In this document: positions 1 through 64,000 of the stretch, piece by piece
Layout: every line of letters starts with the position of its first letter
Position numbering within the stretch: the first letter of the stretch is position 1
Source: Blastococcus xanthinilyticus
Lineage (GTDB): Bacteria > Actinomycetota > Actinomycetes > Mycobacteriales > Geodermatophilaceae
NCBI RefSeq assembly: GCF_008124835.1
Contig: NZ_VNHW01000011.1
Coordinates: 124,001-188,000, forward strand
Reading direction: 5' to 3'
Length of the DNA stretch: 64,000 nt
Notes under the pieces: generated by a model
What the model was told of the DNA's origin: nothing
Seen by the model: only the letters and a program-made list of their open reading frames with translations
Databases searched by the model: none
Position numbers and translations under genes: made by a program

Positions 1-519
1 GGGGCAGGTCGCCGACGACGCCAGCAGCACCGCGCCCGGCGGCAGCTCCCGGCAGGCCTCCTTGTGCCCGACGAACGCCTGGAACCGTTCGGGGATCCCT
101 GCCAGCAGCGGGTCGTCCCGGCCGGCGGCCGTGAGCGCCACCTCGACCGCCGACACCGGTTCGGCGTACGTGCGGTCGACGATCCCGCCCTGGTGGGTGC
201 CGAGCGTCCCGATGCCGTAGCAGGCGCCGAAGAAGGGCAGGTCCCGGTCGACCACCTCGTCCAGCAGCGCCCCGACCTCCCGCTCCACCCGCAGCTGGAC
301 CGCCGACTTCTCCTCCCGCGGGTCGCTGGAGTTGAACGGCCCGCCGCCGAGGAGGAGACCGGCGTAGTCGTCGAGGGTCAGCGACGGGAGCGGGCCGGCC
401 TCCATCCGGATCCGGTGCAGCCGGGCCTCCGGCAGCCCGGTGAAGCGCAGGAAGCCGGCGAGCTCGGCATCCGCGGCCTCGTCCTCGGCGCGGGAGGAGA
501 GCAGCAGGAACGGTCGCAC
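1..519 (-). CDS. Glutamine amidotransferase, class I type (C-terminus outside window)
   Basis: Incomplete: 173 codons are visible from a GTG start at 519 and the frame runs off the left edge. The translation carries the class I glutamine amidotransferase nucleophile elbow FFGACYGIG, with Cys as the predicted glutaminase nucleophile, and an upstream LLLGGGPFNSSD segment typical of stand-alone GMP-synthase-like amidotransferases. Such proteins hydrolyse glutamine and pass ammonia to a partner or substrate that cannot be named from sequence. The catalytic His-Glu pair would lie in the missing C-terminal part. It starts 8 nt after the stop of the quinol monooxygenase gene on the same strand, so the two probably form an operon. 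Confidence 0.85.
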   Translation of the reverse strand, partial: MRPFLLLSSRAEDEAADAELAGFLRFTGLPEARLHRIRMEAGPLPSLTLDDYAGLLLGGGPFNSSDPREEKSAVQLRVEREVGALLDEVVDRDLPFFGACYGIGTLGTHQGGIVDRTYAEPVSAVEVALTAAGRDDPLLAGIPERFQAFVGHKEACRELPPGAVLLASSATCP

Positions 520-526
520 GGGGGTG

Positions 527-853
527 TCAGCGCGGCTGGATCTCGCCCATCGGACCCCAGCCCGAGACGTCGGGGGCGTCCACGTAGATGATCTGCGGCT
601 GCGCCGAGACCAGGTCCGGCGCGAGCTCGACGAAGCGCTTGAAGGCATCGGTGCCGACGTGCGCCGCGCCGGCAGCGGCGTCGCGGAAGCCCTCGACGCA
701 GACGAAGGTGTGCGGCTCCTCGAGGCTCCGGGACCACTCGAAGAACAGCGAGCCCTCCTCGGCGTTCACCGCGCGGGCGTAGTCGGCGGCCAGTCCGGTC
801 CACTCGTCGGCGCGCTCGGGGTGGACGGGGAACTTCACGACGATGAGGATCAC
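527..853 (-). CDS. Putative quinol monooxygenase (ABM domain)
   Basis: A 108-residue single-domain protein opening with the beta strand ILIVVKFPVHPERADEW and containing SLFFEWSRSLEEPHTFVCVEGF. This is the pattern of the antibiotic biosynthesis monooxygenase (ABM/YgiN) fold, a dimeric ferredoxin-like barrel. Family members oxidise quinols or small aromatics, or act as binding proteins; the substrate here is unknown. The start is GTG at 853. No Shine-Dalgarno is visible, but GACAAT lies six bases upstream, which suggests a leaderless transcript. It probably heads a two-gene operon with the downstream amidotransferase. Confidence 0.85.
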   Translation of the reverse strand: MILIVVKFPVHPERADEWTGLAADYARAVNAEEGSLFFEWSRSLEEPHTFVCVEGFRDAAAGAAHVGTDAFKRFVELAPDLVSAQPQIIYVDAPDVSGWGPMGEIQPR

Positions 854-859
854 GGTGAC

Positions 860-865
860 ATTGTC
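860..865 (-). promoter_or_regulatory. -10 element for the quinol monooxygenase gene (leaderless)
   Basis: GACAAT on the minus strand ends six bases before the GTG start at 853, so transcription would begin at or next to the start codon. The same hexamer sits seven bases before proS. No convincing -35 was found. Confidence 0.4.
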
Positions 866-882
866 GTCCTCCGGACGACACC

Positions 883-1029
883 GCGACCACGTGCCGTTCC
901 CCAGCGGCGTGGAGCCGCTTCGTCACGGCTGCCCGGGACCCTCCGGGCCCCACTCGGCACGACCCTGCGACCACGTGCGGTGCCCAGCGGCGTGGAGCGG
1001 GTCCGTCGCGCCTGCGCGGGACTCTCCGG
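883..1029. repeat. Imperfect direct repeat, two units of about 64 bp
   Basis: Unit 1 (883-946) and unit 2 (967-1029) share GCGACCACGTGC, AGCGGCGTGGAGC, a GTC-rich middle and a CGGGAC(C/T)CTCCGG end, with one single-base indel and about a dozen substitutions. Each unit contains a CACGTG core. The copies fill most of the gap between two minus-strand genes. I see no credible coding frame here; function is unknown. Confidence 0.6.
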
Positions 1030-1111
1030 AGCCAGGCTCCGCCGCCTGGACGTCCGTCCGCACCCGTCCCGGGCTCCGGCGAACCGCCGGTCGCCAGGCC
1101 GCGCCGTCGGG

Positions 1112-1492
1112 CTACAGGGGGTCCAGCCGGCTCCGCAGCAGGCAGAACTCGTTGCCCTCGGGGTCGGCCAGGACGTGCCAGCTCTCCTCGCCGGACTGCC
1201 CGACGTCGGCCGGGACGGCGCCGAGGTCCAGGAGCCGCTGCAGCTCGGCGTCCTGGTCCCGGTCGGTCGGGTTGACGTCGATGTGCAGGCGGCGGCGTCC
1301 GGGGGTGGGGTCGGCCACCGGTCCGAAGATCAGCGTCGGCGCGGCGCCGCCGAAGCCCTCGGCCGGGCCGATCTCGATGCTGCCGTCGTCCTCCCGGCCC
1401 AGCACCCGGTAGTCGAGCACCGCCGCCCAGAAGGCGGCCAGGGACTCGGGGTCCCGGCTGTTCACGACGAGCTCGGAGAAGCGGCAGGCCAT
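1112..1492 (-). CDS. VOC-family (glyoxalase-like) protein
   Basis: A 126-residue protein whose length and motifs fit the vicinal oxygen chelate fold: SELVVNSRDPESLAAFWAAV near the N-terminus, RRRLHIDVNPTDRD in the middle and HVLADPEGNEFCLL at the C-terminus. These are the usual positions of the paired beta-alpha-beta-beta-beta modules and a metal-ligand Glu. The actinobacterial group with LADPEGNEFCLL is often annotated as glyoxalase-like, but substrates are seldom known. It diverges from the FAH gene across 55 bp and is preceded on its own strand by the 64-bp direct repeat region. Confidence 0.85.
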   Translation of the reverse strand: MACRFSELVVNSRDPESLAAFWAAVLDYRVLGREDDGSIEIGPAEGFGGAAPTLIFGPVADPTPGRRRLHIDVNPTDRDQDAELQRLLDLGAVPADVGQSGEESWHVLADPEGNEFCLLRSRLDPL

Positions 1493-1535
1493 GGGGTCAG
1501 ACGGTAGGCCGGGAGGCGGCCGGGCGCCCGGCGGC

Positions 1536-1541
1536 TAACCT
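1536..1541 (+). promoter_or_regulatory. -10 element for the FAH gene (leaderless)
   Basis: TAACCT fits the actinobacterial TANNNT consensus and ends six bases before the GTG at 1548. There is no purine-rich ribosome-binding site in the gap, so a leaderless mRNA is likely. Confidence 0.5.
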
Positions 1542-1547
1542 CGGCCC

Positions 1548-2366
1548 GTGCGCATCGTCCGTTTCGCCTCCCCCCAGGGCATGTCCTTCGGCGTCCTCGA
1601 CGGCGACGGCCAGGTCGCCCAGATCGAGGGCCACCCCTTCGGCCAGATCTCCTTCACCGGAGCGCGCTTCGCGCAGGCCGACATCCGGCTGCTCTCGCCG
1701 ATCCTGCCGAGCAAGGTGGTGTGCGTCGGCAAGAACTACGCCGACCACATCGAGGAGATGAAGGGGCTCACCGGCGACGCGCCGAAGGAGCCGCTGATCT
1801 TCCTCAAGCCGTCGACGTCGGTCATCGGCCCGGGCGACGCCATCCGCATCCCGCCGGGCAGCACCAACGTGCACCACGAGGTCGAGCTCGCCGTCGTCAT
1901 CGGCGCCCGCGGCGCCCGCAACGTCTCCCCGGAGCAGGCGCTGGGCAGCGTGTTCGGCTACACGATCGGCAACGACGTCTCCGAGCGGGACATGCAGAAG
2001 AGCGACGGGCAGTGGACCCGCGCCAAGGGGTTCGACTCGTTCTGCCCGCTGGGCCCGTGGATCGAGACGGACCTGGGCGGCATCGGCCTGGACCCCTCCG
2101 ACCTCGAGATCACCTGCGACGTCGACGGCGAGCGCCGCCAGTCCGGCCGCACCAGCCAGCTGCTCTTCGGCATCCCCGTGCTGATCTCCTACATCTCGCA
2201 GATCATGACCCTGCTGCCGGGCGACGTGGTGCTCACCGGCACCCCGGCCGGGGTCGGCCTGATCCGGCCCGGCCAGACGGTGTCGTGCAGCGTCCAGGGG
2301 CTGGGCACGCTCACCAACCCCGTGTCCGGCGCCGACGCCGTCTCGACCGTCGGCGGCGCCCGGTGA
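1548..2366 (+). CDS. Fumarylacetoacetate hydrolase (FAH) family protein
   Basis: A 272-residue protein with the FAH-domain signature [15 protein letters not shown], the metal-site segment [11 protein letters not shown] (metal-binding Glu cluster) and the C-terminal [16 protein letters not shown]. Family members cleave C-C bonds or decarboxylate or tautomerise 2-oxo acids such as oxaloacetate, acylpyruvates or hydroxyheptadienedioates with Mg2+; the substrate cannot be read from sequence. A short N-terminal domain of about 55 residues precedes the catalytic core. The gene sits directly before gltX in many actinobacteria, and here its stop overlaps the gltX GTG start (GTGA), implying translational coupling. 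Confidence 0.93.
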
Positions 2367-3874
2367 CGGCGGTCCCCGCCCCGCCGCCCGCCACGCCCGG
2401 TGCCGTGCGCACCCGCTTCTGCCCGTCGCCGACCGGGCTGGTCCACGTCGGGCTGATCCGGACGGCGCTGTTCAACTGGGCGCACGCGCGGCACTCCGGC
2501 GGCACGTTCGTCTTCCGGATCGAGGACACCGACGCCGCCCGTGACTCCGAGGAGTCCTACCGGCACCTGCTCGACAGCCTGCGCTGGCTGGGCCTGGACT
2601 GGGACGAGGGCCCGGAGGTCGGTGGGGCCCACGGGCCCTACCGGCAGTCCGAGCGGTCCGAGATCTACCGGGACGTCGCCGCCCGGCTGCTCGAGGCCGG
2701 CCACGCCTACGAGTCGTTCTCCACGAACGAGGAGGTCGACGCCCGGCGCCGGGCGTCCGGCCAGGACCCGAAGCTCGGGTACGACAACTACGACCGCACG
2801 CTCACCGAGGCGCAGAAGGCGGCCTTCCGGGACGAGGGCCGCCAGCCCGTGCTGCGGCTGCGCATGCCCGACGAGGACCTGGCCTGGACCGACCTGGTGC
2901 GCGGCGAGGTCCGGTTCGCGGCCGGGGCGGTGCCCGACTTCGTGCTGGTCCGGGGGAACGGCGCACCGCTGTACCCGTTCGTGAACCCGGTCGACGACGC
3001 CCTCATGGGCATCACCGACGTGCTCCGCGGCGAGGACCTGCTGCCCTCGACCCCCCGGCAGCTGGCCCTGTACGCGGCTCTCACCGACATCGGGGTCGCG
3101 ACCGGCACCCCGCGCTTCGGGCACCTGCCACTGGTCACCGGCGAGGGGACCAGGAAGCTCTCCAAGCGGGACCCCACGTCGAACCTCGACGTCTACCGCG
3201 AGCGCGGCTTCCTGCCCGAGGGCCTGGTCAACTACCTGGCGCTGCTCGGCTGGTCGATCGCCGAGGACCGGGACGTCTTCTCGGTCGCGGAGCTGGTCGA
3301 GGCCTTCGACGTCACGAAGGTCAACGCCAACGCGGCGCGGTTCGACCTCAAGAAGGCCGAGGCGATCAACGCCACCCACCTGCGGGCGCTCCCGGTGGAG
3401 GAGTTCACCGCCCGCGTCGTCCCGCACCTGGCCGCGGCCGGGCTGGTCGGCGAGCCGCCGACCCCCGAGCAGGAGGCGGTGCTGCGGGCGATCGCGCCGC
3501 TCGCGCAGGAGCGCATGGTGGTGCTGTCCGAGGCCGTCGGGCTGCTCGGCTTCCTCTTCGTCGACGACGTCGAGATCGAGCCCGCGGCGGCGGAGAAGCA
3601 GCTGGCCGGTGAGGCCGCCGTCGAGGTGCTGGACGCCGCGACGGCGGCGCTGCGCGACCTCCCCGAGTGGAGCACGCCGGCCATCGAGCAGGCGCTCAAG
3701 CAGTCGCTGGTCGAGGGGCTCGGCCGCAAGCCGCGGCAGGCCTTCGGACCCGTGCGGGTGGCGGTCAGCGGCCGCACGGTGTCGCCGCCGCTGTACGAGT
3801 CGATGGAGCTGCTCGGCCGGGAGCGGACACTGGCGCGCCTGGCGGCGGCCCGTGCGGTGGCCACCGCGGGATGA
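2363..3874 (+). CDS. gltX: Glutamyl-tRNA synthetase
   Basis: A 503-residue class I aminoacyl-tRNA synthetase that charges tRNA-Glu, and probably tRNA-Gln for later amidation as is usual in actinobacteria. The HIGH-type motif is in [14 protein letters not shown] (around residues 17-30) and the KMSKS-type motif is KLSKR at 265-269. IEDTD, characteristic of glutamyl enzymes, lies in the Rossmann fold. The GTG start at 2363 overlaps the FAH stop; an in-frame GTG at 2405, just before the conserved block, is an alternative start. The stop overlaps the next gene's ATG. Genes for tRNA-Gln and two tRNA-Glu lie 1.1 kb downstream. Confidence 0.97.
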
Positions 3875-4926
3875 GCCCGACCGGGCCCGGCGGCGGGCCG
3901 GCCGACGTCTACGCCGGGCCGCCGCCGACCCTGCGCCCGGACGCCGGGCAGTCGCCGGTCCGCCCCTGGCCGCCGGCCGACGGGGGCGCTCCGCCGCCGG
4001 TCCTCTGGCCGCCGCCGCCCGGCTCGCCGCCGCACGACGAGCCCCAGCCCTACCTGCTGGCCATGCGCGCCCGCGACTGGGCCTGGTGGCGGCCGGTGGC
4101 CGGGCTGCTGCTGCTGGCCCTGGCGGCGCTCGTGGTCGGCTCGCTGCTCGGCGTCGTCGGCATCCTCAGCGGCGTCCACGCCGACCTTTCCCTGACGGAC
4201 CCGACCGATCCGGCCGTGCTCCTGCTCACCGGCGTGGCCGTGGCGGTCGCCCTCCCGGTCGTCCGGCTGGCGTGGGCGGTGGCGCACGGCATGCGGCCGG
4301 GGTGGTCCACGTCGGTGCTGGCCCGGCTCCGCTGGCGGCTGCTGCCCCGGTTCGCCGCGTTCGCGCTGCTGGCGGTCGGGGGTGCGGGAGCCCTCGCGGC
4401 CGCCGCGGACGGGACCGCCGGGGGCGACGGGCCGGTGGCGTCCTGGGGGTGGGTGCTCGCCGTCGTCCTGCTCGTCGCCCCGGTGCAGGCGGCGGCGGAG
4501 GAGCACCTGTTCCGCGGCTACCTCAGCCAGGCGATCGCCGGCTGGATCGGCCGGCGGACCGCGGGCGCGGGGGTGGCGGCGGTCCTCACCGCCGCCCTGT
4601 TCGCCCTCGTCCACCGGCCCGACGGCCTCTCCGGCTTCCTGGCGCTCGTCGCGCTGGGCCTCGCAGCCTCGGCGGTCGTGCTGCTGACCGGCGGGCTGGA
4701 GGCCACGATCGCCCTGCACGCCGTCACAGCGGTGCTGCTGCACGCGTCGGCCGTGCTGGGGGAGGGCGGCGGCATCCCCACCGGCCCCGCGGGAGCGGCG
4801 CTGGGCCTGGCCGGCCTGGTGCTCTACGTGGCGCTGGTCGCCTGGTGGCGGCGGCGAGCGGCTCCGGAGACGCGCACGCCCGCCGTGGACCTGCGCCCGT
4901 CCGCTGAGACCGAGCCGGCGGGCTGA
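3871..4926 (+). CDS. CPBP-family intramembrane metalloprotease (CAAX/bacteriocin-processing type)
   Basis: A 351-residue protein with a 60-70 residue Pro/Gly-rich cytosolic N-terminus followed by about eight hydrophobic segments. The CPBP catalytic motif is present: EEHLFRG with Glu210-Glu211 and Arg215, then FALVH with His248 and a further ALHAV histidine near the C-terminus. The family includes Rce1-like CAAX proteases and bacteriocin self-immunity proteins; the substrate here is unknown. The ATG at 3871 overlaps the gltX stop (ATGA), so it is translated as the last gene of the FAH-gltX operon. Confidence 0.9.
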
Positions 4927-4942
4927 CCCGCCGACCGGCGGG
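4927..4942 (+). terminator. Small hairpin after the CPBP gene
   Basis: CCCGCC and GGCGGG form a six-base-pair stem with loop GACC immediately after the stop codon. The stem is short and has no U-tract, so it may be a weak terminator. Confidence 0.3.
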
Positions 4943-4971
4943 TTGGTGCGACCCCCTCCCGGGGCGTCAGG

Positions 4972-4977
4972 TAGAGT
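4972..4977 (+). promoter_or_regulatory. -10 element upstream of tRNA-Gln
   Basis: TAGAGT matches TANNNT and lies 28 bases before the mature tRNA 5' end, leaving room for a short 5' leader. TTGGTG at 4943-4948 is the nearest -35-like sequence, but its 23-bp spacing is too long to be convincing. Confidence 0.4.
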
Positions 4978-5005
4978 CTCTGACGGCGCCGCGAGGTGCT
5001 ACCCA

Positions 5006-5077
5006 TGGGGTATGGGGTAATTGGCAGCCCGACGGTTTCTGGTTCCGTTAGTCTAGGTTCGAGTCCTGGTACCCCAG
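5006..5077 (+). tRNA. tRNA-Gln (CTG anticodon)
   Basis: A 72-nt cloverleaf. Acceptor strands TGGGGTA (5006-5012) and TACCCCA (5070-5076) pair perfectly, with discriminator G at 5077. The anticodon arm ACGGT-TTCTGGT-TCCGT presents CTG, with one U-U apposition closing the loop. The T-arm contains GGTTCGAGTCC. CCA is not encoded. Confidence 0.95.
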
Positions 5078-5112
5078 CGAGGAATCCTGGTTCCTCCAGC
5101 ACCACCCAGCAC

Positions 5113-5185
5113 GGCCCCGTCGTCTAGCGGCCCAGGACGCCGCCCTCTCACGGCGGTAGCGAGGGTTCGAATCCCTTCGGGGCTA
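5113..5185 (+). tRNA. tRNA-Glu (CTC anticodon), copy 1
   Basis: A 73-nt cloverleaf with acceptor strands GGCCCCG and CGGGGCT (one terminal G-U pair) and discriminator A. The anticodon arm is CCGCC-CTCTCAC-GGCGG, presenting CTC. The T-arm contains GGTTCGAATCC. CCA is not encoded. A strong hairpin follows eight bases later. Confidence 0.96.
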
Positions 5186-5192
5186 CGCGACC

Positions 5193-5224
5193 GAGAGCCC
5201 CCGGCCACCCGGCCGGGGGCTCTC
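5193..5224 (+). terminator. Terminator hairpin after tRNA-Glu copy 1
   Basis: A perfect 14-bp stem (5193-5206 with 5211-5224, beginning GAGAGCCCCCGG) with loop ACCC. It is followed by GCCGTTCCC rather than a U-run, as is usual in high-GC actinobacteria. Confidence 0.8.
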
Positions 5225-5285
5225 GCCGTTCCCGGGGACCCCCGTGACGTCCACGGCCGCGGGCGTGGCAAAATGCTGCACGCAC

Positions 5286-5358
5286 GGCCCCGTCGTCTAG
5301 CGGCCCAGGACGCCGCCCTCTCACGGCGGTAGCGAGGGTTCGAATCCCTTCGGGGCTA
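5286..5358 (+). tRNA. tRNA-Glu (CTC anticodon), copy 2
   Basis: Identical over all 73 bases to the copy 173 bp upstream, with the same CTC anticodon and discriminator A. The copy-1 terminator lies between them, so this copy should need its own promoter. A weak candidate pair is GTGACG at 5244-5249 and CAAAAT at 5269-5274. Confidence 0.96.
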
Positions 5359-5365
5359 CGCAACC

Positions 5366-5397
5366 GAGAGCCCCCGGCCACCTGGCCGGGGGCTCTC
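5366..5397 (+). terminator. Terminator hairpin after tRNA-Glu copy 2
   Basis: The same 14-bp stem as copy 1 (5366-5379 with 5384-5397), with loop ACCT instead of ACCC. Confidence 0.8.
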
Positions 5398-5511
5398 GCC
5401 GTTCCCGCCCCGGCCTCGTCGCGACCGCACCACCCCGGCGTCCCGGCGGTACCCGATCGGGCGTTACGGAGATCGCACGGTCCCCGGTGGCAGCGTGATC
5501 ACCGCCGGGGC

Positions 5512-5517
5512 TACGGT
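5512..5517 (+). promoter_or_regulatory. -10 element for galT
   Basis: TACGGT fits TANNNT and would start transcription near 5524. That gives a short leader containing the GGAGAGGGG ribosome-binding site at 5545-5553. No clear -35 or operator was identified. Confidence 0.35.
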
Positions 5518-5560
5518 CGGGCGGCCTTCACGCACCGTGACGGCGGAGAGGGGTCGCGCG

Positions 5561-6652
5561 GTGATCCGCACCAGTCGTCAGCTGGCCGACGGCCGGGAGA
5601 TCCTGTACTACGACGACGACCGCCACCCGGCGCCGCGCGAGGCCGAGGACGCCCGGGACCTGCCGCCGGTGGCCACCCGGTCGCAGCTGCGGTTCGACCC
5701 GCTGCTCGGCGAGTGGGTGGTCGTCGCCGCCCACCGGCAGAGCCGGACCTTCCTGCCCCCCGCGGACCAGTGCCCCCTGTGCCCGTCGCGGCCGGGGCGG
5801 CCCACCGAGGTGCCGGAGAGCGACTACCAGGTCGCGGTGTTCGAGAACCGGTTCCCCTCGCTGGCCACCGACGTGGACCGCGACGTGCCACCGGCGGCGG
5901 CGGGCAACCCGCTCGCCGAGCTGCGCCCGGGCTTCGGCCGCTGCGAGGTGGTCTGCTTCACCAGCGACCACGACCGCCAGTTCGCCGACCTGGGCCCCGA
6001 GCGGGCGAGGCTGGTCGTCGACACGTGGGCCGACCGCACGGCCGAGCTCTCCGCTCTGGACGGCGTGGCGCAGGTGTTCTGCTTCGAGAACCACGGCGAG
6101 GAGATCGGGGTGACGCTCTCGCACCCCCACGGCCAGATCTACGGCTACCCCTTCGTCCCGCCGCGGATCGAGAAGGTGCTCGCCTCCGTGCGGCGGCACC
6201 GCGCGGCCACCGGCGCCGATCTCTTCGGCGAGGTGCTCGCCGCCGAGCGCACCGGCCCCCGGGTGGTCGCGGCGAACGAGCACTGGACCGCCTTCGTGCC
6301 GGCGGCGGCCCGCTGGCCCTACGAGGTCCAGCTGTTCCCGACCCGCAAGGTGCCCGACCTCCCGGCGCTCACCGGTGCGGAGCGCGACGGGTTCGTCGCG
6401 GTGTACCTCGACGTCCTCGGCCGGTTCGCCTCCCGGTTCGACACCCCGATGCCCTACATCGCCGCCTGGAACCAGGCGCCGGTGGGCGACGGCCGCGACG
6501 ACTGGTGGCTGCACCTGCAGCTGTTCTCGCTGCGCCGCGCCCCCGGCAAGCTCAAGTACCTGGCCGGCTCCGAGTCGGGGATGGGCGCCTTCATCACCGA
6601 CACCAACCCCGAGGACGTCGCCGAGCAGCTGCGCGCGGTCGTGCTGCCGTGA
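5561..6652 (+). CDS. galT: Galactose-1-phosphate uridylyltransferase
   Basis: A 363-residue Leloir-pathway enzyme that transfers UMP from UDP-glucose to galactose-1-phosphate. The HIT-type active site HPHGQIYGYPF (His188-Pro-His190) is intact, FENHGEEIG precedes it, and the cluster CPLCPSRPG near residue 70 resembles the zinc site of GalT enzymes. I chose the GTG at 5561 because a strong Shine-Dalgarno, GGAGAGGGG, lies eight bases before it; an in-frame GTG at 5495 lacks one. The stop overlaps the galK start. Confidence 0.95.
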   Translation: MIRTSRQLADGREILYYDDDRHPAPREAEDARDLPPVATRSQLRFDPLLGEWVVVAAHRQSRTFLPPADQCPLCPSRPGRPTEVPESDYQVAVFENRFPSLATDVDRDVPPAAAGNPLAELRPGFGRCEVVCFTSDHDRQFADLGPERARLVVDTWADRTAELSALDGVAQVFCFENHGEEIGVTLSHPHGQIYGYPFVPPRIEKVLASVRRHRAATGADLFGEVLAAERTGPRVVAANEHWTAFVPAAARWPYEVQLFPTRKVPDLPALTGAERDGFVAVYLDVLGRFASRFDTPMPYIAAWNQAPVGDGRDDWWLHLQLFSLRRAPGKLKYLAGSESGMGAFITDTNPEDVAEQLRAVVLP

Positions 6653-7818
6653 CCGCCGCCGAGGACCCGGCGCGCCGGGCGAGCGAGGCCTTCGCCGCCC
6701 GCTTCGGGAGCCGGCCCGACGGCGTCTGGGCCGCCCCCGGCCGGGTCAACGTGATCGGGGAGCACACCGACTACAACGGTGGCTGGGTGCTGCCGGTCGC
6801 CCTGCCGCACACCACGCGGGCGGCCGTTGCCCGGCGGGACGACGGACTGCTCGTGCTCGCCTCGGCGCAGCACCCCGACGCCGACGCCGAGATCGCGGTG
6901 GCCGACCTGCGGCCCGGCCGGCCCGGGGGATGGGCGGGTTACCCGGCGGGCGTCGTGCACGCGCTGGCCGACCGGGCGGCCGGGGGTCTGAGCGTGCTGG
7001 TCGACGGCGACGTCCCCGCCGGCGCCGGGCTGTCCTCGTCGGCCGCGCTGTCGTGCTCGGTCGCCCTGGCGGTGCGCGACCTGCTGGAGCTGGACCTCGA
7101 TGCCGACGACCTGGTCGACGTCGCCCGGCGGGCCGAGAACGACTTCGTGGGCGCGCCGACGGGGGTCCTCGACCAGGCCGCGGCGATCCTCTGCACCGCC
7201 GGCCACGCGCTCTTCCTGGACACCCGCGACGGCACCCGCGAGCAGGTGCCGTTCGACCTGGCCGGGGCGGGGCTGGCGCTGCTCGTCCTCGACACGGGCA
7301 CCACCCACGACCACGCCGAGGGCGGCTACGGCGACCGGCGCCGAGAGTGCGAGGAGGCCGCCCGGCGCCTGGGCGTGGACCTGCTGCGCGAGATCGACGA
7401 CGTCGCCGCGCTGGAGCCGCTCGCCGACGGCACGGCCGACGGCGAGCTGCTGGCGCGGCGCGCCCGGCACGTGGTCACCGAGGACGCCCGGGTGCTCGAG
7501 GTGGTCGCTGCGCTGCGGGGGGACGCCGACCCGCGGGCGATGGGCCCGGTGCTCACCGCCGGGCACTCCTCGCTGCGCGACGACTTCGAGGTGTCGGTGC
7601 CGCTGCTCGACGCCACCGTGGAGGCGGCGGTGGCAGCCGGCGCCCACGGCGCCCGGATGGTCGGTGGCGGGTTCGGCGGCAGCGCCGTGGCGCTGATCGA
7701 GGCGGGCGCCGCCGACGACGTCACCGCCGCCGTCACCGAGCGCTTCGCCCGCGAGGGGCACCCCGCCCCGCGCAGCTTCGTCGTGGTGCCCGCAGCGGGC
7801 GCGCGTCGGCTGGCCTGA
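6649..7818 (+). CDS. galK: Galactokinase
   Basis: A 389-residue GHMP kinase that phosphorylates galactose with ATP. The galactokinase signature GRVNVIGEHTDYNGG lies around residues 30-44, the ATP-binding GHMP motif PAGAGLSSSAA around 122-133, and the C-terminal glycine-rich motif ARMVGGGFGGSA is present. The GTG at 6649 overlaps the galT stop (GTGA). The downstream symporter gene, with its own ribosome-binding site, likely supplies the sugar. Confidence 0.95.
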   Translation: MTAAEDPARRASEAFAARFGSRPDGVWAAPGRVNVIGEHTDYNGGWVLPVALPHTTRAAVARRDDGLLVLASAQHPDADAEIAVADLRPGRPGGWAGYPAGVVHALADRAAGGLSVLVDGDVPAGAGLSSSAALSCSVALAVRDLLELDLDADDLVDVARRAENDFVGAPTGVLDQAAAILCTAGHALFLDTRDGTREQVPFDLAGAGLALLVLDTGTTHDHAEGGYGDRRRECEEAARRLGVDLLREIDDVAALEPLADGTADGELLARRARHVVTEDARVLEVVAALRGDADPRAMGPVLTAGHSSLRDDFEVSVPLLDATVEAAVAAGAHGARMVGGGFGGSAVALIEAGAADDVTAAVTERFAREGHPAPRSFVVVPAAGARRLA

Positions 7819-7846
7819 CCCTGATCCCGGAAAGCAGAGGACACCC

Positions 7847-9508
7847 GTGGACGAGCTGAGACTCGACGCGAACATCGTCGACTACGGCCTGGTCATCGCC
7901 TACTTCGCCGTCGTCATGCTGATCGGCTTCGCCGCCCGTCGCCGGGTGTCCGACAGCCTCGACTTCTTCCTGTCCGGCCGCTCGCTGCCCGCGTGGGTGA
8001 CCGGGCTGGCGTTCATCTCGGCCAACCTGGGTGCGGTCGAGATCATCGGCATGTCGGCCAACGGCGCGCAGTACGGCATGGCCACCATGCACTACTTCTG
8101 GATCGGCGCGGTCCCGGCCATGCTGTTCCTCGGCATCGTGATGATGCCGTTCTACTACGGGTCCAAGGTCCGTAGCGTTCCCGAGTTCATGCGCCGCCGG
8201 TTCGGCACCGGCGCCCACCTGGTCAACGCGATCAGCTTCGCCGTCGCCCAGGTGCTCATCGCCGGGATCAACCTCTTCCTGCTGGCCACGATCGTCGAGG
8301 CGCTGCTGGGCTGGCCGCTGTGGATCTCCCTCGTCGTCGCGGCGGCGGTGGTGCTCAGCTACATCACCCTGGGCGGGCTGTCGGCGGCGATCTACAACGA
8401 GGTGCTGCAGTTCTTCGTCATCGTCGCGGCGCTCCTGCCGCTCACCCTCATCGGCCTGCACCGGGTCGGCGGGGTCGGCGGGCTGATCGACGAGGTCACC
8501 GCCGCCGGCGGCGAGGAGAAGCTGTCGTCCTGGCCGGCCACCGCGCTGTCGGGATTCGAGAGCCCGGTCTGGTCGGCCGTCGGGATCGTGTTCGGCCTCG
8601 GGTTCGTGCTGTCCTTCGGCTACTGGACCACGAACTTCGTCGAGGTCCAGCGCGCGATGGCCACGAAGTCGATGTCCGCCGCCCGGAGCACGCCGATCAT
8701 CGGCTCGTTCCCGAAGATGTTCATCCCCTTCATCGTGGTGATCCCGGGGCTGATCGCGTCGGTCCTGGTGCCGGAGATCCAGCAGCTGGAGGCAGGGCAG
8801 GAGAGCCCGTTCACCTACAACGAGGCGCTGCTGGCGCTGATCCGCGACGTGCTGCCCAACGGGCTGCTCGGGGTGGCGATCGCCGGCCTGCTCGCCGCGT
8901 TCATGGCCGGCATGGCGGCGAACATCTCGGCGTTCAACACGGTCTTCAGCTACGACCTGTGGCAGCAGTACGTGCGCAAGGACCGCCCCGACCACTACTA
9001 CCTGGTGGTGGGCCGGTGGGCGACCGTCGGGGCCACGGTGGTCGCGATCGGGACGGCGCTGATCGCGGCCGGCTACAGCAACCTGATGGACTACCTGCAG
9101 ACGCTGTTCGGCTTCTTCAACGCCCCGCTGTTCGCGACCTTCATCCTCGGCATGTTCTGGAAGCGGATGACGCCGACGGCCGGCTGGGCCGGGCTGGTGT
9201 CGGGCACCCTCGCCGCAGTCACCGTGTTCGTCCTCAGCGAGACCGGCGTGTTCGACCTGCCCGGTCAGGGCGCCGCCTTCGTGGCCGCCGGCGCGGCGTT
9301 CGTGGTGGACATCCTCGTCAGCGTCGCCGTCACCCAGGTGACGCAGCCCAAGCCGGCGCACGAGCTGGCCGGCCTCGTGTACTCCGAGACGCCCAAGGAG
9401 GACCGCACCGATCCCGAGGCGCACCGCTTGCCCTGGTGGCAGTCCCCGACCAAGCTCGCCGGCATCTCGCTGGTCCTGGTCATCGCCCTCAACCTCGTCT
9501 TCCGCTGA
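7847..9508 (+). CDS. Sodium:solute symporter, SSS family (probable galactose/sugar uptake)
   Basis: A 553-residue polytopic membrane protein with 13-14 hydrophobic segments. DFFLSGRSLPAWVTGLAFI and GAVEIIGMSANGAQYG near the N-terminus are typical of the SglT/YidK branch of sodium:solute symporters, and the SAFNTVFSYDLWQQYV segment is conserved among sugar transporters. GAGG at 7837-7840 is a suitable ribosome-binding site for the GTG at 7847. Position directly after galTK makes galactose or a related hexose the likely substrate; that is inference from context. Confidence 0.9.
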   Translation: MDELRLDANIVDYGLVIAYFAVVMLIGFAARRRVSDSLDFFLSGRSLPAWVTGLAFISANLGAVEIIGMSANGAQYGMATMHYFWIGAVPAMLFLGIVMMPFYYGSKVRSVPEFMRRRFGTGAHLVNAISFAVAQVLIAGINLFLLATIVEALLGWPLWISLVVAAAVVLSYITLGGLSAAIYNEVLQFFVIVAALLPLTLIGLHRVGGVGGLIDEVTAAGGEEKLSSWPATALSGFESPVWSAVGIVFGLGFVLSFGYWTTNFVEVQRAMATKSMSAARSTPIIGSFPKMFIPFIVVIPGLIASVLVPEIQQLEAGQESPFTYNEALLALIRDVLPNGLLGVAIAGLLAAFMAGMAANISAFNTVFSYDLWQQYVRKDRPDHYYLVVGRWATVGATVVAIGTALIAAGYSNLMDYLQTLFGFFNAPLFATFILGMFWKRMTPTAGWAGLVSGTLAAVTVFVLSETGVFDLPGQGAAFVAAGAAFVVDILVSVAVTQVTQPKPAHELAGLVYSETPKEDRTDPEAHRLPWWQSPTKLAGISLVLVIALNLVFR

Positions 9509-9522
9509 GTCAGGAGCCGGAC

Positions 9523-9810
9523 ATGAGCAGCACCGACAACCAGTCGTCGCGCCACTCCGCCGGGGCGTTCGACGTCCGCAACGTCATCGCCGGGTTGATC
9601 GGGCTGTACGGGGTCGTCCTGGTCCTGGTCGGCCTGTTCGGCCAGTCCGCGGCCGACCGGGAGAAGACCGGCGACGTGAACGCCAACCTGTGGGCGGGGA
9701 TCGCCATGGCCGTCTTCGCCCTGGCCTTCGCCCTCTGGACGTGGCTGCGCCCGGTGGTCGTCGACCCCGGCGCCGACGTGACCGGGGACGAGGACCCGGC
9801 CGCGCACTGA
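9523..9810 (+). CDS. Small two-helix membrane protein paired with the symporter
   Basis: A 95-residue protein with two predicted transmembrane helices (around residues 22-44, rich in VVLVLVGLFG, and 60-80, WAGIAMAVFALAFALWTWL) and an acidic C-terminal tail. CAGGAG at 9511-9516 precedes the ATG, and only 14 bp separate it from the symporter stop. It does not look like the DUF485 or DUF4212 small subunits of other sodium symporters. A regulatory or assembly partner of the symporter is a reasonable guess, but no function can be assigned. Confidence 0.8.
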   Translation: MSSTDNQSSRHSAGAFDVRNVIAGLIGLYGVVLVLVGLFGQSAADREKTGDVNANLWAGIAMAVFALAFALWTWLRPVVVDPGADVTGDEDPAAH

Positions 9811-9824
9811 GCCCACCCGACCGT

Positions 9825-10526
9825 TCAGCGGGCGGCTCGGGAGATTGCCGCCGAGGCGTCGAGCACCGCCCCGATGACCTCGGCGCCGGGCCGGCGGCCG
9901 AGCCGTTCCACCGGGCCGGAGATGGACACTGCGCCGAGGACCGCGCCCGAGCCGTCGCGCACGGGCGCCGACAGCGAGGCCACCCCGGCCTCGCGCTCGG
10001 CGACGCTGTGCGCCCAGCCGCGGCGGCGGACGTCGAGCAGCGTCCGGGCGGTGAAGCTGGCGTTGGGCAGCAGCCGGTTCACCTCGTCGGCGGGCATGAA
10101 GGCGAGCAGGGCGTGCGCGGCCGAGCCCGCGGTCATGGGGAGGCGGGCGCCCACCGGCACCGTGTCCCGGAGCCCGCTGGTGCGCTCCGCGGCGGCCACG
10201 CACACGCGGGTCGCGCCGTCCCGGACGTAGAACTGGGCGCTCTCGCCGGTGGTGTCGCGCAGGGTGGCCAGGTGCCGGCCGGCGATCTCGCCGATGTCGG
10301 CCGTGCCGCGGCCGAGCTCCGCGAGCGCCGGGCCGGGTGCCCAGCTGCCCCCGTCGGTGCGGCGCACCAGGCGGTGACCCTCCAGCGCGACGGCCAGCCG
10401 GTGGGCGGTCGCGCGCGGCAGGCCGGTGCGCGTCACGAGCTCGGCGAGCGTCGCCGGCTCCTGTGCCACGGCGTGCAGGATCGATACCGCTTTGTCCAAG
10501 ACCGCTACCGGGTTAGGCTGTCCCAC
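9825..10526 (-). CDS. ndgR: IclR-family transcriptional regulator (NdgR/LtbR-like)
   Basis: A 233-residue regulator with an N-terminal winged helix (ATLAELVTRTGLPRATAHRL) and a C-terminal IclR effector domain (RERTSGLRDTVPVG-like region, RRRGWAHSVAEREAGVASL). Divergence from leuCD and the sequence match the actinobacterial NdgR/LtbR group, which represses leucine and other amino-acid genes. I prefer the GTG at 10526 to the GTG at 10547: the N-terminus then aligns with the Streptomyces protein as I recall it, and the longer version would place the start codon inside the operator palindrome. It converges on the symporter partner gene. Confidence 0.9.
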   Translation of the reverse strand: MGQPNPVAVLDKAVSILHAVAQEPATLAELVTRTGLPRATAHRLAVALEGHRLVRRTDGGSWAPGPALAELGRGTADIGEIAGRHLATLRDTTGESAQFYVRDGATRVCVAAAERTSGLRDTVPVGARLPMTAGSAAHALLAFMPADEVNRLLPNASFTARTLLDVRRRGWAHSVAEREAGVASLSAPVRDGSGAVLGAVSISGPVERLGRRPGAEVIGAVLDASAAISRAAR

Positions 10527-10557
10527 ACAGCAATACTTGCATCCCACAATGTGAGAT
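10521..10557. promoter_or_regulatory. ndgR-leuC operator region
   Basis: The palindrome ATCCCACAATGTGAGAT (10541-10557) is symmetric about 10549 with one mismatched pair. Its TCCCACA half-site recurs in direct orientation at 10521-10527, exactly 21 bp (two helical turns) away. The palindrome lies between TTGCAT (10537-10542) and TACAGC (10561-10566), which are a plausible 18-bp-spaced promoter for leuC, so bound repressor would block it. It also covers the 5' region of ndgR, allowing autoregulation. Confidence 0.6.
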
Positions 10558-10602
10558 CGCTACAGCGACCACCCGAGTGGGTGCCCGGTGAGAGGACGAA
10601 CC

Positions 10603-12009
10603 GTGCCGAAGACCCTGGCCGAGAAGGTCTACGACGCCCACGTCGTGCGGAGCACCGAGGGTGAGCCCGACCTGCTCTACATCGACCTCCACCTCGTGCA
10701 CGAGGTCACCAGCCCGCAGGCGTTCGACGGGCTGCGGGCCGCCGGGCGCACGGTCCGCCACCCCGAGCTCACGATGGCGACCGAGGACCACAACGTCCCC
10801 ACGCTGGACATCCTGGCCCCCATCGCCGACCCGGTCAGCCGCGCCCAGGTCGAGGCGCTGCGGAAGAACGCCGCGGAGTTCGGCATCCGGCTGGCCCCGA
10901 TGGGCGACCGCGACCAGGGCATCGTGCACGTCATCGGCCCGCAGCTGGGCCTCACCCAGCCGGGCATGACCATCGTCTGCGGCGACAGTCACACCTCCAC
11001 CCACGGCGCCTTCGGGGCCCTGGCCTTCGGCATCGGGACCAGCGAGGTCGAGCACGTGCTGGCCACCCAGACCCTGCCGCAGTACCGGCCGAAGCAGATG
11101 TCGGTCACCGTGGAGGGCGAGCTGGCGCCCGGCGTCTCGGCGAAGGACGTCATCCTGGCCGTCATCGCGCAGATCGGCACCAACGGCGCCGCCGGTCACG
11201 TCATCGAGTACCGCGGGAGCGCGATCGAGGCGCTGTCGATGGAGGCGCGGATGACGATCTGCAACATGTCCATCGAGGCCGGCGCGAAGGCCGGTCTGAT
11301 CGCCCCGGACCGCACGACCTTCGACTTCCTGCAGGGGCGCCCGCACGCCCCGCAGGGCGCCGACTGGGACGCCGCCGTCGAGTACTGGTCGACGCTGCGC
11401 ACCGACGAGGGCGCGGTCTTCGACGCCGAGGTGGTCCTCGACGCCGGGACGCTCACGCCGTTCGTCACGTGGGGCACCAACCCGGGCCAGGGCCTGCCGA
11501 TCAGCGAGCGGGTGCCCGACCCGGCGCAGATCGCCGACGAGGGCGAGCGCCACGCCGCCGAGCAGGCGCTGGCCTACATGGGCCTGACGCCGGGCACGCC
11601 GCTCACCGAGATCGAGGTCGACACCGTCTTCCTCGGCTCGTGCACCAACGGCCGGATCGAGGACCTGCGGGTCGCCGCCGACCTGCTGCGCGGCAAGCGG
11701 ATCGACGCGGGCACCCGCATGCTCGTCGTCCCCGGCTCGGTCGGGGTGAAGAACCAGGCCGAGGCCGAGGGGCTGGACCGGGTGTTCGTCGAGGCGGGCG
11801 CCGAGTGGCGCGGTGCCGGCTGCTCGATGTGCCTGGGCATGAACCCCGACCAGCTCAAGCCCGGCGAGCGGTCGGCCTCGACCAGCAACCGCAACTTCCA
11901 GGGCCGCCAGGGCAAGGGCGGGCGCACCCACCTGGTCTCGCCGTCGGTGGCCGCCGCCACCGCGCTCACCGGCCGCCTGACCGCCCCCGCCGACCTGACC
12001 ACCGCCTGA
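10603..12009 (+). CDS. leuC: 3-isopropylmalate dehydratase, large subunit
   Basis: A 468-residue aconitase-family subunit. With LeuD it isomerises 2-isopropylmalate to 3-isopropylmalate in leucine synthesis. The three cysteine ligands of the 4Fe-4S cluster are visible as Cys347 ([12 protein letters not shown]) and Cys407/Cys410 ([11 protein letters not shown]); [13 protein letters not shown] is the substrate-site motif. I chose the GTG at 10603 because AGAGGA at 10591-10596 gives a proper ribosome-binding site; GTG 10588 lies inside it. leuD follows after 17 bp. Confidence 0.97.
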
Positions 12010-12026
12010 GCCCCGGAGCGAGCGAC

Positions 12027-12635
12027 ATGGACGCCTTCACCACGCACACCGGCACGGCCGCGCCGCTGCGCCGCAGCGCCGTCGACACCGACCAGATCAT
12101 CCCGGCCGAGTACCTCAAGCGGATCACCCGCACCGGCTTCGAGGACGGGCTGTTCGTCGCCTGGCGCACCAACGAGCCCGACTTCGTGCTGAACAAGCCG
12201 GAGTACGCCGACGCCTCGATCCTGGTGGCCGGCCCCGACTTCGGCACCGGGTCCTCGCGCGAGCACGCCGTCTGGGCGCTGCTCGACGGCGGCTTCCGGG
12301 TGGTCATCTCCTCCCGGTTCGCCGACATCTTCAAGAACAACTCCACCAAGTCGGGGCTGCTCACCGTCGTGCTGCCGCAGGCCGACGTCGAGGCGCTGTG
12401 GGCCGCCGTCGAGGCAGACCCCACCACCCCGGTGACCGTCGACCTGCAGACCAAGCAGGTCACCTACGGCGACACCACGGTGCCGTTCGAGATCCAGGAC
12501 TACGTGCGGTGGCGGCTGCTCGAGGGGCTCGACGACGTCGGGCTCACCGAGCGGCACCTCGACGACATCGAGGCGTTCGAGGGCCGGCGGCCGGCCTGGC
12601 TGCCCACGGCCCTCCCGGCGCTCCCGGCGCTCTGA
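12027..12635 (+). CDS. leuD: 3-isopropylmalate dehydratase, small subunit
   Basis: A 202-residue swivel-domain subunit that completes the LeuCD heterodimer. It has the conserved [15 protein letters not shown] near the N-terminus and [17 protein letters not shown], the substrate-contacting loop. It is co-transcribed with leuC under the putative NdgR operator. In Mycobacterium, hupB follows leuD; here no hupB is present and a 60-bp palindrome ends the unit. Confidence 0.97.
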
Positions 12636-12647
12636 CCTGCGCCCATG

Positions 12648-12707
12648 GGCATAGGAAGCTCTACGTGCGTTCTCGGCCCCGGGAACGCACGGAGAGCTTC
12701 CTATGCC
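12648..12707. terminator. 60-bp palindrome (copy 1), probable bidirectional terminator
   Basis: Two 25-base arms (12648-12672 and 12683-12707) pair with a single A-G mismatch around the 10-base loop TCGGCCCCGG. The arms begin GGCATAGGAAGCTCTAC; the inner eight bases are GTGCGTTC. It lies between convergent leuD and mutT1, and the mutT1 stop (TAG on the minus strand, 12701-12703) is inside the right arm. A second element with the same outer 17 bases, arm length and loop length is at 39539-39598. Confidence 0.75.
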
Positions 12708-13636
12708 TGGGAGGGGGCGTCGGGGTCGGGCTCGAAGTCGCGGTAGTAGTCGGCCACCAGCGCGCCCGGCCGGCCACCGAGGGCCCACGTGCTGCCCTTG
12801 GCCGCGGGCGGGAGCAGCCCCCGGACGCCGTGGCCGTGCACGCCCAGCGCCTGTAGCACCGCGGGGATCACGCCGCCCTGGCTGCAGACGACGGTGACGC
12901 CCGGGTGCGCCCGGGGCACGAGCAGCCGATCGACCGCCGTGAGCGCGGCCTGCGGGTCGTCGGCGAAGCACGCCTCGCCGAACTCGGGCCGGTCGTGCAC
13001 CCCCAGGCCCATGGTCTCCGCGAGGGGCTCGACCGTCGCGCGGCAGCGCAGCGGGGGTGCCGTCGCGATGGCCTCGGGCTCGAAGAGCGACAGCGCCTCG
13101 GCGAGCCGCCGCGCCTGCCGTCGCCCTCTCTCGTCCAGCGGGCGCTGCTCGTCCGGGCCGTCGAACTCCTGCTTGCTCCCGGCCCGGCCGTGGCGGACCA
13201 GCAGCAGCTCCACCTCGCGCGGGACGTCGGTCCGCGCCGCGTCGGTGATCACCAGCCGGTCGTGGTCGTGGGTGACCAGCGCGGCGGCGTCGTCGGGAGC
13301 GAGCCAGCGCAGCTCGTCCACCTCGTCGTTGGCGGCGAAGGAGCCCCCGACGCACCGCATGAGCCAGTAGTCCACGTGCTTGGGCACGCCGTCGACCGAG
13401 TACTGCGTCGTCGGCCCGCGGCGCCCGGCGACCACGTCGAGGCCGGTCTCCTCGACCACCTCGCGGCAGGCGGCGGCCAGCGCGTGCTCCCCGGCGTCGA
13501 GCTTGCCCTTCGGCAGGGACCAGTCGTCGTAGCGGGGCCGGTGGACGACGGCGATCTCGAGGCCGTCGTCCCCGGCCGGGCGCCACACCACGCCGCCGGC
13601 GGCGGCGATGGTGCGCGGGTCAGCCGGCGAGGCCAT
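12701..13636 (-). CDS. mutT1: NUDIX hydrolase fused to a histidine phosphatase domain (MutT1-like)
   Basis: A 311-residue two-domain protein. The N-terminal NUDIX domain (residues about 8-135) has [20 protein letters not shown] followed by TGLDVVAG, the Nudix box. The C-terminal domain is a phosphoglycerate-mutase-like histidine phosphatase with [12 protein letters not shown] (RHG motif). Mycobacterial MutT1 has this architecture and sanitises 8-oxo-(d)GTP or hydrolyses diadenosine polyphosphates. Its ATG lies within the last codons of ppk (17-nt overlap), so it is the third gene of the cofC-ppk-mutT1 operon, the same neighbours as in Mycobacterium. Confidence 0.92.
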
Positions 13637-15707
13637 GGATCCGGCGCAGCAGCTCTGCCTGGTAGTCCCGTCCCTCCGACCGCACCCACTGCCCGTCGCT
13701 GCCCAGCTCCCAGGAGCGCACGCCCGGAGCCATGGCCGGGCTCAGCGACTGGTCCAGCTGGGTGCGCGCCGCCTCGTCGCAGACCCGCAGCAGCACCTCG
13801 ACCCGGCGGTCCAGGTTGCGGTGCATGAGGTCGGAGCTGCCGATCCACCACTCGGGCTCACCGGCGTTCTCGAAGGAGATGACCCGCGAGTGCTCGAGGA
13901 ACCGGCCGACGATCGAGCGCACCCGGATCGTCTCGGACAGCCCCGGGACACCCGGCCGCAGCGCGCAGATGCCGCGGATGAACAGCTCCACCGGCACGCC
14001 TGCCCTCGACGCCTCGTAGAGGGCGTCGATGAGCCGCTCGTCGACCAGCGAGTTCACCTTGATCCGGATCCCGGAGGGCCGGCCCTCGGCGGCGTGCCGC
14101 GCCTCCCGGCGGATCTTCTCCAGCAGCCCGTTGCGGATGCCGTGCGGCGCCACCATCAGGGTGCGGTAGTTGGTCTGCCGCGAGTACCCGGTGAGGGTGT
14201 TGAACAGGTCGGTGAGGTCGGCGCCGACCCGCGGGTCGGCGGTGAGGATGCCGAGGTCCTCGTAGATCCGGGCGGTCTTGGGGTTGTAGTTGCCCGTGCC
14301 GATGTGGCAGTAGCGGCGGATCACGCCCTGCTCCCGGCGCACCACCAGCGCGGTCTTGCAGTGGGTCTTCAGACCCACGAGGCCGTAGACGACGTGGCAG
14401 CCGGCGCGCTCCAGCGAGCGGGCCCAGGTGATGTTGGCCTCCTCGTCGAACCGCGCCTTGATCTCGACCAGGACGACGACCTGCTTGCCCGCCTCGGCCG
14501 CCTCGATCAGCGCGTTGACGATGGGCGAGTCACCGGAGGTCCGGTAGAGGGTCTGCTTGATCGCGAGCACGTTCGGGTCGGCGGCCGCCTGCTCGATGAA
14601 CCGCTGCACGCTGGTGGCGAACGAGTGGTACGGGTGGTGGACCAGGACGTCGCCCTCGCGGAGGGTGGCGAACACGCTCTTGGGCGTCTCGCCCTCGGAC
14701 AGCCGCGGGTGGGTGGCCGGCACGAAGGGGTCGTCCTTGAGCTCGGGCCGGTCCAGGTCGTAGAGCGCCATGAGCGCGGCCAGGTCCAGCAGCCCGGGCA
14801 CGTGCACGACGTCGTCCGGCGAGACCTCCAGCTCGGACATGAGCACCTCGAGGATGCGCGGGTCCATCGGCTCGGCGACCTCCAGCCGCACCGCGGGCCC
14901 GAACCGCCGCCGGGCGAGCTCGCGCTCCAGGGCCTGCAGCAGGTCCTCGTCGCGGTCCTCCTCCACCTCGACGTCGGCGTTGCGGGTGACGCGGAAGAAG
15001 TGGTGGTCGAGAACCTCGAGCCCGGGGAACAGCTGGCCCAGGTGGGCGGCGATGAGGTCCTCGAGCGGGAGGAAGGTCGCGGTGTCGTCACCCGTGTTCA
15101 CCGCCACGAAGCGCGGGACGTTGTTCGGCACCTTCAGCCGGGCGAACCGCGGCGCCCCCGTCTCGGGGTCGCGGACCGAGACGGCGAGGTTCAGCGACAG
15201 CCCGCTGATGTAGGGGAAGGGGTGCGCGGGGTCGACGGCCAGCGGGGTGAGCACCGGGAAGACCTGGTCGCGGAAGTAGTCCCGCAGCCGCCGAGCCGCG
15301 TCGTCGGCGAGGTCCTCCCAGTGGACGATGCGGATGCCGCACTCCTCCAGCCGGGGGAGGACGTCCTTGTTGAAGACGTCGGAGTGCCGCTGGACCAGCT
15401 CCTGGGTGCGGGCGGTCACCAGCTCCAGCTGCTCCCGGATGGTCAGGCCGTCGGGGGAGCGGACGGTGAGGCCGGTGCTCTGCCGCCGCTTCAGCCCGGC
15501 GATGCGCACCATGAAGAACTCGTCGAGGTTGCTGGCGAAGATGGCCAGGAACTTGACCCGCTCGAGGAGGGGCGCCGAGTCGTCCTCGGCGAGCTCGAGC
15601 ACGCGGGCGTTGAAGTCCAGCCAGGACAGTTCCCGGTTCAGGAACCGGTCGGCGGGCAGGTCGGGGGTCCGGTCGCTGTCGCTGGGCACCTGGTCATCGT
15701 GCCGCAC
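13620..15707 (-). CDS. ppk: Polyphosphate kinase
   Basis: A 695-residue PPK1 that reversibly transfers the ATP gamma-phosphate to polyphosphate. Four-domain hallmarks are present: [19 protein letters not shown] and [16 protein letters not shown] at the N-terminus, [13 protein letters not shown] containing the autophosphorylated His, and [19 protein letters not shown]. The length is normal for the actinobacterial enzyme. The GTG at 15707 overlaps the cofC 3' end by 14 nt; GTG at 15689 is an alternative just past the cofC stop. No Shine-Dalgarno is obvious for either, so translation is probably coupled to cofC. Confidence 0.97.
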
Positions 15708-16347
15708 GGAGGTGAATGGCGAGAATCGGCGAGGTCGAGACCAGCTCCGCGGTGCGCCGCCCCGCCCCCAGGTCGAGGGCGGCCCGCAGGTCGTCCGGGG
15801 TGTCGACGTCCCGCAGCAGCCCGGGCCAGTCGCCGGTCAGCGGGACGGCGCCGTCGTCGAGGTGGGCACGGGCCGACCCGCGGCCGAACCGCGGCCGCAG
15901 CGCCTCGCCGTAGGCCGTCAGCAGGGTGGTGCCGGTGCCCTGCGCGTCGGCCACGAAGCAGCGCGGCCGCGCCTCCGCCGCCGCCAGGGCCGCCGCCAGC
16001 TCCGCGGGCCGCAGCGCGGGCAGGTCGGAGGAGAGCGCGGCGACGGCCGGCCCGTCGGCCTGCCGGGCGCCGTGCTCGAGCGCGGGGTTCAGCCCCCGGT
16101 CCGGCTCGTCGGCGACGGTGCGGGCGCCCAGCCCGCGCACCAGGTCCGCGGCCACCGGCTCGTCGGTGACCACCACCACCGACCCGACCCGCGGGCAGGC
16201 GACCGCCGCGGCGACGGTGTCCGCGAGCAGGGCGAGCACCAGGGCCGCGTGGTCGGCGCCGGGCCGCCCGGTGAGCGGCTGCAGCCGGGTCTTCGCGACG
16301 GCGAGCCGTTTCGCGGGGACGACGACCGACCAGAGGGGCACGGTCAC
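15694..16347 (-). CDS. cofC: 2-phospho-L-lactate/phosphoenolpyruvate guanylyltransferase (F420 synthesis)
   Basis: A 217-residue nucleotidyltransferase with [17 protein letters not shown], the Rossmann-like GTP-binding start of CofC/FbiD, plus VVVTDEP and [14 protein letters not shown]. In actinobacteria the enzyme guanylylates phosphoenolpyruvate as the first step of cofactor F420 side-chain assembly. fbiA and fbiB are not in this window. It heads an overlapping operon with ppk and mutT1. GTG at 16341 is an equally possible start. Confidence 0.9.
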
Positions 16348-16354
16348 AATGTGA
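16344..16354. promoter_or_regulatory. Palindrome TCACAATGTGA at the cofC start
   Basis: A perfect 11-bp inverted repeat overlapping the cofC start. The core CACAATGTGAG is identical to the core of the ndgR-leuC operator at 10545-10555. It could be a second site for the same IclR-type regulator, or chance. Confidence 0.3.
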
Positions 16355-16455
16355 GCACACCGGAGCGGACCGGCCGGCCGGCCGGGACCCGGTCGTCCAC
16401 CGGCCGGGGCACGGGTCGATCATGGGCGGGCCCACAGGAGAGGGGAGGCGGCGCG

Positions 16456-17259
16456 ATGACGGGAGGATCCTCCTCGCGCGGCCCGGGCGCGGCCCGCCGC
16501 GGCAGGTGGGCCACCCGCGGGCCCCTCTCCCCGGCACTGACGCTGTGCATCGCGGTCATCTACCCGGTGGCCGCGCTGCTGTTCCGCCTGCGCTACCGGC
16601 ACGGCGACCGGATCCCGGTGCGCGGGCCGGTGCTGCTCGTGGTCAACCACGTCTCGGTGCTGGACCCCTTCGCCTGCGCCCGGCTGGTCTTGGACCACGG
16701 GCGCATCCCGCACTTCCTCGCCAAGGAGGCGGTGTTCCGGGGGCGGGCCGGCCGGATCCTGCGGGCGGCCGGCCAGATCCCCGTCGCCCGATACTCCTCG
16801 GCCGTACGCGGCTCTCTGGACGCGGCCGTGGCCGACCTGGCGGCCGGTGGGCTGGTGGTCATCTACCCGGAGGGCACGGTCACCCGGGACCCGGACTGGT
16901 GGCCGATGCAGGCGCGCACCGGCGCGGCCCACCTGGCGCTCCGCACCGAGACCGTCGTCCTGCCGGTCGCGCAGTGGGGCCCGCAACGGGTGCACGACTA
17001 CCACTCCGCGAAGCTGCACCTGCGGCTGCGCACGCCCACCGACTACCTCGTCGGCGAGCCGATCGACCTCTGCGCCCTTCGGGCCGAGGTCCGGGCGGGC
17101 CGCCCGCTGACCACCGACCTGCTGCGGGAGACGACCGATCTGATGATGTCCAGAGTGCGCGACCAGCTGGCCGAGCTCCGCGGTGAACCGGCGCCGCCGT
17201 CGGTCCACCCCGGTCCGGCCCGCGAGCGCCGCGCCGGCGGCCCCGGGACCGCCGCGTGA
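16456..17259 (+). CDS. 1-acyl-sn-glycerol-3-phosphate acyltransferase family protein (PlsC-like)
   Basis: A 267-residue membrane-associated acyltransferase with one N-terminal hydrophobic segment ([16 protein letters not shown]). The catalytic NHVSVLDPF (HX4D) lies near residues 56-64 and the phosphate-binding YPEGTVTRD near 136-144. It would acylate lysophosphatidate or a related acceptor on the cytoplasmic face. GGGGAGG at 16442-16448 is a strong ribosome-binding site for the ATG. The stop overlaps the gpsA start, so acyl-acceptor supply (glycerol-3-phosphate) and acylation are encoded together. Confidence 0.92.
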
Positions 17260-18251
17260 CCCGGGCCGCGGTGCTCGGTGCCGGTTCGTGGGGGACGACG
17301 TTCGCCAAGGTGCTGGCCGACGCCGGGAGCGACGTGGTCCTGCACGCCCGGCGTCCGGAGCTGGCCAAGGCGATCGCCGAGGACGCGGAGAACGCCGACT
17401 ACCTGCCCGGCGTGCGGCTGCCCGAGCGGTTGCGCGCCACCGCCGACCCCGCCGAGGCGCTGGCCGGCGCGGACGTCGTCGTCCTGGCCGTCCCATCCCA
17501 GTCGCTGCGGGACAACCTGGGCGCCTGGCGGGCGCTGCTGCCGCCGGACGCGACGCTGCTGTCGCTGATGAAGGGCATCGAGCTCGGCAGCACCAAGCGC
17601 ATGAGCGAGGTCATCTGCGAGGTGACCGGGGCCGGGCCCGAGCGGGTCGCGGCGCTGAGCGGGCCGAACCTGGCGCGCGAGATCGCCGAGGAGCAGCCCG
17701 CCGCGACGGTCATCGCCTGCTCGGACGGCGACCGCGCGGCCGTCCTGCAGGCCGCCTGCCACACCGCCTACTTCCGGCCCTACACCAACCCCGACGTGGT
17801 CGGCTGCGAGCTCGGCGGCGCGGTGAAGAACGTGATCGCGCTGGCCGCGGGCATCGCCGAGGGGCTCGGGTTCGGGGACAACACCCGCGCCTCCCTGATC
17901 ACCCGCGGCCTGGCCGAGACCGCCCGCCTCGGGATGGCGCTGGGCGCGGAGCTCACCACGTTCGCCGGCCTGGCCGGCCTCGGCGACCTGGTGGCCACCT
18001 GCAGCTCTCCGCTCTCGCGCAACCGCACGTTCGGGGAGAAGCTCGGCCGCGGGATGTCCCTCGAGGAGGTCCAGCGGGGCACCCGGCAGACCGCCGAGGG
18101 TGTGAAGAGCTGTCGCTCGGTGCTCGACCTGGCCCGCGCCCACGGCATCGACGTCCCGATCACCGAGGCGGTCGTGCGGGTGTGCCACGAGGGCGAGGCG
18201 CCGGCGCAGATGGTGCGGGAGATCATGTCGCGGGAGGCGAAGCCGGAGTGA
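17256..18251 (+). CDS. gpsA: Glycerol-3-phosphate dehydrogenase [NAD(P)+]
   Basis: A 331-residue cytosolic enzyme that makes sn-glycerol-3-phosphate from dihydroxyacetone phosphate for phospholipids. The N-terminal Rossmann motif is [10 protein letters not shown] (residues 7-15), [11 protein letters not shown] is the family signature, and Lys191 in [13 protein letters not shown] is the conserved catalytic lysine. The GTG overlaps the acyltransferase stop, and the stop overlaps the next gene. Confidence 0.96.
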
Positions 18252-19390
18252 GCGCAGAGCTGGCCGGTTACGGGGACGGGACGCGGGCGGTCCGCGCGGG
18301 GGAGGACCCGGCGGTGCCGGGTGCGCCGCTGCGGCCCTCGCCGGTGTTCGCCGCGCCCTTCCACCTGGGTGACCAGCCGCCGCGGGCGGGCGGCGCGGAC
18401 GCCTACGGGCGCACCGAGCACCCGACGCTGCGCGTCTTCGAGGACGCGGTGGGCGAGCTCGACGGCGGCCGCTGCCTGTCCTTCGCCACCGGGATGGCGG
18501 CGCTGACCGCGGCCGTGCTGGCCTGCGCGCGCAGCGGTGACCGCGTCGTCCTGCCGTCGGACGGCTACTACACGACCCGGCTGCTGGCGGCCGAGGAGCT
18601 CGCCCGGTTCGGCATCGACGTGCAGTACGTGGCCACGCCGGACGTCGAGCGGGTCGCCGCGGACGGCGGGCTGGCCGGCGCCCGCATGGTGCTGCTGGAG
18701 ACGCCCAGCAACCCGCAGCTGGACGTCTGCGACATCGCCGCGGTCGCCGCCGCGGCGCACGCGGCCGGCGCGCTGGTCGCCGTCGACAACACCACCGCCA
18801 CGCCGCTCGGCCAGCGCCCGCTCGCGCTGGGCGCGGACCTCACCGTCGGCAGCGACACCAAGGCGCTGACCGGCCACAGCGACGTCCTGCTCGGGCACGT
18901 CACCGTCACCGACGACGAGCTCTACGCGGCCGTGAAGGGTTTCCGCGACCGCACCGGCAGCACGCCCGGCCCGTTCGAGGCCTGGCTGGGGCACCGCTCG
19001 ATGAGCACCCTGGACCTGCGGCTGGCCCGGCAGGCGGCCAACGCCGCGGCCGTCGCCGAGCTCCTGGCCGGCCACCGCGCCGTGTCGGACCTGCGCTGGC
19101 CGTGGCGCCCCGGCGACCCGTCGTTCGCCCTGGCCTCGCGGCAGATGCTCCGCCCGGGCGGCGTGCTGTCCGCCGAGCTCGCCGACGAGGCGGCGGTCTC
19201 CCGGTTGCTGTCGAAGAGCCGGCTGTGGGCCGCGGCGACCAGCTTCGGCGGGGTGCACAGCACCATCGACCGGCGGGCGCAGTGGGGCGGGGACGACGTG
19301 CCGGCCGGGTTCGTCCGGCTGTCCTGCGGCATCGAGGACACCGCCGACCTGGTCGCCGACCTAGCCGGCGGTCTCGATGCGCTCGGCTGA
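18248..19390 (+). CDS. Cystathionine gamma-lyase-like PLP enzyme (Cys/Met metabolism family)
   Basis: A 380-residue fold-type I PLP enzyme. [11 protein letters not shown] contains the Schiff-base Lys205, ETPSNP(Q)LDVCDI is the substrate-carboxylate loop and [12 protein letters not shown] is the family's tyrosine/arginine loop. It probably cleaves cystathionine or a related sulfur amino acid; family members differ in reaction (beta or gamma, lyase or synthase) and this cannot be settled by sequence. The GTG overlaps the gpsA stop. Its 3' end overlaps the convergent phosphatidyltransferase gene by 30 bp. Confidence 0.88.
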
Positions 19391-20179
19391 TCCGCGGCGG
19401 CGGGCGCCGGACACGGTGAGCCAGATGCTCACGCCGAAGTAGTAGGCGAGGTAGACCAGGCTCACCGCGACGACCAGCCAGTGCGGGTCGGGGTACTGGA
19501 CGATCAGCACCGCGCAGGCCACCAGCCAGACCGTCGCCAGCCCCAGGTTCACGCCCCGCAGCAGCTTGGTGCGCGAGGGGTAGACGTACTTGATCGGCAC
19601 GAAGACCAGCACCGTCAGGACGGCGAGCGCGATGCCGACCCCGGTGGGACCGATGCCGAGGATGATCGCGTAGAAGGCGACCACGTTCCAGTAGCTGGGG
19701 AAGCCGAGGAAGTAGTGGTCCTCGGTCTTCGCGTCCACCCGGCAGAACTGGTAGCAGGACGCCAGCAGCGGCAGCGCGGCCAGGACCCAGCCCAGCGCGC
19801 CGCCGGGCAGCCGGTCGGTCGTCCAGAGCAGCACGATCGGGGCGAAGACGTAGGTCAGGTAGTCGACGATGTCGTCCATCCGGGCGCCGTCGAACCACGG
19901 GATCGTCTCCTTGACCCGCGCAGCGCGGGCCAGCATCCCGTCCGTGCCGTCGATGAACAGCGTCGCGAGGATCAGCCACAGGGCGGTCTCCACGGCGCCG
20001 TCGAAGGCCGCCAGGACGATGAGCAGGCCGAGCACCGAGCCGCTGGCGGTGTAGAGGTGCACCGCGGCGCCGGCGAGGCGCATTCCTCGGGAGTGCCCGG
20101 GCCCGTCGGTGGCGCGCACCGCTCCGGGTGCGGTCTGGTCGGCTGGGTCGTCGTGCACGGCGACGAGGCTGCCACACAC
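19361..20179 (-). CDS. CDP-alcohol phosphatidyltransferase (phosphatidylcholine-synthase-like)
   Basis: A 272-residue integral membrane enzyme with about eight helices. The CDP-alcohol phosphotransferase motif is [15 protein letters not shown] followed by [15 protein letters not shown], preserving the Asp/Gly/Ala-Arg framework and the two final aspartates. The spacing and the [10 protein letters not shown] form resemble bacterial phosphatidylcholine synthase (Pcs), so choline is a candidate alcohol, but this is inference. The start is uncertain: GTG 20179 follows a GGGGGAAG site, while ATG 20083 begins nearer the membrane domain. It is divergent from ddl. Confidence 0.8.
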
Positions 20180-20243
20180 CGCTTCCCCCGGCGGGCCGAC
20201 GCGTGCACCGGCGTCGCCTCGGGGGTGGCGGACGGGCCTCGGT

Positions 20244-20249
20244 TAGGGT
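20244..20249 (+). promoter_or_regulatory. -10 element for ddl (leaderless)
   Basis: TAGGGT matches TANNNT and ends seven bases before the ATG at 20257, with no ribosome-binding site between. Confidence 0.5.
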
Positions 20250-20256
20250 CCCCGCA

Positions 20257-21393
20257 ATGAGCGGACAGGCGGGCAGGGTGCGGGTGGCGGTCGTCTTCGG
20301 CGGGCGCAGCGAGGAGCACGCGATCTCCTGCGTCTCGGCCGGCAGCGTGATGGCCGCCCTCGACCCCGCGCGGTACGAGGTGGTGCCGGTCGGCATCACC
20401 CGCGAAGGGCGCTGGGTGCTCCCCGACCCCGGTCAGCAGCTGGCGATCAGCGACGGCGTGCTGCCCGAGGTCGCCGGGGGAACGGCGGTCTCCCTGGTCG
20501 GTGACCCCGCGGCCCGCGGGCTGGCCGTGCTCGAGCCCGGGGCGGCGATCGGCCGCGCGCTCACCGAGGTCGACGTCGTCTTCCCCGTCCTGCACGGCAC
20601 GTTCGGGGAGGACGGCACCGTCCAGGGGCTGCTGGAGATGACCGGCCTGCCCTACGTGGGGTCCGGCGTCTTCGCCAGCGCGGCGTCGATGGACAAGGAG
20701 TTCACGAAGAAGCTGCTGGCCGCCGCCGGCCTGCCGCAGGGCGAGCACGTCGTCCTGCGCGACGAGCACGGTGCCGTGTGCGCCGACGCCGCCGTCCTGG
20801 ACGACGCGGCCCGCGAGCGGCTCGGGCTGCCGGTCTTCGTCAAGCCGGCGCGGGCCGGCTCCAGCATCGGGATCACGAAGGTCACCGACTGGGCGCAGTT
20901 CCCGGCGGCGGTGGCCACCGCCGCCGCCGTCGACCCCAAGGTGATCGTCGAGGCGGCGATCCCCGGGCGGGAGATCGAGTGCGGCGTCCTCGCGGCCCGC
21001 GGATCGGGGCTGCCGGAGGCCAGCCTGCCGGCCGAGATCCGGCTGCGGTCCGGCGTCGACTGGTACGACTTCGCCGCCAAGTACCTGGACGACGCCGCCG
21101 AGTTCGACATCCCGGCCGACCTCTCGCCGGAGCGGATCGCCGCCGTGCAGGACGCCGCCCGGCGCGCCTACCTGGCGCTGGACTGCCGGGGCCTGGCCCG
21201 CGTCGACTTCTTCCTCGGTGCCGGCCCCGACGGCGCGGACCGGCTGGTGATCAACGAGGTGAACACCATGCCGGGGTTCACCCCGATCTCGATGTTCGCC
21301 CGCATGTGGGCCGCGACCGGGGTGGAGTTCGCCGAGCTGGTCGACCGGCTGGTCACCGGCGCCCTCGCCGACCGCGCCCGGCCGGGCCGGTGA
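20257..21393 (+). CDS. ddl: D-alanine--D-alanine ligase
   Basis: A 378-residue ATP-grasp enzyme making the D-Ala-D-Ala dipeptide for peptidoglycan. [20 protein letters not shown] opens the N-terminal domain; [16 protein letters not shown], the ATP-grasp lysine segment [14 protein letters not shown] and the metal-binding [15 protein letters not shown] are intact. A leaderless start at ATG 20257 is supported by the adjacent -10. It is the target family of D-cycloserine. The stop overlaps the lipoprotein gene. Confidence 0.97.
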
Positions 21394-22079
21394 TCCCGGG
21401 GCGGCCGGTCCTCCGCGACCTGCGCCCCGCCCCGCCCCGGCCCGCGCGCGTGCTGCTGGGCGCCGCGCTCGTCGCCGCAGCGGTGGTCACCGGCTGCGGC
21501 CGGTCGGTCGACGGCGTGCCGACCGCCGCGCCGCCGTCGGGCCGCCCCTCGACGCCCGCGGAGCTCGAGCGGCTGGTCGTCGAGGAGGTGCCCTCCGGGC
21601 TGCCCCGGGTGCCCGACGACGAGCTGGACCCGCCGGCCGGCGAGAAGCGGCTCGAGGACGTCGCCGGCTACGCCCCGGACCCGGCGAGGGAGCTGGAGGT
21701 GCTCGAGAGCTACGGCTACCGGTTCGGCTGGGAGCGCTTCTGGGGCCGGGAGACCGGCCCGATGACCGGTGTCTTCGTCGACCAGTTCGAGCAGCGGGCC
21801 GGCGCCGGCGCCTACGCCGAGGCGCTCGCCCGGAACGACGCGGAGCTGTACGCGGGCGTCCTCAGCGACGATCCGCCCGAGCTGCCCGCGAACTGCCGGC
21901 TGCTCACCGTGGAGGCGCCGGTCCCGGAGGCGGGGCTGGTCGACCCGGCCGCGTTCGCCTGGTGCTGGCACGGCGTCTTCAGCGTCTCGGTGACGGCGAT
22001 GGCCGGGACGACCGACGACGCCCTCCAGGAGGTCGGCGCGGTGCTCGAGCGGCAGCTGGCGCTGCTCCCGCCGGCGTGA
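21390..22079 (+). CDS. Predicted lipoprotein of unknown function
   Basis: A 229-residue protein with an N-terminal hydrophobic segment ending in the lipobox AAAVVTGCG, so Cys around residue 35 should be lipidated and the protein anchored outside the membrane. The mature part is acidic and has no enzymatic motif I recognise; [16 protein letters not shown] and [13 protein letters not shown] suggest a compact beta-rich domain. It starts at a GTG overlapping the ddl stop, so it is translated with ddl, and a cell-envelope role is plausible. Confidence 0.8.
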
Positions 22080-22114
22080 GCGCTCCGGGGAGGGCGGTGC
22101 CGGCGGCGAGGGGC

Positions 22115-22720
22115 TCAGGGGCCCGGCTGCGGCTCCTGGTAGGGCAGCGCCTCGGCCAGGGGGACGGTGAGCGCGGTGACCGGTGCGCTGTCGACCCCCT
22201 TGGGCAGGCGGACCTCGACGTAGACCGGCCGGTCGACGGCGGTCCAGACCGTGCTCTCCGGATCGCTGGTGTCCACGTACCACTGCACGCCGTTGATCTG
22301 GATCGCCGACGTGCCGACCTGCCAGCCGGCGGGCCGGTCGACCCCGCAGGTGAGCACGACGGGCGGCTCGCCCCACGCGTAGACGTAGGGGGAATCGGAG
22401 TCCACCCGGCGGGACGGGTCCCCGGCGAGCTCGAGCGGCAGGTTGGCCATGAGCGCCGGGCAGGCGGCATCGGCCTCCGGAGTGACCGGTGGGGTGTCCA
22501 GCGGCAGCACCGGGAGGTCCTCCGGGCGGACGGGTTCGCCGCTGTCGACCTCGGCCGGTCCGGCGCCGCCGGCCGTCGCGTCGTCCCCGGCGTCGTCGCC
22601 GCGAACGTTGACCAGCACCACCAGGGCGATCACCACGGGCAGGGTGATCGCCGCGACCAGCACCGCGACCCGGCGCACCGGGTCGACGGGTGCCTCGCTC
22701 AGATGTTGACGACGGGGCAC
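22115..22720 (-). CDS. DUF3515 family protein
   Basis: A 201-residue protein with a single N-terminal transmembrane helix (VLVAAITLPVVIALVVLV) and an exported domain with conserved WGEPPVVLTCGVDRP and INGVQWYVD. This is the DUF3515 pattern, found near ddl and thiL in mycobacteria and other actinobacteria. Function is unknown. It begins at GTG 22720 inside the last codons of the RAM-domain gene (22-nt overlap), so the two are co-translated. Confidence 0.85.
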   Translation of the reverse strand: MPRRQHLSEAPVDPVRRVAVLVAAITLPVVIALVVLVNVRGDDAGDDATAGGAGPAEVDSGEPVRPEDLPVLPLDTPPVTPEADAACPALMANLPLELAGDPSRRVDSDSPYVYAWGEPPVVLTCGVDRPAGWQVGTSAIQINGVQWYVDTSDPESTVWTAVDRPVYVEVRLPKGVDSAPVTALTVPLAEALPYQEPQPGP

Positions 22721-22932
22721 GTCAGCGTGCGGGTGATCCCGTCGACGGACTGGACGCGCGCCACCACCAGGCGCCCGAGCTCGTCGACGGTGTCGGCCTC
22801 GGCGCGGACGATGACGTCGTACGGCCCGGTGACGTCCTCGGCCCTGGTCACCCCGCTGATCTCGCTGATCGTCGAGGCGACCTGGGCGGCCTTGCCGACT
22901 TCGGTCTGGATGAGGATGTAGGCGTGGACCAC
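22699..22932 (-). CDS. Lrp/AsnC ligand-binding (RAM) domain protein
   Basis: A 77-residue stand-alone RAM domain without a DNA-binding helix-turn-helix. VHAYILIQTEVGKAAQVAS and EDVTGPYDVIVRAEADTVDEL are the typical effector-domain strands and turn. Such proteins form oligomeric rings that bind amino acids; a regulatory role by association is possible but unproven. The GTG at 22932 has a good ribosome-binding site (GGAGGAAGG, 22941-22949 on the minus strand). It is divergent from thiL and overlaps the DUF3515 gene. Confidence 0.85.
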   Translation of the reverse strand: MVHAYILIQTEVGKAAQVASTISEISGVTRAEDVTGPYDVIVRAEADTVDELGRLVVARVQSVDGITRTLTCPVVNI

Positions 22933-23024
22933 GGGAGATCCTTCCTCCGGCAACAGTGCCGAGACGTCGTCCCCGCCGGCTGGCGGACTCGTCGGCAACC
23001 TACCGCAGCAACTGGAGTGCACCC

Positions 23025-24065
23025 ATGAGCCGACCCCGCCCGCTGGTCCCGCGCGGTGATCCCGCCGACACCGTCCGCGTGGTGGGCGAGTTCGAGGTCA
23101 TCGCCCGGGTGCTGGCCCGGTCGGGCACCGCGGCGGCGGCCGAGGTCGGGCCCGGGGACGACGCGGCGGTGCTGCGCACCCCGGACCAGCGCGTCGTCGT
23201 CACCACCGACGTCCTGGTCGAGGGCCGGCACTTCCGGCGGGACTGGTCCTCGGCGGAGGACGTCGGGCACAAGGCGGCCGCGGCCAACCTCGCCGACGTG
23301 GCGGCGATGGGCGGGCGGACGACCGCGCTGGTCGTGGGGCTGGCCTGCCCGGCGGACACCCCCACGAGCTGGCTGGAGGGCGTCGCCACCGGGCTGGCCG
23401 AGGAGTGCGCCCCGCTGGGCGCGGCGGTCGTGGGCGGGGACACCGTGGCCGCGGCGCCGGACAGCGCCGCCGTCGTCCTGTCGGTGACCGCCCTGGGCGA
23501 TCTGGGCGGGCGGGCGCCGGTGCAGCGTTCCGGCGCCCGGCCCGGTCACGTCATCGCCCTCGCCGGGCGGCTCGGCTGGTCGGCCGCGGGGCTGGCGGTG
23601 CTGCGCCGGGGCTTCACCAGCCCGCTCGCGGTGGTGGCGGCGCACCGCCGGCCGACCCCGCCGTACGCCGCCGGCCCGGCGGCGGCCGACGCCGGGGCGA
23701 GCGCGATGTGCGACGTCAGCGACGGCCTCGTGGCCGACGCCGGGCACATCGCACGGGCCAGCGGCGTCGTGCTGGACTTCGACCGCGCGGCGCTGGTGCG
23801 CGCGTGCCTGGAGCCGGTGGGGCCCCTGCAGCAGGTCGGGTCGGCCCTCGGGATCGATCCGATGGCGTGGGTGCTCAGCGGCGGCGAGGACCACGCCCTG
23901 CTGGCCACGTTCCCGAAGAAGGCGATCCTGCCCGAGGGCTGGGTGGCGGTGGGCACGGTGCGCCCGGGGAACCGGGGGGCCGGTGTCCGCGTCGGCGGCG
24001 AGGCCGCGGAGGAGGCGCTGCGCGGCGTCGGGGCGGAGAGGGCGGGGCATGTGCACTTCGGGTGA
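23025..24065 (+). CDS. thiL: Thiamine-monophosphate kinase
   Basis: A 346-residue PurM-like kinase forming thiamine diphosphate from thiamine monophosphate and ATP. It shows VGPGDDAAVLRTPDQRVVVTTDVLVEGRHF, with Mg-binding aspartates, then GHKAAAANLADVAAMGG and CDVSDGLVADAGHIA. ATG 23025 is preceded by GGAG at 23014-23017. It leads an overlapping group with two acetyltransferases and a kinase-like protein. No TPP riboswitch is visible in the 92 bp upstream. Confidence 0.95.
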   Translation: MSRPRPLVPRGDPADTVRVVGEFEVIARVLARSGTAAAAEVGPGDDAAVLRTPDQRVVVTTDVLVEGRHFRRDWSSAEDVGHKAAAANLADVAAMGGRTTALVVGLACPADTPTSWLEGVATGLAEECAPLGAAVVGGDTVAAAPDSAAVVLSVTALGDLGGRAPVQRSGARPGHVIALAGRLGWSAAGLAVLRRGFTSPLAVVAAHRRPTPPYAAGPAAADAGASAMCDVSDGLVADAGHIARASGVVLDFDRAALVRACLEPVGPLQQVGSALGIDPMAWVLSGGEDHALLATFPKKAILPEGWVAVGTVRPGNRGAGVRVGGEAAEEALRGVGAERAGHVHFG

Positions 24066-24576
24066 GCGGCTGCTGCGGGACGGGACGGGAGTCCGGCTGC
24101 GGCCGGTGCCCTACGACGACCCGGTCGCGCAGGCCATGGTCGAGGCGGTGCAGCAGGAGTACGTCACCCGGTACGGCGGCCGCGACGCGGCCGTCGTCGA
24201 CCCGGCGGAGTTCCGGCCCCCGGCCGGCCTCTTCCTGGTGGCCGAGGTCGACGGCGTGCCGGCCGGCTGCGGGGCGTGGCGGGTGTACCCGCCCGGCGGC
24301 GTGGAGATCAAGCGGGTGTACGTGGCGCCGGGCTTCCGCCGGCGCGGGCTGGCCCAGGTGCTCATGGCCGAGCTGGAGTCCTCGGCCGCGCGGGCGGGCC
24401 ACGGGTCGGTGGTGTTGAACACCGGGCAGAAGCAGCCCGAGGCGGTCGCCCTCTACCGGGAGCTGGGCTACCTCCCCGTCGCGGGGTACGGCGTCTACGC
24501 CTGCTCGCCGGACGCCGTCTTCCTGGGCAAGGATCTGCTCCCGCCGGCGGAGGAGGAGGCGACATGGGCATCGTGA
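24049..24576 (+). CDS. GNAT-family N-acetyltransferase
   Basis: A 175-residue protein with the GNAT acetyl-CoA site: EIKRVYVAPGFRRRGLAQVLMAEL (motif A, R/Q-x-x-G-x-G/A form FRRRGLA) and EAVALYRELGYLPV (motif B). The substrate is unknown. ATG 24049 lies 17 nt inside the end of thiL. It probably modifies a small molecule, but linkage to thiamine metabolism is only by position. Confidence 0.88.
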   Translation: MCTSGERLLRDGTGVRLRPVPYDDPVAQAMVEAVQQEYVTRYGGRDAAVVDPAEFRPPAGLFLVAEVDGVPAGCGAWRVYPPGGVEIKRVYVAPGFRRRGLAQVLMAELESSAARAGHGSVVLNTGQKQPEAVALYRELGYLPVAGYGVYACSPDAVFLGKDLLPPAEEEATWAS

Positions 24577-25190
24577 CCGTCTCGGCGTCCTACGGCGCCG
24601 GGGGAGCCGAGATCGCCCCGGCCGTCGCGCAGCGGCTGGGGCTGCCGTTCCACGACCGGGCGATCCCGGCGCGGGTCGCCGGCCGGCTCGGCGTGCCGGT
24701 GGCGGAGGCGGAGGCGAACGACGAGACGGTCGTGCGCGGGCTGTGGCGGCTGGTGGCCTCGCTGGGCACCATGCCCGATCCGGTGGGCGGGGTGGTCCCC
24801 GGTGCACCCCTGCCGGACGCCCGGGCCTACCGGGAGCAGACCGAGCGGGTGCTGGCGGAGATCGCCGGGGGTGACGGCGGCGTCGTGCTCGGCCGGGCCG
24901 CGGCGATCGTGCTGCGCGACCGGTCCGACGCGCTGCACGTCCGGCTCGACGGCTCGCGGGAGCGGCGGCTCGCCGCGGCGGTGGCCCGCTCGGGGCGGCC
25001 GCGGGAGGAGGTGGCGCGCGAGATGGCGGCGAACGACCGCGGCCGGGAGGCCTACGTGCGGCACTTCTACCGCTGCGATCCGGCGTCGGCCGCCCACTAC
25101 CACCTGGTGGTGGACGGCACGGAGCTGCCGGTGGAGACGGTCGTCGACCTGGTGGTGACGGCGGCCCGCGGGCGGGGCATCGGCCGGTGA
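24564..25190 (+). CDS. Cytidylate kinase-like protein
   Basis: A 208-residue member of the cytidylate-kinase-like family. VTVSASYGAGGAEIAPAVAQRLGL is a modified P-loop (GAGGAEI in place of classical GKST); PFHDRAIPARV, VVLGRAAAIVLRD and MAANDRGREAYVRHFY follow the kinase layout. Because the P-loop lacks the usual Lys, nucleotide kinase activity is doubtful. GGAGGAGG upstream is a strong ribosome-binding site, although the start overlaps the GNAT gene by 13 nt. Its stop overlaps the next GNAT start. Confidence 0.82.
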   Translation: MGIVTVSASYGAGGAEIAPAVAQRLGLPFHDRAIPARVAGRLGVPVAEAEANDETVVRGLWRLVASLGTMPDPVGGVVPGAPLPDARAYREQTERVLAEIAGGDGGVVLGRAAAIVLRDRSDALHVRLDGSRERRLAAAVARSGRPREEVAREMAANDRGREAYVRHFYRCDPASAAHYHLVVDGTELPVETVVDLVVTAARGRGIGR

Positions 25191-25696
25191 TCTCCCCGCG
25201 ACCGGCGAGGGGCCCGGACGCCGGGGTGCTGCACGCCCTGCGGGAGCAGCGGGCGCGCTGGATGACCGACGCCGGCATCCGGCAGTGGCGGCCCGGCGAG
25301 GTGGGCGTCGGGGAGGTCGAGGCGCAGGTCGCCGCAGGTGAGTGGCACGTCCTGGAGGCCGGTGACCGGCTCGTCGCCGGCCTGCGGCTGCTGTGGTCCG
25401 ACGCCGTCGTCTGGGGCGACGTGCCCGGCGACGCCGCGTACGTGCACGGCCTCGTGGTCGACCCGGCGCACGCCGGCGCCGGGATCGGGGCCGCGCTGCT
25501 GGCCTGGGCGGCCGCGACGGCGGCCGGCGCGGGGCGCTCCCGCCTGCGGCTGGACTGCGTCGAGAGCAACCCCCGGCTGCGCCGGTACTACCGCGACCGG
25601 GGGTTCACCGAGGTGGGCCGGCGGGTGTTCGACTCCGGCTGGGACCCGGTCGTGCTGCTGGAGAAGGGCCTCGGGAAGGGCGCTGCGGCGTCCTGA
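25187..25696 (+). CDS. GNAT-family N-acetyltransferase
   Basis: A 169-residue acetyltransferase with YVHGLVVDPAHAGAGIGAALLAW (motif A with the AGAGIG pyrophosphate loop), RLRLDCVESNPRLRRYYRDRGF (motif B) and a conserved C-terminal strand. The N-terminal RARWMTDAGIRQW pattern is common in actinobacterial GNATs of unknown substrate. GTG 25187 overlaps the preceding stop (GTGA), so it is the last gene of the thiL group. Confidence 0.88.
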   Translation: MISPRPARGPDAGVLHALREQRARWMTDAGIRQWRPGEVGVGEVEAQVAAGEWHVLEAGDRLVAGLRLLWSDAVVWGDVPGDAAYVHGLVVDPAHAGAGIGAALLAWAAATAAGAGRSRLRLDCVESNPRLRRYYRDRGFTEVGRRVFDSGWDPVVLLEKGLGKGAAAS

Positions 25697-25718
25697 CCGG
25701 TGGCGGCACCCGCTCGGG

Positions 25719-26501
25719 TCAGGGGCGGCCCTGCGTCGGGAGGGTCATGATCTCGGCGCCGTCGTCGGTGATGGCGATCGTGTGCTCGCTGTGCGCCGTC
25801 CGGCAGCCCGTCGCACTACGCAGGGTCCAGCCGTCGGGGTCGGTGACCAGCCGGGCGGTGTCGGCCATGACCCAGGGCTCCAGCGCGAGCAGCAGCCCGG
25901 GGCGCAGCCGGTACCCCCGCCCGGGCCGCCCGGTGTTCGGGACGTGCGGGTCCTGGTGCATGGTCGATCCGACGCCGTGCCCGCCGAACTCGGTGTTGAT
26001 CGGGTACCCGGCTGCGGTGAGCACCGAGCCGATCGCGGCGGAGACGTCACCGAGGCGGGTGCCCGGGCCGGCGGCGGCGATCCCCGCCCGCAGCGCCTCC
26101 TCGGTCGCGGCGATCATCGCGGCGTCCTCCGGGGGCGCGGCGCCGCCCACGACGAAGCTGACGGCCGAGTCGGCGACGATCCCACCCAGGGAGACGGCGA
26201 GGTCGAGCGAGAGCAGGTCGCCCTCGGCGAGCGCGTAGTCGTGCGGCAGCCCGTGCAGCACGGCGTCGTTGACCGACGTGCAGATGTAGTGGCCGAACGG
26301 CCCGCGGCCGAAGGACGGGGCGTAGTCGACGTAGCAGGACTGCGCGCCGGCCTCGCGGATCATGTCCTGGGCCCACCGGTCGATGTCGAGCAGGTTCGTG
26401 CCGACGGCGCTGCGGCCCTTCAGGGTCTGCAGGATGTCGGCGACCAGGGCGCCGGTGGCCCTCGCCCGTGGGAGGTCGGTGGGGTCCAGGATCTCGATCA
26501 T
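25719..26501 (-). CDS. map: Type I methionyl aminopeptidase
   Basis: A 260-residue pita-bread metallopeptidase removing N-terminal Met. Predicted metal and catalytic residues are present in ICTSVNDAVLHGLPHDYAL, LSLDLAVSLGGIVADSA (two Asp), GGHGVGSTMHQDPHVPN (His) and LALEPWV plus AHSEHTIAI (Glu). It is a shorter type without the N-terminal SH3-binding extension. AGGAAG precedes the ATG. It is divergent from an XRE regulator with direct repeats between, suggesting this map copy is regulated. Confidence 0.95.
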   Translation of the reverse strand: MIEILDPTDLPRARATGALVADILQTLKGRSAVGTNLLDIDRWAQDMIREAGAQSCYVDYAPSFGRGPFGHYICTSVNDAVLHGLPHDYALAEGDLLSLDLAVSLGGIVADSAVSFVVGGAAPPEDAAMIAATEEALRAGIAAAGPGTRLGDVSAAIGSVLTAAGYPINTEFGGHGVGSTMHQDPHVPNTGRPGRGYRLRPGLLLALEPWVMADTARLVTDPDGWTLRSATGCRTAHSEHTIAITDDGAEIMTLPTQGRP

Positions 26502-26530
26502 GGGGGTCTTCCTGTGCGCGGGTGCGATAA

Positions 26531-26553
26531 CTATCCCGGCCAGCCTATCCCGG
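26531..26553. promoter_or_regulatory. Direct repeat CTATCCCGG x2 between map and the XRE gene
   Basis: CTATCCCGG occurs at 26531-26539 and 26545-26553, 14 bp apart, inside the 67-bp divergent promoter region; GATAACTATC just before it is nearly palindromic. This is a likely operator for the adjacent XRE-family protein. Confidence 0.4.
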
Positions 26554-26556
26554 TAT

Positions 26557-26562
26557 TAGAAT
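26557..26562 (+). promoter_or_regulatory. -10 element for the XRE gene (leaderless)
   Basis: TAGAAT ends six bases before ATG 26569. There is no ribosome-binding site between. Confidence 0.5.
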
Positions 26563-26568
26563 CCGGCC

Positions 26569-26850
26569 ATGGTCAGGTTGCCCCTCACTCCCGCGGAGGT
26601 CGAGCGCGGGCAGCGCCTCGGGGCCGTGCTGCGGCGCGCCCGCGGGGAGCGCTCGATGCTCGGGACCGCGCTGGACGCCGGGATCTCGCCCGAGACCCTG
26701 CGCAAGATCGAGTCCGGCCGGGTCGCCACCCCCGCGTTCCCGACGGTCGCGGCGATCGCCGACGTCCTCGGTCTCTCCCTCGACGTGGTCTGGGCCGAGA
26801 TCAGCCGACCGGGGGCCGGCGCCGGGGGCGACGCGCGGCTCGCCTCCTAG
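26569..26850 (+). CDS. XRE-family helix-turn-helix regulator
   Basis: A 93-residue DNA-binding protein: one Cro/C1-type HTH (GAVLRRARGERSMLGTALDAGISPETLRKIESGRVATPAFPTVAA region, about residues 18-65) and little else. The -TLRKIESGR- recognition helix is clear. As it is divergent from map with a shared repeat-containing promoter, it probably controls map and itself. It converges on rpmB across two terminator hairpins. Confidence 0.88.
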   Translation: MVRLPLTPAEVERGQRLGAVLRRARGERSMLGTALDAGISPETLRKIESGRVATPAFPTVAAIADVLGLSLDVVWAEISRPGAGAGGDARLAS

Positions 26851-26886
26851 GTCCCGGCCCCGCTGCCAGCGGTGCCGGGCGCACGA

Positions 26887-26919
26887 AGAACCCCGGAGGT
26901 CGATGACCTCCGGGGTTCT
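26887..26919. terminator. Bidirectional terminator between the XRE gene and rpmB
   Basis: A perfect 15-bp stem (26887-26901 with 26905-26919, beginning AGAACCCCGGAGG) with the 3-base loop GAT, between converging genes. Confidence 0.8.
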
Positions 26920-26932
26920 CGATGCTTCGGTC

Positions 26933-26950
26933 GGCCCCCTGGCGGGGGCC
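26933..26950 (-). terminator. Second hairpin next to the rpmB stop
   Basis: GGCCCCC (26933-26939) pairs with GGGGGCC (26944-26950) around TGGC, directly downstream of rpmB on the minus strand. It may act in tandem with the longer hairpin. Confidence 0.5.
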
Positions 26951-26955
26951 CGTGC

Positions 26956-27147
26956 TCAGGCGCGGACGACCTTGCCGGCGCGGATGCACGAGGTGCACGC
27001 GTTGATCCGGCGACGGTTGCCGGGGGCGATCAGCGCCCGCACGGACTGGATGTTCGGGTTCCAACGGCGCGGCGTGCGGCGGTGCGAGTGCGACACCGAC
27101 ATACCGAAACCGGGGCCCTTGCCACAGACATCGCAGTTGGCAGCCAC
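26956..27147 (-). CDS. rpmB: 50S ribosomal protein bL28
   Basis: A 63-residue ribosomal protein with two CxxC pairs (CDVCGK at the N-terminus and CTSCIRAGK at the C-terminus), i.e. the zinc-binding C+ form, and the central GMSVSHSHRRTPRRWNPN typical of bL28. The start is a GTG with GGGAG about ten bases upstream. It stands alone here, not paired with rpmG. Having the zinc-binding form suggests this is the standard copy, not the zinc-starvation paralogue. Confidence 0.97.
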   Translation of the reverse strand: MAANCDVCGKGPGFGMSVSHSHRRTPRRWNPNIQSVRALIAPGNRRRINACTSCIRAGKVVRA

Positions 27148-27319
27148 GGTTGATCACTCCCAGAAAAATCGTTCACAGACGGCGGGGCCAGGTGGCACCC
27201 GCGACAAGACCGTCGACCACTCTAACCGTTCCCGGGCCGGGACGTCGCGGCGCCCTGCCCCCGGCGTCCCGATCGGTGGCTTCCCGCGCTCGGCGACCGG
27301 ACCTGTCGGCACGGGTGGG

Positions 27320-27325
27320 TAGCCT
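27320..27325 (+). promoter_or_regulatory. -10 element for the DAK gene (leaderless)
   Basis: TAGCCT ends six bases before GTG 27332; no ribosome-binding site is present. Confidence 0.5.
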
Positions 27326-27331
27326 CCACCC

Positions 27332-28930
27332 GTGCTGCAGGCGCTGGACGACGCCGCGGTCGGTCAGTGGTGCCGGGCCGCGGTCGAGGCGCTGTCCGAC
27401 TCCCGGGGCCGGCTCGACGACCTCAACGTCTTCCCCGTCCCCGACGGCGACACCGGCACCAACCTCCTGCACACCGCCGAGGGGGCGCTCGCCGCGCTGG
27501 ACTCGGCCGGTCCGGCGGAGCCCGCCTGGGTGGTGATGGCGCGCGGCGCCGTGCTCGCCGCCCGCGGCAACTCCGGCACCATCCTCGCCCAGCTGCTGCG
27601 CGGCCTGGCCGACCAGCTGGCGCACCAGCCCCCCGCCGACGGCCCGACCGTCGCCGCCGCGCTGCGCAAGGCCGCCGAGAGCGCCTACACGGCGGTCGCC
27701 GACCCGGAGGAGGGCACGTTCCTCACCGTCGCCCGCGCGAGCGGTGAGGCAGCCGTCGCGGCGGTCGACGAGGGCCGCACGGCCCTCGGGGACGTCGTCC
27801 TGGCCGCCGCCGACGGCGCCCGGGCCGCGCTCGACCGGACCCCCGGCCAGCTGGCCGCGCTGCGGGCCGCCGGCGTCGTCGACGCCGGCGGCGCCGGCCT
27901 GTGCCTGGTGCTGGACGCGCTGGTGCGGACCGTCACCGGGGTGAGACCGGTCCGCCCGGCGCTCTCCGTCCCGCACCGGCACCGGCACGACGCCGGGAGC
28001 GCCCCGCACCAGCCGCCACCGGGTCCGGGCAGCGAGGTGCAGTACCTGCTCGCCGACGCCGACGAGACCGCGGTCGCCCGGCTGCACGAGCGCCTCGCCG
28101 CGCTGGGCGACAGCCTGGTCGTCGTCGGCGTCGACACCCCGACCGGCCGGGAGTGGAACGTGCACGTGCACGTGTCCGACGTCGGCGCGGCCATCGAGGC
28201 CGGCGTCGAGGCGGGCCGCCCGCACCGCATCACCGTCACCCCGCTGGCGCCGGTGCCGCCGCCGGAGCCGGTCCCCGGGCTGCGCGCCGTGGTCGCGGCG
28301 GTGCAGAGCGAGGGGCTGGCCGAGCTGTTCCGCGCCGAGGGCGTGCGGGTCGTCGTCTGCGGTGCCGACGGCATCACCGAGGACGGCCTCCTGGAGGAGG
28401 TCGTGGCCTGCGGCGCGCAGGAGGTCGTCGTCCTGCCCAACGACGCCGCGCTGCTGCCGGTCGCCGCGCGCGCGGCCACCCGGGCCCGCGAGGCCGGCCG
28501 GGAGATCGGCGTCGTGCCCACCCGCTCGCCGGTGCAGGGGCTGGCCGCGGTCGCGGTCGCCGACCCCGGGCGGCGCTTCGGTGACGACGTCATCGCCATG
28601 GCCGAGGCGGCCGCGGCGACCCGCTGGGCCGAGGTGACCGTCGCCGACCAGGAGGCGCTCACCTCCGCCGGCCGCTGCCACCCCGGTGACGTGCTCGGCT
28701 CGGCGGAGGGCGACGTCGTCGTCATCGGCGCCGAGCTCGCCGCGGTCGCCTGCGACCTGCTCGACCGGCTGCTCTCCGCGGGCGGGGAGATGGCCACGCT
28801 GGTCGCCGGCCCCGACGAGGAGCTCGGCGACACCGTCTGCCGGCACCTCGCCTCGGTCCACCCGACCATCGAGGTGGTCCGCTACGGCGGCGGCCCGAGC
28901 TCGCTGCCCCTGCAGATCGGGGTGGAGTGA
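27332..28930 (+). CDS. DAK2 domain protein (YloV/FakA-like fatty-acid kinase family)
   Basis: A 532-residue protein. The N-terminal DhaL-like nucleotide domain (about 1-200) has NVFPVPDGDTGTNLLHT with Mg-binding aspartates and ARGNSGTILAQLLRG. A middle domain carries HVHVHVSD-like segments, and a C-terminal domain resembles the FakA tail. Firmicute FakA phosphorylates fatty acids held by FakB; no fakB (DegV) gene is in the window, so the substrate is inferred. It precedes recG by one base, as in mycobacteria (Rv2974c-Rv2973c). Confidence 0.88.
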   Translation: MLQALDDAAVGQWCRAAVEALSDSRGRLDDLNVFPVPDGDTGTNLLHTAEGALAALDSAGPAEPAWVVMARGAVLAARGNSGTILAQLLRGLADQLAHQPPADGPTVAAALRKAAESAYTAVADPEEGTFLTVARASGEAAVAAVDEGRTALGDVVLAAADGARAALDRTPGQLAALRAAGVVDAGGAGLCLVLDALVRTVTGVRPVRPALSVPHRHRHDAGSAPHQPPPGPGSEVQYLLADADETAVARLHERLAALGDSLVVVGVDTPTGREWNVHVHVSDVGAAIEAGVEAGRPHRITVTPLAPVPPPEPVPGLRAVVAAVQSEGLAELFRAEGVRVVVCGADGITEDGLLEEVVACGAQEVVVLPNDAALLPVAARAATRAREAGREIGVVPTRSPVQGLAAVAVADPGRRFGDDVIAMAEAAAATRWAEVTVADQEALTSAGRCHPGDVLGSAEGDVVVIGAELAAVACDLLDRLLSAGGEMATLVAGPDEELGDTVCRHLASVHPTIEVVRYGGGPSSLPLQIGVE

Positions 28931-28931
28931 G

Positions 28932-31124
28932 GTGGCCGTCACCCTCGAGACGCCGCTGTCCCGGGTGCTGGGGCCCAAGACGGCGACCGGCATGGCCGAG
29001 CAGCTCGGCCTGCACACCGTGCGGCACCTCCTGCGGCACTACCCGCGCCGCTACGCCCGCCGCGGGGAGCAGGCCGACCTCGCCGACGTCCAGGTCGGTG
29101 ACCGGGTCACCGTCCTCGCCCAGGTCCGCAGCGTCACGACCCGGCCCATGCGCAACCGCCGGGGCAGCCTGACCGAGGTCGTGGTGGGCGACGGCAGCGG
29201 CCGGATGAAGCTGGTCTTCTTCAACCACCGCCACGCGTCGCTCGCGGTGAACTCGTGGGGCATGTTCGCCGGCACGGTGGGCGAGTACCGCGGGGAGAAG
29301 CAGTTCGCCCATCCCGACATGCACCTGCTCGACGCCTCCGACGACGACACCGACTGGGCGCGCGCCCTCGTGCCGATCTACCCGGCGAGCAAGGACGTCT
29401 CCAGCTGGGTGATCCAGAAGTCGGTCAAGCTGCTGCTGGGGGCCGGGGGCGGGCTCGGCGAGCTGGTCGAGGACCCGCTGCCCGAGGAGATCCGGGCCCG
29501 CCTCGGTCTCCTGCCGCTCGCCTCCGCGCTGCTGGACATCCACCGCCCGACCACGACCGAGGACGTCGAGCGGGCCGCGCACCGGCTGAAGTGGGACGAG
29601 GCGCTGGTCCTTCAGCTCACCCTCGCCGCCCGCCGCCGGGCGGCCGCCCTCGAGCCGGGCACCGCGCGCCCCCGTCGGGCCGGCGGGCTGCTCGACGCCG
29701 TCGACACCGCCCTGCCCTTCGCCCTCACCGAGGGCCAGCGGGAGGTGGGGGAGGAGCTGGCCGCCGAGCTCGACCGCGACCAGCCGATGCACCGGCTGCT
29801 GCAGGGCGAGGTCGGCTCGGGCAAGACCGTCGTCGCGCTGCGGGCGATGGCCCAGGTGGTCGACGCCGGCGGCCAGGCCGCCCTGCTCGCGCCCACCGAG
29901 GTGCTGGCCGCCCAGCACGCCCGCGGCATCCGCGCCCTGCTGGGCCCGCTCGGCCGCGCCGGCGAGCTCGACGGCGACGCCGCCGGCACCCGCGTCACGC
30001 TGCTCACCGGCTCGCTCAAGGCCGCGGCGAAGCGGCAGGCGCTGGCAGAGGTCGCCGACGGCAGCGCCGGCATCGTGATCGGCACCCACGCGCTGCTGCA
30101 GGAGGGCGTGGACTTCGCCGACCTGGGGCTGGTCGTCGTCGACGAGCAGCACCGGTTCGGGGTGGAGCAGCGCGACGCCCTGCGTGCCAAGGGCAGCCGC
30201 CCGCCGCACGTCCTCGTCATGACCGCCACCCCGATCCCGCGGACCGTGGCCATGACCGTCTACGGCGACCTGGAGATCTCCACGCTGCGGCAGCTGCCCA
30301 GCGGGCGCGGCGGCGTGACCAGCTCGGTGGTGCCGGTGGTGGAGAAGCCGGGCTGGCTCGACCGCGCGTGGGAACGGCTCCGCGAGGAGGTCGCCGCCGG
30401 CCGGCAGGCCTACGTCGTCTGCCCGCGGATCGGCGACGTCACCGGCGCCGACGACGAGCCCGAGGACGCCGACGGCGCCCCGCCCGACGACGACGGCCGC
30501 AGCGACCGCCGGCCGCCGCTGGCGGTGCTGGACGTCGCCGAGGCCCTCCGCGGCGGTCCGCTGGCCGGCCTGCGGCTCGACGTGCTGCACGGCCGGATGT
30601 CCCCGGACGAGAAGGACGGCGTCATGCGCGCCTTCGCCGCGGGGGAGACCGACGTGCTGGTCGCCACCACCGTCGTGGAGGTCGGCGTCGACGTCCCCAA
30701 CGCCACGGTGATGGTGGTCATGGACGCCGACCGGTTCGGCGTCAGCCAGCTGCACCAGCTGCGCGGCCGGGTCGCCCGTGGGAAGCACGCCGGGCTGTGC
30801 CTGCTCGTGACCGAGGCCCCGTCGGGGTCGCCCACGGGGCAGCGGCTGGCCGCCGTCGCGTCGACGTCCGACGGCTTCGAGCTCGCCCGGCTGGACCTCG
30901 AGACCCGCCGCGAGGGTGACGTCCTCGGCGCCGCGCAGTCCGGCCGCCGCTCGGGCATCCGGCTGCTCTCCCTCCTGGCGGACGAGGAGCTCATCGCCCA
31001 GGCCCGGGCCGAGGCGACCGCCCTGCTCGGCACCGACCGCGGGCTGGCCGACCACCCCGGCCTGGCCGCGGAGGTCGCCGCCCTGGCCAGCGACGAGCGC
31101 GCCGAGTGGCTGGAGAAGGCGTGA
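28932..31124 (+). CDS. recG: ATP-dependent DNA helicase RecG
   Basis: A 730-residue superfamily 2 helicase that remodels stalled replication forks and Holliday junctions. It has an N-terminal wedge OB-fold (LTEVVVGDGSGRMKLVFFN), Walker A GEVGSGKTV around 292-300, DEQH at 404-407 (Walker B), MTATPIPRT (motif III) and a C-terminal helicase domain with VGVDVPNATVMVVMDADRFG and QLHQLRGRVARG (motif VI). A hydrophilic acidic insert (DDEPEDADGAPPDDDG region, about 510-535) lies between motifs. GTG 28932 starts one base after the DAK stop. Confidence 0.97.
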   Translation: MAVTLETPLSRVLGPKTATGMAEQLGLHTVRHLLRHYPRRYARRGEQADLADVQVGDRVTVLAQVRSVTTRPMRNRRGSLTEVVVGDGSGRMKLVFFNHRHASLAVNSWGMFAGTVGEYRGEKQFAHPDMHLLDASDDDTDWARALVPIYPASKDVSSWVIQKSVKLLLGAGGGLGELVEDPLPEEIRARLGLLPLASALLDIHRPTTTEDVERAAHRLKWDEALVLQLTLAARRRAAALEPGTARPRRAGGLLDAVDTALPFALTEGQREVGEELAAELDRDQPMHRLLQGEVGSGKTVVALRAMAQVVDAGGQAALLAPTEVLAAQHARGIRALLGPLGRAGELDGDAAGTRVTLLTGSLKAAAKRQALAEVADGSAGIVIGTHALLQEGVDFADLGLVVVDEQHRFGVEQRDALRAKGSRPPHVLVMTATPIPRTVAMTVYGDLEISTLRQLPSGRGGVTSSVVPVVEKPGWLDRAWERLREEVAAGRQAYVVCPRIGDVTGADDEPEDADGAPPDDDGRSDRRPPLAVLDVAEALRGGPLAGLRLDVLHGRMSPDEKDGVMRAFAAGETDVLVATTVVEVGVDVPNATVMVVMDADRFGVSQLHQLRGRVARGKHAGLCLLVTEAPSGSPTGQRLAAVASTSDGFELARLDLETRREGDVLGAAQSGRRSGIRLLSLLADEELIAQARAEATALLGTDRGLADHPGLAAEVAALASDERAEWLEKA

Positions 31125-31675
31125 CGAGGGTGATCGCGGGGTCGGCGGGTGGCCGGCGGCTCCAGGTCCCACCCGCCGGGGTCCGCCCCACCGGCGACAA
31201 GGCGCGGGGCGGGCTGTTCAACTCCCTCGGATCGCTCGTCGACCTCGAGGGCGCGGCGGTGCTCGACCTCTACGCGGGCTCCGGGGCGCTGGGCCTGGAG
31301 GCGCTCTCCCGCGGCGCCTCGGACGTGGTGTTCGTGGAGTCCGGCCCGCGCGTGCTGCCGGTGCTGAGGGCCAACCTGGCCGCCGTCGGCCTGCCGGGGG
31401 GCAGGGTGGTCGCGGGCTCCGTGCCGGCCGTGGTCGCCGGCCCGGCCCCCCGGGCCTTCGACGTCGTGCTGGCCGATCCGCCCTACGCGGTGCCGGCGGA
31501 GGAGGTGCGGGAGCTGCTCCGCGCCCTGGTCGCGGGCGAGTGGCTCGTCCCCGGGGGCGTCGTCGTGGTCGAGCGCTCCAGCCGGGAACGGGAGTGGGAC
31601 TGGCCGACACCCCTGGAAGGACTGCGCGAACGGCGCTACGGCGAGGCGGTGCTCCGGTACGGTCGGCGTCCGTGA
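31121..31675 (+). CDS. rsmD: 16S rRNA (guanine(966)-N(2))-methyltransferase
   Basis: A 184-residue SAM-dependent methyltransferase that modifies G966 of 16S rRNA. AGSAGGRRL and VRPTGDKARGGLFNSL are family-specific; LDLYAGSGALGLEALSRGA is the SAM-binding loop and DPPY (residues 119-122) the catalytic N6/N2 motif IV. GTG 31121 overlaps the recG stop and is preceded by GGAGAAGG. The stop overlaps the coaD start. Confidence 0.95.
   Translation: MTRVIAGSAGGRRLQVPPAGVRPTGDKARGGLFNSLGSLVDLEGAAVLDLYAGSGALGLEALSRGASDVVFVESGPRVLPVLRANLAAVGLPGGRVVAGSVPAVVAGPAPRAFDVVLADPPYAVPAEEVRELLRALVAGEWLVPGGVVVVERSSREREWDWPTPLEGLRERRYGEAVLRYGRRP
31658..31663 (+). promoter_or_regulatory. Possible internal -10 element before coaD
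   Basis: TACGGT lies inside the end of rsmD, eight bases before the coaD GTG, with the geometry of the leaderless promoters elsewhere in the window. Being within coding sequence, it may be chance. Confidence 0.25.
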
Positions 31676-32157
31676 GACGCGCCGTCTGCCCAGGTTCCTT
31701 CGACCCGGTGACCAACGGGCACGTCGACGTCATCACCCGGGCCGCCGCGCTGTACGACGAGCTGGTCGTCGCCGTGCTGGTCAACCCCGGCAAGGCCGGG
31801 TTCTTCCCGGTCGAGGAGCGCATGGAGCTGCTGCGCGAATCCGTCGCCGACCTGCCGAACGTCACCGTCGACAGCTTCCAGGGCCTGCTGGTCGACTACT
31901 GCCGCGCCCACGACGTGCCGGTCATCGTCAAGGGACTCCGGGCGGTCAGCGACTTCGAGTACGAGCTGCAGATGGCCCAGATGAACCGGGAGCTCGCCGG
32001 GATCGAGACGCTGTTCGTGCCCACGGCGCCGCAGGTCGGGCACCTGTCCTCCAGCCTGGTCAAGCAGATCGCCACCTTCGGCGGCGACGTCTCCCGGCTG
32101 GTCCCGAAGGTCGTGCACGACCGGCTGGCCGAGCACGCCCGGCGAGGCGGCAAGTGA
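31672..32157 (+). CDS. coaD: Phosphopantetheine adenylyltransferase
   Basis: A 161-residue nucleotidyltransferase, the usual length, forming dephospho-CoA from 4'-phosphopantetheine and ATP. AVCPGSFDPVTNGHVDVI contains the TxGH-type (TNGH) motif; VIVKGLRAVSDFEYELQMAQMNR and VGHLSSSLVKQIA are diagnostic. The GTG overlaps the rsmD stop, and the stop overlaps the coiled-coil gene, so recG-rsmD-coaD-coiled-coil forms one translation train. Confidence 0.97.
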   Translation: MRRAVCPGSFDPVTNGHVDVITRAAALYDELVVAVLVNPGKAGFFPVEERMELLRESVADLPNVTVDSFQGLLVDYCRAHDVPVIVKGLRAVSDFEYELQMAQMNRELAGIETLFVPTAPQVGHLSSSLVKQIATFGGDVSRLVPKVVHDRLAEHARRGGK

Positions 32158-32849
32158 CCCGGCCACCCCGCGGCGGACCGCCCCGGGGATCCACGACCGA
32201 GGTCGTCTACCGCCTGTACGAGACGGTCGACGAGCTGACGACGGTCATCGAGAACGCCCGCAGCGTGCCGATGTCCAGCTCCTGCATGGTGCCCCGCGAC
32301 CACGTCCTCGACCTCCTGGACGACCTGCGCGAGTCGCTGCCCGAGGACGTGCAGGCGGCCGGGGCGATCGTCGAGCAGCGCACCGAGATCCTCCAGCAGG
32401 CCCAGGCGGAGGCCGAGCGGCTCACCGGGCGCACGCGGGGGGAGAGCGAGCAGCTGCTCGCCCAGGCCCGCCGGCAGCGCGAGGAGATCCTCGGCACCGC
32501 CCGCCGGCAGCGCGACGAGCTGCTGGCCCAGGCGCAGGCCGAGGCCGAGCAGATCATCGTCGACGCCGAGGCGGAGGCCGAGGCGCTCGTCGCCGAGGGC
32601 CGCCAGCACCGGGCCGCGCTGATCGCCGAGGGGCAGGCCGAGCACGAGCGGCTGATCACCGAGACCGAGGTCTACCGCACCGCCGTCGACCGCGCGGACG
32701 AGCTGGGCGCGCAGTCGCACGCCGACGCCACCCGGATGCGGGCGGAGGTCGACGAGTACGTGGACAGCCGCCTGGCCGAGTTCGGCGGCACCCTGGAGCG
32801 GATGCTGCGCTCGGTCGACAAGGCCCGCACCGCCCTCCGCGAGCCTTAG
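32154..32849 (+). CDS. Coiled-coil protein (Rv2927c/DivIVA-like)
   Basis: A 231-residue protein almost wholly alpha-helical. From about residue 75 to 190 it is rich in Glu, Gln, Ala and Arg with heptad spacing and internal repeats ARRQREE and QAQAEAEQ. The N-terminal YRLYETVDELTTVIENARSVPMSSSCMVPRDHVLDLLDDL is conserved in the actinobacterial family represented by mycobacterial Rv2927c, next to coaD there too. It is possibly a scaffold for envelope growth; function is not established. GTG 32154 overlaps the coaD stop. Confidence 0.85.
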   Translation: MTRPPRGGPPRGSTTEVVYRLYETVDELTTVIENARSVPMSSSCMVPRDHVLDLLDDLRESLPEDVQAAGAIVEQRTEILQQAQAEAERLTGRTRGESEQLLAQARRQREEILGTARRQRDELLAQAQAEAEQIIVDAEAEAEALVAEGRQHRAALIAEGQAEHERLITETEVYRTAVDRADELGAQSHADATRMRAEVDEYVDSRLAEFGGTLERMLRSVDKARTALREP

Positions 32850-32877
32850 CAGGCCCGCCCGTCCGCAAGCTCACAGC

Positions 32878-32896
32878 CGGACCCTGAAAGGGTCCG
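32878..32896 (+). terminator. Hairpin after the coiled-coil gene
   Basis: CGGACCCT and AGGGTCCG pair over eight bases with loop GAA, 28 bp after the stop codon. This is a compact terminator without a U-tract. Confidence 0.55.
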
Positions 32897-32907
32897 CGGG
32901 GATCGGG

Positions 32908-32913
32908 TAGGCT
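32908..32913 (+). promoter_or_regulatory. -10 element for the DUF177-rpmF unit
   Basis: TAGGCT fits TANNNT and predicts a leader of about 65 nt before the ATG at 32984. The leader has no obvious ribosome-binding site, so the true start or promoter may differ. Confidence 0.4.
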
Positions 32914-32983
32914 CGTCCACTGGTCCGACCGACGGCTGACGCCCGGTCGTCCACCCCTCCCGCTCCCGACCGCGAGTACCGAC

Positions 32984-33610
32984 ATGCCTGCCGCTTTCCC
33001 GAACCGCCCCGGCGCCCAGTCCCGCGAGGACCGGCGTCCCGCCGCCAACCCCTGGAAGTACGACCTGCGGGAGCTCGGCCGGCGCGCGGGGGCCATGCAG
33101 GAGCTCGACCGCACCGCCCCGGCGCCCGCGGGCTGGGGCCTGGAGCTCATCCGGGTCCCGGAGAAGGCCGAGGTCCACCTCCGGCTGCGGCTGGAGTCAG
33201 TCATGGAGGGCGTCCTGGTCACCGGCGATCTCGACGTCCCCGTCGTCGGCTCCTGCGCGCGCTGCCTCGAGCCGATCGAGGACACCCTCTCCCTCGACGT
33301 CCAGGAGCTGTACGCCTACGCGGGCAGCACCACGGAGGCCACGAGCGAGGAGGACGAGGTGCGCCGGCTCGAGGGCGACTTCCTCGACCTGGAGCCGCTC
33401 GCCCGCGACACCATCGTCCTGAGCCTCCCGCTCTCGCCGGTCTGCTCCGAGGACTGCGCCGGCCTGTGCGTCGACTGCGGCCAGCGGATCGACGATCTGC
33501 CGGCCGACCACACCCACGAGGTGACCGACCCCCGGTGGGCCGCCCTCGCGGACCGTTTCGCTTCCTCGCCGGGCACCCCCGGCGAATCCACCACCCCAGA
33601 GGAGAACTGA
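32984..33610 (+). CDS. DUF177 (YceD) family protein
   Basis: A 208-residue protein with the DUF177 core: [34 protein letters not shown], and C-terminal cysteines in [18 protein letters not shown], a likely zinc site. It nearly always precedes rpmF, and in E. coli and plants YceD is linked to 23S rRNA or ribosome accumulation. The DUF177 stop is two bases before the rpmF GTG, so the pair is co-expressed. Confidence 0.9.
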
Positions 33611-33612
33611 TC

Positions 33613-33792
33613 GTGGCCGTTCCGAAGCGGAAGATGTCGCGCGCCAACACCCGCATGCGCCGGTCGCAGTGGAAGGCCACCGCGCCGACCCTGTCGCCGT
33701 GTCCGAACCGCGCCTGCGGCGAGCTCAAGCCCCCGCACCAGGCGTGCCCGACCTGCGGCCAGTACGACGGCCGCCAGGTCCTCTCGGTCTGA
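33613..33792 (+). CDS. rpmF: 50S ribosomal protein bL32
   Basis: A 59-residue protein starting [20 protein letters not shown], the bL32 hallmark, with cysteines in CPNRACGE and CPTCGQY that would bind zinc. GTG 33613 is served by GAGGAGAA at 33599-33606. rnc follows after 14 bp, as in mycobacteria. Confidence 0.97.
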
Positions 33793-33806
33793 TCTCCCGC
33801 ACCGCC

Positions 33807-34592
33807 ATGGGGACGACGGCCGCCGGAACGCATCCTGCGCAGGATGCGGCCGACGGCCGCGCCCCGGGCGACGTGCCGCACCCCGGTGGTGCGGCGCACG
33901 CCGAGCGGGCCACCGCCTGGCTGCACGACGCCCTCGGCGTCGAGCTGCCGGAGGGTCTGCTCGGCCTGGTGCTGACCCACCGCTCGTTCGCGTACGAGAA
34001 CGGCGGGCTCCCGACCAACGAGCGCCTGGAGTTCCTGGGCGACTCGGTGCTCGGGCTGGTCGTCACCGACGAGCTCTACCGCAGCCAGCCGGACCTCCCC
34101 GAGGGCCAGCTGGCCAAGCTGCGTGCCTCGGTGGTCAACATGACCTCGCTGGCCTCCGTCGCCCGGCGCCTGGGGGACGGCGGCCTCGGCCCGCACCTGC
34201 TGCTGGGCCGGGGCGAGGAGACGACCGGCGGCCGCGAGAAGGACTCGATCCTCGCCGACGCGCTCGAGGCGCTGATCGGCGCGATCCACCTCGGCTGCGG
34301 GCTGGACACCGCGTCCGCGGTCGTCCACCGGCTCTTCGACCCGCTGCTGGTCGAGTCCGCCACCCGGGGCGCCGGGCTGGACTGGAAGACCAGCCTGCAG
34401 GAGCTCGGGGCCGCCCAGGGGCTCGGGGCGCCGGTCTACCAGGTGGCCGACGAGGGCCCCGACCACGCCAAGACGTTCACCGCCGAGGTGCTGCTCGCGG
34501 GCATCCCGCGCGGTACCGGGACGGGACGGACGAAGAAGGCCGCCGAGCAGGAGGCCGCCGAGGCCGCCTGGCGGGCCCTGTCGGAGGAGTAG
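33807..34592 (+). CDS. rnc: Ribonuclease III
   Basis: A 261-residue double-strand-specific RNase for rRNA and mRNA processing. The catalytic signature [15 protein letters not shown] is around residues 70-84 and the second metal-binding helix is [18 protein letters not shown]; a C-terminal dsRNA-binding domain has [16 protein letters not shown] and [14 protein letters not shown]. The first about 35 residues are a low-complexity extension, so a start closer to the core cannot be excluded. Confidence 0.96.
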
Positions 34593-34596
34593 GACC

Positions 34597-35472
34597 GTGC
34601 CGGAGCTGCCCGAGGTCGAGGTGGTGCGGCGGGGGCTGGAGCAGTGGGTCGCCGGCCGCACCGTCGCCACCGTCGAGGTGCACCACCCCCGCGCCGTCCG
34701 CCGGCACCTCGAGGGCGCCGACCACTTCGTCCGGGAGCTGACCGGCCGCACGCTGGTCGCCGCGCGCCGGCGGGGCAAGTACCTGTGGCTCCCGCTGGCC
34801 GAGTCCGACGGCACGCCGTCGGACCGCGCGCTCGTGGCCCACCTCGGGATGAGCGGTCAGCTGCTCGTCGAGAAGCGCTCCGCCCCGGACGAGACGCACC
34901 TGCGGGCACGCGTCACCTTCACCGACGGCGGCCGCGAGCTGCGCTTCGTCGACCAGCGCACCTTCGGGGGGCTGGCGGTCGAGGACAGCGCGGGGGAGGA
35001 GATCCCCCCGCGGCTGGCGCACATCGCCATCGACCCGCTCGACGACGCCTTCGACGTCGACGCCTTCGCGGCGGCGCTCCGCCGTCGCCGGACCGAGGTG
35101 AAGCGGGCGCTGCTGGACCAGACGCTGATCGGCGGGGTGGGCAACATCTACGCCGACGAGTCGCTGTGGCGGGCCCGGCTGCACGGTGCCCGCCCCACCG
35201 ACAAGCTGACCCGGGCGCAGGTGGTGGAGCTGCTCGACGGGGTCCGCGACGTGCTCGGGGAGAGCCTGGCGCAGGGCGGCACCTCGTTCGACTCCCTCTA
35301 CGTCGACGTCAACGGGCAGAGCGGCTACTTCTCCCGGCACCTGGCCGTCTACGGGCAAGGCGACCGGCCGTGCCCCCGCTGCGGGACGCCGATCCGCCGG
35401 GAGTCGTTCATGAACCGCTCGAGCTACAGCTGCCCCACCTGCCAACCACGTCCGCGGGCGAAGCGGCGCTGA
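34597..35472 (+). CDS. mutM: Formamidopyrimidine-DNA glycosylase
   Basis: A 291-residue base-excision repair enzyme. The mature N-terminus [14 protein letters not shown] supplies the catalytic Pro and Glu, and the initiator Met must be removed. [14 protein letters not shown] carries the helix-two-turn-helix, and the C-terminal zinc finger is [10 protein letters not shown] and CPTCQ. It begins four bases after the rnc stop. The order rnc-mutM-smc is conserved in actinobacteria. Confidence 0.96.
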
Positions 35473-35640
35473 CCGGCGTTCCCCCGACGTGACGAAGCCG
35501 ACATCACCCGGACACAGCATCCCCGGGCGGCCGCCGTTGACCTGCGGATCAGCGGGTGTCACCCTGGAATCACCCAGCCGCGCCGACCGTTTCCCGGGGC
35601 GCCGGCTCATCCCTCTCGCAGTCGAAAGGCCGTCGCAGCC

Positions 35641-35832
35641 ATGGCCAAGGCCCTGTTCGGTTCGGTCGTCAGCCCCGTGGAGCTCCGGGTGGTCGAGGAG
35701 AACGCCGTCCTGCGGGCCAAGGTCCGCCGGCTCGAGGCCGAGCTCGCCGAGCTGCGCGCCCAGCGCGACGCGGCGATCGCCCACGAGCTGCTCTCGCTGG
35801 CCGGCGACAACGTCGAGCCCGCCCTCGCCTAG
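35641..35832 (+). CDS. Small coiled-coil protein of unknown function
   Basis: A 63-residue protein, MAKALFGSVVSP at the start, then a helix with heptads of Leu/Val/Ala (VEENAVLRAKVRRLEAELAEL) and an acidic end. It has no catalytic residues and is probably a dimerising helix. A GAAAGG stretch about 20 bases upstream is too far for a normal ribosome-binding site. Typical codon use supports it being real. TTGACC at 35537-35542 with CACCCT 17 bases later is a possible promoter. Confidence 0.7.
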   Translation: MAKALFGSVVSPVELRVVEENAVLRAKVRRLEAELAELRAQRDAAIAHELLSLAGDNVEPALA

Positions 35833-35846
35833 CGGTTCTGCCCCAA

Positions 35847-35872
35847 GGCCGCCCGCCCCTGCGCGGGCCGCC
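35847..35872 (+). terminator. Hairpin between the small coiled-coil gene and smc
   Basis: GGC-GCCCGC and GCGGGC-GCC pair around CCCTGC with one C-C mismatch, 15 bp after the stop at 35832. Confidence 0.45.
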
Positions 35873-35942
35873 GGACCGGCCGGCTTCCTGTCACATCCGC
35901 ACCAGCGGTCCCGCAGGGCACCTGACCAGGCCCGATCGCGGC

Positions 35943-35948
35943 TAGAGT
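35943..35948 (+). promoter_or_regulatory. -10 element for smc
   Basis: TAGAGT lies nine bases before GTG 35958. No ribosome-binding site is present, so a leaderless or nearly leaderless transcript is likely. Confidence 0.45.
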
Positions 35949-35957
35949 CTTCGTACC

Positions 35958-38900
35958 GTGCACCTGTCGAGCCTCACGCTGAAGGGTTTCAAGTCCTTCG
36001 CGTCCGCCACCACGCTGCGGCTCGAGCCCGGGATCACCGCCGTCGTCGGCCCCAACGGGTCGGGCAAGTCCAACGTCGTCGACGCCATCTCCTGGGTTCT
36101 CGGCGAGCAGGGCGCGAAGAGCCTGCGCGGCGGCAAGATGGAGGACGTCATCTTCGCCGGCACCGCCGGCCGCCCCGCCCTCGGCCGCGCCGAGGTCACC
36201 CTCACGATCGACAACTCCGACGGCGCGTTGCCGATCGAGTACACCGAGGTGTCGATCACTCGCCGCATGTACCGCTCCGGGGAGAGCGAGTACGAGATCA
36301 ACGGCGACAAGGTCCGGCTCCTCGACGTCCAGGAACTGCTCAGCGACTCCGGCATCGGCCGCGAGATGCACGTCATCGTCGGCCAAGGGCAGCTGGACGC
36401 CGTCCTCTCCGGCCGCCCGGAGGACCGCCGCGCCTTCATCGAGGAGGCCGCCGGCGTCCTCAAGCACCGCAAGCGCAAGGAGAAGGCCCTCCGCAAGCTC
36501 GACGGGATGCAGGCCAACCTCGACCGGCTGGCCGACCTCACCGCCGAGCTGCGCCGCCAGCTCAAGCCGCTGGGCCGGCAGGCCGAGGTGGCCCGCCGCG
36601 CGGCCGGTGTCCAGGCCGATCTCCGGGACGCCCGGCTGAGGCTGCTCGCCGACGACCTGGTCCAGCTCCGCGACGCCCTCGACCGCGACGTCGCCGACGA
36701 GACCGCTGCCCGGCAGCGGCGCACCGTCGTCGAGCGGGAGCTGGCGGGGGTGTCCCGCCGGGAGGGCGCGCTGGAGAGCCGGCTGGCCGAGACCGCGCCG
36801 CAGCTGCAGCTGGCGTCCGACACCTGGTACCGGCTCTCCGCCCTCGGTGAGCGGTTCCGCAGCGTCGCCCAGCTGGCGGCCGAGCGGCACCGGCACCTGT
36901 CGGCCCCCGCCGCGGCCGCGGCGCCGGGGCGGGACCCGGAGCAGCTGGACGCCGAGGCCGACCGGGTCGCGGCCACGGAGGCGGAGCTCGCCGACGGGCT
37001 GGCGGCCGAGCGGGACCGGCTGGGCCGGGTCGTCGCCGCCCGCACCGAGCTCGAGCGCGCGCTCGCCGACGCGGAGAAGGCCTGGGTCGCGGCCGCGCGG
37101 GCGCTGGCCGACCGGCGGGAGAGCCTGGCCCGGCTCTCCGGCGAGGTGGCCGCGGCGCGCTCCCGGGCGGGTGCCGGCCAGGCGGAGATCGAGCGGCTCG
37201 CCCTCGCCGCCGCGGAGGCCGCCGACCGCGCCGAGGTGGCCGCCGACCGGCTGGCCGACCGCCGCGGCCAGGTGGCGGAGCAGGAGGACACCGACGTCGC
37301 GCTCGTCGCGGCGCACGAGGACGCCGTCGCGGCGCACGCGGCGGTCGCCCGGCGGGTCGCCGAGCTGGCCGAGGCCGAGCGCGCCGCCGAGCGCGACCGC
37401 GCGTCGTGGCAGGCCCGGCGGGACGCCCTCGCCCTCGGGCTGACCCCCGCCGACGGCGCGGCCGCCGTGCTCGGCGGGGACCTCGCCGGGGTGCTCGGGC
37501 CGCTGACCGAGCAGCTCACCGTCGCTCCCGGCGACGAGGTGGCGGTCGCCGCCGCCCTCGGTGGCATGGCCGACGCCGTCGTCGTCTCAGGGGTGGCCGA
37601 GGCCGCCGCCGCGCTGGCCCACCTGACGCGCACCGAGGGCGGCCGCGCCGGTCTCCTCGTCACCGGGGGCTTGCCGCCCGTGCCGCGCGACGGGTGGCCC
37701 GAGCTGCCCGCGGGCGCGCGCTGGGCGCTGGACGCGGTGGAGGCTCCCGAGCCGCTGCGGCCGGCGCTGGCCCGGGCGCTGGAGCGGGTCGCCCTCGTGC
37801 CCGACCTGGACGCCGCGGTCGCGCTGGTGCGCGTGCACCCCCGGGTGCGCGCCGTCACCGCCACCGGCGACCTGCTGGGCGCCGACTGGGCGGTAGGCGG
37901 GCAGTCCGACGCCCCGTCCAACCTGGAGATGCGGGCCCGCGTCGACGAGGCGGCGGCCGAGCTGGACGCCGCCACCGTGCACGCGGCCCGGCTCGCCGAG
38001 GAGCTGAGCGAGGCGCGGCGCACCGCCGAGGAGCGTTCCGTCGACGTCGACGCCGCGCTCGCCGCCCGGCAGGTCGCGGACCGGAGCCGCTCCGCCGAGG
38101 CGACCGCGCTCGCCGAGCTGGGGGCCGCCGCCCGGTCGGCGACCGCCGAGGCCGAGCGGCACGCCGCCGCCCGGGTGCGCGCCGAGGAGTCCCTGGAGCG
38201 GGCGCTCACCGCGCTGACCACCCTGGAGGCGCGGCTCACCGAGGCCCAGGCGGCCCCGCTGGAGGACGAGCCGCCCACCGAGGAGCGCGACCGGCTGCGT
38301 GCCGAGGTGGCCGCGGCCCGGCAGGGCGAGACCGAGGCGCGGCTGGCCGTGCGGACGGCGGAGGAGCGGGCCCGCGCGCTCCAGGGCCGCGCCGAGTCGC
38401 TGCGCCGTCAGGCCCGGCAGGAGCGGGCCGCGCGCGAGCGCGCCGCCGCGGCCCGGGCCGCCCGGGAGCGCGGGGCGGCCGTCGCCGCCGCCGTGCGGGC
38501 GGACGCGGAGGCCGCCGGGGTGGCGCTGCAGACGTCGCTGACCCGCGCCGGCGCCGAGCGCGACGCCCTGGCCGCGTCGCGGAACTCGTCCGAGGCGGAG
38601 CTGCTGGAGGTGCGGAGCCGGGTGCGGGCGGCCACCGCGGAGCTGGACCGGCTCACCGACGAGGTGCACCGCGACGAGGTAGCGCGCACCGAGCAGCGGT
38701 ACCGCATCGAGACGCTGGAGACCCGCGCTGCCGAGGAGTTCGGCGTCGACCTGCCCACGCTGGTGGCCGAGTACGGCCCCGCGGCGGCCGTGCCGCCGTC
38801 GCCGCAGCAGCTGGCCGAGGCCGAGGCCGCCGGGCAGCCGGCGCCCGAGCCGACGCCCTACGAGCGGGCGGCGCAGGAGCGCCGGGTGGCCCGGGCCGAG

Positions 38901-39524
38901 CGCGATCTCGCCACGCTGGGCAAGGTGAACCCGCTGGCGCTGGAGGAGTTCGCGGCACTGGAGGAGCGGCACACGTTCCTGGCCACCCAGCTGGAGGACC
39001 TCAAGAACACCCGCCGGGACCTGCTCACCGTCGTCCGCGAGGTCGACGGCCGGATCCACGACGTCTTCGCCGCCGCGTTCGCCGACGTGGCCCGGGAGTT
39101 CGAGCAGGTGTTCGCCACCCTGTTCCCGGGCGGCTCCGGCCGGCTGGTGCTCACCGACCCCGAGAACATGCTCACCACCGGCGTGGAGGTCGAGGCCCGG
39201 CCGCCGGGCAAGAAGGTCAAGCGGCTGTCCCTGCTGTCCGGCGGCGAGCGCTCGCTGACCGCCGTCGCGATGCTGGTGGCGATCTTCCGCGCCCGGCCCT
39301 CGCCGTTCTACGTGCTCGACGAGGTCGAGGCGGCGCTGGACGACGTCAACCTCGGCCGGCTGCTGGTCCTGGTGGAGCAGCTGCGGTCGACGTCCCAGCT
39401 GATCATCATCACGCACCAGAAGCGGACGATGGAGATCGCCGACGCCCTCTACGGCGTGAGCATGCGCGGCGACGGCATCACCGGCGTGATCAGCCAGCGG
39501 CTCCGCGAGCTCGAGACCGCCTGA
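35958..39524 (+). CDS. smc: Chromosome segregation protein SMC
   Basis: A 1188-residue structural-maintenance-of-chromosomes ATPase, a normal length. The N-terminal head has VVGPNGSGKSNVVDAISWVL (Walker A about 31-38). Long Ala/Arg/Glu-rich coiled coils flank a hinge around residues 510-660. The C-terminal head has LSGGERSLTAVAML (signature about 1093) and FYVLDEVEAALDDVN (Walker B). It dimerises at the hinge and works with ScpA/ScpB, not in this window, to organise DNA. It starts at GTG 35958 and is followed by an 11-C run and a 60-bp palindrome. Confidence 0.97.
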   Translation: MHLSSLTLKGFKSFASATTLRLEPGITAVVGPNGSGKSNVVDAISWVLGEQGAKSLRGGKMEDVIFAGTAGRPALGRAEVTLTIDNSDGALPIEYTEVSITRRMYRSGESEYEINGDKVRLLDVQELLSDSGIGREMHVIVGQGQLDAVLSGRPEDRRAFIEEAAGVLKHRKRKEKALRKLDGMQANLDRLADLTAELRRQLKPLGRQAEVARRAAGVQADLRDARLRLLADDLVQLRDALDRDVADETAARQRRTVVERELAGVSRREGALESRLAETAPQLQLASDTWYRLSALGERFRSVAQLAAERHRHLSAPAAAAAPGRDPEQLDAEADRVAATEAELADGLAAERDRLGRVVAARTELERALADAEKAWVAAARALADRRESLARLSGEVAAARSRAGAGQAEIERLALAAAEAADRAEVAADRLADRRGQVAEQEDTDVALVAAHEDAVAAHAAVARRVAELAEAERAAERDRASWQARRDALALGLTPADGAAAVLGGDLAGVLGPLTEQLTVAPGDEVAVAAALGGMADAVVVSGVAEAAAALAHLTRTEGGRAGLLVTGGLPPVPRDGWPELPAGARWALDAVEAPEPLRPALARALERVALVPDLDAAVALVRVHPRVRAVTATGDLLGADWAVGGQSDAPSNLEMRARVDEAAAELDAATVHAARLAEELSEARRTAEERSVDVDAALAARQVADRSRSAEATALAELGAAARSATAEAERHAAARVRAEESLERALTALTTLEARLTEAQAAPLEDEPPTEERDRLRAEVAAARQGETEARLAVRTAEERARALQGRAESLRRQARQERAARERAAAARAARERGAAVAAAVRADAEAAGVALQTSLTRAGAERDALAASRNSSEAELLEVRSRVRAATAELDRLTDEVHRDEVARTEQRYRIETLETRAAEEFGVDLPTLVAEYGPAAAVPPSPQQLAEAEAAGQPAPEPTPYERAAQERRVARAERDLATLGKVNPLALEEFAALEERHTFLATQLEDLKNTRRDLLTVVREVDGRIHDVFAAAFADVAREFEQVFATLFPGGSGRLVLTDPENMLTTGVEVEARPPGKKVKRLSLLSGGERSLTAVAMLVAIFRARPSPFYVLDEVEAALDDVNLGRLLVLVEQLRSTSQLIIITHQKRTMEIADALYGVSMRGDGITGVISQRLRELETA

Positions 39525-39526
39525 CG

Positions 39527-39537
39527 CCCCCCCCCCC
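39527..39537. repeat. Homopolymer of eleven C
   Basis: An uninterrupted C11 tract just past the smc stop, directly before the second 60-bp palindrome. It is prone to slippage and to sequencing error; being intergenic, it changes no frame. Confidence 0.9.
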
Positions 39538-39538
39538 G

Positions 39539-39598
39539 GGCATAGGAAGCTCTACCTACGGATCGGGGCCCGCATCCGTAGGTAGAGCTTCCTATGCC
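39539..39598. terminator. 60-bp palindrome (copy 2), probable bidirectional terminator
   Basis: Arms of 25 bases (39539-39563 and 39574-39598) pair perfectly around the 10-base loop CGGGGCCCGC. The outer 17 bases, GGCATAGGAAGCTCTAC, equal those at 12648; the inner eight are CTACGGAT, different from copy 1 but fully complementary to their own right arm. It lies between convergent smc and the phosphatase-fold gene, whose stop uses the last base of the element. Confidence 0.8.
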
Positions 39599-40410
39599 TA
39601 GACGCCGCTGCGGACCTCGAGGTCGACGACGACCGGCAGGTGGTCGGAGGCGCCCTCGGCGTCGAGCACGTAGGCCCCCGCCACGGCGACGCCGGAGGAG
39701 ACCCACACCTGGTCGATCCGGCGGTGCGGGGAGCGCGCCGGGTGGGTCATGCCGGCGTCGCTCTGCCAGAACCGCCAGCCGGCCTGGTCGTCGCGGGCTC
39801 GGGCGAGCTGCCAGGCGTCGGTGAACCGCTGGCGCAGCGCGTCGAGCTCGGGGGCGTCGGGCGTGCTGTTGAAGTCGCCGACCAGGACGCCGGTCTCCAT
39901 CGCGTCGGTGTGCAGGCCGGCCAGCGAGCCCACCTGGGCGGCGCGCTCCTCCGCCGACCGGGTGGTGAGGTGCGTGCCGGTCACCCACAGCGCGCCGCCG
40001 TCGAGCTCCACCATGGTGCGCAGCGCGCTGCGCGGCTCGCCGGTGCCGGGCAGCGGGTGCACGTCGCTGATCAGGATCGGCAGCCGCGACAGGAGCGCGT
40101 TGCCGTACTGCCGGCGCGGCTCGCCCTCGCCGGCGCCGTCCACCGGGCCCCGGTCGATCGCCGGCCCCCACGCCAGCTGCATGTCCAGCGCGCGGGAGAG
40201 CAGCAGCGCCTGGTCGACGTCCTCGCTGCGCTCCCCGAAGCGGCGGTCGACCTCCTGCAGGCAGATGATGTCGGCGTCGACCGACGCCAGCAGGGTGGCG
40301 AGGCGGGGGAGGTCGTGCCGGTCGTCGTCGCCGACGCCGTGGTGGGTGTTGAAGGTGACCAGCCGCACGGGGATGGGTGGCTGGTCGGGGCCCGGGGCCG
40401 GCTTGGTCAC
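39598..40410 (-). CDS. Endonuclease/exonuclease/phosphatase (EEP) family protein
   Basis: A 270-residue metallo-phosphoesterase with RLVTFNTHHG at the N-terminus, ICLQEVDRR (metal-binding Glu), TGTHLTTR, GVLVGDFNSTPDA (catalytic Asp-x-Asn) and ASDHLPVVVDL (SDH motif). These are all the EEP catalytic blocks. The substrate may be DNA, phosphoinositide-like lipids or another phosphodiester. No signal peptide is seen. It starts 12 bp after the stop of the PhoD-like gene on the same strand, so both enzymes are likely made together. Confidence 0.9.
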   Translation of the reverse strand: MTKPAPGPDQPPIPVRLVTFNTHHGVGDDDRHDLPRLATLLASVDADIICLQEVDRRFGERSEDVDQALLLSRALDMQLAWGPAIDRGPVDGAGEGEPRRQYGNALLSRLPILISDVHPLPGTGEPRSALRTMVELDGGALWVTGTHLTTRSAEERAAQVGSLAGLHTDAMETGVLVGDFNSTPDAPELDALRQRFTDAWQLARARDDQAGWRFWQSDAGMTHPARSPHRRIDQVWVSSGVAVAGAYVLDAEGASDHLPVVVDLEVRSGV

Positions 40411-40422
40411 CGGACCACCCTC

Positions 40423-42111
40423 TCAGGCCTCGGACAGCGGCATGTCCAGGACCTGCAGCAGGCGGCCGTCGTGGACGCCGTCCTTCCCGCTCACGGAGAG
40501 CACGAAGCGCGCCTCCCGGCCCTCGAGCACGAGCTCGCCCACCTGGTTGCCGAAGTAGGGGCCGGCCTGCTTCTCCCACTCCAGCGACGCGGGCACCGCG
40601 CCGACCAGGCGGGCCAGCCGCTCGGTGAGCCGCCGCGCGCGCCGGCTCCAGCCGATCCGGAAGGCGACCTGGATGGGGTGCGGCGCCTGGTTGTGCAGCG
40701 GTGACACGGTCAGCTGGTGCACCCGCGACTCCAGCCCGCCGGGGCGCACCACCTCGGCGGCGTAGGCGTGGTGGACGTCGCCGGACACGACCAGCGTGGT
40801 GGCCGGGGCGCGACCGTGCTCACCGCGCGCGACGGCCAGGACGGCGCGCCCGAGCCGGTCGAAGGAGTGCCCGAAGGCGGCCCAGTGCTCGAGGTCGGAG
40901 GCCTGGCGCAGAGCCTCGGCCAGCCGCCCCCGCCACCGGCCGTGGTGGCGGCGGTTGAGCGTGGCGTTCCACCGCTCCAGCGAGTCGACGGCGTGCGGGA
41001 GGAGCCACGGCAGGGAGGTGCCGAGGATCAGGTGCTCGACGCCCTCCTCGGCGGCCCGGCGCATCGCGGCCTCGACCCACTCGAACTCGGCGTCGTCGAG
41101 CATCCGCCGGTCGCTCTCCTCGAGCACCCGGCCGGCGCGGCTGTCGATCATGACCAGCCGGGCGTCGCCCCAGTGCCGGACGAAGCTCCAGCGCACGCTC
41201 GCCGGGTCGGCGTCGGCCCGCGCGGCCATCTCCCGCAGCAGGGGCTCGGCGTCCGCCGGCGTGCCCGGTGAGGCGTCCACCAGGTCCTGGATGGCCCGCC
41301 ACACCTTGTTCTCGGCCAGCTCCTGGGGGCTCAGGTTGCCGAGGTGCTGGTAGATCCAGTAGCTGACCAGGCCGCCGGTGATCCGGCCGGCCCACCAGTC
41401 GGTGCCGCTCATCCGCTCGCGCCAGGCGGCCGAGGTGTTCCAGTCGTCGATCATCTCGTGGTCGTCGAAGATCATCGAGGACGGGATGGTCGACAGCAGC
41501 CACCGCACCTGCGGGTCCTGCCAGGACTCCACGTAGAGCCGGGTGTACTCCTCGAAGTCGGCCACCTGGTCCTCCGGAGCGCGCCGGTGCAGCGCCTGGT
41601 CGCGGCGGCGGGCCAGCCAGCCGCGGGTCTGCGTCGTCAACTCGTCGGCGTAGACCTGGTCGCCGAGCAGCACCAGCGCGTCCGGCCAGCGGTCCTCGGG
41701 CTGGGCGGCCAGCCGCTGGGCGTAGAGGTCGAGCGCGTCCGGCGGGATGCCCTCGGACTCCTCGACGGTGTAGGGGCTGGCGTACCGGCAGGAGCCGAAG
41801 GCCAGCCGGAACGCCCCGGCACCGCCGGGGGTGCGGATCCGGCTGGGCGGGAAGGCGGAGTCCTCCGGGGGCCACACCTGCGCCCCGTCGAGGCGCACCT
41901 CGTAGGGCGTGGTGCTGCCGGGCTCGAGGCCCTCCACGACGACGAGCGCGAAGTGGTGGCCGCCCACGCAGAAGGTGCGGGTGCGGCGCCCCAGCACGTC
42001 GACCTCGCACGGCCGGTCGGTCTCGACCCAAACGGTCGCCGACACCGGGTCGACGTGCCGCAGGAGGGGCCCGAGCACGAGGGCGGGGGCGCTGGCGGCG
42101 GGATGCGGCAT
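40423..42111 (-). CDS. Alkaline phosphatase D (PhoD)-family metallophosphoesterase
   Basis: A 562-residue protein with a N-terminal fibronectin-like PhoD domain (LGPLLRHVDPVSATVWVETDR) and a calcineurin-like catalytic domain: LAFGSCRY, LLGDQVYADE, MIFDDHEMIDDWN and VVSGDVHHAYAAEV carry the metal-binding Asp, His and Asn. Classical PhoD enzymes are exported by Tat, but no twin-arginine signal or hydrophobic leader exists here, so it is probably cytoplasmic. The start is ATG 42111. It diverges from ftsY across 85 bp. Confidence 0.9.
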   Translation of the reverse strand: MPHPAASAPALVLGPLLRHVDPVSATVWVETDRPCEVDVLGRRTRTFCVGGHHFALVVVEGLEPGSTTPYEVRLDGAQVWPPEDSAFPPSRIRTPGGAGAFRLAFGSCRYASPYTVEESEGIPPDALDLYAQRLAAQPEDRWPDALVLLGDQVYADELTTQTRGWLARRRDQALHRRAPEDQVADFEEYTRLYVESWQDPQVRWLLSTIPSSMIFDDHEMIDDWNTSAAWRERMSGTDWWAGRITGGLVSYWIYQHLGNLSPQELAENKVWRAIQDLVDASPGTPADAEPLLREMAARADADPASVRWSFVRHWGDARLVMIDSRAGRVLEESDRRMLDDAEFEWVEAAMRRAAEEGVEHLILGTSLPWLLPHAVDSLERWNATLNRRHHGRWRGRLAEALRQASDLEHWAAFGHSFDRLGRAVLAVARGEHGRAPATTLVVSGDVHHAYAAEVVRPGGLESRVHQLTVSPLHNQAPHPIQVAFRIGWSRRARRLTERLARLVGAVPASLEWEKQAGPYFGNQVGELVLEGREARFVLSVSGKDGVHDGRLLQVLDMPLSEA

Positions 42112-42196
42112 GGGAACAGCCTGGCCTACGAACCTGTGCGGCCGCAGTCGGCGTCCCGGCGGACTCCTTCCCGCGCGGGCTGGGAGACTCGGGGCC

Positions 42197-43423
42197 ATGG
42201 AATTCGTGCTGATCGCCCTCGCGATCCTGGTCGTCGCACTGATCCTCGGAGTCAGCCTCCTCGTCGGCCGCGGCCGGAAGACGACGCGGCTCGACGACGA
42301 CGCCGCCAGCGGCACGACGCTCACCCGGCCACGACCCCCGGCGCCCCCGGTCCAGCAGCCGCGCCCCACCGGCGCCACCGCCTCGGGGCTCGGGCTGCCG
42401 CCGGTCGACCAGACCGACGCCGGGGTGCCCGAGGCGCCGCCGGCCGTCGACCTGCCCCCGGCCCGGCCGGAGCCGGGCCTGGTCTTCGACACCCCGCTGC
42501 CGTCGGCCGGGCGGCTGGTGCGGCTGCGCTCCCGCCTGGCCCGGTCGCAGTCCTCGCTCGGTCGCGGTCTGCTCACCGTGCTCGCCCGCGAGCAGCTCAC
42601 CGAGGACGACTGGGAGGAGATCGAGGAGACCCTGCTGGCCGCCGACGTCGGCGTCGCGGCGACGACCCGGATCGTCGAGCGGCTGCGCACCCAGTCGTTG
42701 GTGCTGGCCACCGCCTCCGGCGCCGAACTGCGGGAGCTGCTGGTCCGCGAGCTCACCGCCGTCCTCGGGCCCGACCTCGACCGCACCCTCGGCACCGCCC
42801 GGCACGAGGGCCGGCCGGGCGTGGTGCTCGTCGTCGGCGTGAACGGCGCGGGGAAGACCACCACCGTCGGCAAGATCGCCCGCGTGCTCGTGGGCGACGG
42901 CAAGAGCGTGATCCTCGGCGCGGCCGACACCTTCCGGGCCGCGGCCGCCGACCAGCTGGAGACGTGGGGCGAGCGGGTGGGGGTGCTGACCGTCCGCGGG
43001 CGCGAGGGCGGTGACCCCGCGGCGGTCGCGTTCGAGGCCGTGCGCACCGGCGTCGAGGCCGAGGTGGACACCGTCGTCATCGACACCGCCGGGCGGCTGC
43101 ACACCAAGTCCGGGCTCATGGACGAGCTGGGCAAGGTCAAGCGCGTGGTGGAGAAGCAGTCCCCGGTCACCGAGGTGCTGCTCGTGCTCGACGCCACCAC
43201 GGGGCAGAACGGCGTCGTCCAGGCCCGGGTGTTCACCGAGGCGGTCGAGGTGACCGGTGTCGTGCTCACCAAGCTCGACGGCACCGCCAAGGGCGGCATC
43301 GTGGTGCGGGTCCAGCAGGAGCTCGGCATCCCGGTGAAGCTGGTCGGCCTGGGGGAGGGCCCCGACGACCTCGCGCCCTTCGAGCCCCGCGCCTTCGCCG
43401 AGGGGCTCGTCGGCGAGGTCTGA
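42197..43423 (+). CDS. ftsY: Signal recognition particle receptor FtsY
   Basis: A 408-residue SRP GTPase. The N-terminal transmembrane helix (EFVLIALAILVVALILGVSLLVG) anchors it, as in other actinobacteria. A Pro-rich linker follows, then the NG domain with VVGVNGAGKTTT (G1, 214-223), DTFRAAA, DTAGR (296-300) and TKLDGTAKGG. It receives ribosome-SRP complexes from Ffh, encoded 8 kb downstream. It converges, with only nine bases between stops, on the next gene. Confidence 0.97.
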   Translation: MEFVLIALAILVVALILGVSLLVGRGRKTTRLDDDAASGTTLTRPRPPAPPVQQPRPTGATASGLGLPPVDQTDAGVPEAPPAVDLPPARPEPGLVFDTPLPSAGRLVRLRSRLARSQSSLGRGLLTVLAREQLTEDDWEEIEETLLAADVGVAATTRIVERLRTQSLVLATASGAELRELLVRELTAVLGPDLDRTLGTARHEGRPGVVLVVGVNGAGKTTTVGKIARVLVGDGKSVILGAADTFRAAAADQLETWGERVGVLTVRGREGGDPAAVAFEAVRTGVEAEVDTVVIDTAGRLHTKSGLMDELGKVKRVVEKQSPVTEVLLVLDATTGQNGVVQARVFTEAVEVTGVVLTKLDGTAKGGIVVRVQQELGIPVKLVGLGEGPDDLAPFEPRAFAEGLVGEV

Positions 43424-43432
43424 GGCGGCCGG

Positions 43433-44029
43433 TCAGCGGCAGACCGGGACGTCCAGGTCGGTGTTGTGCAGGGTCGGCTCCCCGGGCACGTCCCCGTTCA
43501 TGAACGAGTTGGCCGGTGACCAGCGCCCGGCCCACTCGCCGGAGTCGACCAGGTACCAGAACCCGTCGGGCACCACGCTGGGGATGCTCGGGGCGTAGTA
43601 CCGGCAGCGCACCTGCACGGTGGTGTCCGGCGGGATCGGCTGGGCCTGCCCCTGGAGGGTGCGGGGGTCGGTGAAGGTGTTCGCCCCGAGGCTGCCCGTC
43701 GTCTCCGGGCGGAGCCGGCCGTCTCCGGTGCTCGGCAGGGTGGGCAGGGCCTCGGGCTCGTCCTCGCCGAGGACCATCGCGGCGGTGGTGGCCCCGGCGG
43801 CGACCAGGAGCACCGCCGCGGCGGCCACCGCCCACCGACGGCGGGCCGGGGGGGCGGCCGCCGGAGCGGGGCCGGGAACCGCCTCGGGTTCCGGTGCCGG
43901 CACGGCGGGCGGCACCGCGACCGGGGGCGGGGCGTCGGTCGGGCCGCAGGTCTCCACCAGCCGGGGCGCGCCCGCGGCGTGCGGATAGCCGGGCACGTGG
44001 TCCAGGGCCCAGGCGTCCAGGTCCCGCAC
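43433..44029 (-). CDS. Membrane-anchored protein of unknown function
   Basis: A 198-residue protein: a Pro/Ala-rich N-terminal cytoplasmic part, one transmembrane helix (WAVAAAAVLLVAAGATTAAMVL, about residues 70-92), then an extracytoplasmic domain with two late Cys (RCRYYAPSIPSVVPDGFWYLVDSGEW, ending DVPVCR) that may form a disulfide. No known domain is recognised. The reading frame stays open upstream of GTG 44029 with protein-like composition but no ATG or GTG start, so the N-terminus may be longer if a rarer start is used. Confidence 0.65.
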   Translation of the reverse strand: MRDLDAWALDHVPGYPHAAGAPRLVETCGPTDAPPPVAVPPAVPAPEPEAVPGPAPAAAPPARRRWAVAAAAVLLVAAGATTAAMVLGEDEPEALPTLPSTGDGRLRPETTGSLGANTFTDPRTLQGQAQPIPPDTTVQVRCRYYAPSIPSVVPDGFWYLVDSGEWAGRWSPANSFMNGDVPGEPTLHNTDLDVPVCR

Positions 44030-44116
44030 CGCGCCGGTGACCGCGTTGCGCGGGTACCGGCCGCGGCACCAGTTGCGACCCGCGCGAGCCCCGTGACCCA
44101 GGAGGGGCGGAGAGGG

Positions 44117-44145
44117 GGCGGCAGCGTCACGGGGGCGCTGCCGCC
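44117..44145 (-). terminator. Terminator hairpin after nikO
   Basis: A ten-base-pair stem GGCGGCAGCG/CGCTGCCGCC (44117-44126 with 44136-44145) with a nine-base loop, just downstream of the nikO stop on the minus strand. Confidence 0.6.
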
Positions 44146-44155
44146 GCCCGGGGGC

Positions 44156-44899
44156 TCACCCGGCCGGCGAGAACCCGTAGGGCAGCTCCAGCCGGTGCGC
44201 GGCGAGCAGGCCGGCGTCGGACAGCACGTCCGGCGTCGGGCCGTCGGCGACCACGACGCCGCCGTCGAGGATCACCGACCGCGGGCACATCTGGGCGGCG
44301 TAGGGCAGGTCGTGGGTGACCATCAGCAGGGTCACGGGGAGCTCGGTGAGCACCTCGGCCAGCTCCCGCCGGCCGGCCGGGTCGAGGTTGGACGACGGCT
44401 CGTCGAGCACCACGATCTCCGGCTGCATCGCGAGCACCGTGGCGACGGCGACCCGGCGGCGCTGCCCGAACGAGAGGTGGTGCGGCGGCCGGTCGGCGGC
44501 GTCGGCCATGCGCACCTGCTCCAGCGCGGCGGTGACGCGGGCGGCCACCTCCTCCTCCGGCAGGCCGAGGTTGCGCGGCCCGAAGGCGACGTCGTCGGCG
44601 ACGGTGGGCATGAACAGCTGGTCGTCGGGGTCCTGGAACACCACTCCGACGCGGCGGCGGATCTCCGGCAGCGAGCGCTTCGCCACCGGCAGCCCCGCCA
44701 CGGTCACCTCCCCGCGCCCGGCCCGCAGGATGCCGTTGAGGTGCAGCACCAGGGTGGTCTTCCCTGCGCCGTTGGGCCCGAGCAGCGCCACCCGCTCGCC
44801 GCGCTCGATCCGCAGGTCGACGCCGAACAGCGCCTGGTGCCCGTCGGGGTAGGCGAAGGCGAGGTCCTCGACCAGCAGGGACGGCGGGGGAGCGGTCAC
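44156..44899 (-). CDS. nikO: Energy-coupling factor transporter ATPase (NikO/CbiO type)
   Basis: A 247-residue ABC ATPase. Walker A is LLGPNGAGKTT, Q-loop VFQDPDDQLF, signature LSFGQRRRVAVA, Walker B IVVLDEPSSNLD and H-loop VTHDLPYA. The LSFGQ variant is usual for cobalt/nickel ECF ATPases. The GTG at 44899 overlaps the NikQ stop. It powers metal uptake through NikM with NikQ as the transmembrane coupler. Confidence 0.92.
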   Translation of the reverse strand: MTAPPPSLLVEDLAFAYPDGHQALFGVDLRIERGERVALLGPNGAGKTTLVLHLNGILRAGRGEVTVAGLPVAKRSLPEIRRRVGVVFQDPDDQLFMPTVADDVAFGPRNLGLPEEEVAARVTAALEQVRMADAADRPPHHLSFGQRRRVAVATVLAMQPEIVVLDEPSSNLDPAGRRELAEVLTELPVTLLMVTHDLPYAAQMCPRSVILDGGVVVADGPTPDVLSDAGLLAAHRLELPYGFSPAG

Positions 44900-45678
44900 C
44901 CCAGCAGCATCCCGGCCAGCAGCACCGCGGCCGCGGCCAGGGGCAGGCTGAGCGCCACCGCCCACGCCCCGGGCGCCGCGGCGGACACCGCCCCGGTGGG
45001 CAGCCGGCCGGTGTACCCGCGGCTGAGCATCGCCAGGTGCACCCGCTCACCGCGCTCGTAGGACCGGACGAACAGCGATCCGGCCGTGGCCGCCATGACC
45101 CGCAGCCCGCGCAGGCCCCCGCCGTGGAACCCGCGGGACTCGCGGGCCACCCGCATCCGGTGCAGCTCGCCGCCCACCACGTCGGCGTAGCGGATCATGA
45201 ACATCAGGATCTGCACGAGGACCTGGGGCAGCCGCAGCCGTTCCAGTCCGCGCAGCAGCGCCCGCGGCTCCGTCGTCGCCGAGAGGATCGTGGCGGCGAG
45301 GATCGACAGGGTGGCCTTGGCCAGCAGCCCGCCGCCGGCGGCCAGCCCCGTGCGGGACACCGAGAGGCCGAGCACCTCCACCTGCGGGCCGGCGGCGACG
45401 AACGGCAGCAGGACGGCGAAGGCGACGAAGGGCACCTCGACGACCAGGCCGCGCGCCAGCCGCGCGGGGGAGACCCCGGCGACCGCGGCAGCGGTGAGGA
45501 CGGCGAGCAGGTACCCGGCGTAGGCGGCCGGTGCCCACGGGGCGTGCACCGGCGTGGCCACCACGACCAGGGCGAACGCCAGCACCGACACCAGCTTCAG
45601 GTGCGGCTCGAGCCGGTGGACGGCGCTGGTGCCCGGGACGTACCGGGCGAGGAGCGTGCCGCCGGGACCGGCGCCCAC
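44896..45678 (-). CDS. nikQ: Energy-coupling factor transporter transmembrane protein (NikQ/CbiQ type)
   Basis: A 260-residue membrane protein with five to six helices and the family coupling motifs RVARESRGF and LAMLSRGYTGRLP (A-R-G and S-R-G boxes that contact the ATPase). SAVHRLEPHLKLV is the usual N-terminal segment. It starts at GTG 45678 one base after the nikN stop and shares a four-base overlap with nikO. Confidence 0.92.
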   Translation of the reverse strand: MGAGPGGTLLARYVPGTSAVHRLEPHLKLVSVLAFALVVVATPVHAPWAPAAYAGYLLAVLTAAAVAGVSPARLARGLVVEVPFVAFAVLLPFVAAGPQVEVLGLSVSRTGLAAGGGLLAKATLSILAATILSATTEPRALLRGLERLRLPQVLVQILMFMIRYADVVGGELHRMRVARESRGFHGGGLRGLRVMAATAGSLFVRSYERGERVHLAMLSRGYTGRLPTGAVSAAAPGAWAVALSLPLAAAAVLLAGMLLG

Positions 45679-45679
45679 C

Positions 45680-45991
45680 TCAGCTCCGGTCGGCGGAGCT
45701 GCCGCGCCGGCGCAGGACGAGCGTCAGGCCCCCGGCCAGCGCGAGCGTGACGACCACGCCGATGACCCCGGCCGCGCCGGCGGAGAGGCGGTTCTCCTCG
45801 CCGTCGACGAGGTAGTCGGCCAGCGGGGAGCCCGCGGTGACGCTGTCCTCGGCGGTGTGCGCGAACCCGGCCTCCTCGGCGGCGTGCTCGAGCCCGTCGG
45901 GGGAGCCGCTGGCGTACCAGCTCAGGAAGCCCGCGACGAGCAGCGCCGCGACGAGGCCGGCGAGCCACAGGGTGCGGCCGCGGCGGGTCAC
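45680..45991 (-). CDS. nikN: PDGLE-domain protein (NikN/CbiN-like)
   Basis: A 103-residue protein with an N-terminal and a C-terminal helix, separated by an external loop containing YASGSPDGLEHAAEEAGF, the PDGLE signature, and DYLVDG. In nickel and cobalt ECF systems this component (NikN/CbiN) assists metal loading by the substrate-binding NikM/CbiM. GTG 45991 overlaps the nikM stop (GTGA). Confidence 0.9.
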   Translation of the reverse strand: MTRRGRTLWLAGLVAALLVAGFLSWYASGSPDGLEHAAEEAGFAHTAEDSVTAGSPLADYLVDGEENRLSAGAAGVIGVVVTLALAGGLTLVLRRRGSSADRS

Positions 45992-46692
45992 CGGAGCACC
46001 GTCGCGGCGCCGGTGGGCCGGCCGGCCAGCGGGGTCGCCGTGCGCAGCCGGGCCGCTCCGTGCACGAGGTCGGGGCGCACGGCCAGGACCGCGCCCACCA
46101 CGGCGACGGTGATCGCCGCCTCCCCGAGGCCGATGAGCAGGTGGACCCCGGTCATCGCCGCGGCCACGGTACCGAGCGGGAGGTCGACGCTGCCACCGAT
46201 CGCGAACAGGCCCACGAAGGACAGCGCCGCGACCGGCACGGACAGGAAGGCGGCGATCCCGGTGGCCGCCAGGACGCCGGTCCGGGTCCGCGGCAGCAGC
46301 GCGGCGAGGCCGCGGAAGACGCCGTACCCGACGACGACGGCGAGCAGGGCCATGAGCGTGACGTTGGTGCCGAGCGCGGTGATCCCGCCGTCGGCGAAGA
46401 GGGCGGCCTGCACCAGGAGGACGACGGTCATGCACAGCACCGCGGTCCAGGGCCCGACGAGCACCGCGGTGAGCACCGCGCCGATGAGGTGCCCGCTCAC
46501 CGGCAGCCCGGGGAGCGGGAAGTTCATCATCTGGCCGGCGAAGACGAAGGCCGCGGTGAGCCCGGCCAGCGGTGCGGTGCGGTCGTCGAGCTCCTCCCGG
46601 GCCTTGCGCAGCGCCAGTGCGACGGTGCCGGCCGCCAGCGCGCCGGTGGCGACGGAGGTGGCCGGATCGAGGAAGCCATCGGGTACGTGCAC
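45988..46692 (-). CDS. nikM: Metal-specific ECF S component (NikM/CbiM type)
   Basis: A 234-residue membrane protein with seven or so helices. The N-terminal (M)HVPDGFLDP provides the Met-His N-terminus that binds Ni2+ or Co2+ in this family. This decides the start as GTG 46692 rather than ATG 46713, and the -10 hexamer seven bases upstream agrees. GHLIGAVLTAVLVGPW is the conserved loop. A Nur-like box at the promoter favours nickel over cobalt, but specificity cannot be fixed by sequence. It heads the nikMNQO operon. Confidence 0.92.
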   Translation of the reverse strand: MHVPDGFLDPATSVATGALAAGTVALALRKAREELDDRTAPLAGLTAAFVFAGQMMNFPLPGLPVSGHLIGAVLTAVLVGPWTAVLCMTVVLLVQAALFADGGITALGTNVTLMALLAVVVGYGVFRGLAALLPRTRTGVLAATGIAAFLSVPVAALSFVGLFAIGGSVDLPLGTVAAAMTGVHLLIGLGEAAITVAVVGAVLAVRPDLVHGAARLRTATPLAGRPTGAATVLR

Positions 46693-46699
46693 GCCGCCG

Positions 46700-46705
46700 A
46701 GCTTA
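46700..46705 (-). promoter_or_regulatory. -10 element for nikMNQO (leaderless)
   Basis: TAAGCT on the minus strand ends seven bases before GTG 46692. No ribosome-binding site fits this start. Confidence 0.5.
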
Positions 46706-46722
46706 TTGCACATAGTTCGCAA
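46706..46722. promoter_or_regulatory. Nur-box-like inverted repeat at the nikM promoter
   Basis: TTGCACATAGTTCGCAA is 17 bp with matching TTGC and GCAA ends. That is the length and end pattern I recall for the Streptomyces Nur box (tTGCaa-N5-ttGCAA). It abuts the -10 element, so a metal-loaded Fur-family repressor would block transcription. Confidence 0.5.
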
Positions 46723-46795
46723 CTGGCTCGTCGCACCCCGCGGCACCGGCCGCCGCAACACGCCCGCAACGCGGAGCGGGACACGCGGGCAGGAG

Positions 46796-46834
46796 TTCAC
46801 GGCGCCGAAACGTGGCGGCGAAGCCGCCGGAAAC
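46796..46834 (+). promoter_or_regulatory. Possible GlnR-binding half-sites upstream of amt
   Basis: TTCAC (46796-46800), six bases, then GAAAC (46807-46811) matches the gTnAc-n6-GaAAc layout of actinobacterial GlnR boxes. Another GAAAC is at 46830-46834, one base off ideal phasing. A further CCCAC-n6-GAAAC lies at 46876-46891 next to the ribosome-binding site. Confidence 0.35.
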
Positions 46835-46906
46835 ACGGTCCCGGCACGGTGAACGCCACTCGACACCCAGGGTCGCCCACGACCCCGAAACCTTCAGGAG
46901 GTTGCC

Positions 46907-48591
<1,685 letters not shown>

Positions 48592-48670
48592 CCCGACGCC
48601 GGGCTGACACGTCGGCCGGGGTGGTGGGAGCACCCGCCGCCCCGGCCGACTCCCGTTCCGGCCCTGCGCG

Positions 48671-48736
48671 GGACCACCAGCGCAGGACCACCAGGCGCAG
48701 GACCACCAGGCGCAGGACCACCAGGCGCAGGACCAC
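48671..48736 (+). repeat. 15-bp tandem repeat upstream of glnD
   Basis: Three exact units of GGACCACCAGGCGCA (48685-48699, 48700-48714, 48715-48729) are preceded by a 14-bp variant (48671-48684) and followed by a partial unit (48730-48736). The array ends 14 bp before the glnD GTG. Read in the glnB/glnD frame each unit encodes Gly-Pro-Pro-Gly-Ala, but no start codon is visible in that frame. Confidence 0.9.
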
Positions 48737-48750
48737 ATCGAGGGGGAGCC

Positions 48751-51120
48751 GTGCTGGACACCGGGGCACTGCCCGGCCTGGGCCGGGCCGCGCGGGTCGC
48801 GGCCCTGGACGACTGGCTCGCCGGGCTGCTCGCCGATGCCGTCGCCGGCACGCCGCCGCCGCGGGCCCGCCGCGGCGGGCCCCCGCCGCGCACCGGCACC
48901 GACGGGCTGGCCCTGGTCGCGGTCGGCAGCCTCGGGCGCCGGGAGCTGCCGCCGCACGGCGACCTGGACCTGGTGCTGGTCCACGAGGACCGTCCGGAGA
49001 TCGCCGCGATCGCCGACGCGCTGTGGTACCCGGTCTGGGACGCGGGCCTGCGCCTGGACCACTCGGTGCGCTCGGTCGCCGAGGCCGTCACGGTCGCCTC
49101 GACCGACGCCAAGGCCGGCCTTGGCCTGCTCGACGCCCGGCTGGTGGCCGGGGACGCCGAGCTCGCCGCCCGGCTGCGCTCGGCGACCCTGGCCAGCTGG
49201 CGGCAGTCGGCCGCCCGTCTGCTGCCGCAGCTGCGCGACCTGCGCCGGGAGCGGGCCCGGCGGCTGGGCGAGCTCGCCTTCCTGCTCGAGCCGGACCTCA
49301 AGGAGGCCTACGGCGGGCTGCGCGAGGGGCAGGTGCTGCGGGCGGCGGCCGCCGCCCAGCTCGCCGACGAGCCCAGCGCCGAGGCCGAGGAGGCCTACGC
49401 CCTGCTGCTCGACGTGCGCGACGAGCTGCGCCGGCGGTCCGGGCGCCCCTCCGACGTCCTGGTGCGCCAGGAGCAGCGGGCGGTCGCCGCGACGCTGGGC
49501 TTCGCCGACGAGGACGTGCTGCTGCGCGAGGTGAGCCTGGCCGGCCGGCGGCTGGCGTTCGTCGCCGACGAGACCTGGCGCCGGGTGGAGGCCGCGCTGG
49601 TGCGCCGGCCGCGCGGCCGGTACCGCCGGGTGCGCCGCGAGCCGCTGGCCGAGGGCGTCGTCCGGCAGGGCGACGAGGTGGTCCTCGCCCGCGACGCGCG
49701 GCCCGCGACCGATCCGGGGCTGGTGCTGCGCGCCGCCGCGGCGGCGGCCCGGGCCGACCTGCTGCTCTCGCCCTACACGCTCAAGGTCCTCGCGGTGCAC
49801 AGCCCGCCGCTGCCCGAACCCTGGCCGCCGGAGGCGCGCTGGTCCTTCCTGCGGGTGCTGGCCAGCGGCCGGTCCGCGGTCCCGGTGCTGGAGCAGCTGG
49901 ACCAGGAGGGCCTGCTCTCCCGGATCCTGCCCGAGTGGGACCGGGTGCGGTCGCTGCCCCAGCGCCACCCCTGGCACCGGTACACCGTCGACCGGCACCT
50001 CATCGAGGCCGCCGCGGCCGCGGCCGAGCTGACCCGCGACGTCGACCGCCCCGATCTGCTCCTCGTGGCCGCCCTGCTGCACGACATCGGCAAGGGGTGG
50101 CCCGGTGACCACAGCGTGGTCGGCGAGCCCGTCGCGGCCGAGATCGCGGCGCGGATGGGCTTCACCGCCACCGACGTCACCGTGGTCGCCACGCTCGTGC
50201 GCCACCACCTGCTGCTGCCGGCGACCGCGACCCGGCGGGACATCGACGACCCCGCGACCATCGAGCGGGTCGCCGCCACCATCGGGCACGACGCCTCGGT
50301 GCTCCAGCTGCTGCACGCCCTGGCCCAGGCCGACGGCGCGGCCACCAGCGCCTCGGCGTGGTCGCCGTGGAAGGCGCACCTGGTCGCGGCGCTGGTCGCC
50401 CGGGTGCAGGCGCGGCTCGGCGGTCCGCAGCTGGCCGAGCCCGAGCCGGTGCTGCACCCGGCGCAGGCGACGGCGACCGTGCCCGCCCCCGGGGTCCCCG
50501 CCGGGAGCCGCGGGGTGACCGTGGGCCTCGAGGAGGTCGCCGACGGGCAGCAGGTGACCATCGGCGCCCCCGACCGCCCCGGGCTGCTCAGCACCTGCGC
50601 CGGCGTCCTGGCGCTCAACCAGCTCGACGTGCGCGCGGCGAAGCTGACCGTCGTCGACGGCTACGGCACCAGCGTCTTCGCGGTCCGACCCCGCTTCGGC
50701 CGGGCGCCGGTGCCGGAGATCCTGGCCGACGGCGTCCGCGCCGCCCTGGAGGGGACGCTGTCGCTGTCCGAGCGGCTGCGGCAGCGCGAGGCCGACTACC
50801 GCCAGGAGACGAGGTCGGCGCCGCCGCGGATCTCCTGGCACAACCACGAGGTCAGCGGCAGCGCCACCGGCATCGTCGAGGTGCGCGCCGGTGACCGGGC
50901 CGGGCTGCTCTACCGGCTGACCGCGGCGATCGCGGGGGAGGGGCTCGACGTCACCGGCGCCCGCATCGAGACCCTGGGCGCCGACGCGGTCGACTGCTTC
51001 TACGTGTGCAACCCGTCGGGCTCCCCGGTGGACGCCGGTCAGCGGGAGCGGGTCGAGGCGGCGCTGGTCGCGGCGACGCGGGGCGGCGCGGTGACGGTGG
51101 GGCCCGACACGCCGTCCTGA
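48751..51120 (+). CDS. glnD: Protein-PII nucleotidyltransferase/deadenylylase GlnD
   Basis: A 789-residue bifunctional enzyme that modifies and demodifies P-II. The N-terminal nucleotidyltransferase domain has VAVGSLGRRELPPHGDLDLVLV (GS and DxD). A helical linker and an HD phosphohydrolase domain (LLLVAALLHDIGKGWPGDHS, then VRHHLLLP) follow, and two C-terminal ACT domains (ITIGAPDRPGLLSTCA-type and VEVRAGDRAGLLYRLTAAIA) sense glutamine. In actinobacteria the reaction is usually adenylylation. GAGGGGGAG lies just upstream of the GTG. Confidence 0.95.
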   Translation: MLDTGALPGLGRAARVAALDDWLAGLLADAVAGTPPPRARRGGPPPRTGTDGLALVAVGSLGRRELPPHGDLDLVLVHEDRPEIAAIADALWYPVWDAGLRLDHSVRSVAEAVTVASTDAKAGLGLLDARLVAGDAELAARLRSATLASWRQSAARLLPQLRDLRRERARRLGELAFLLEPDLKEAYGGLREGQVLRAAAAAQLADEPSAEAEEAYALLLDVRDELRRRSGRPSDVLVRQEQRAVAATLGFADEDVLLREVSLAGRRLAFVADETWRRVEAALVRRPRGRYRRVRREPLAEGVVRQGDEVVLARDARPATDPGLVLRAAAAAARADLLLSPYTLKVLAVHSPPLPEPWPPEARWSFLRVLASGRSAVPVLEQLDQEGLLSRILPEWDRVRSLPQRHPWHRYTVDRHLIEAAAAAAELTRDVDRPDLLLVAALLHDIGKGWPGDHSVVGEPVAAEIAARMGFTATDVTVVATLVRHHLLLPATATRRDIDDPATIERVAATIGHDASVLQLLHALAQADGAATSASAWSPWKAHLVAALVARVQARLGGPQLAEPEPVLHPAQATATVPAPGVPAGSRGVTVGLEEVADGQQVTIGAPDRPGLLSTCAGVLALNQLDVRAAKLTVVDGYGTSVFAVRPRFGRAPVPEILADGVRAALEGTLSLSERLRQREADYRQETRSAPPRISWHNHEVSGSATGIVEVRAGDRAGLLYRLTAAIAGEGLDVTGARIETLGADAVDCFYVCNPSGSPVDAGQRERVEAALVAATRGGAVTVGPDTPS

Positions 51121-51204
51121 GGTTCCCGGTTCTGTCGCAGGTGCGTGCGACCGTCGACGGGAGAACGGGGACGGACCGGTCCCCTCTGCCGAGAGGAGCC
51201 TCCC

Positions 51205-51396
51205 GTGGACAGCCACCAGTGGCCCTGCCCCTCCTGCGGGGACGACCGCGACTTCGTGCAGCCGCCGTGCGTCGACGGGCACACCGCGGACGGCGGGGAG
51301 TGCCCCGAGTGGGCCTGCGCCGACTGCGGCGCCGCCGTGGTCGGCGGGAGCACCGCCGTCGCGCCGGTCGCGGCGCGGCTGGCCCGCGCGGCCTGA
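51205..51396 (+). CDS. Small zinc-ribbon-like protein
   Basis: A 63-residue protein with three cysteine pairs or singles: CPSCGDDRDF, QPPCVDGH and ECPEWACADCG, an arrangement that could fold one zinc ribbon. The first in-frame start with a ribosome-binding site is GTG 51205 (GAGAGGAG at 51191-51198). Function is unknown. It lies alone between glnD and the ffh promoter. Confidence 0.75.
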   Translation: MDSHQWPCPSCGDDRDFVQPPCVDGHTADGGECPEWACADCGAAVVGGSTAVAPVAARLARAA

Positions 51397-51416
51397 ACCG
51401 CGTCGCGGTTCCCCGA

Positions 51417-51422
51417 TACCCT
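51417..51422 (+). promoter_or_regulatory. -10 element for ffh
   Basis: TACCCT fits TANNNT about 50 bases before the ffh start, giving a leader that contains GAGGA at 51463-51467. Confidence 0.35.
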
Positions 51423-51473
51423 GGCTGTCAGGTGGCGCGGCGAGCCCGCGCCCGTGACTGCTGAGGACGTGCT

Positions 51474-53051
51474 GTGTTCGAGACCCTCTCCGACCGCCTC
51501 GACAAGGTCTTCACCGGCCTTCGGGGCAAGGGTCGGCTCTCCGACGCCGACATCGACGCGACGGCGCGCGAGATCCGCATCGCGCTGCTGGAGGCCGACG
51601 TCGCGCTGCCGGCCGTGCGCGCGTTCATCACCGCGGTCAAGGAGCGCGCCCGCGGTGCGGACGTCTCCCAGGCGCTGAACCCGGCGCAGCAGGTCATCAA
51701 GATCGTCAACGAGGAGCTCATCCAGATCCTCGGGGGCGAGACCCGCCGCATCCGGCTGGCCAAGACCTCGCCGACGGTGATCATGCTCGCCGGTCTGCAG
51801 GGTGCCGGTAAGACGACGCTCGCCGGCAAGCTGGGCCGGTGGCTCAAGTCGCAGGGCCACGCGCCGCTGCTCGTGGCCGCCGACCTCCAGCGGCCGAACG
51901 CCGTCAACCAGCTGTCGATCGTGGCCGGTCAGGCCGGGGTCGACGTCTTCGCCCCCGAGCCGGGCAACGGCGTCGGCGACCCGGTCCAGGTGGCGCGCGA
52001 GTCCATCGAGCACGCCCGCCGGACCATGCACGACGTCGTCGTCGTCGACACCGCTGGCCGGCTCGGCATCGACGCCGAGCTCATGGAGCAGGCGGCCGAC
52101 ATCCGCGACGCCGTCAGCCCCGACGAGACCCTCTTCGTCGTCGACGCGATGATCGGTCAGGACGCGGTCACCACCGCCCAGGCGTTCCAGGAGGGCGTCG
52201 GCTTCTCCGGCGTCGTGCTCACCAAGCTCGACGGTGACGCCCGCGGTGGTGCGGCCCTCTCGGTGCGGTACGTGACCGGCCAGCCGATCATGTTCGCCTC
52301 CACCGGCGAGAAGCTCACCGACTTCGACGTCTTCCACCCGGAGCGGATGGCCTCGCGCATCCTCGGGATGGGCGACGTGCTCACCCTCATCGAGCAGGCC
52401 GAGCAGGCCTTCGACGCCGACCAGGCCGAGAAGATGGCCGGCAAGCTCGCCTCCCGCGAGGGCTTCACGCTCGAGGACTTCCTCGAGCAGATGATGGCGA
52501 TCCGCAAGATGGGCCCGATCGCCAACCTGCTCGGCATGCTGCCCGGCGCGGGGCAGATGAAGGAGCAGCTCAAGCAGATCGACGACCGCGACCTGGACCG
52601 CACCGCGGCCATCATCCGGTCGATGACGCCGCAGGAGCGGGTCAACTCCAAGATCATCAACTCGTCGCGGCGGGTGCGCATCGCCAACGGTTCCGGCGTC
52701 ACCGTCACCGAGGTCAACCAGCTGCTGGAGCGCTTCGCCCAGGCCCAGAAGATGATGGGGCAGATGGCCGGCAGCATGGGGCTGCCCGGCATGGGGCCCA
52801 TGTCCAAGAAGGCGCGCGGCCGTCAGCAGCAGGCCCAGGCGCGAGGCAAGGGCAAGAAGGGCAAGGGCAAGGCGAAGGGCGGTCCGGCCCGCCGTCCCGT
52901 CGGCGCCCCCGGCCTGCCCCCGGGCGCCGGCAACACCTTCGGGGCCAACCCATTCGGCGGCGGGATGCCTGGCCTCCCCCCGGGCCAGGGCATGCCCGAT
53001 CTCACCAAGCTGAACTTCGACCAGCTGAAGGACGAGCGGCCCGGCCGCTGA
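51474..53051 (+). CDS. ffh: Signal recognition particle protein Ffh
   Basis: A 525-residue SRP54 GTPase. The N-domain is followed by the G-domain with GLQGAGKTT (107-115), AADLQRPNAVNQL, DTAGRLG (from 192) and TKLDGDARGGAALS. The M-domain holds the methionine-rich signal-peptide groove and RNA-binding RRVRIANGSGVTVTEVNQL. The last 90 residues are a Lys/Gly/Pro-rich tail longer than in E. coli. GTG 51474 has GAGGA at a six-base spacing. Partner FtsY is encoded upstream. Confidence 0.97.
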   Translation: MFETLSDRLDKVFTGLRGKGRLSDADIDATAREIRIALLEADVALPAVRAFITAVKERARGADVSQALNPAQQVIKIVNEELIQILGGETRRIRLAKTSPTVIMLAGLQGAGKTTLAGKLGRWLKSQGHAPLLVAADLQRPNAVNQLSIVAGQAGVDVFAPEPGNGVGDPVQVARESIEHARRTMHDVVVVDTAGRLGIDAELMEQAADIRDAVSPDETLFVVDAMIGQDAVTTAQAFQEGVGFSGVVLTKLDGDARGGAALSVRYVTGQPIMFASTGEKLTDFDVFHPERMASRILGMGDVLTLIEQAEQAFDADQAEKMAGKLASREGFTLEDFLEQMMAIRKMGPIANLLGMLPGAGQMKEQLKQIDDRDLDRTAAIIRSMTPQERVNSKIINSSRRVRIANGSGVTVTEVNQLLERFAQAQKMMGQMAGSMGLPGMGPMSKKARGRQQQAQARGKGKKGKGKAKGGPARRPVGAPGLPPGAGNTFGANPFGGGMPGLPPGQGMPDLTKLNFDQLKDERPGR

Positions 53052-53059
53052 GGCGGTCC

Positions 53060-53662
53060 GTGCTCCCGCGGGATCCTGCCCCGGTGACGTCGGTGGGGCG
53101 GGGGGCCTCGCCTCGCGTGCTGGTGCTCAACGGGGGCTCCAGCTCGGGGAAGTCCTCGGTGGCGCGGGAGCTGCAGACCGTGCTCGACGGGGTGTGGCTG
53201 CGGCTCGGTGTCGACACCCTGGTCGGGGCGCTGCCCCCGGCGCTCCTCGCCGGCGACGGCCTGCTCCTGGGGGACGGCGGTGCGGTCGGCGTCGGCGACG
53301 GCTTCGTGGCCGTGGAGGACCTCTGGATGGGTGGGGTCGCGCGCATGGCGGAGCTGGGCGCCCGGATCCTCGTCGAGGACAACTTCGTGAGCGGCCCGAG
53401 CGCCCAGGAGCGGTGGCGCGGCGCGCTGGCCCGGGTCCCCGTGGGGTGGATCGGCGTGCACTGCGATCCGGTGACCGCCGCCGACCGGGAGCGCCGCCGG
53501 GGCGACCGGACTTCCGGGATGGCGCTCGCGCAGGCCCGGGCGGTGCACACCGGGATCCGCTACGACCTCGAGGTCGACACGACGACGGAACCCGCTGTCG
53601 CGGTGGCCGGCCGCATTCGGCGACACTTCTTCGCCATGCAGGCTGCTGGAGGGACGTCGTGA
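53060..53662 (+). CDS. Chloramphenicol phosphotransferase-like kinase
   Basis: A 200-residue P-loop kinase closely patterned on Streptomyces venezuelae chloramphenicol 3-O-phosphotransferase: VLVLNGGSSSGKSSVARELQ (Walker A), LGVDTLVGALPP with the Asp matching the proposed catalytic base, ILVEDNFVSGPSAQERWR, GVHCDPVTAADRE-RRRGDR and VHTGIRYDLEVDTT. Activity on chloramphenicol is not assured; many homologues have unknown substrates. GTG 53060 or GTG 53084 may be the start. The stop overlaps the amidohydrolase start, so the two proteins may act in one pathway. Confidence 0.85.
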   Translation: MLPRDPAPVTSVGRGASPRVLVLNGGSSSGKSSVARELQTVLDGVWLRLGVDTLVGALPPALLAGDGLLLGDGGAVGVGDGFVAVEDLWMGGVARMAELGARILVEDNFVSGPSAQERWRGALARVPVGWIGVHCDPVTAADRERRRGDRTSGMALAQARAVHTGIRYDLEVDTTTEPAVAVAGRIRRHFFAMQAAGGTS

Positions 53663-54762
53663 CCGCCATCGGAGGAGACCAGCTCCCGTCGCTGCACCTG
53701 TCCGGGGTGGTGCTCCCCGAGGGCGAGCACCGCGACGTCTGGGTGCGCGGGGGCCGGTTCACGTTCGAGCCGGTGCCGGGCGCGGAGACGGTGAGCCGGA
53801 GTGGCTGGCTGGTGCCGGGCCTGGTCGACGCGCACTGCCACGTGGGCATCGCGCGCGGCGGTGGCCACGTCGAGGACCTCGCGCACGCGCGCACCCAGGC
53901 GCTCGCCGAGCGTGCGGCCGGGGTCCTCGCGCTGCGCGACTGCGGCTCCCCGGTGGACACCCGCGCGCTGGACGACGACCCGGAGCTGCCGACGATCATC
54001 CGCGCCGGGCGGCACATCGCCCGCACCCGCCGGTACATCCCCGGGCTCGCCGTCGAGATCGAGCCCGACGACCTGGTGGCGCAGATCCGGCTGCAGGCCC
54101 GCCGGGGCGACGGCTGGGTGAAGCTCGTGGGTGACTGGATCGACCGGTCGGTCGGCGACCTGGCCCCCGAGTGGCCGGCCGACGCGCTGGCGGCGGCGAT
54201 CGCGGCCGCGCACGAGGAGGGCGCGCGGGTCACCGCGCACACCTTCGGCACCGATGCGCTGCCCGGGCTGATCGAGGCGGGGATCGACTGCATCGAGCAC
54301 GGCACCGGGCTGACCGAGGAGCTGATCGGCGAGATGGCCCGTCGTGGCACCGCCGTCGTCCCGACGCTGGTGAACGTCGAGAACTTCCCCGGTTTCGCGA
54401 CCGCGGGGGAGAAGAAGTTCCCCGCCTACGCCAGCACGATGCGCCGCCTCCACGCCGGCTCCGGCGCCGTGGTGCGGGCCGCCTTCGAGGCCGGCGTCCC
54501 GGTGTTCGCCGGCACCGACGCCGGCGGCGGCATCGACCACGGCGTCATCGCCGACGAGATCCGGGCGCTGTGCGACGCCGGCATCCCCGCCGAGGCGGCG
54601 CTGGCCGCGGGCTCCTGGAGGGCGCGCGAGTGGCTGGGCTTGCGGGGGATCGAGGAGGGGGCGCAGGCCGACGTCGTCGTCTACGACGCCGACCCCCGAG
54701 CCGACCTGGACGCGTTGCAGCGACCGCAGCGGACGATCCTGCGCGGCCGGGTCGTCGGGTGA
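53659..54762 (+). CDS. Amidohydrolase family protein
   Basis: A 367-residue TIM-barrel metal hydrolase. The barrel begins with GWLVPGLVDAHCHVGIARGG (HxH metal site), then VTAHTFGTDAL and IEHGTGL (metal His residues), and VFAGTDAGGGIDHG (catalytic Asp). GAQADVVVYDADPRADL closes the small beta-sandwich domain, as in imidazolonepropionase-like enzymes. The substrate is unknown. In Mycobacterium the gene after ffh (Rv2915c) is also an amidohydrolase, so this position is ancestral; the kinase-like gene between is the variable part. Confidence 0.9.
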   Translation: MTAIGGDQLPSLHLSGVVLPEGEHRDVWVRGGRFTFEPVPGAETVSRSGWLVPGLVDAHCHVGIARGGGHVEDLAHARTQALAERAAGVLALRDCGSPVDTRALDDDPELPTIIRAGRHIARTRRYIPGLAVEIEPDDLVAQIRLQARRGDGWVKLVGDWIDRSVGDLAPEWPADALAAAIAAAHEEGARVTAHTFGTDALPGLIEAGIDCIEHGTGLTEELIGEMARRGTAVVPTLVNVENFPGFATAGEKKFPAYASTMRRLHAGSGAVVRAAFEAGVPVFAGTDAGGGIDHGVIADEIRALCDAGIPAEAALAAGSWRAREWLGLRGIEEGAQADVVVYDADPRADLDALQRPQRTILRGRVVG

Positions 54763-54782
54763 GGTCGTTGCAGTCGCTGTAG

Positions 54783-56327
54783 TCAGTTGATGCAGCCGGT
54801 ATCGGCGGCGGTGCGGGCGTCTGGGTCGGCCACGGGGGCCGCCGGCGGCTGGGCGTCGGTCTGCTGGCCGATGCCGTTGAAGTCCGAGCCGAGGACCAGC
54901 TGCACGGTGCCCGGCGTGGCGTCGTCGGCGGCCACGACGACGGCGCCCGGAACCGCGGCGGCGACCGCCGCCGCGAGGGCCTCGTCGCCGGCGGCGTGCC
55001 GGACCTCGGTCTGCGTGAGGTCGGAGGAGGCCGCGTTGCCGGTCGAGACCACCGGGAAGCCCGCCGCCTCCAGTTCGCCTTCGGCCTGCGCGGCCAGGCC
55101 GCTGGTGCCGGCGCCGTTGTAGACGGCGACCTGGACGTCGGAGGGATCCACGGACTCCGGCGCGGGAACCTCCTCCGGTGCGGTCTCCTCCGGCTCCGCG
55201 GACAGCTGCGCGAAGAACTGGCGCAGGGTCTCCGGGTCCTCGAGCCGGACGATCGACTTGCCGTCCTCCCGGTCGACCCCGAGGTTGGGCACGGTCTGGA
55301 ACTCGATGCTGCCGGTGGTGACCGACTGCATCTGCTGGGCGAGCTGCAGCAGGTCCAGGTCCTGGTCCACCGTGAGCGACGCGGCGGCGGCCTCGACCAG
55401 CTCCCGCTGCTTGCCGAGGTCGAGCAGCACGTCCTCCGACAGCATCTTGCGCAGCACCCCGGCGAGGAACACCTGCTGGCGGACGATGCGGTCGAAGTCG
55501 CCGCGACCGTCGGGCCCGAAGTTGTGCCGCTGGCGGACGAACTTCAGCGCGTCCGCGCCGCTGATCGTCTGCTTCCCGGCCGGGAAGTACGCCCCCGACC
55601 ACTCGCGGTCGTCCACCGCGTTGCAGAGGTTGACCTCGACACCGCCCACGGCCGAGCTGAGCTCGAAGAAGCCCAGCAGGTCCACCTCGGCGTAGTGGTC
55701 GATCTCCAGGCCGGTGAGCCGGCTGATCGTCTGCACGAGCAGCCGGGCGCCGGCGGCGTCGCGGGCGGCCTCGTCCGCGTCGTCCGCGGCCGCCGAGTAC
55801 CCGTAGGCGTAGGCGGCGTTGAGCTTGTCCCTGCCGTGCCCGGGGATGTCGACGTAGGAGTCGCGGGGGAAGGAGACGAACGAGGCGCGCGACCCGTCGG
55901 CGGGCACGTGCACCAGGATCATCGTGTCGGTGTTGATGCCGGAGTCGGCGCCGGCCTGGAACTCGGCCAGCTGCTCGTCGGTCAGGTTGCTGCGGCTGTC
56001 GTTGCCGACCAGCAGCAGGTTCATCGCCTCTCCGGCGTTCCCGGTCTCCTCGTTGCCCTCGGTGGGGATGGCGTCGGTCCGGTTGACGGTCGCGTCGGCG
56101 ACCTGGCCCAGGTGCCACCCCCAGCCGGACCCGGCGAGGAGGAGGACGGACAGCACCCCGGCCACCGCGCGCAGGGCGACCACGGCGCGGCGACCGCGGC
56201 CGGAGGGCGCCGGCCCGCCGGCGGACGCTCGGCCACCGGAGCGCTGCCGCCCGCCGCCCCGGGGGTCGAGGTGGGGTGGCAGCGGCGGACGGCCGGGACC
56301 GCCTCGCTGCGGGCGTTCTCCGCTCAC
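54783..56327 (-). CDS. LytR-CpsA-Psr (LCP) family cell-wall glycopolymer ligase
   Basis: A 514-residue membrane-anchored protein: a basic Pro/Gly-rich cytoplasmic N-terminus (about 45 residues), one transmembrane helix (VVALRAVAGVLSVLLLAGSGWGW), the LCP catalytic domain with NLLLVGNDSRS, INTDTMILVHVP, SFVSFPRDSYVDIPGHG and DALKFVRQRHN (conserved Asp/Arg), then a C-terminal LytR_C domain (VQVAVYNGAGTSGLAAQAEGEL). It transfers arabinogalactan- or teichoic-acid-like polymers to peptidoglycan. GTG 56327 is preceded by GAGGGAG. An open frame continuing antisense across proS is not coding. Confidence 0.93.
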   Translation of the reverse strand: MSGERPQRGGPGRPPLPPHLDPRGGGRQRSGGRASAGGPAPSGRGRRAVVALRAVAGVLSVLLLAGSGWGWHLGQVADATVNRTDAIPTEGNEETGNAGEAMNLLLVGNDSRSNLTDEQLAEFQAGADSGINTDTMILVHVPADGSRASFVSFPRDSYVDIPGHGRDKLNAAYAYGYSAAADDADEAARDAAGARLLVQTISRLTGLEIDHYAEVDLLGFFELSSAVGGVEVNLCNAVDDREWSGAYFPAGKQTISGADALKFVRQRHNFGPDGRGDFDRIVRQQVFLAGVLRKMLSEDVLLDLGKQRELVEAAAASLTVDQDLDLLQLAQQMQSVTTGSIEFQTVPNLGVDREDGKSIVRLEDPETLRQFFAQLSAEPEETAPEEVPAPESVDPSDVQVAVYNGAGTSGLAAQAEGELEAAGFPVVSTGNAASSDLTQTEVRHAAGDEALAAAVAAAVPGAVVVAADDATPGTVQLVLGSDFNGIGQQTDAQPPAAPVADPDARTAADTGCIN

Positions 56328-56483
56328 TGCTCCCTCGCTCGCTGGTCGGCGCGTGGACCAAGCGTCGATCGTAGTCAGACGGCGTCCCCCGGGGGGCCGG
56401 TCAGGGGAGGGAGCGCTCCGGCCGGGCGGTTCCGGCGGCGGCGAAGGGATGCCGGACGCGGGCCGCGCTGGTTGACTCCTGCC

Positions 56484-56654
56484 ATGGTGTCGCCACTCCC
56501 GGAGCCGGACCCGGTGCTCGATCCGACCGAGCCGGTGCCCGACGATCCCGGTGAGCTCATGCCCGACACCCCGGACACGCTGCCGCCCGCGCCGGTCGAG
56601 CCCTCGCCCGACGACCCCGGCGGCGACCCGGGCGGGGTGCCCGAGCCGGCCTGA
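56484..56654 (+). CDS. Small acidic proline-rich protein (doubtful)
   Basis: A 56-residue frame made almost wholly of Pro, Asp, Glu, Gly and Val (PEPDPVLDPTEPVPDDPGE), probably disordered. The ATG has neither a good ribosome-binding site nor a clear -10 at leaderless distance. Its composition could arise by chance in GC-rich DNA. It is listed because similar short acidic proteins occur in related genomes as far as I recall. Confidence 0.4.
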   Translation: MVSPLPEPDPVLDPTEPVPDDPGELMPDTPDTLPPAPVEPSPDDPGGDPGGVPEPA

Positions 56655-56791
56655 GCGCCCGTCGCCGGTACGGGCGCCGGTGCAGCCGGCGGTGGACCCG
56701 GCGCGAGGGCCGGAGGCTCCCCGCCGGGGACACGGTTCTCGGCTCAGCGTGGCGCTGGGAACCCGCTGGCCGCGGTGGGAGCCCGGCGGGC

Positions 56792-56797
56792 GACAAT
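56792..56797 (+). promoter_or_regulatory. -10 element for proS (leaderless)
   Basis: GACAAT ends seven bases before GTG 56805, the same hexamer and spacing class as at the quinol monooxygenase gene. Confidence 0.4.
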
Positions 56798-56804
56798 GTG
56801 CACC

Positions 56805-58553
56805 GTGCTGTTGCGGATGTCCACCCTGTTCCTGCGGACCCTTCGGGACGACCCGGCCGACGCCGAGGTCGCCAGTCACCGTCTCCTGGCCCGTGCCGGC
56901 TACATCCGGCGGGCCGCCCCCGGCGGGTTCACCTGGCTGCCGCTGGGCTTCCGCGTGTTCCGCAACGTCGAGCGCATCATCCGCGAGGAGATGGACGCGA
57001 TGGGCGCGCAGGAGGTGCACTTCCCCTCGCTGTTGCCCAAGGAGCCCTACGAGGCCACCGGTCGCTGGACCGAGTACGGCGACAACTTGTTCCGCCTCAA
57101 GGACCGGCGCGGCGTCGACCACCTGCTGGGCCCCACGCACGAGGAGATGTTCACGCTCCTGGTGAAGGACCTGTACTCGTCGTACAAGGACCTGCCGCTG
57201 TCGCTCTACCAGATCCAGACCAAGTTCCGGGACGAGGCGCGTCCCCGCGCCGGCCTGCTCCGTGGCCGCGAGTTCACGATGAAGGACAGCTACTCCTTCG
57301 ACGTCGACGACGCCGGCCTGGACAAGAGCTACGCCGCGCACCGCGACGCCTACATCAAGATCTTCGACCGGCTCGGCCTGGAGTACGCCATCGTCTCGGC
57401 GATGTCCGGCGCCATGGGTGGCTCCAGGAGCGAGGAGTTCCTGCACCCGACGGCGATCGGTGAGGACACCTTCGTGCGCTCGCCCGGCGGCTACGCGGCC
57501 AACGTCGAGGCCGTCACCACCGTCGTCCCCGACGCGGTCCCGCTCGAGGGCCTGCCCGAGGCGCACGTCGAGGACACCCCCGACACCCCGACCATCGAGT
57601 CGCTGGTCGCCGTCGCCCGGCAGCTGTTCCCCGACGCCGGCTACACCGCCGAGTCGACGCTGAAGAACGTCGTCGTCACCCTGGTGCACCCCGACGGCAC
57701 CCGGGAGCCGCTGGTCATCGGCCTGCCGGGCAACCGCGAGGTCGACGCCAAGCGGCTGGAGGCGCAGGTCGCCCCCGCCGAGGTGGAGCCGTTCACCGAG
57801 TTCGACAAGCACCCGGCGCTCGTCAAGGGCTACATCGGCCCCCAGGTGCTCGGCAGCGAGAGCGAGTCGGGCATCCGCTACCTGGTCGACCCGCGGGTGG
57901 TGACGGGCACCCGGTGGATCACCGGGGCGAACCAGCCCGGCAAGCACGTCTTCGACCTGGTGGCCGGCCGCGACTTCACCTGGGACGGCGTCATCGAGGC
58001 CGCCGAGGTGCTCGCCGGTGACCCCGCCCCCGACGGCTCCGGCCCGCTGGAGCTCGCGCGCGGCGTGGAGATGGGCCACATCTTCCAGCTGGGCCGCAAG
58101 TACGCCGAGGCGCTGGACCTCAAGGTGCTCGACGAGAACGGCAAGCTCGTCACCGTCACCATGGGCTCCTACGGCATCGGCGTCTCCCGCGCGGTCGCGG
58201 CGATCGCCGAGTCCACGCACGACGAGCTCGGCCTGGTCTGGCCCCGCGAGGTCGCCCCGGCCGACGTGCACGTCGTCGCCACCGGCAAGGACGCCGCGAT
58301 CTTCGAAGCCGCTGAGGCGCTGGCGGCCGAGCTCGTAGGGCAGGGCCTCACCGTGCTCTACGACGACCGGCCGAAGGTGTCGCCCGGGGTGAAGTTCAAG
58401 GACGCCGAGCTGCTCGGGATGCCCACGATCGTCACCGTCGGCCGCGGTCTCGCCGAGGGAGTCCTGGAGCTGCGCGACCGCAGGACCGGCGAGCGCGAGG
58501 AGATCCCGGTCGACGGCGCCGCTGCCCGCGTGCTGTCCGCCGTCCGGGGCTGA
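56805..58553 (+). CDS. proS: Prolyl-tRNA synthetase
   Basis: A 582-residue class II synthetase of the bacterial type with an editing insertion. Motif 1 surrounds [23 protein letters not shown], motif 2 is [27 protein letters not shown] and motif 3 [16 protein letters not shown]. The INS editing domain lies between about 220 and 390, with [11 protein letters not shown] and [19 protein letters not shown] 56805 matches the mycobacterial N-terminus and gives the same total length; ATG 56796 and ATG 56817 are alternatives. Confidence 0.97.
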
Positions 58554-58557
58554 GGAC

Positions 58558-58917
58558 GTGCCCCGGGACGTCGAGGAGCAGGTGGCGCTCGGTGCGCAGC
58601 TGGTCGAGGAGCGCCTGAGCCTGGGTGACCAGGTGCACGAGCCCCGCCCGATCGACCACCTCGCCGGGTTCCGTTCCCGCCGGGCGGCGACCGCGGCGGG
58701 GGAGGAGCTGGTCGCCGCCGGCTACCGCATCGACGGACTGCGGCGGCGCCTTCTCACCGTCTGGCTGGAGTTCAGCGCCATGACCGCCGTCGATTCCGCC
58801 ACCGCCGCCGCGTTCACCCGCGAAGTCGTGGGCATCGTGGACCGGCACGGCGGCACCTACGACGGCTGGGGCGGCTTCCTGGTGGCTGCGGACGACGAGG
58901 CCGGTGCGGGGTCCTGA
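58558..58917 (+). CDS. RraB-like ribonuclease E inhibitor family protein
   Basis: A 119-residue protein with EEQVALGAQLVEERLSLGDQVHEPRPIDHLAGF, AATAAGEELVAAGYRID and FTREVVGIVDRHGGTYDGWGG, the pattern of the RraB (regulator of RNase E activity B) family. In E. coli RraB binds RNase E; whether it does so in actinobacteria is unknown. It begins four bases after the proS stop, so it is co-transcribed with proS. Confidence 0.85.
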   Translation: MPRDVEEQVALGAQLVEERLSLGDQVHEPRPIDHLAGFRSRRAATAAGEELVAAGYRIDGLRRRLLTVWLEFSAMTAVDSATAAAFTREVVGIVDRHGGTYDGWGGFLVAADDEAGAGS

Positions 58918-58948
58918 TGCGGCCCGTCATCGGCTGAGCCACATCTGG

Positions 58949-58954
58949 CACAAT
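58949..58954 (+). promoter_or_regulatory. -10-like element and leader of the rpsP operon
   Basis: CACAAT within TCTGGCACAATGG resembles TGTGGCACAGTAG at the rplS promoter. The predicted leader of about 125 nt ends with GAGGAGAA (59063-59070) before GTG 59082. Confidence 0.35.
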
Positions 58955-59081
58955 GGCTGGTCGAACACGTCGGGTGCGGCCCTCTCACCATGCCCGCGCG
59001 TGTCCATCGCTCCGCCCCGGCGTAACCCCACACGTCGCCCGGCGAGCAACCACACAGCTTTCGAGGAGAACACCACACACC

Positions 59082-59594
59082 GTGGCCACCAAGATCAAGC
59101 TCATGCGCCTGGGCAAGATGCGCGCGCCGTACTACCGCATCGTCGTCGCCGACGCCCGCACCAAGCGGGACGGTCGCTCGATCGAGACGATCGGCAAGTA
59201 CCACCCGAAGGAGGACCCCTCCTTCATCGAGGTCAACAGCGAGCGGGCGCAGTACTGGCTGGGTGTCGGCGCGCAGCCGACCGAGGCCGTCGCCGCCATC
59301 TTCCGGGTCACCGGTGACTGGCAGCAGTTCAAGGGCGAGCCGGCTCCGGCCCCCATGAAGGTCGCCGAGCCGAAGCCGGACAAGAAGGCCCTCTACGAGG
59401 CCGCCGTCCGCGCGGGCATGGACGAGCCCACCACCGAGGCGACCACCGCCAAGAAGAAGGCCGCCCCGAAGAAGGCCGCCGCTGCCGAGGCCCCGGCCGA
59501 CGCTCCGGCCGCCGACGCTGCGCCCGAGGTTCCGGCCGCCGATGCCGCGACGGAGGCTCCGGCCGCGGACGCCGCTGAGAAGCCGGCCGAGTAA
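59082..59594 (+). CDS. rpsP: 30S ribosomal protein bS16 with long C-terminal extension
   Basis: A 170-residue protein. The first about 80 residues are bS16 ([41 protein letters not shown]). The rest is an Ala/Pro/Lys/Glu tail including [15 protein letters not shown] and three loose copies of (A/P)PAADAA. Most bS16 proteins are 80-90 residues, but long tails occur in actinobacteria. It leads the rpsP-khpA-rimM-trmD-NUDIX unit. Confidence 0.96.
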
Positions 59595-59597
59595 GAC

Positions 59598-59834
59598 GTG
59601 CTCGAAGAAGCGCTCGAGCACCTGGTCAGGGGCATCGTCGACAACCCCGACGACGTCACCGTCGACCTGCTCACCAACCGCCGCGGCAAGACCCTCGAGA
59701 TCCGGGTGCACCCGGACGACCTCGGCAAGGTCATCGGCCGTGGCGGGCGCACCGCCAAGGCGCTGCGCCAGGTGATGACCGGCGTCGGCGGACGGGGCCT
59801 CCGGGTCGACGTCGTCGACACCGACGGGCGCTGA
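59598..59834 (+). CDS. khpA: KH-domain RNA-binding protein KhpA
   Basis: A 78-residue single KH domain with VIGRGGRTAKALRQVM, the GXXG loop (GRGG) that grips single-stranded RNA. It starts at GTG 59598, three bases after rpsP. In other bacteria KhpA pairs with KhpB to affect growth and sRNA function; khpB is not in this window. Confidence 0.93.
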   Translation: MLEEALEHLVRGIVDNPDDVTVDLLTNRRGKTLEIRVHPDDLGKVIGRGGRTAKALRQVMTGVGGRGLRVDVVDTDGR

Positions 59835-59859
59835 GCACGAGCTCTGTGAACACCGGCAC

Positions 59860-60405
59860 GTGACAGCAGAGCGCGAACCCACCGACACCGTGGTGGTCGG
59901 CCGCATCGGCCGACCCCACGGTGTCCGTGGTCTGGCCACCGTCGAGGTCCGCACCGACGATCCCGACCTGCGCTTCGCCCCCGGCACGGTCCTCCTGACC
60001 GATCCGCCGGAACGGGGGCCGCTGACCGTCGTCGACCGTCGCTGGCACAGCGGCACGCTGCTGCTGCAGCTGGCCGCCCCCTCCGGCGAGGTGTACGACG
60101 TCCGCGAGGCCGTGGACGAGCTGCGCAACACCCTCCTGGTGGTCCCCGTCGCGGACCTGCCGGAGATCGAGGAGCCCGACTCCTACTACGACCACCAGCT
60201 CGTCGGCCTGTCCGCGCGCCTCCCCGACGGCAGCGTCCTCGGCGAGGTCACCGCCGTCCGGCACGAGGCGCAGGACCTGCTGACCGTCCGCCGCGAGGAG
60301 GGTGGTGAGGTGCTGATCCCGTTCGTCTCGGCGATCGTGCCGACCGTCGACGTCGCCGGCGGGTTCCTGGTGGTGGACCCGCCCGAGGGGCTGCTCGACC
60401 TGTGA
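59860..60405 (+). CDS. rimM: Ribosome maturation factor RimM
   Basis: A 181-residue 16S rRNA processing factor that binds uS19. The N-terminal beta-barrel begins [25 protein letters not shown]; the C-terminal PRC-barrel has [22 protein letters not shown] and [28 protein letters not shown]. Length and order match the family. GTG 59860 lies 25 bp after khpA. Confidence 0.96.
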
Positions 60406-60460
60406 GCGGCTCTGTGATCGGCCGGCTCCGCCGGGCGGGAGCGAAGCGACGAGGCGGCAC

Positions 60461-61198
60461 GTGACCTTCCGCATCGACGTCGTCACGATCTTCCCCGAGT
60501 ACCTGGCGCCGCTGCGCCAGTCGCTGCTCGGGAAGGCCATCGAGCGGGGTCTGGTCGAGGTCGGTGTCCACGACCTGCGGCAGTGGACCGACGACGTCCA
60601 CCGCACCGTCGACGACGCACCGTACGGCGGCGGCCCGGGCATGGTCATGAAGCCCGAGCCGTGGGGCAGGGCGCTGGACGCCGTCCGCCCGCCCGGCACC
60701 CGGTTGGTGGTGCCCACGCCCGCGGGCCGTCCCTTCACCCACGCCCTGGCGGCGGAGTGGGCGGCCGAGCCGGGGCTGGTCTTCGCCTGCGGCCGCTACG
60801 AGGGCATCGACCAGCGGGTCGCGGACCGGGCGGCCGAGGCCGGTCCGGTCTCCGAGGTGTCCATCGGCGACTACGTGCTGGCCGGCGGGGAGTCCGCCGT
60901 CCTCGTCATGACCGAGGCGGTCACCCGGCTGATCCCGGGTGTGCTCGGCAACCGGGAGTCCGCGGAGTTCGACTCGCACGCCGACGGGCTGCTCGAGGGG
61001 CCCTCTTACACCCGGCCGGCCACCTGGCGCGGGCACGATGTCCCTCCGGTGCTGCTCTCCGGCGACCACGCGGCCATCGACCGCTGGCGGCGCGCGGAAT
61101 CGCTCCGCCGCACCGCCGACCGGCGGCCCGATCTCCTCGCCGCGCTGCCCGACGGCGCGCTCACCGATGCCGAGCGGGCGGCGCTCGCCGGTGACTGA
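60461..61198 (+). CDS. trmD: tRNA (guanine(37)-N(1))-methyltransferase
   Basis: A 245-residue SPOUT-class knotted methyltransferase that makes m1G37. [15 protein letters not shown] starts the SAM domain, [18 protein letters not shown] is substrate-contacting, and the trefoil-knot SAM site is [13 protein letters not shown] with [12 protein letters not shown]. The C-terminal helical tRNA-binding domain is complete. The final codons overlap the NUDIX gene start by eight bases. Confidence 0.97.
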
Positions 61199-61691
61199 CC
61201 GGCCGGTCCTGCGCACGACCGCGCGGATCGTCGTCCTGGATCCCGCCGGCCGGGTGCTGCTGCTCGGCGCCCGCCTCCCCGAGCCCTCGATGCCGCCGGG
61301 CGAGGTGCTGTTCTGGTACACCCCCGGGGGCGGGCTGGAGGACGGCGAGACGCTGCGCGAGGCCGCCGTGCGCGAGCTCGCCGAGGAGATCGGGCTGCGC
61401 GTCGAGGCGGCCGCACTCGAGGGCCCTGTCTGGCTGCGCCGCCACGTGGGGCCGTTCGGTGACCAGGTCTACGACACGCGGGAGACCTACTTCGTGCTCC
61501 GGGGCGTCGTCCACGACGTGGTGCCCGGGGCGCTCACCGAGCTCGAGCTGCTGGCCGACGAGCCGCATCGCTGGTGGCGGCCCGAGGAGCTGGCGGCCGG
61601 CGGGGTGGATCTCGTGCCGGGGGACCTGCCCGCCCTGCTGGCCGAGCTGTCCGGCGGCCGGTGGACGGGGCCCCCGCGCGTCGTCGGCTGA
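61191..61691 (+). CDS. NUDIX hydrolase
   Basis: A 166-residue single-domain NUDIX protein. The box [24 protein letters not shown] is canonical (GX5EX7REUXEEXGU), so Mg2+-dependent hydrolysis of a nucleoside diphosphate derivative is expected. [22 protein letters not shown] precedes it. The exact substrate is unknown. GTG 61191 begins inside trmD, making it the last gene of that operon. Confidence 0.92.
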
Positions 61692-61699
61692 GGATGTGG

Positions 61700-61835
61700 C
61701 ACAGTAGAGAGCTGCTGCTGACCGACGGCCCCGCCGCCGGGAGCTCCCTGAGGAGCCGCAGCTCCCCGGAACGGACAGCCGGGGCGTTCCGCTGTCCGCA
61801 CCGAGAACGACCACCTGAGACTGAGGACTGCCGAG
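61700..61835 (+). ncRNA. rplS leader with two hairpins
   Basis: CACAGT (61700-61705) is a -10-like element. The 130-nt leader folds into two possible hairpins: GGGAGCT/AGCTCCC (61739-61745 with 61760-61766) and CGGACAGC/GCTGTCCG (61772-61779 with 61791-61798, 11-base loop). It may be an autoregulatory site for bL19 or simply a structured 5' UTR. Confidence 0.35.
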
Positions 61836-62192
61836 ATGAACACCCTGGACGCACTCGACGCCGACTCGTTGCGCGACGACATCCCCTCGTTCCGCCCCGG
61901 GGACACCGTCAAGGTGCACGTGCGCGTCATCGAGGGCAACCGTTCGCGCATCCAGGTCTTCCAGGGCGTCGTCATCCGCCGTCAGGGTGGTGGCATCCGC
62001 GAGACCTTCACCGTGCGCAAGGTCAGCTTCGGCGTCGGCGTGGAGCGCACCTTCCCGGTGCACACCCCGGTCGTCGAGAAGATCGAGGTCATCACCCGCG
62101 GTGACGTGCGCCGCGCCAAGCTGTACTACCTCCGCGAGCTGCGCGGCAAGGCCGCCAAGATCAAGGAGAAGCGCGAGACCGTCGCGCGCTGA
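61836..62192 (+). CDS. rplS: 50S ribosomal protein bL19
   Basis: A 118-residue protein at the 30S-50S interface. [29 protein letters not shown] and [19 protein letters not shown] are the bL19 hallmarks, and the C-terminus ends [21 protein letters not shown]. The ATG start is separated from the trmD operon by a structured leader, so it has its own promoter. lepB follows with a separate leaderless promoter. Confidence 0.97.
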
Positions 62193-62256
62193 CCTCCCGC
62201 GAGGACACGCCTGCAGCCGGCCCGACCGGCTGGATCTCGGCGGGTCCCCCGCGCCG

Positions 62257-62262
62257 TACGCT
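62257..62262 (+). promoter_or_regulatory. -10 element for lepB (leaderless)
   Basis: TACGCT ends seven bases before ATG 62270; no ribosome-binding site is present. Confidence 0.5.
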
Positions 62263-62269
62263 GACCTCG

Positions 62270-63220
62270 ATGAGCAGCGACCGGCCCGGGGGGCCCGCCG
62301 ACGTCGTTCCGGGGGAACCGGACGAGCCCGACGAGCCGTCCACGACCGGGACGGGAGCCGGGAGGCCGCGTCGCCGGCGGGGCGGAGCCGACGCGAAGAA
62401 GGGGTCGCTGCTGCGGGAGCTGCCTGTCCTGCTGCTGGTCGCCTTCGTCCTGGCACTGGTCGTCAAGACCTTCTTCGTGCAGGCCTTCTTCATCCCGTCC
62501 GGCTCCATGGAGGAGACGCTGCACGGCTGCGCCGGGTGCACCGGGGACCGCGTCCTGGTCAACAAGGTGCCGTACTGGTTCGGGGAGCCGGAGCCCGGCG
62601 ACATCGTCGTCTTCCGCGGCCCGGACACCTGGACGCCGGAGATCTCGGTGGACGAACCGGACAACTGGTTCACCGGCAGCCTGCTGTGGCTGGGCCGCGC
62701 GGTCGGTGTCGCCCCGCCGAGCGAGGACGACTTCGTCAAGCGGGTCATCGCCACCGAGGGCCAGACCGTGCAGTGCTGCGACGCCGAGGGCCGGGTCACC
62801 GTGGACGGCGAACCGCTCGAGGAGCCCTACATCTTCGAGAACAACCCGCTCGAGAACCGTGCGTTCGGCCCGGTGACCGTGCCCGAGGGGCGGCTGTGGG
62901 TCATGGGTGACCACCGGTCGGCGTCGGCGGACTCCCGCGAGCACATGGGGGACAAGTACGCCGGGACGATCGGCGTCGACGACGTCATCGGCAAGGCCGC
63001 CGTCATCGTGTGGCCGCTGGACCGGTTCGGCCTGCTCGACTCACCCGACATCCAGGACGCCGGTGCGGCCGCGGTCGCCCCGAGCGAGCCCGCCGGTGGG
63101 CCCGCCTCCCCGGTCGGCGCGGTCGCCGTGCTGCCCTACGCGGTGGGCCTGCTCGGGGCAGCACCGGTCGCCGCCTGGCGCCGGCGGCGGCGCATCCGGG
63201 GCGCACGTACCGACGACTGA
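62270..63220 (+). CDS. lepB: Signal peptidase I
   Basis: A 316-residue serine-lysine protease that removes Sec and Tat signal peptides. A charged disordered N-terminus (about 55 residues) precedes the first transmembrane helix (LPVLLLVAFVLALVVKTFFV). The catalytic Ser79 is in IPSGSMEETL and Lys157 in DDFVKRVIATEG. MGDHRSASADSREHMG is box E. After the catalytic domain comes a C-terminal extension with a second hydrophobic helix (VGAVAVLPYAVGLLGAAPVAAW), less common among LepB proteins. The start is leaderless. Confidence 0.95.
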   Translation: MSSDRPGGPADVVPGEPDEPDEPSTTGTGAGRPRRRRGGADAKKGSLLRELPVLLLVAFVLALVVKTFFVQAFFIPSGSMEETLHGCAGCTGDRVLVNKVPYWFGEPEPGDIVVFRGPDTWTPEISVDEPDNWFTGSLLWLGRAVGVAPPSEDDFVKRVIATEGQTVQCCDAEGRVTVDGEPLEEPYIFENNPLENRAFGPVTVPEGRLWVMGDHRSASADSREHMGDKYAGTIGVDDVIGKAAVIVWPLDRFGLLDSPDIQDAGAAAVAPSEPAGGPASPVGAVAVLPYAVGLLGAAPVAAWRRRRRIRGARTDD

Positions 63221-63368
63221 AATGGTCGCGCCGTTGCGCGTGTGACTCACCCCGATCGAATGGTCGGTGCAGTTCTCGGCAAGAAAATGCTCGAAAAACG
63301 TTCAAGTACTCCTTTCTTCCTTCCGTTGCAGGTATTGCATGTTCCCGGAAGTCGAAACGGAGTCTGTT
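63221..63368. other. Comparatively AT-rich intergenic region before the response regulator
   Basis: 148 bp, visibly less GC-rich than the rest of the window. It contains AATGGTCG twice (63221-63228 and 63259-63266), the A-rich GAAAAACG and the short inverted repeat TGCAGGTATTGCA. GGAG (63359-63362) serves the next gene. No hairpin terminator for lepB was found. Confidence 0.5.
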
Positions 63369-64000
63369 GTGTCTGCACCTGTGGCGAGCACCGCCCGCGG
63401 GGTCACCCGCGTGCTCCTCCTCGCCGACGCACCCGTCCTGCGTCGGGGGCTGGTCAGCATGATCAACGAGACCGCCGGCATGCAGTCGGTGGGCACGCCC
63501 GGCGAGCTGCGCCGCGCGCTCACTCTCGCCGAGACCGCCCGCCCCGACGCCGTCGTGGTCGAGCTGGGCCCGGGCCGCGCCGCGACGCTGGGCGCCTGCC
63601 GGGATCTGCGTCGCCGTTTCCCGCGGGTGGCGATCATCGCGCTGGCGACGTCGGAGGACCCGGCCGTGGTCAACGAGGCGCTCGCCGCCGGCATCCGCGG
63701 CTACCTGATGATCAACACGTCGCCGACCCTGCTAGGTTGGGCGATCCTCGCCGCCCGCGCCGGCCGCGTCGTCGTCGACCCCCAGATCCGCCGGGTCGAG
63801 CCCTCGGCCGTGCCGGCCGCCAAGCCGTTCGCCCCCGAGGTGCCGCTGACCCGCCGCGAGCAGGACGTCCTGGACGAGCTGCTGCAGGGCCAGTCCAACC
63901 GGCAGATCGGCCGCAACCTGTTCATCAGCGAGGACACCGTCAAGTCCCACGTCAAGGCCATCCTGCGCAAGCTCGGTGCCCGCGACCGGGCGCACGCGGT
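63369..64000 (+). CDS. LuxR/NarL-type response regulator with atypical receiver (3' end outside window)
   Basis: 210 complete codons are visible; the frame is cut by the window edge within or just after the HTH. The C-terminal LuxR helix-turn-helix is clear (LTRREQDVLDELLQGQSNRQIGRNL, then EDTVKSHVKAILRKLGA). The receiver lacks key residues: the phospho-acceptor Asp position is Glu65 (VVVELGPG), the acidic pair is reduced to LADAP, and the conserved Lys after GYL is Ile/Asn (GYLMINTSP). It probably works without phosphorylation. GTG 63369 is preceded by GGAG. Confidence 0.88.
   Translation, partial: MSAPVASTARGVTRVLLLADAPVLRRGLVSMINETAGMQSVGTPGELRRALTLAETARPDAVVVELGPGRAATLGACRDLRRRFPRVAIIALATSEDPAVVNEALAAGIRGYLMINTSPTLLGWAILAARAGRVVVDPQIRRVEPSAVPAAKPFAPEVPLTRREQDVLDELLQGQSNRQIGRNLFISEDTVKSHVKAILRKLGARDRAHA

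Follow-up and report, generated by a model that had tools for sequence, protein, structure and literature searches.

We have discovered that two 60-bp palindromes in a 64,000-nt stretch of Blastococcus xanthinilyticus DNA (hereafter the window) belong to a dispersed repeat family whose arm sequences appear to track a nuclease-like protein. The elements are probably recognition palindromes of an AbiEi-DUF559 nuclease (Vsr-like, PD-(D/E)XK), and the window copies appear orphaned, as the corA-rsmI allele of their own genome is diverged and has palindromes on neither side at the threshold used. A protein and a chromosomal repeat family paired in this way would be a new type of partnership in bacteria.

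The window palindromes and their dispersed family

Both window palindromes are real and lie far above chance. An earlier note on this DNA had given their coordinates and their 60-bp inverted-repeat architecture exactly, and the contact with a stop codon that it described was found at both elements (Table 1). Its claim of 17 identical outer bases holds for the two left arms and fails for the right arm of element 1, which is mismatched at pair 16; perfect pairing likewise applies to element 2, whereas the stem of element 1 is imperfect at that one pair. At up to 3 mismatches, the 17-mer has four matches in the window, all of them within the two palindromes, where 0.02 would be expected. Predicted RNA folding energies of the elements range from -46.8 to -52.5 kcal/mol, and none of 200 shuffles folded equally well.

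Table 1. Palindromic elements and adjoining genes, in window coordinates
Feature	Position	Strand	Remarks
Palindromic element 1	12648..12707	.	60 bp; arms 12648-12672 and 12683-12707; 10-bp loop; mismatch at pair 16
Palindromic element 2	39539..39598	.	60 bp; arms 39539-39563 and 39574-39598; 10-bp loop; 25-bp arms perfect
Aconitase-C (leuD-like) gene	12027..12635	+	Ends 12 nt upstream of element 1
NUDIX + histidine phosphatase gene	12701..13636	-	Stop TAG (12701-12703) within element 1
SMC gene	35958..39524	+	Ends 14 nt upstream of element 2
Endonuclease/exonuclease/phosphatase-family gene	39598..40410	-	Stop codon overlaps element 2 by one base, 39598

No known RNA family was recovered for the elements, as Rfam at gathering scores returned only three tRNAs in the window. 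The three tRNA genes lie at 5006-5398; behind two of them stands nearly the same 34-bp GC-rich hairpin (5192-5225 and 5365-5398), which probably reflects duplication of a tRNA together with its terminator. Directly 5' of element 2 there are 11 consecutive C residues (39527-39537), which are missing from the empty site of one relative (G018).

Dispersal of the family, which had been proposed from the two copies, was borne out. The B. xanthinilyticus genome (G000; 38 contigs, 4.6 Mb) contains 37 matches to the 17-mer when up to 3 mismatches are allowed, versus 11 for the reversed control, and all 7 exact matches to a 13-mer fall inside palindromes. A covariance model (R1) built from 90 sequences was applied with strict filters, scoring at most 48 candidates per genome; it yielded 42 matches on both strands of this genome, corresponding to about 21 sites, and matches in 65 of 112 Geodermatophilaceae genomes, representing 8 of 12 genera. 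The scan of named genomes gave at least 112 loci, and all 80 named among the matches listed belong to Blastococcus, Modestobacter, Geodermatophilus or Trujillonella, all of them Geodermatophilaceae. Viral contigs held no exact match to the palindrome pattern. The family is thus neither confined to two copies nor common inside genes; a few copies lie within called reading frames (L254:2055-2113, L060 and L157), one of them in the genome of B. xanthinilyticus itself.

Element length is nearly fixed: among 154 elements, 106 are 60 bp, 45 are 59 bp, two are 61 bp and one is 58 bp. Variation is low in the outer 12 bases and free in the loop; the inner arm occurs in a number of genus-level forms that recur across the family. 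Across the 90 sequences, 277 pair cells are doubly changed versus a mean of 123 in shuffles, and 90.7% of cells are paired versus 80.9%; the excess of compensating double changes indicates that pairing has been kept across the family. Quasi-palindrome correction during replication could partly produce such covariation. The inner arm had been described as covarying, and this stands in that compensation is family-wide; the arm is not free, as its recurring forms demonstrate. Decay of the copies in the B. xanthinilyticus genome does not exceed that in three genomes that carry the partner gene described below (p 0.35), so decay of the orphan copies was undetected in that comparison. Two further repeats were observed. 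At a gene end in G021 (L255:1837-2029), a 42-bp unit made of one arm plus loop is tandemly repeated 4.6 times, so that part of an element has expanded locally. Another short palindrome, GGGCAGAAATGGCCATTTCTGCCC, recurs with close variants at the same convergent junctions in three genomes (G009, G011 and G022; gaps L220, L225, L249 and L252).

Gene context was derived with a home-made codon-usage gene caller. Of 154 distinct elements, 86 lie between convergent genes, 57 between codirectional genes and 5 between divergent genes, with 2 intragenic and 4 at edges. Background gaps of at least 50 nt (window plus named loci, element gaps included) comprise 99 convergent, 245 codirectional and 149 divergent cases, a clearly different distribution (chi-square 94, p 4e-21). 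Placement is tight beside gene 3' ends, with 132 of 143 gene-end elements within 30 nt of a stop codon (median 9 nt); a TAG inside the element is itself the stop of the nearest gene in 26 of the 143, and the upstream stop is the nearer one in 50 of the 57 codirectional copies.

Occupancy was compared at the two orthologous junctions in 23 genomes of the genus, the own genome counted and one genome unassessable per site. The leuD/NUDIX junction carries an element in 8 of 22 genomes and the smc/exo-endonuclease junction in 5 of 22, so that empty junctions are in the majority (14 and 17 of 22, respectively). Empty leuD/NUDIX gaps measure -52 to 36 nt; many empty smc/exo-endonuclease gaps are equally tight, and others hold about 0.5-1.2 kb of other sequence. 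In G018, whose NUDIX protein is 93% identical to that of the window, the gap is empty at 19 nt and nearly identical to the 20-nt gap of G021; this 91% complete genome gave no match to the model. On a host tree of five proteins, the occupancy of each site requires at least four changes. Such repeated changes between filled and empty sites indicate that elements come and go at the same junctions, although shared ancestry with losses, recombination and fresh insertion are not separable at every node. By eye, no clear target-site duplication distinguished filled from empty leuD and smc sites, where spacers are too diverged, and no transposition intermediate was seen. The suggestion that the elements are non-autonomous mobile units therefore stands as regards patchy, repeatedly changing occupancy and lacks observed transposition; we consider it likely that they are mobile units.

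A palindrome-flanked gene for an AbiEi-DUF559 protein

At several loci, two palindromes lie about 1.08 kb apart with the gene for a 307-aa protein between them. The C-terminus of this partner protein matches a DUF559/MTES_1575 nuclease domain (DUF559 E 6.5e-11), and its N-terminus is AbiEi-like (PADLOC AbiEi E 1e-19). A structure predicted from a six-sequence model (pLDDT 79, versus 40 for a single-sequence model) matches AbiEi (6y8q, E 2e-6) and Rv2827c (1zel, E 1e-4), and its C-terminal part weakly matches the catalytic domain of the homing endonuclease I-Bth0305I (3r3p; E 0.06, prob 1.00, TM 0.68 by target). According to the available text of one study (PMC7319586), AbiEi proteins autoregulate via paired inverted repeats; AbiEi binds two 23-bp repeats 3 bp apart, and the sites of Rv2827c are paired 23-bp inverted repeats with a 13-bp separation (59 bp in all), located no more than 131 bp from its own start codon. 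By analogy with this repeat binding, and with the 59-bp span of Rv2827c in particular, the palindrome is probably a two-arm binding site for the partner protein.

Close homologs of the partner protein (E 1e-77 or better) occur in 32 of 112 family genomes, all 32 of which carry elements, and in none of 47 genomes without a detected element (Fisher p 4e-10, a value that ignores kinship). Thirty-three of the 65 element-bearing genomes, that of B. xanthinilyticus included, have no close homolog. Outside the family, no close form was found in 396 genomes of the phylum when the best five candidates per genome were scored, the best other match having 38% identity, and a plasmid collection gave no match at E 1e-15.

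Flanks were examined for 31 genes from 30 of the 32 genomes, two of them from G023; the second copies of G099 and G100 and a fragment in G096 were left out. Covariance-model matches at E<=1e-6 were found on both sides of 26 genes, on one side of 3 and on neither side of 2. A palindrome score of at least 15 was reached on both flanks by 28 of the 31 genes versus 3 of 200 control genes, the controls being drawn from element-rich loci, and 30 of the 31 genes passed at least one of these two strict tests. In the remaining gene (G098), the flanks are clearly similar to each other, with a score of 40 that is greater than any among 376 controls. For all 31 close genes, flank-flank similarity lay above the 99th percentile of these 376 control genes. 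A looser palindrome score of at least 12 on both sides was rejected as proof of flanking, since 32 of 200 controls reached it along with all 31 genes. In G004, one of the two flanks is truncated and contains an assembly gap. In all 31 genes, 79-146 nt separate the end of the upstream palindrome from the first aligned codon, and the downstream palindrome starts -7 to 42 nt past the stop codon in 30 genes and farther away in G127. Most partner genes lie between corA and rsmI, while neither neighbor is present at 3 of 30 loci (L277, L289 and L291). At corA-rsmI the upstream palindrome is also directly behind the corA stop, and a general preference for 3' ends could explain part of the flanking.

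The corA-rsmI locus itself varies among the 23 genomes of the genus, with the close gene in 8 and a diverged relative or fragment in 13 (same orientation in 4, opposite in 9); the locus in G015 is a remnant. In G012 (L402), a solo palindrome beginning GTGCACCGATCGTGGTGATG stands alone where relatives have palindrome-gene-palindrome, which looks like a scar or an unfilled target. Of the 13 diverged alleles, 4 have palindromes on both sides, 2 on one side and 7, including that of B. xanthinilyticus, on neither side at the threshold used; an example sequence is TGTGCGCTGATCGTGGTGAT. No close homolog of the partner protein was found in the B. xanthinilyticus genome, and its corA-rsmI locus holds a diverged relative with other flanks. 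The flank motif of this allele (CCGTTCGTGCAC type) was considered as a dispersed repeat in the window and rejected, as it gave one match with 3 mismatches, near chance. Against controls that all come from Geodermatophilaceae loci, flank-flank similarity exceeded the 99th percentile in 11 of 13 corA-rsmI alleles, with slightly different allele windows, in 11 of 18 family paralogs and in 15 of 28 relatives from other families, one further paralog and one further other-family relative being unscored. Some of these similar flanks are clear palindrome pairs of their own sequence (L299, L304 and L430), and others are not.

Matching between palindrome arms and the partner protein

Flank arms vary among genomes and include GGCATAGGAAGC, GGCATAGGTACC, GGCATGGGAAGC, GGTATCGGAAGC and others. 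Across 28 loci, arms diverge along with the protein after control for rsmI distance (partial r 0.38, p 0.001), and after control for protein distance no correlation with rsmI is left (partial r 0.01). Flank-arm sequence is thus tied more closely to the protein than to rsmI, a host gene. Proteins with GGCATGGGAAGC-type arms come from three genera and form one clade (support 99/95).

Solo copies match the resident gene in part. G023 has two partner genes with two flank types, and 15 solo copies, from approximately 33 sites in this genome, are split 10 and 5 between these types. Elsewhere, solo copies mostly lack the arms of the resident gene, which were found in 4 of 20 copies (G040), 3 of 16 (G104), 0 of 9 (G121), 0 of 3 (G092) and 0 of 1 (G107), in a sample made up of the best hits of a model centered on GGCATAGGAAGC and hence biased toward that arm; in G121, one of the four resident flank arms does match. 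Mismatched solo copies could possibly be older, displaced families.

A scan of all protein columns pointed to residue 99 as the partner of arm base 6, which was set by hand as the majority of the four flank arms. The pairs are Gln with A (18 proteins), His with G (8), Glu with C (2) and Ala with T (1). Two proteins depart from this scheme, one in which Gln meets a T/A tie (G062) and one that has Ser opposite A. Normalized mutual information is 0.84 for residue 99 and 0.43 for the next column, and the maximum over columns in 400 label shuffles, which ignore kinship, was 0.49. On the protein tree, the His/G pair requires five changes; well-supported branches force at least three of these, or two with column 99 masked. 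Contacts of Gln with adenine, His with guanine and Glu with cytosine are well known from protein-DNA complexes. Residue 249, just before an HH motif, is Ala in four TACC-type proteins, whereas 16 AAGC-type proteins have Arg, Gln, His or Lys there, a link that is weaker across all 31 proteins. Cognate recognition of the palindrome by the partner protein is thus well supported at the level of sequence, and the proposed rule from residue 99 to base 6 is readable and directly testable. The idea that the elements are protein-binding palindromes, one of several raised when they were noticed, gains strong support from the candidate partner protein, the flanking and the arm matching, and an uncharacterized nuclease family gains a likely DNA substrate.

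Rival readings, a proposed mechanism and known systems

It is rather unlikely that the elements are plain bidirectional transcription terminators, that is, strong hairpins between convergent genes whose lineage-specific sequence has no further meaning. Their very stable hairpins and their closeness to stop codons, including the nearer upstream stop of most codirectional copies, would fit such a reading, and one terminator feature, a stable hairpin directly after a stop codon, is present. However, no T-run terminator occurs around either window element (12400-12950 and 39300-39850), sequence is conserved inside the stem, the flank-arm type tracks a nuclease gene, and at the two sites compared most orthologous junctions are empty. 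A terminator role for the elements is possible in itself, and our findings suggest that some actinobacterial hairpins otherwise read as terminators may be deposits of such units. Somewhat doubtful, if possible, is a reading in which the palindromes are operators only, with the AbiEi-nuclease autoregulating via the upstream palindrome, the solo copies forming a regulon or acting as decoys, and no protein-driven mobility. The autoregulation of AbiEi through paired inverted repeats described in the available part of PMC7319586 and the 79-146 nt placement of the upstream palindrome favor operators, but the downstream palindrome is roughly as constant as the upstream one, solo copies are found at 3' ends and are rare in divergent promoter regions (5 of 154), and occupancy changes repeatedly.

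A role in defense or self-marking, by which the nuclease would distinguish its own palindrome-carrying DNA from foreign DNA, appears improbable. The AbiEi models come from a defense library and the gene has divergent alleles at one locus; against this, about 21-42 sites per genome (at least, for some counts) are too sparse for protection by proximity, and the neighbors at the main locus are corA and rsmI rather than defense genes. Spread as REPINs by a RAYT (HUH/Y1) transposase can scarcely be credited. The elements do have the same look, being inverted repeat pairs that are dispersed, intergenic and variable along with a flanked gene, but Y1_Tnp (PF01797) was found in 0 of 112 family genomes by a search that was positive in 5 of 14 control genomes. 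A RAYT/IS200 origin is thus refuted for Y1 enzymes detectable by the Pfam model.

We favor the reading of the elements as recognition palindromes of the AbiEi-DUF559 nuclease, for which we propose the following mechanism. Two AbiEi-like modules, each on one arm of approximately 23-25 bp, would set the 59-60 bp length. The nuclease domain may nick or cut at the palindrome; both cutting and movement are inferred from the presence of this domain and from changing occupancy. Breakage and repair, gene conversion or template switching could then copy short palindromes to gene 3' ends, and the same processes could swap whole palindrome-gene-palindrome cassettes at the shared corA-rsmI locus. The window copies would be orphans that persist since hairpins at convergent junctions do no harm or aid the end of transcription. 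More tentatively, AbiEi-DUF559 proteins across the Actinomycetota could be enzymes of an unrecognized mobile or homing class, marked by a palindrome-bracketed gene, a residue-base code, solo dispersal and cassette swaps. No literature linking DUF559 or AbiEi-nucleases to dispersed palindromes was found by title or the start of the abstract among open PMC papers, and the available portions of three papers (PMC9686282, PMC12907096 and PMC3733652) hold nothing further on palindromes with AbiEi-nucleases.

DNA uptake sequences of Neisseria and Haemophilus pair as terminators. They resemble the present family in having a conserved 12-mer in inverted pairs behind genes, and differ from it in numbering hundreds rather than about 21 sites; the 13-mer here occurs only inside palindromes. 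With too few copies and a 13-mer confined in this way, the uptake-sequence reading was rejected.

The operators of AbiEi and Rv2827c are comparable, to the extent described in the source cited above, in that a homologous DNA-binding part is accompanied by paired repeats of approximately 23 bp upstream, here appearing as 25-bp arms in a palindrome of 58-61 bp that would serve the same binding. Unlike the AbiE type IV toxin-antitoxin system, the present protein has a C-terminal nuclease domain, its palindrome has a second, downstream copy, and there are many chromosomal copies. A gene for the AbiEii nucleotidyltransferase toxin is absent from corA-rsmI, where the gap of approximately 1.1 kb fits one gene and holds no second. 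EDxHD/Vsr-like homing endonucleases such as I-Bth0305I have a catalytic domain to which the C-terminal part shows a weak structural resemblance, and the gene here lies in a cassette that is gained and lost at a single locus; in contrast to them, no intron or intein is involved and the palindromes disperse without the gene. In the available text of two papers (PMC3116915 and PMC8266576), REPIN/RAYT systems are described as dispersed short palindromes, of more than one type per genome, that co-evolve with an associated enzyme gene. In architecture alone, such REPtrons share with the present family dispersed, intergenic, hairpin-forming inverted repeats linked to an associated gene. The family described here differs in having an AbiEi-DUF559 protein in place of an HUH tyrosine transposase and a single inverted repeat of 59-60 bp beside stop codons; its sequences thus follow a protein that has no relationship to the HUH transposases. 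If the proposed class is real, it would represent a look-alike of REPIN/RAYT made of an antitoxin-type DNA reader and a Vsr-like nuclease.
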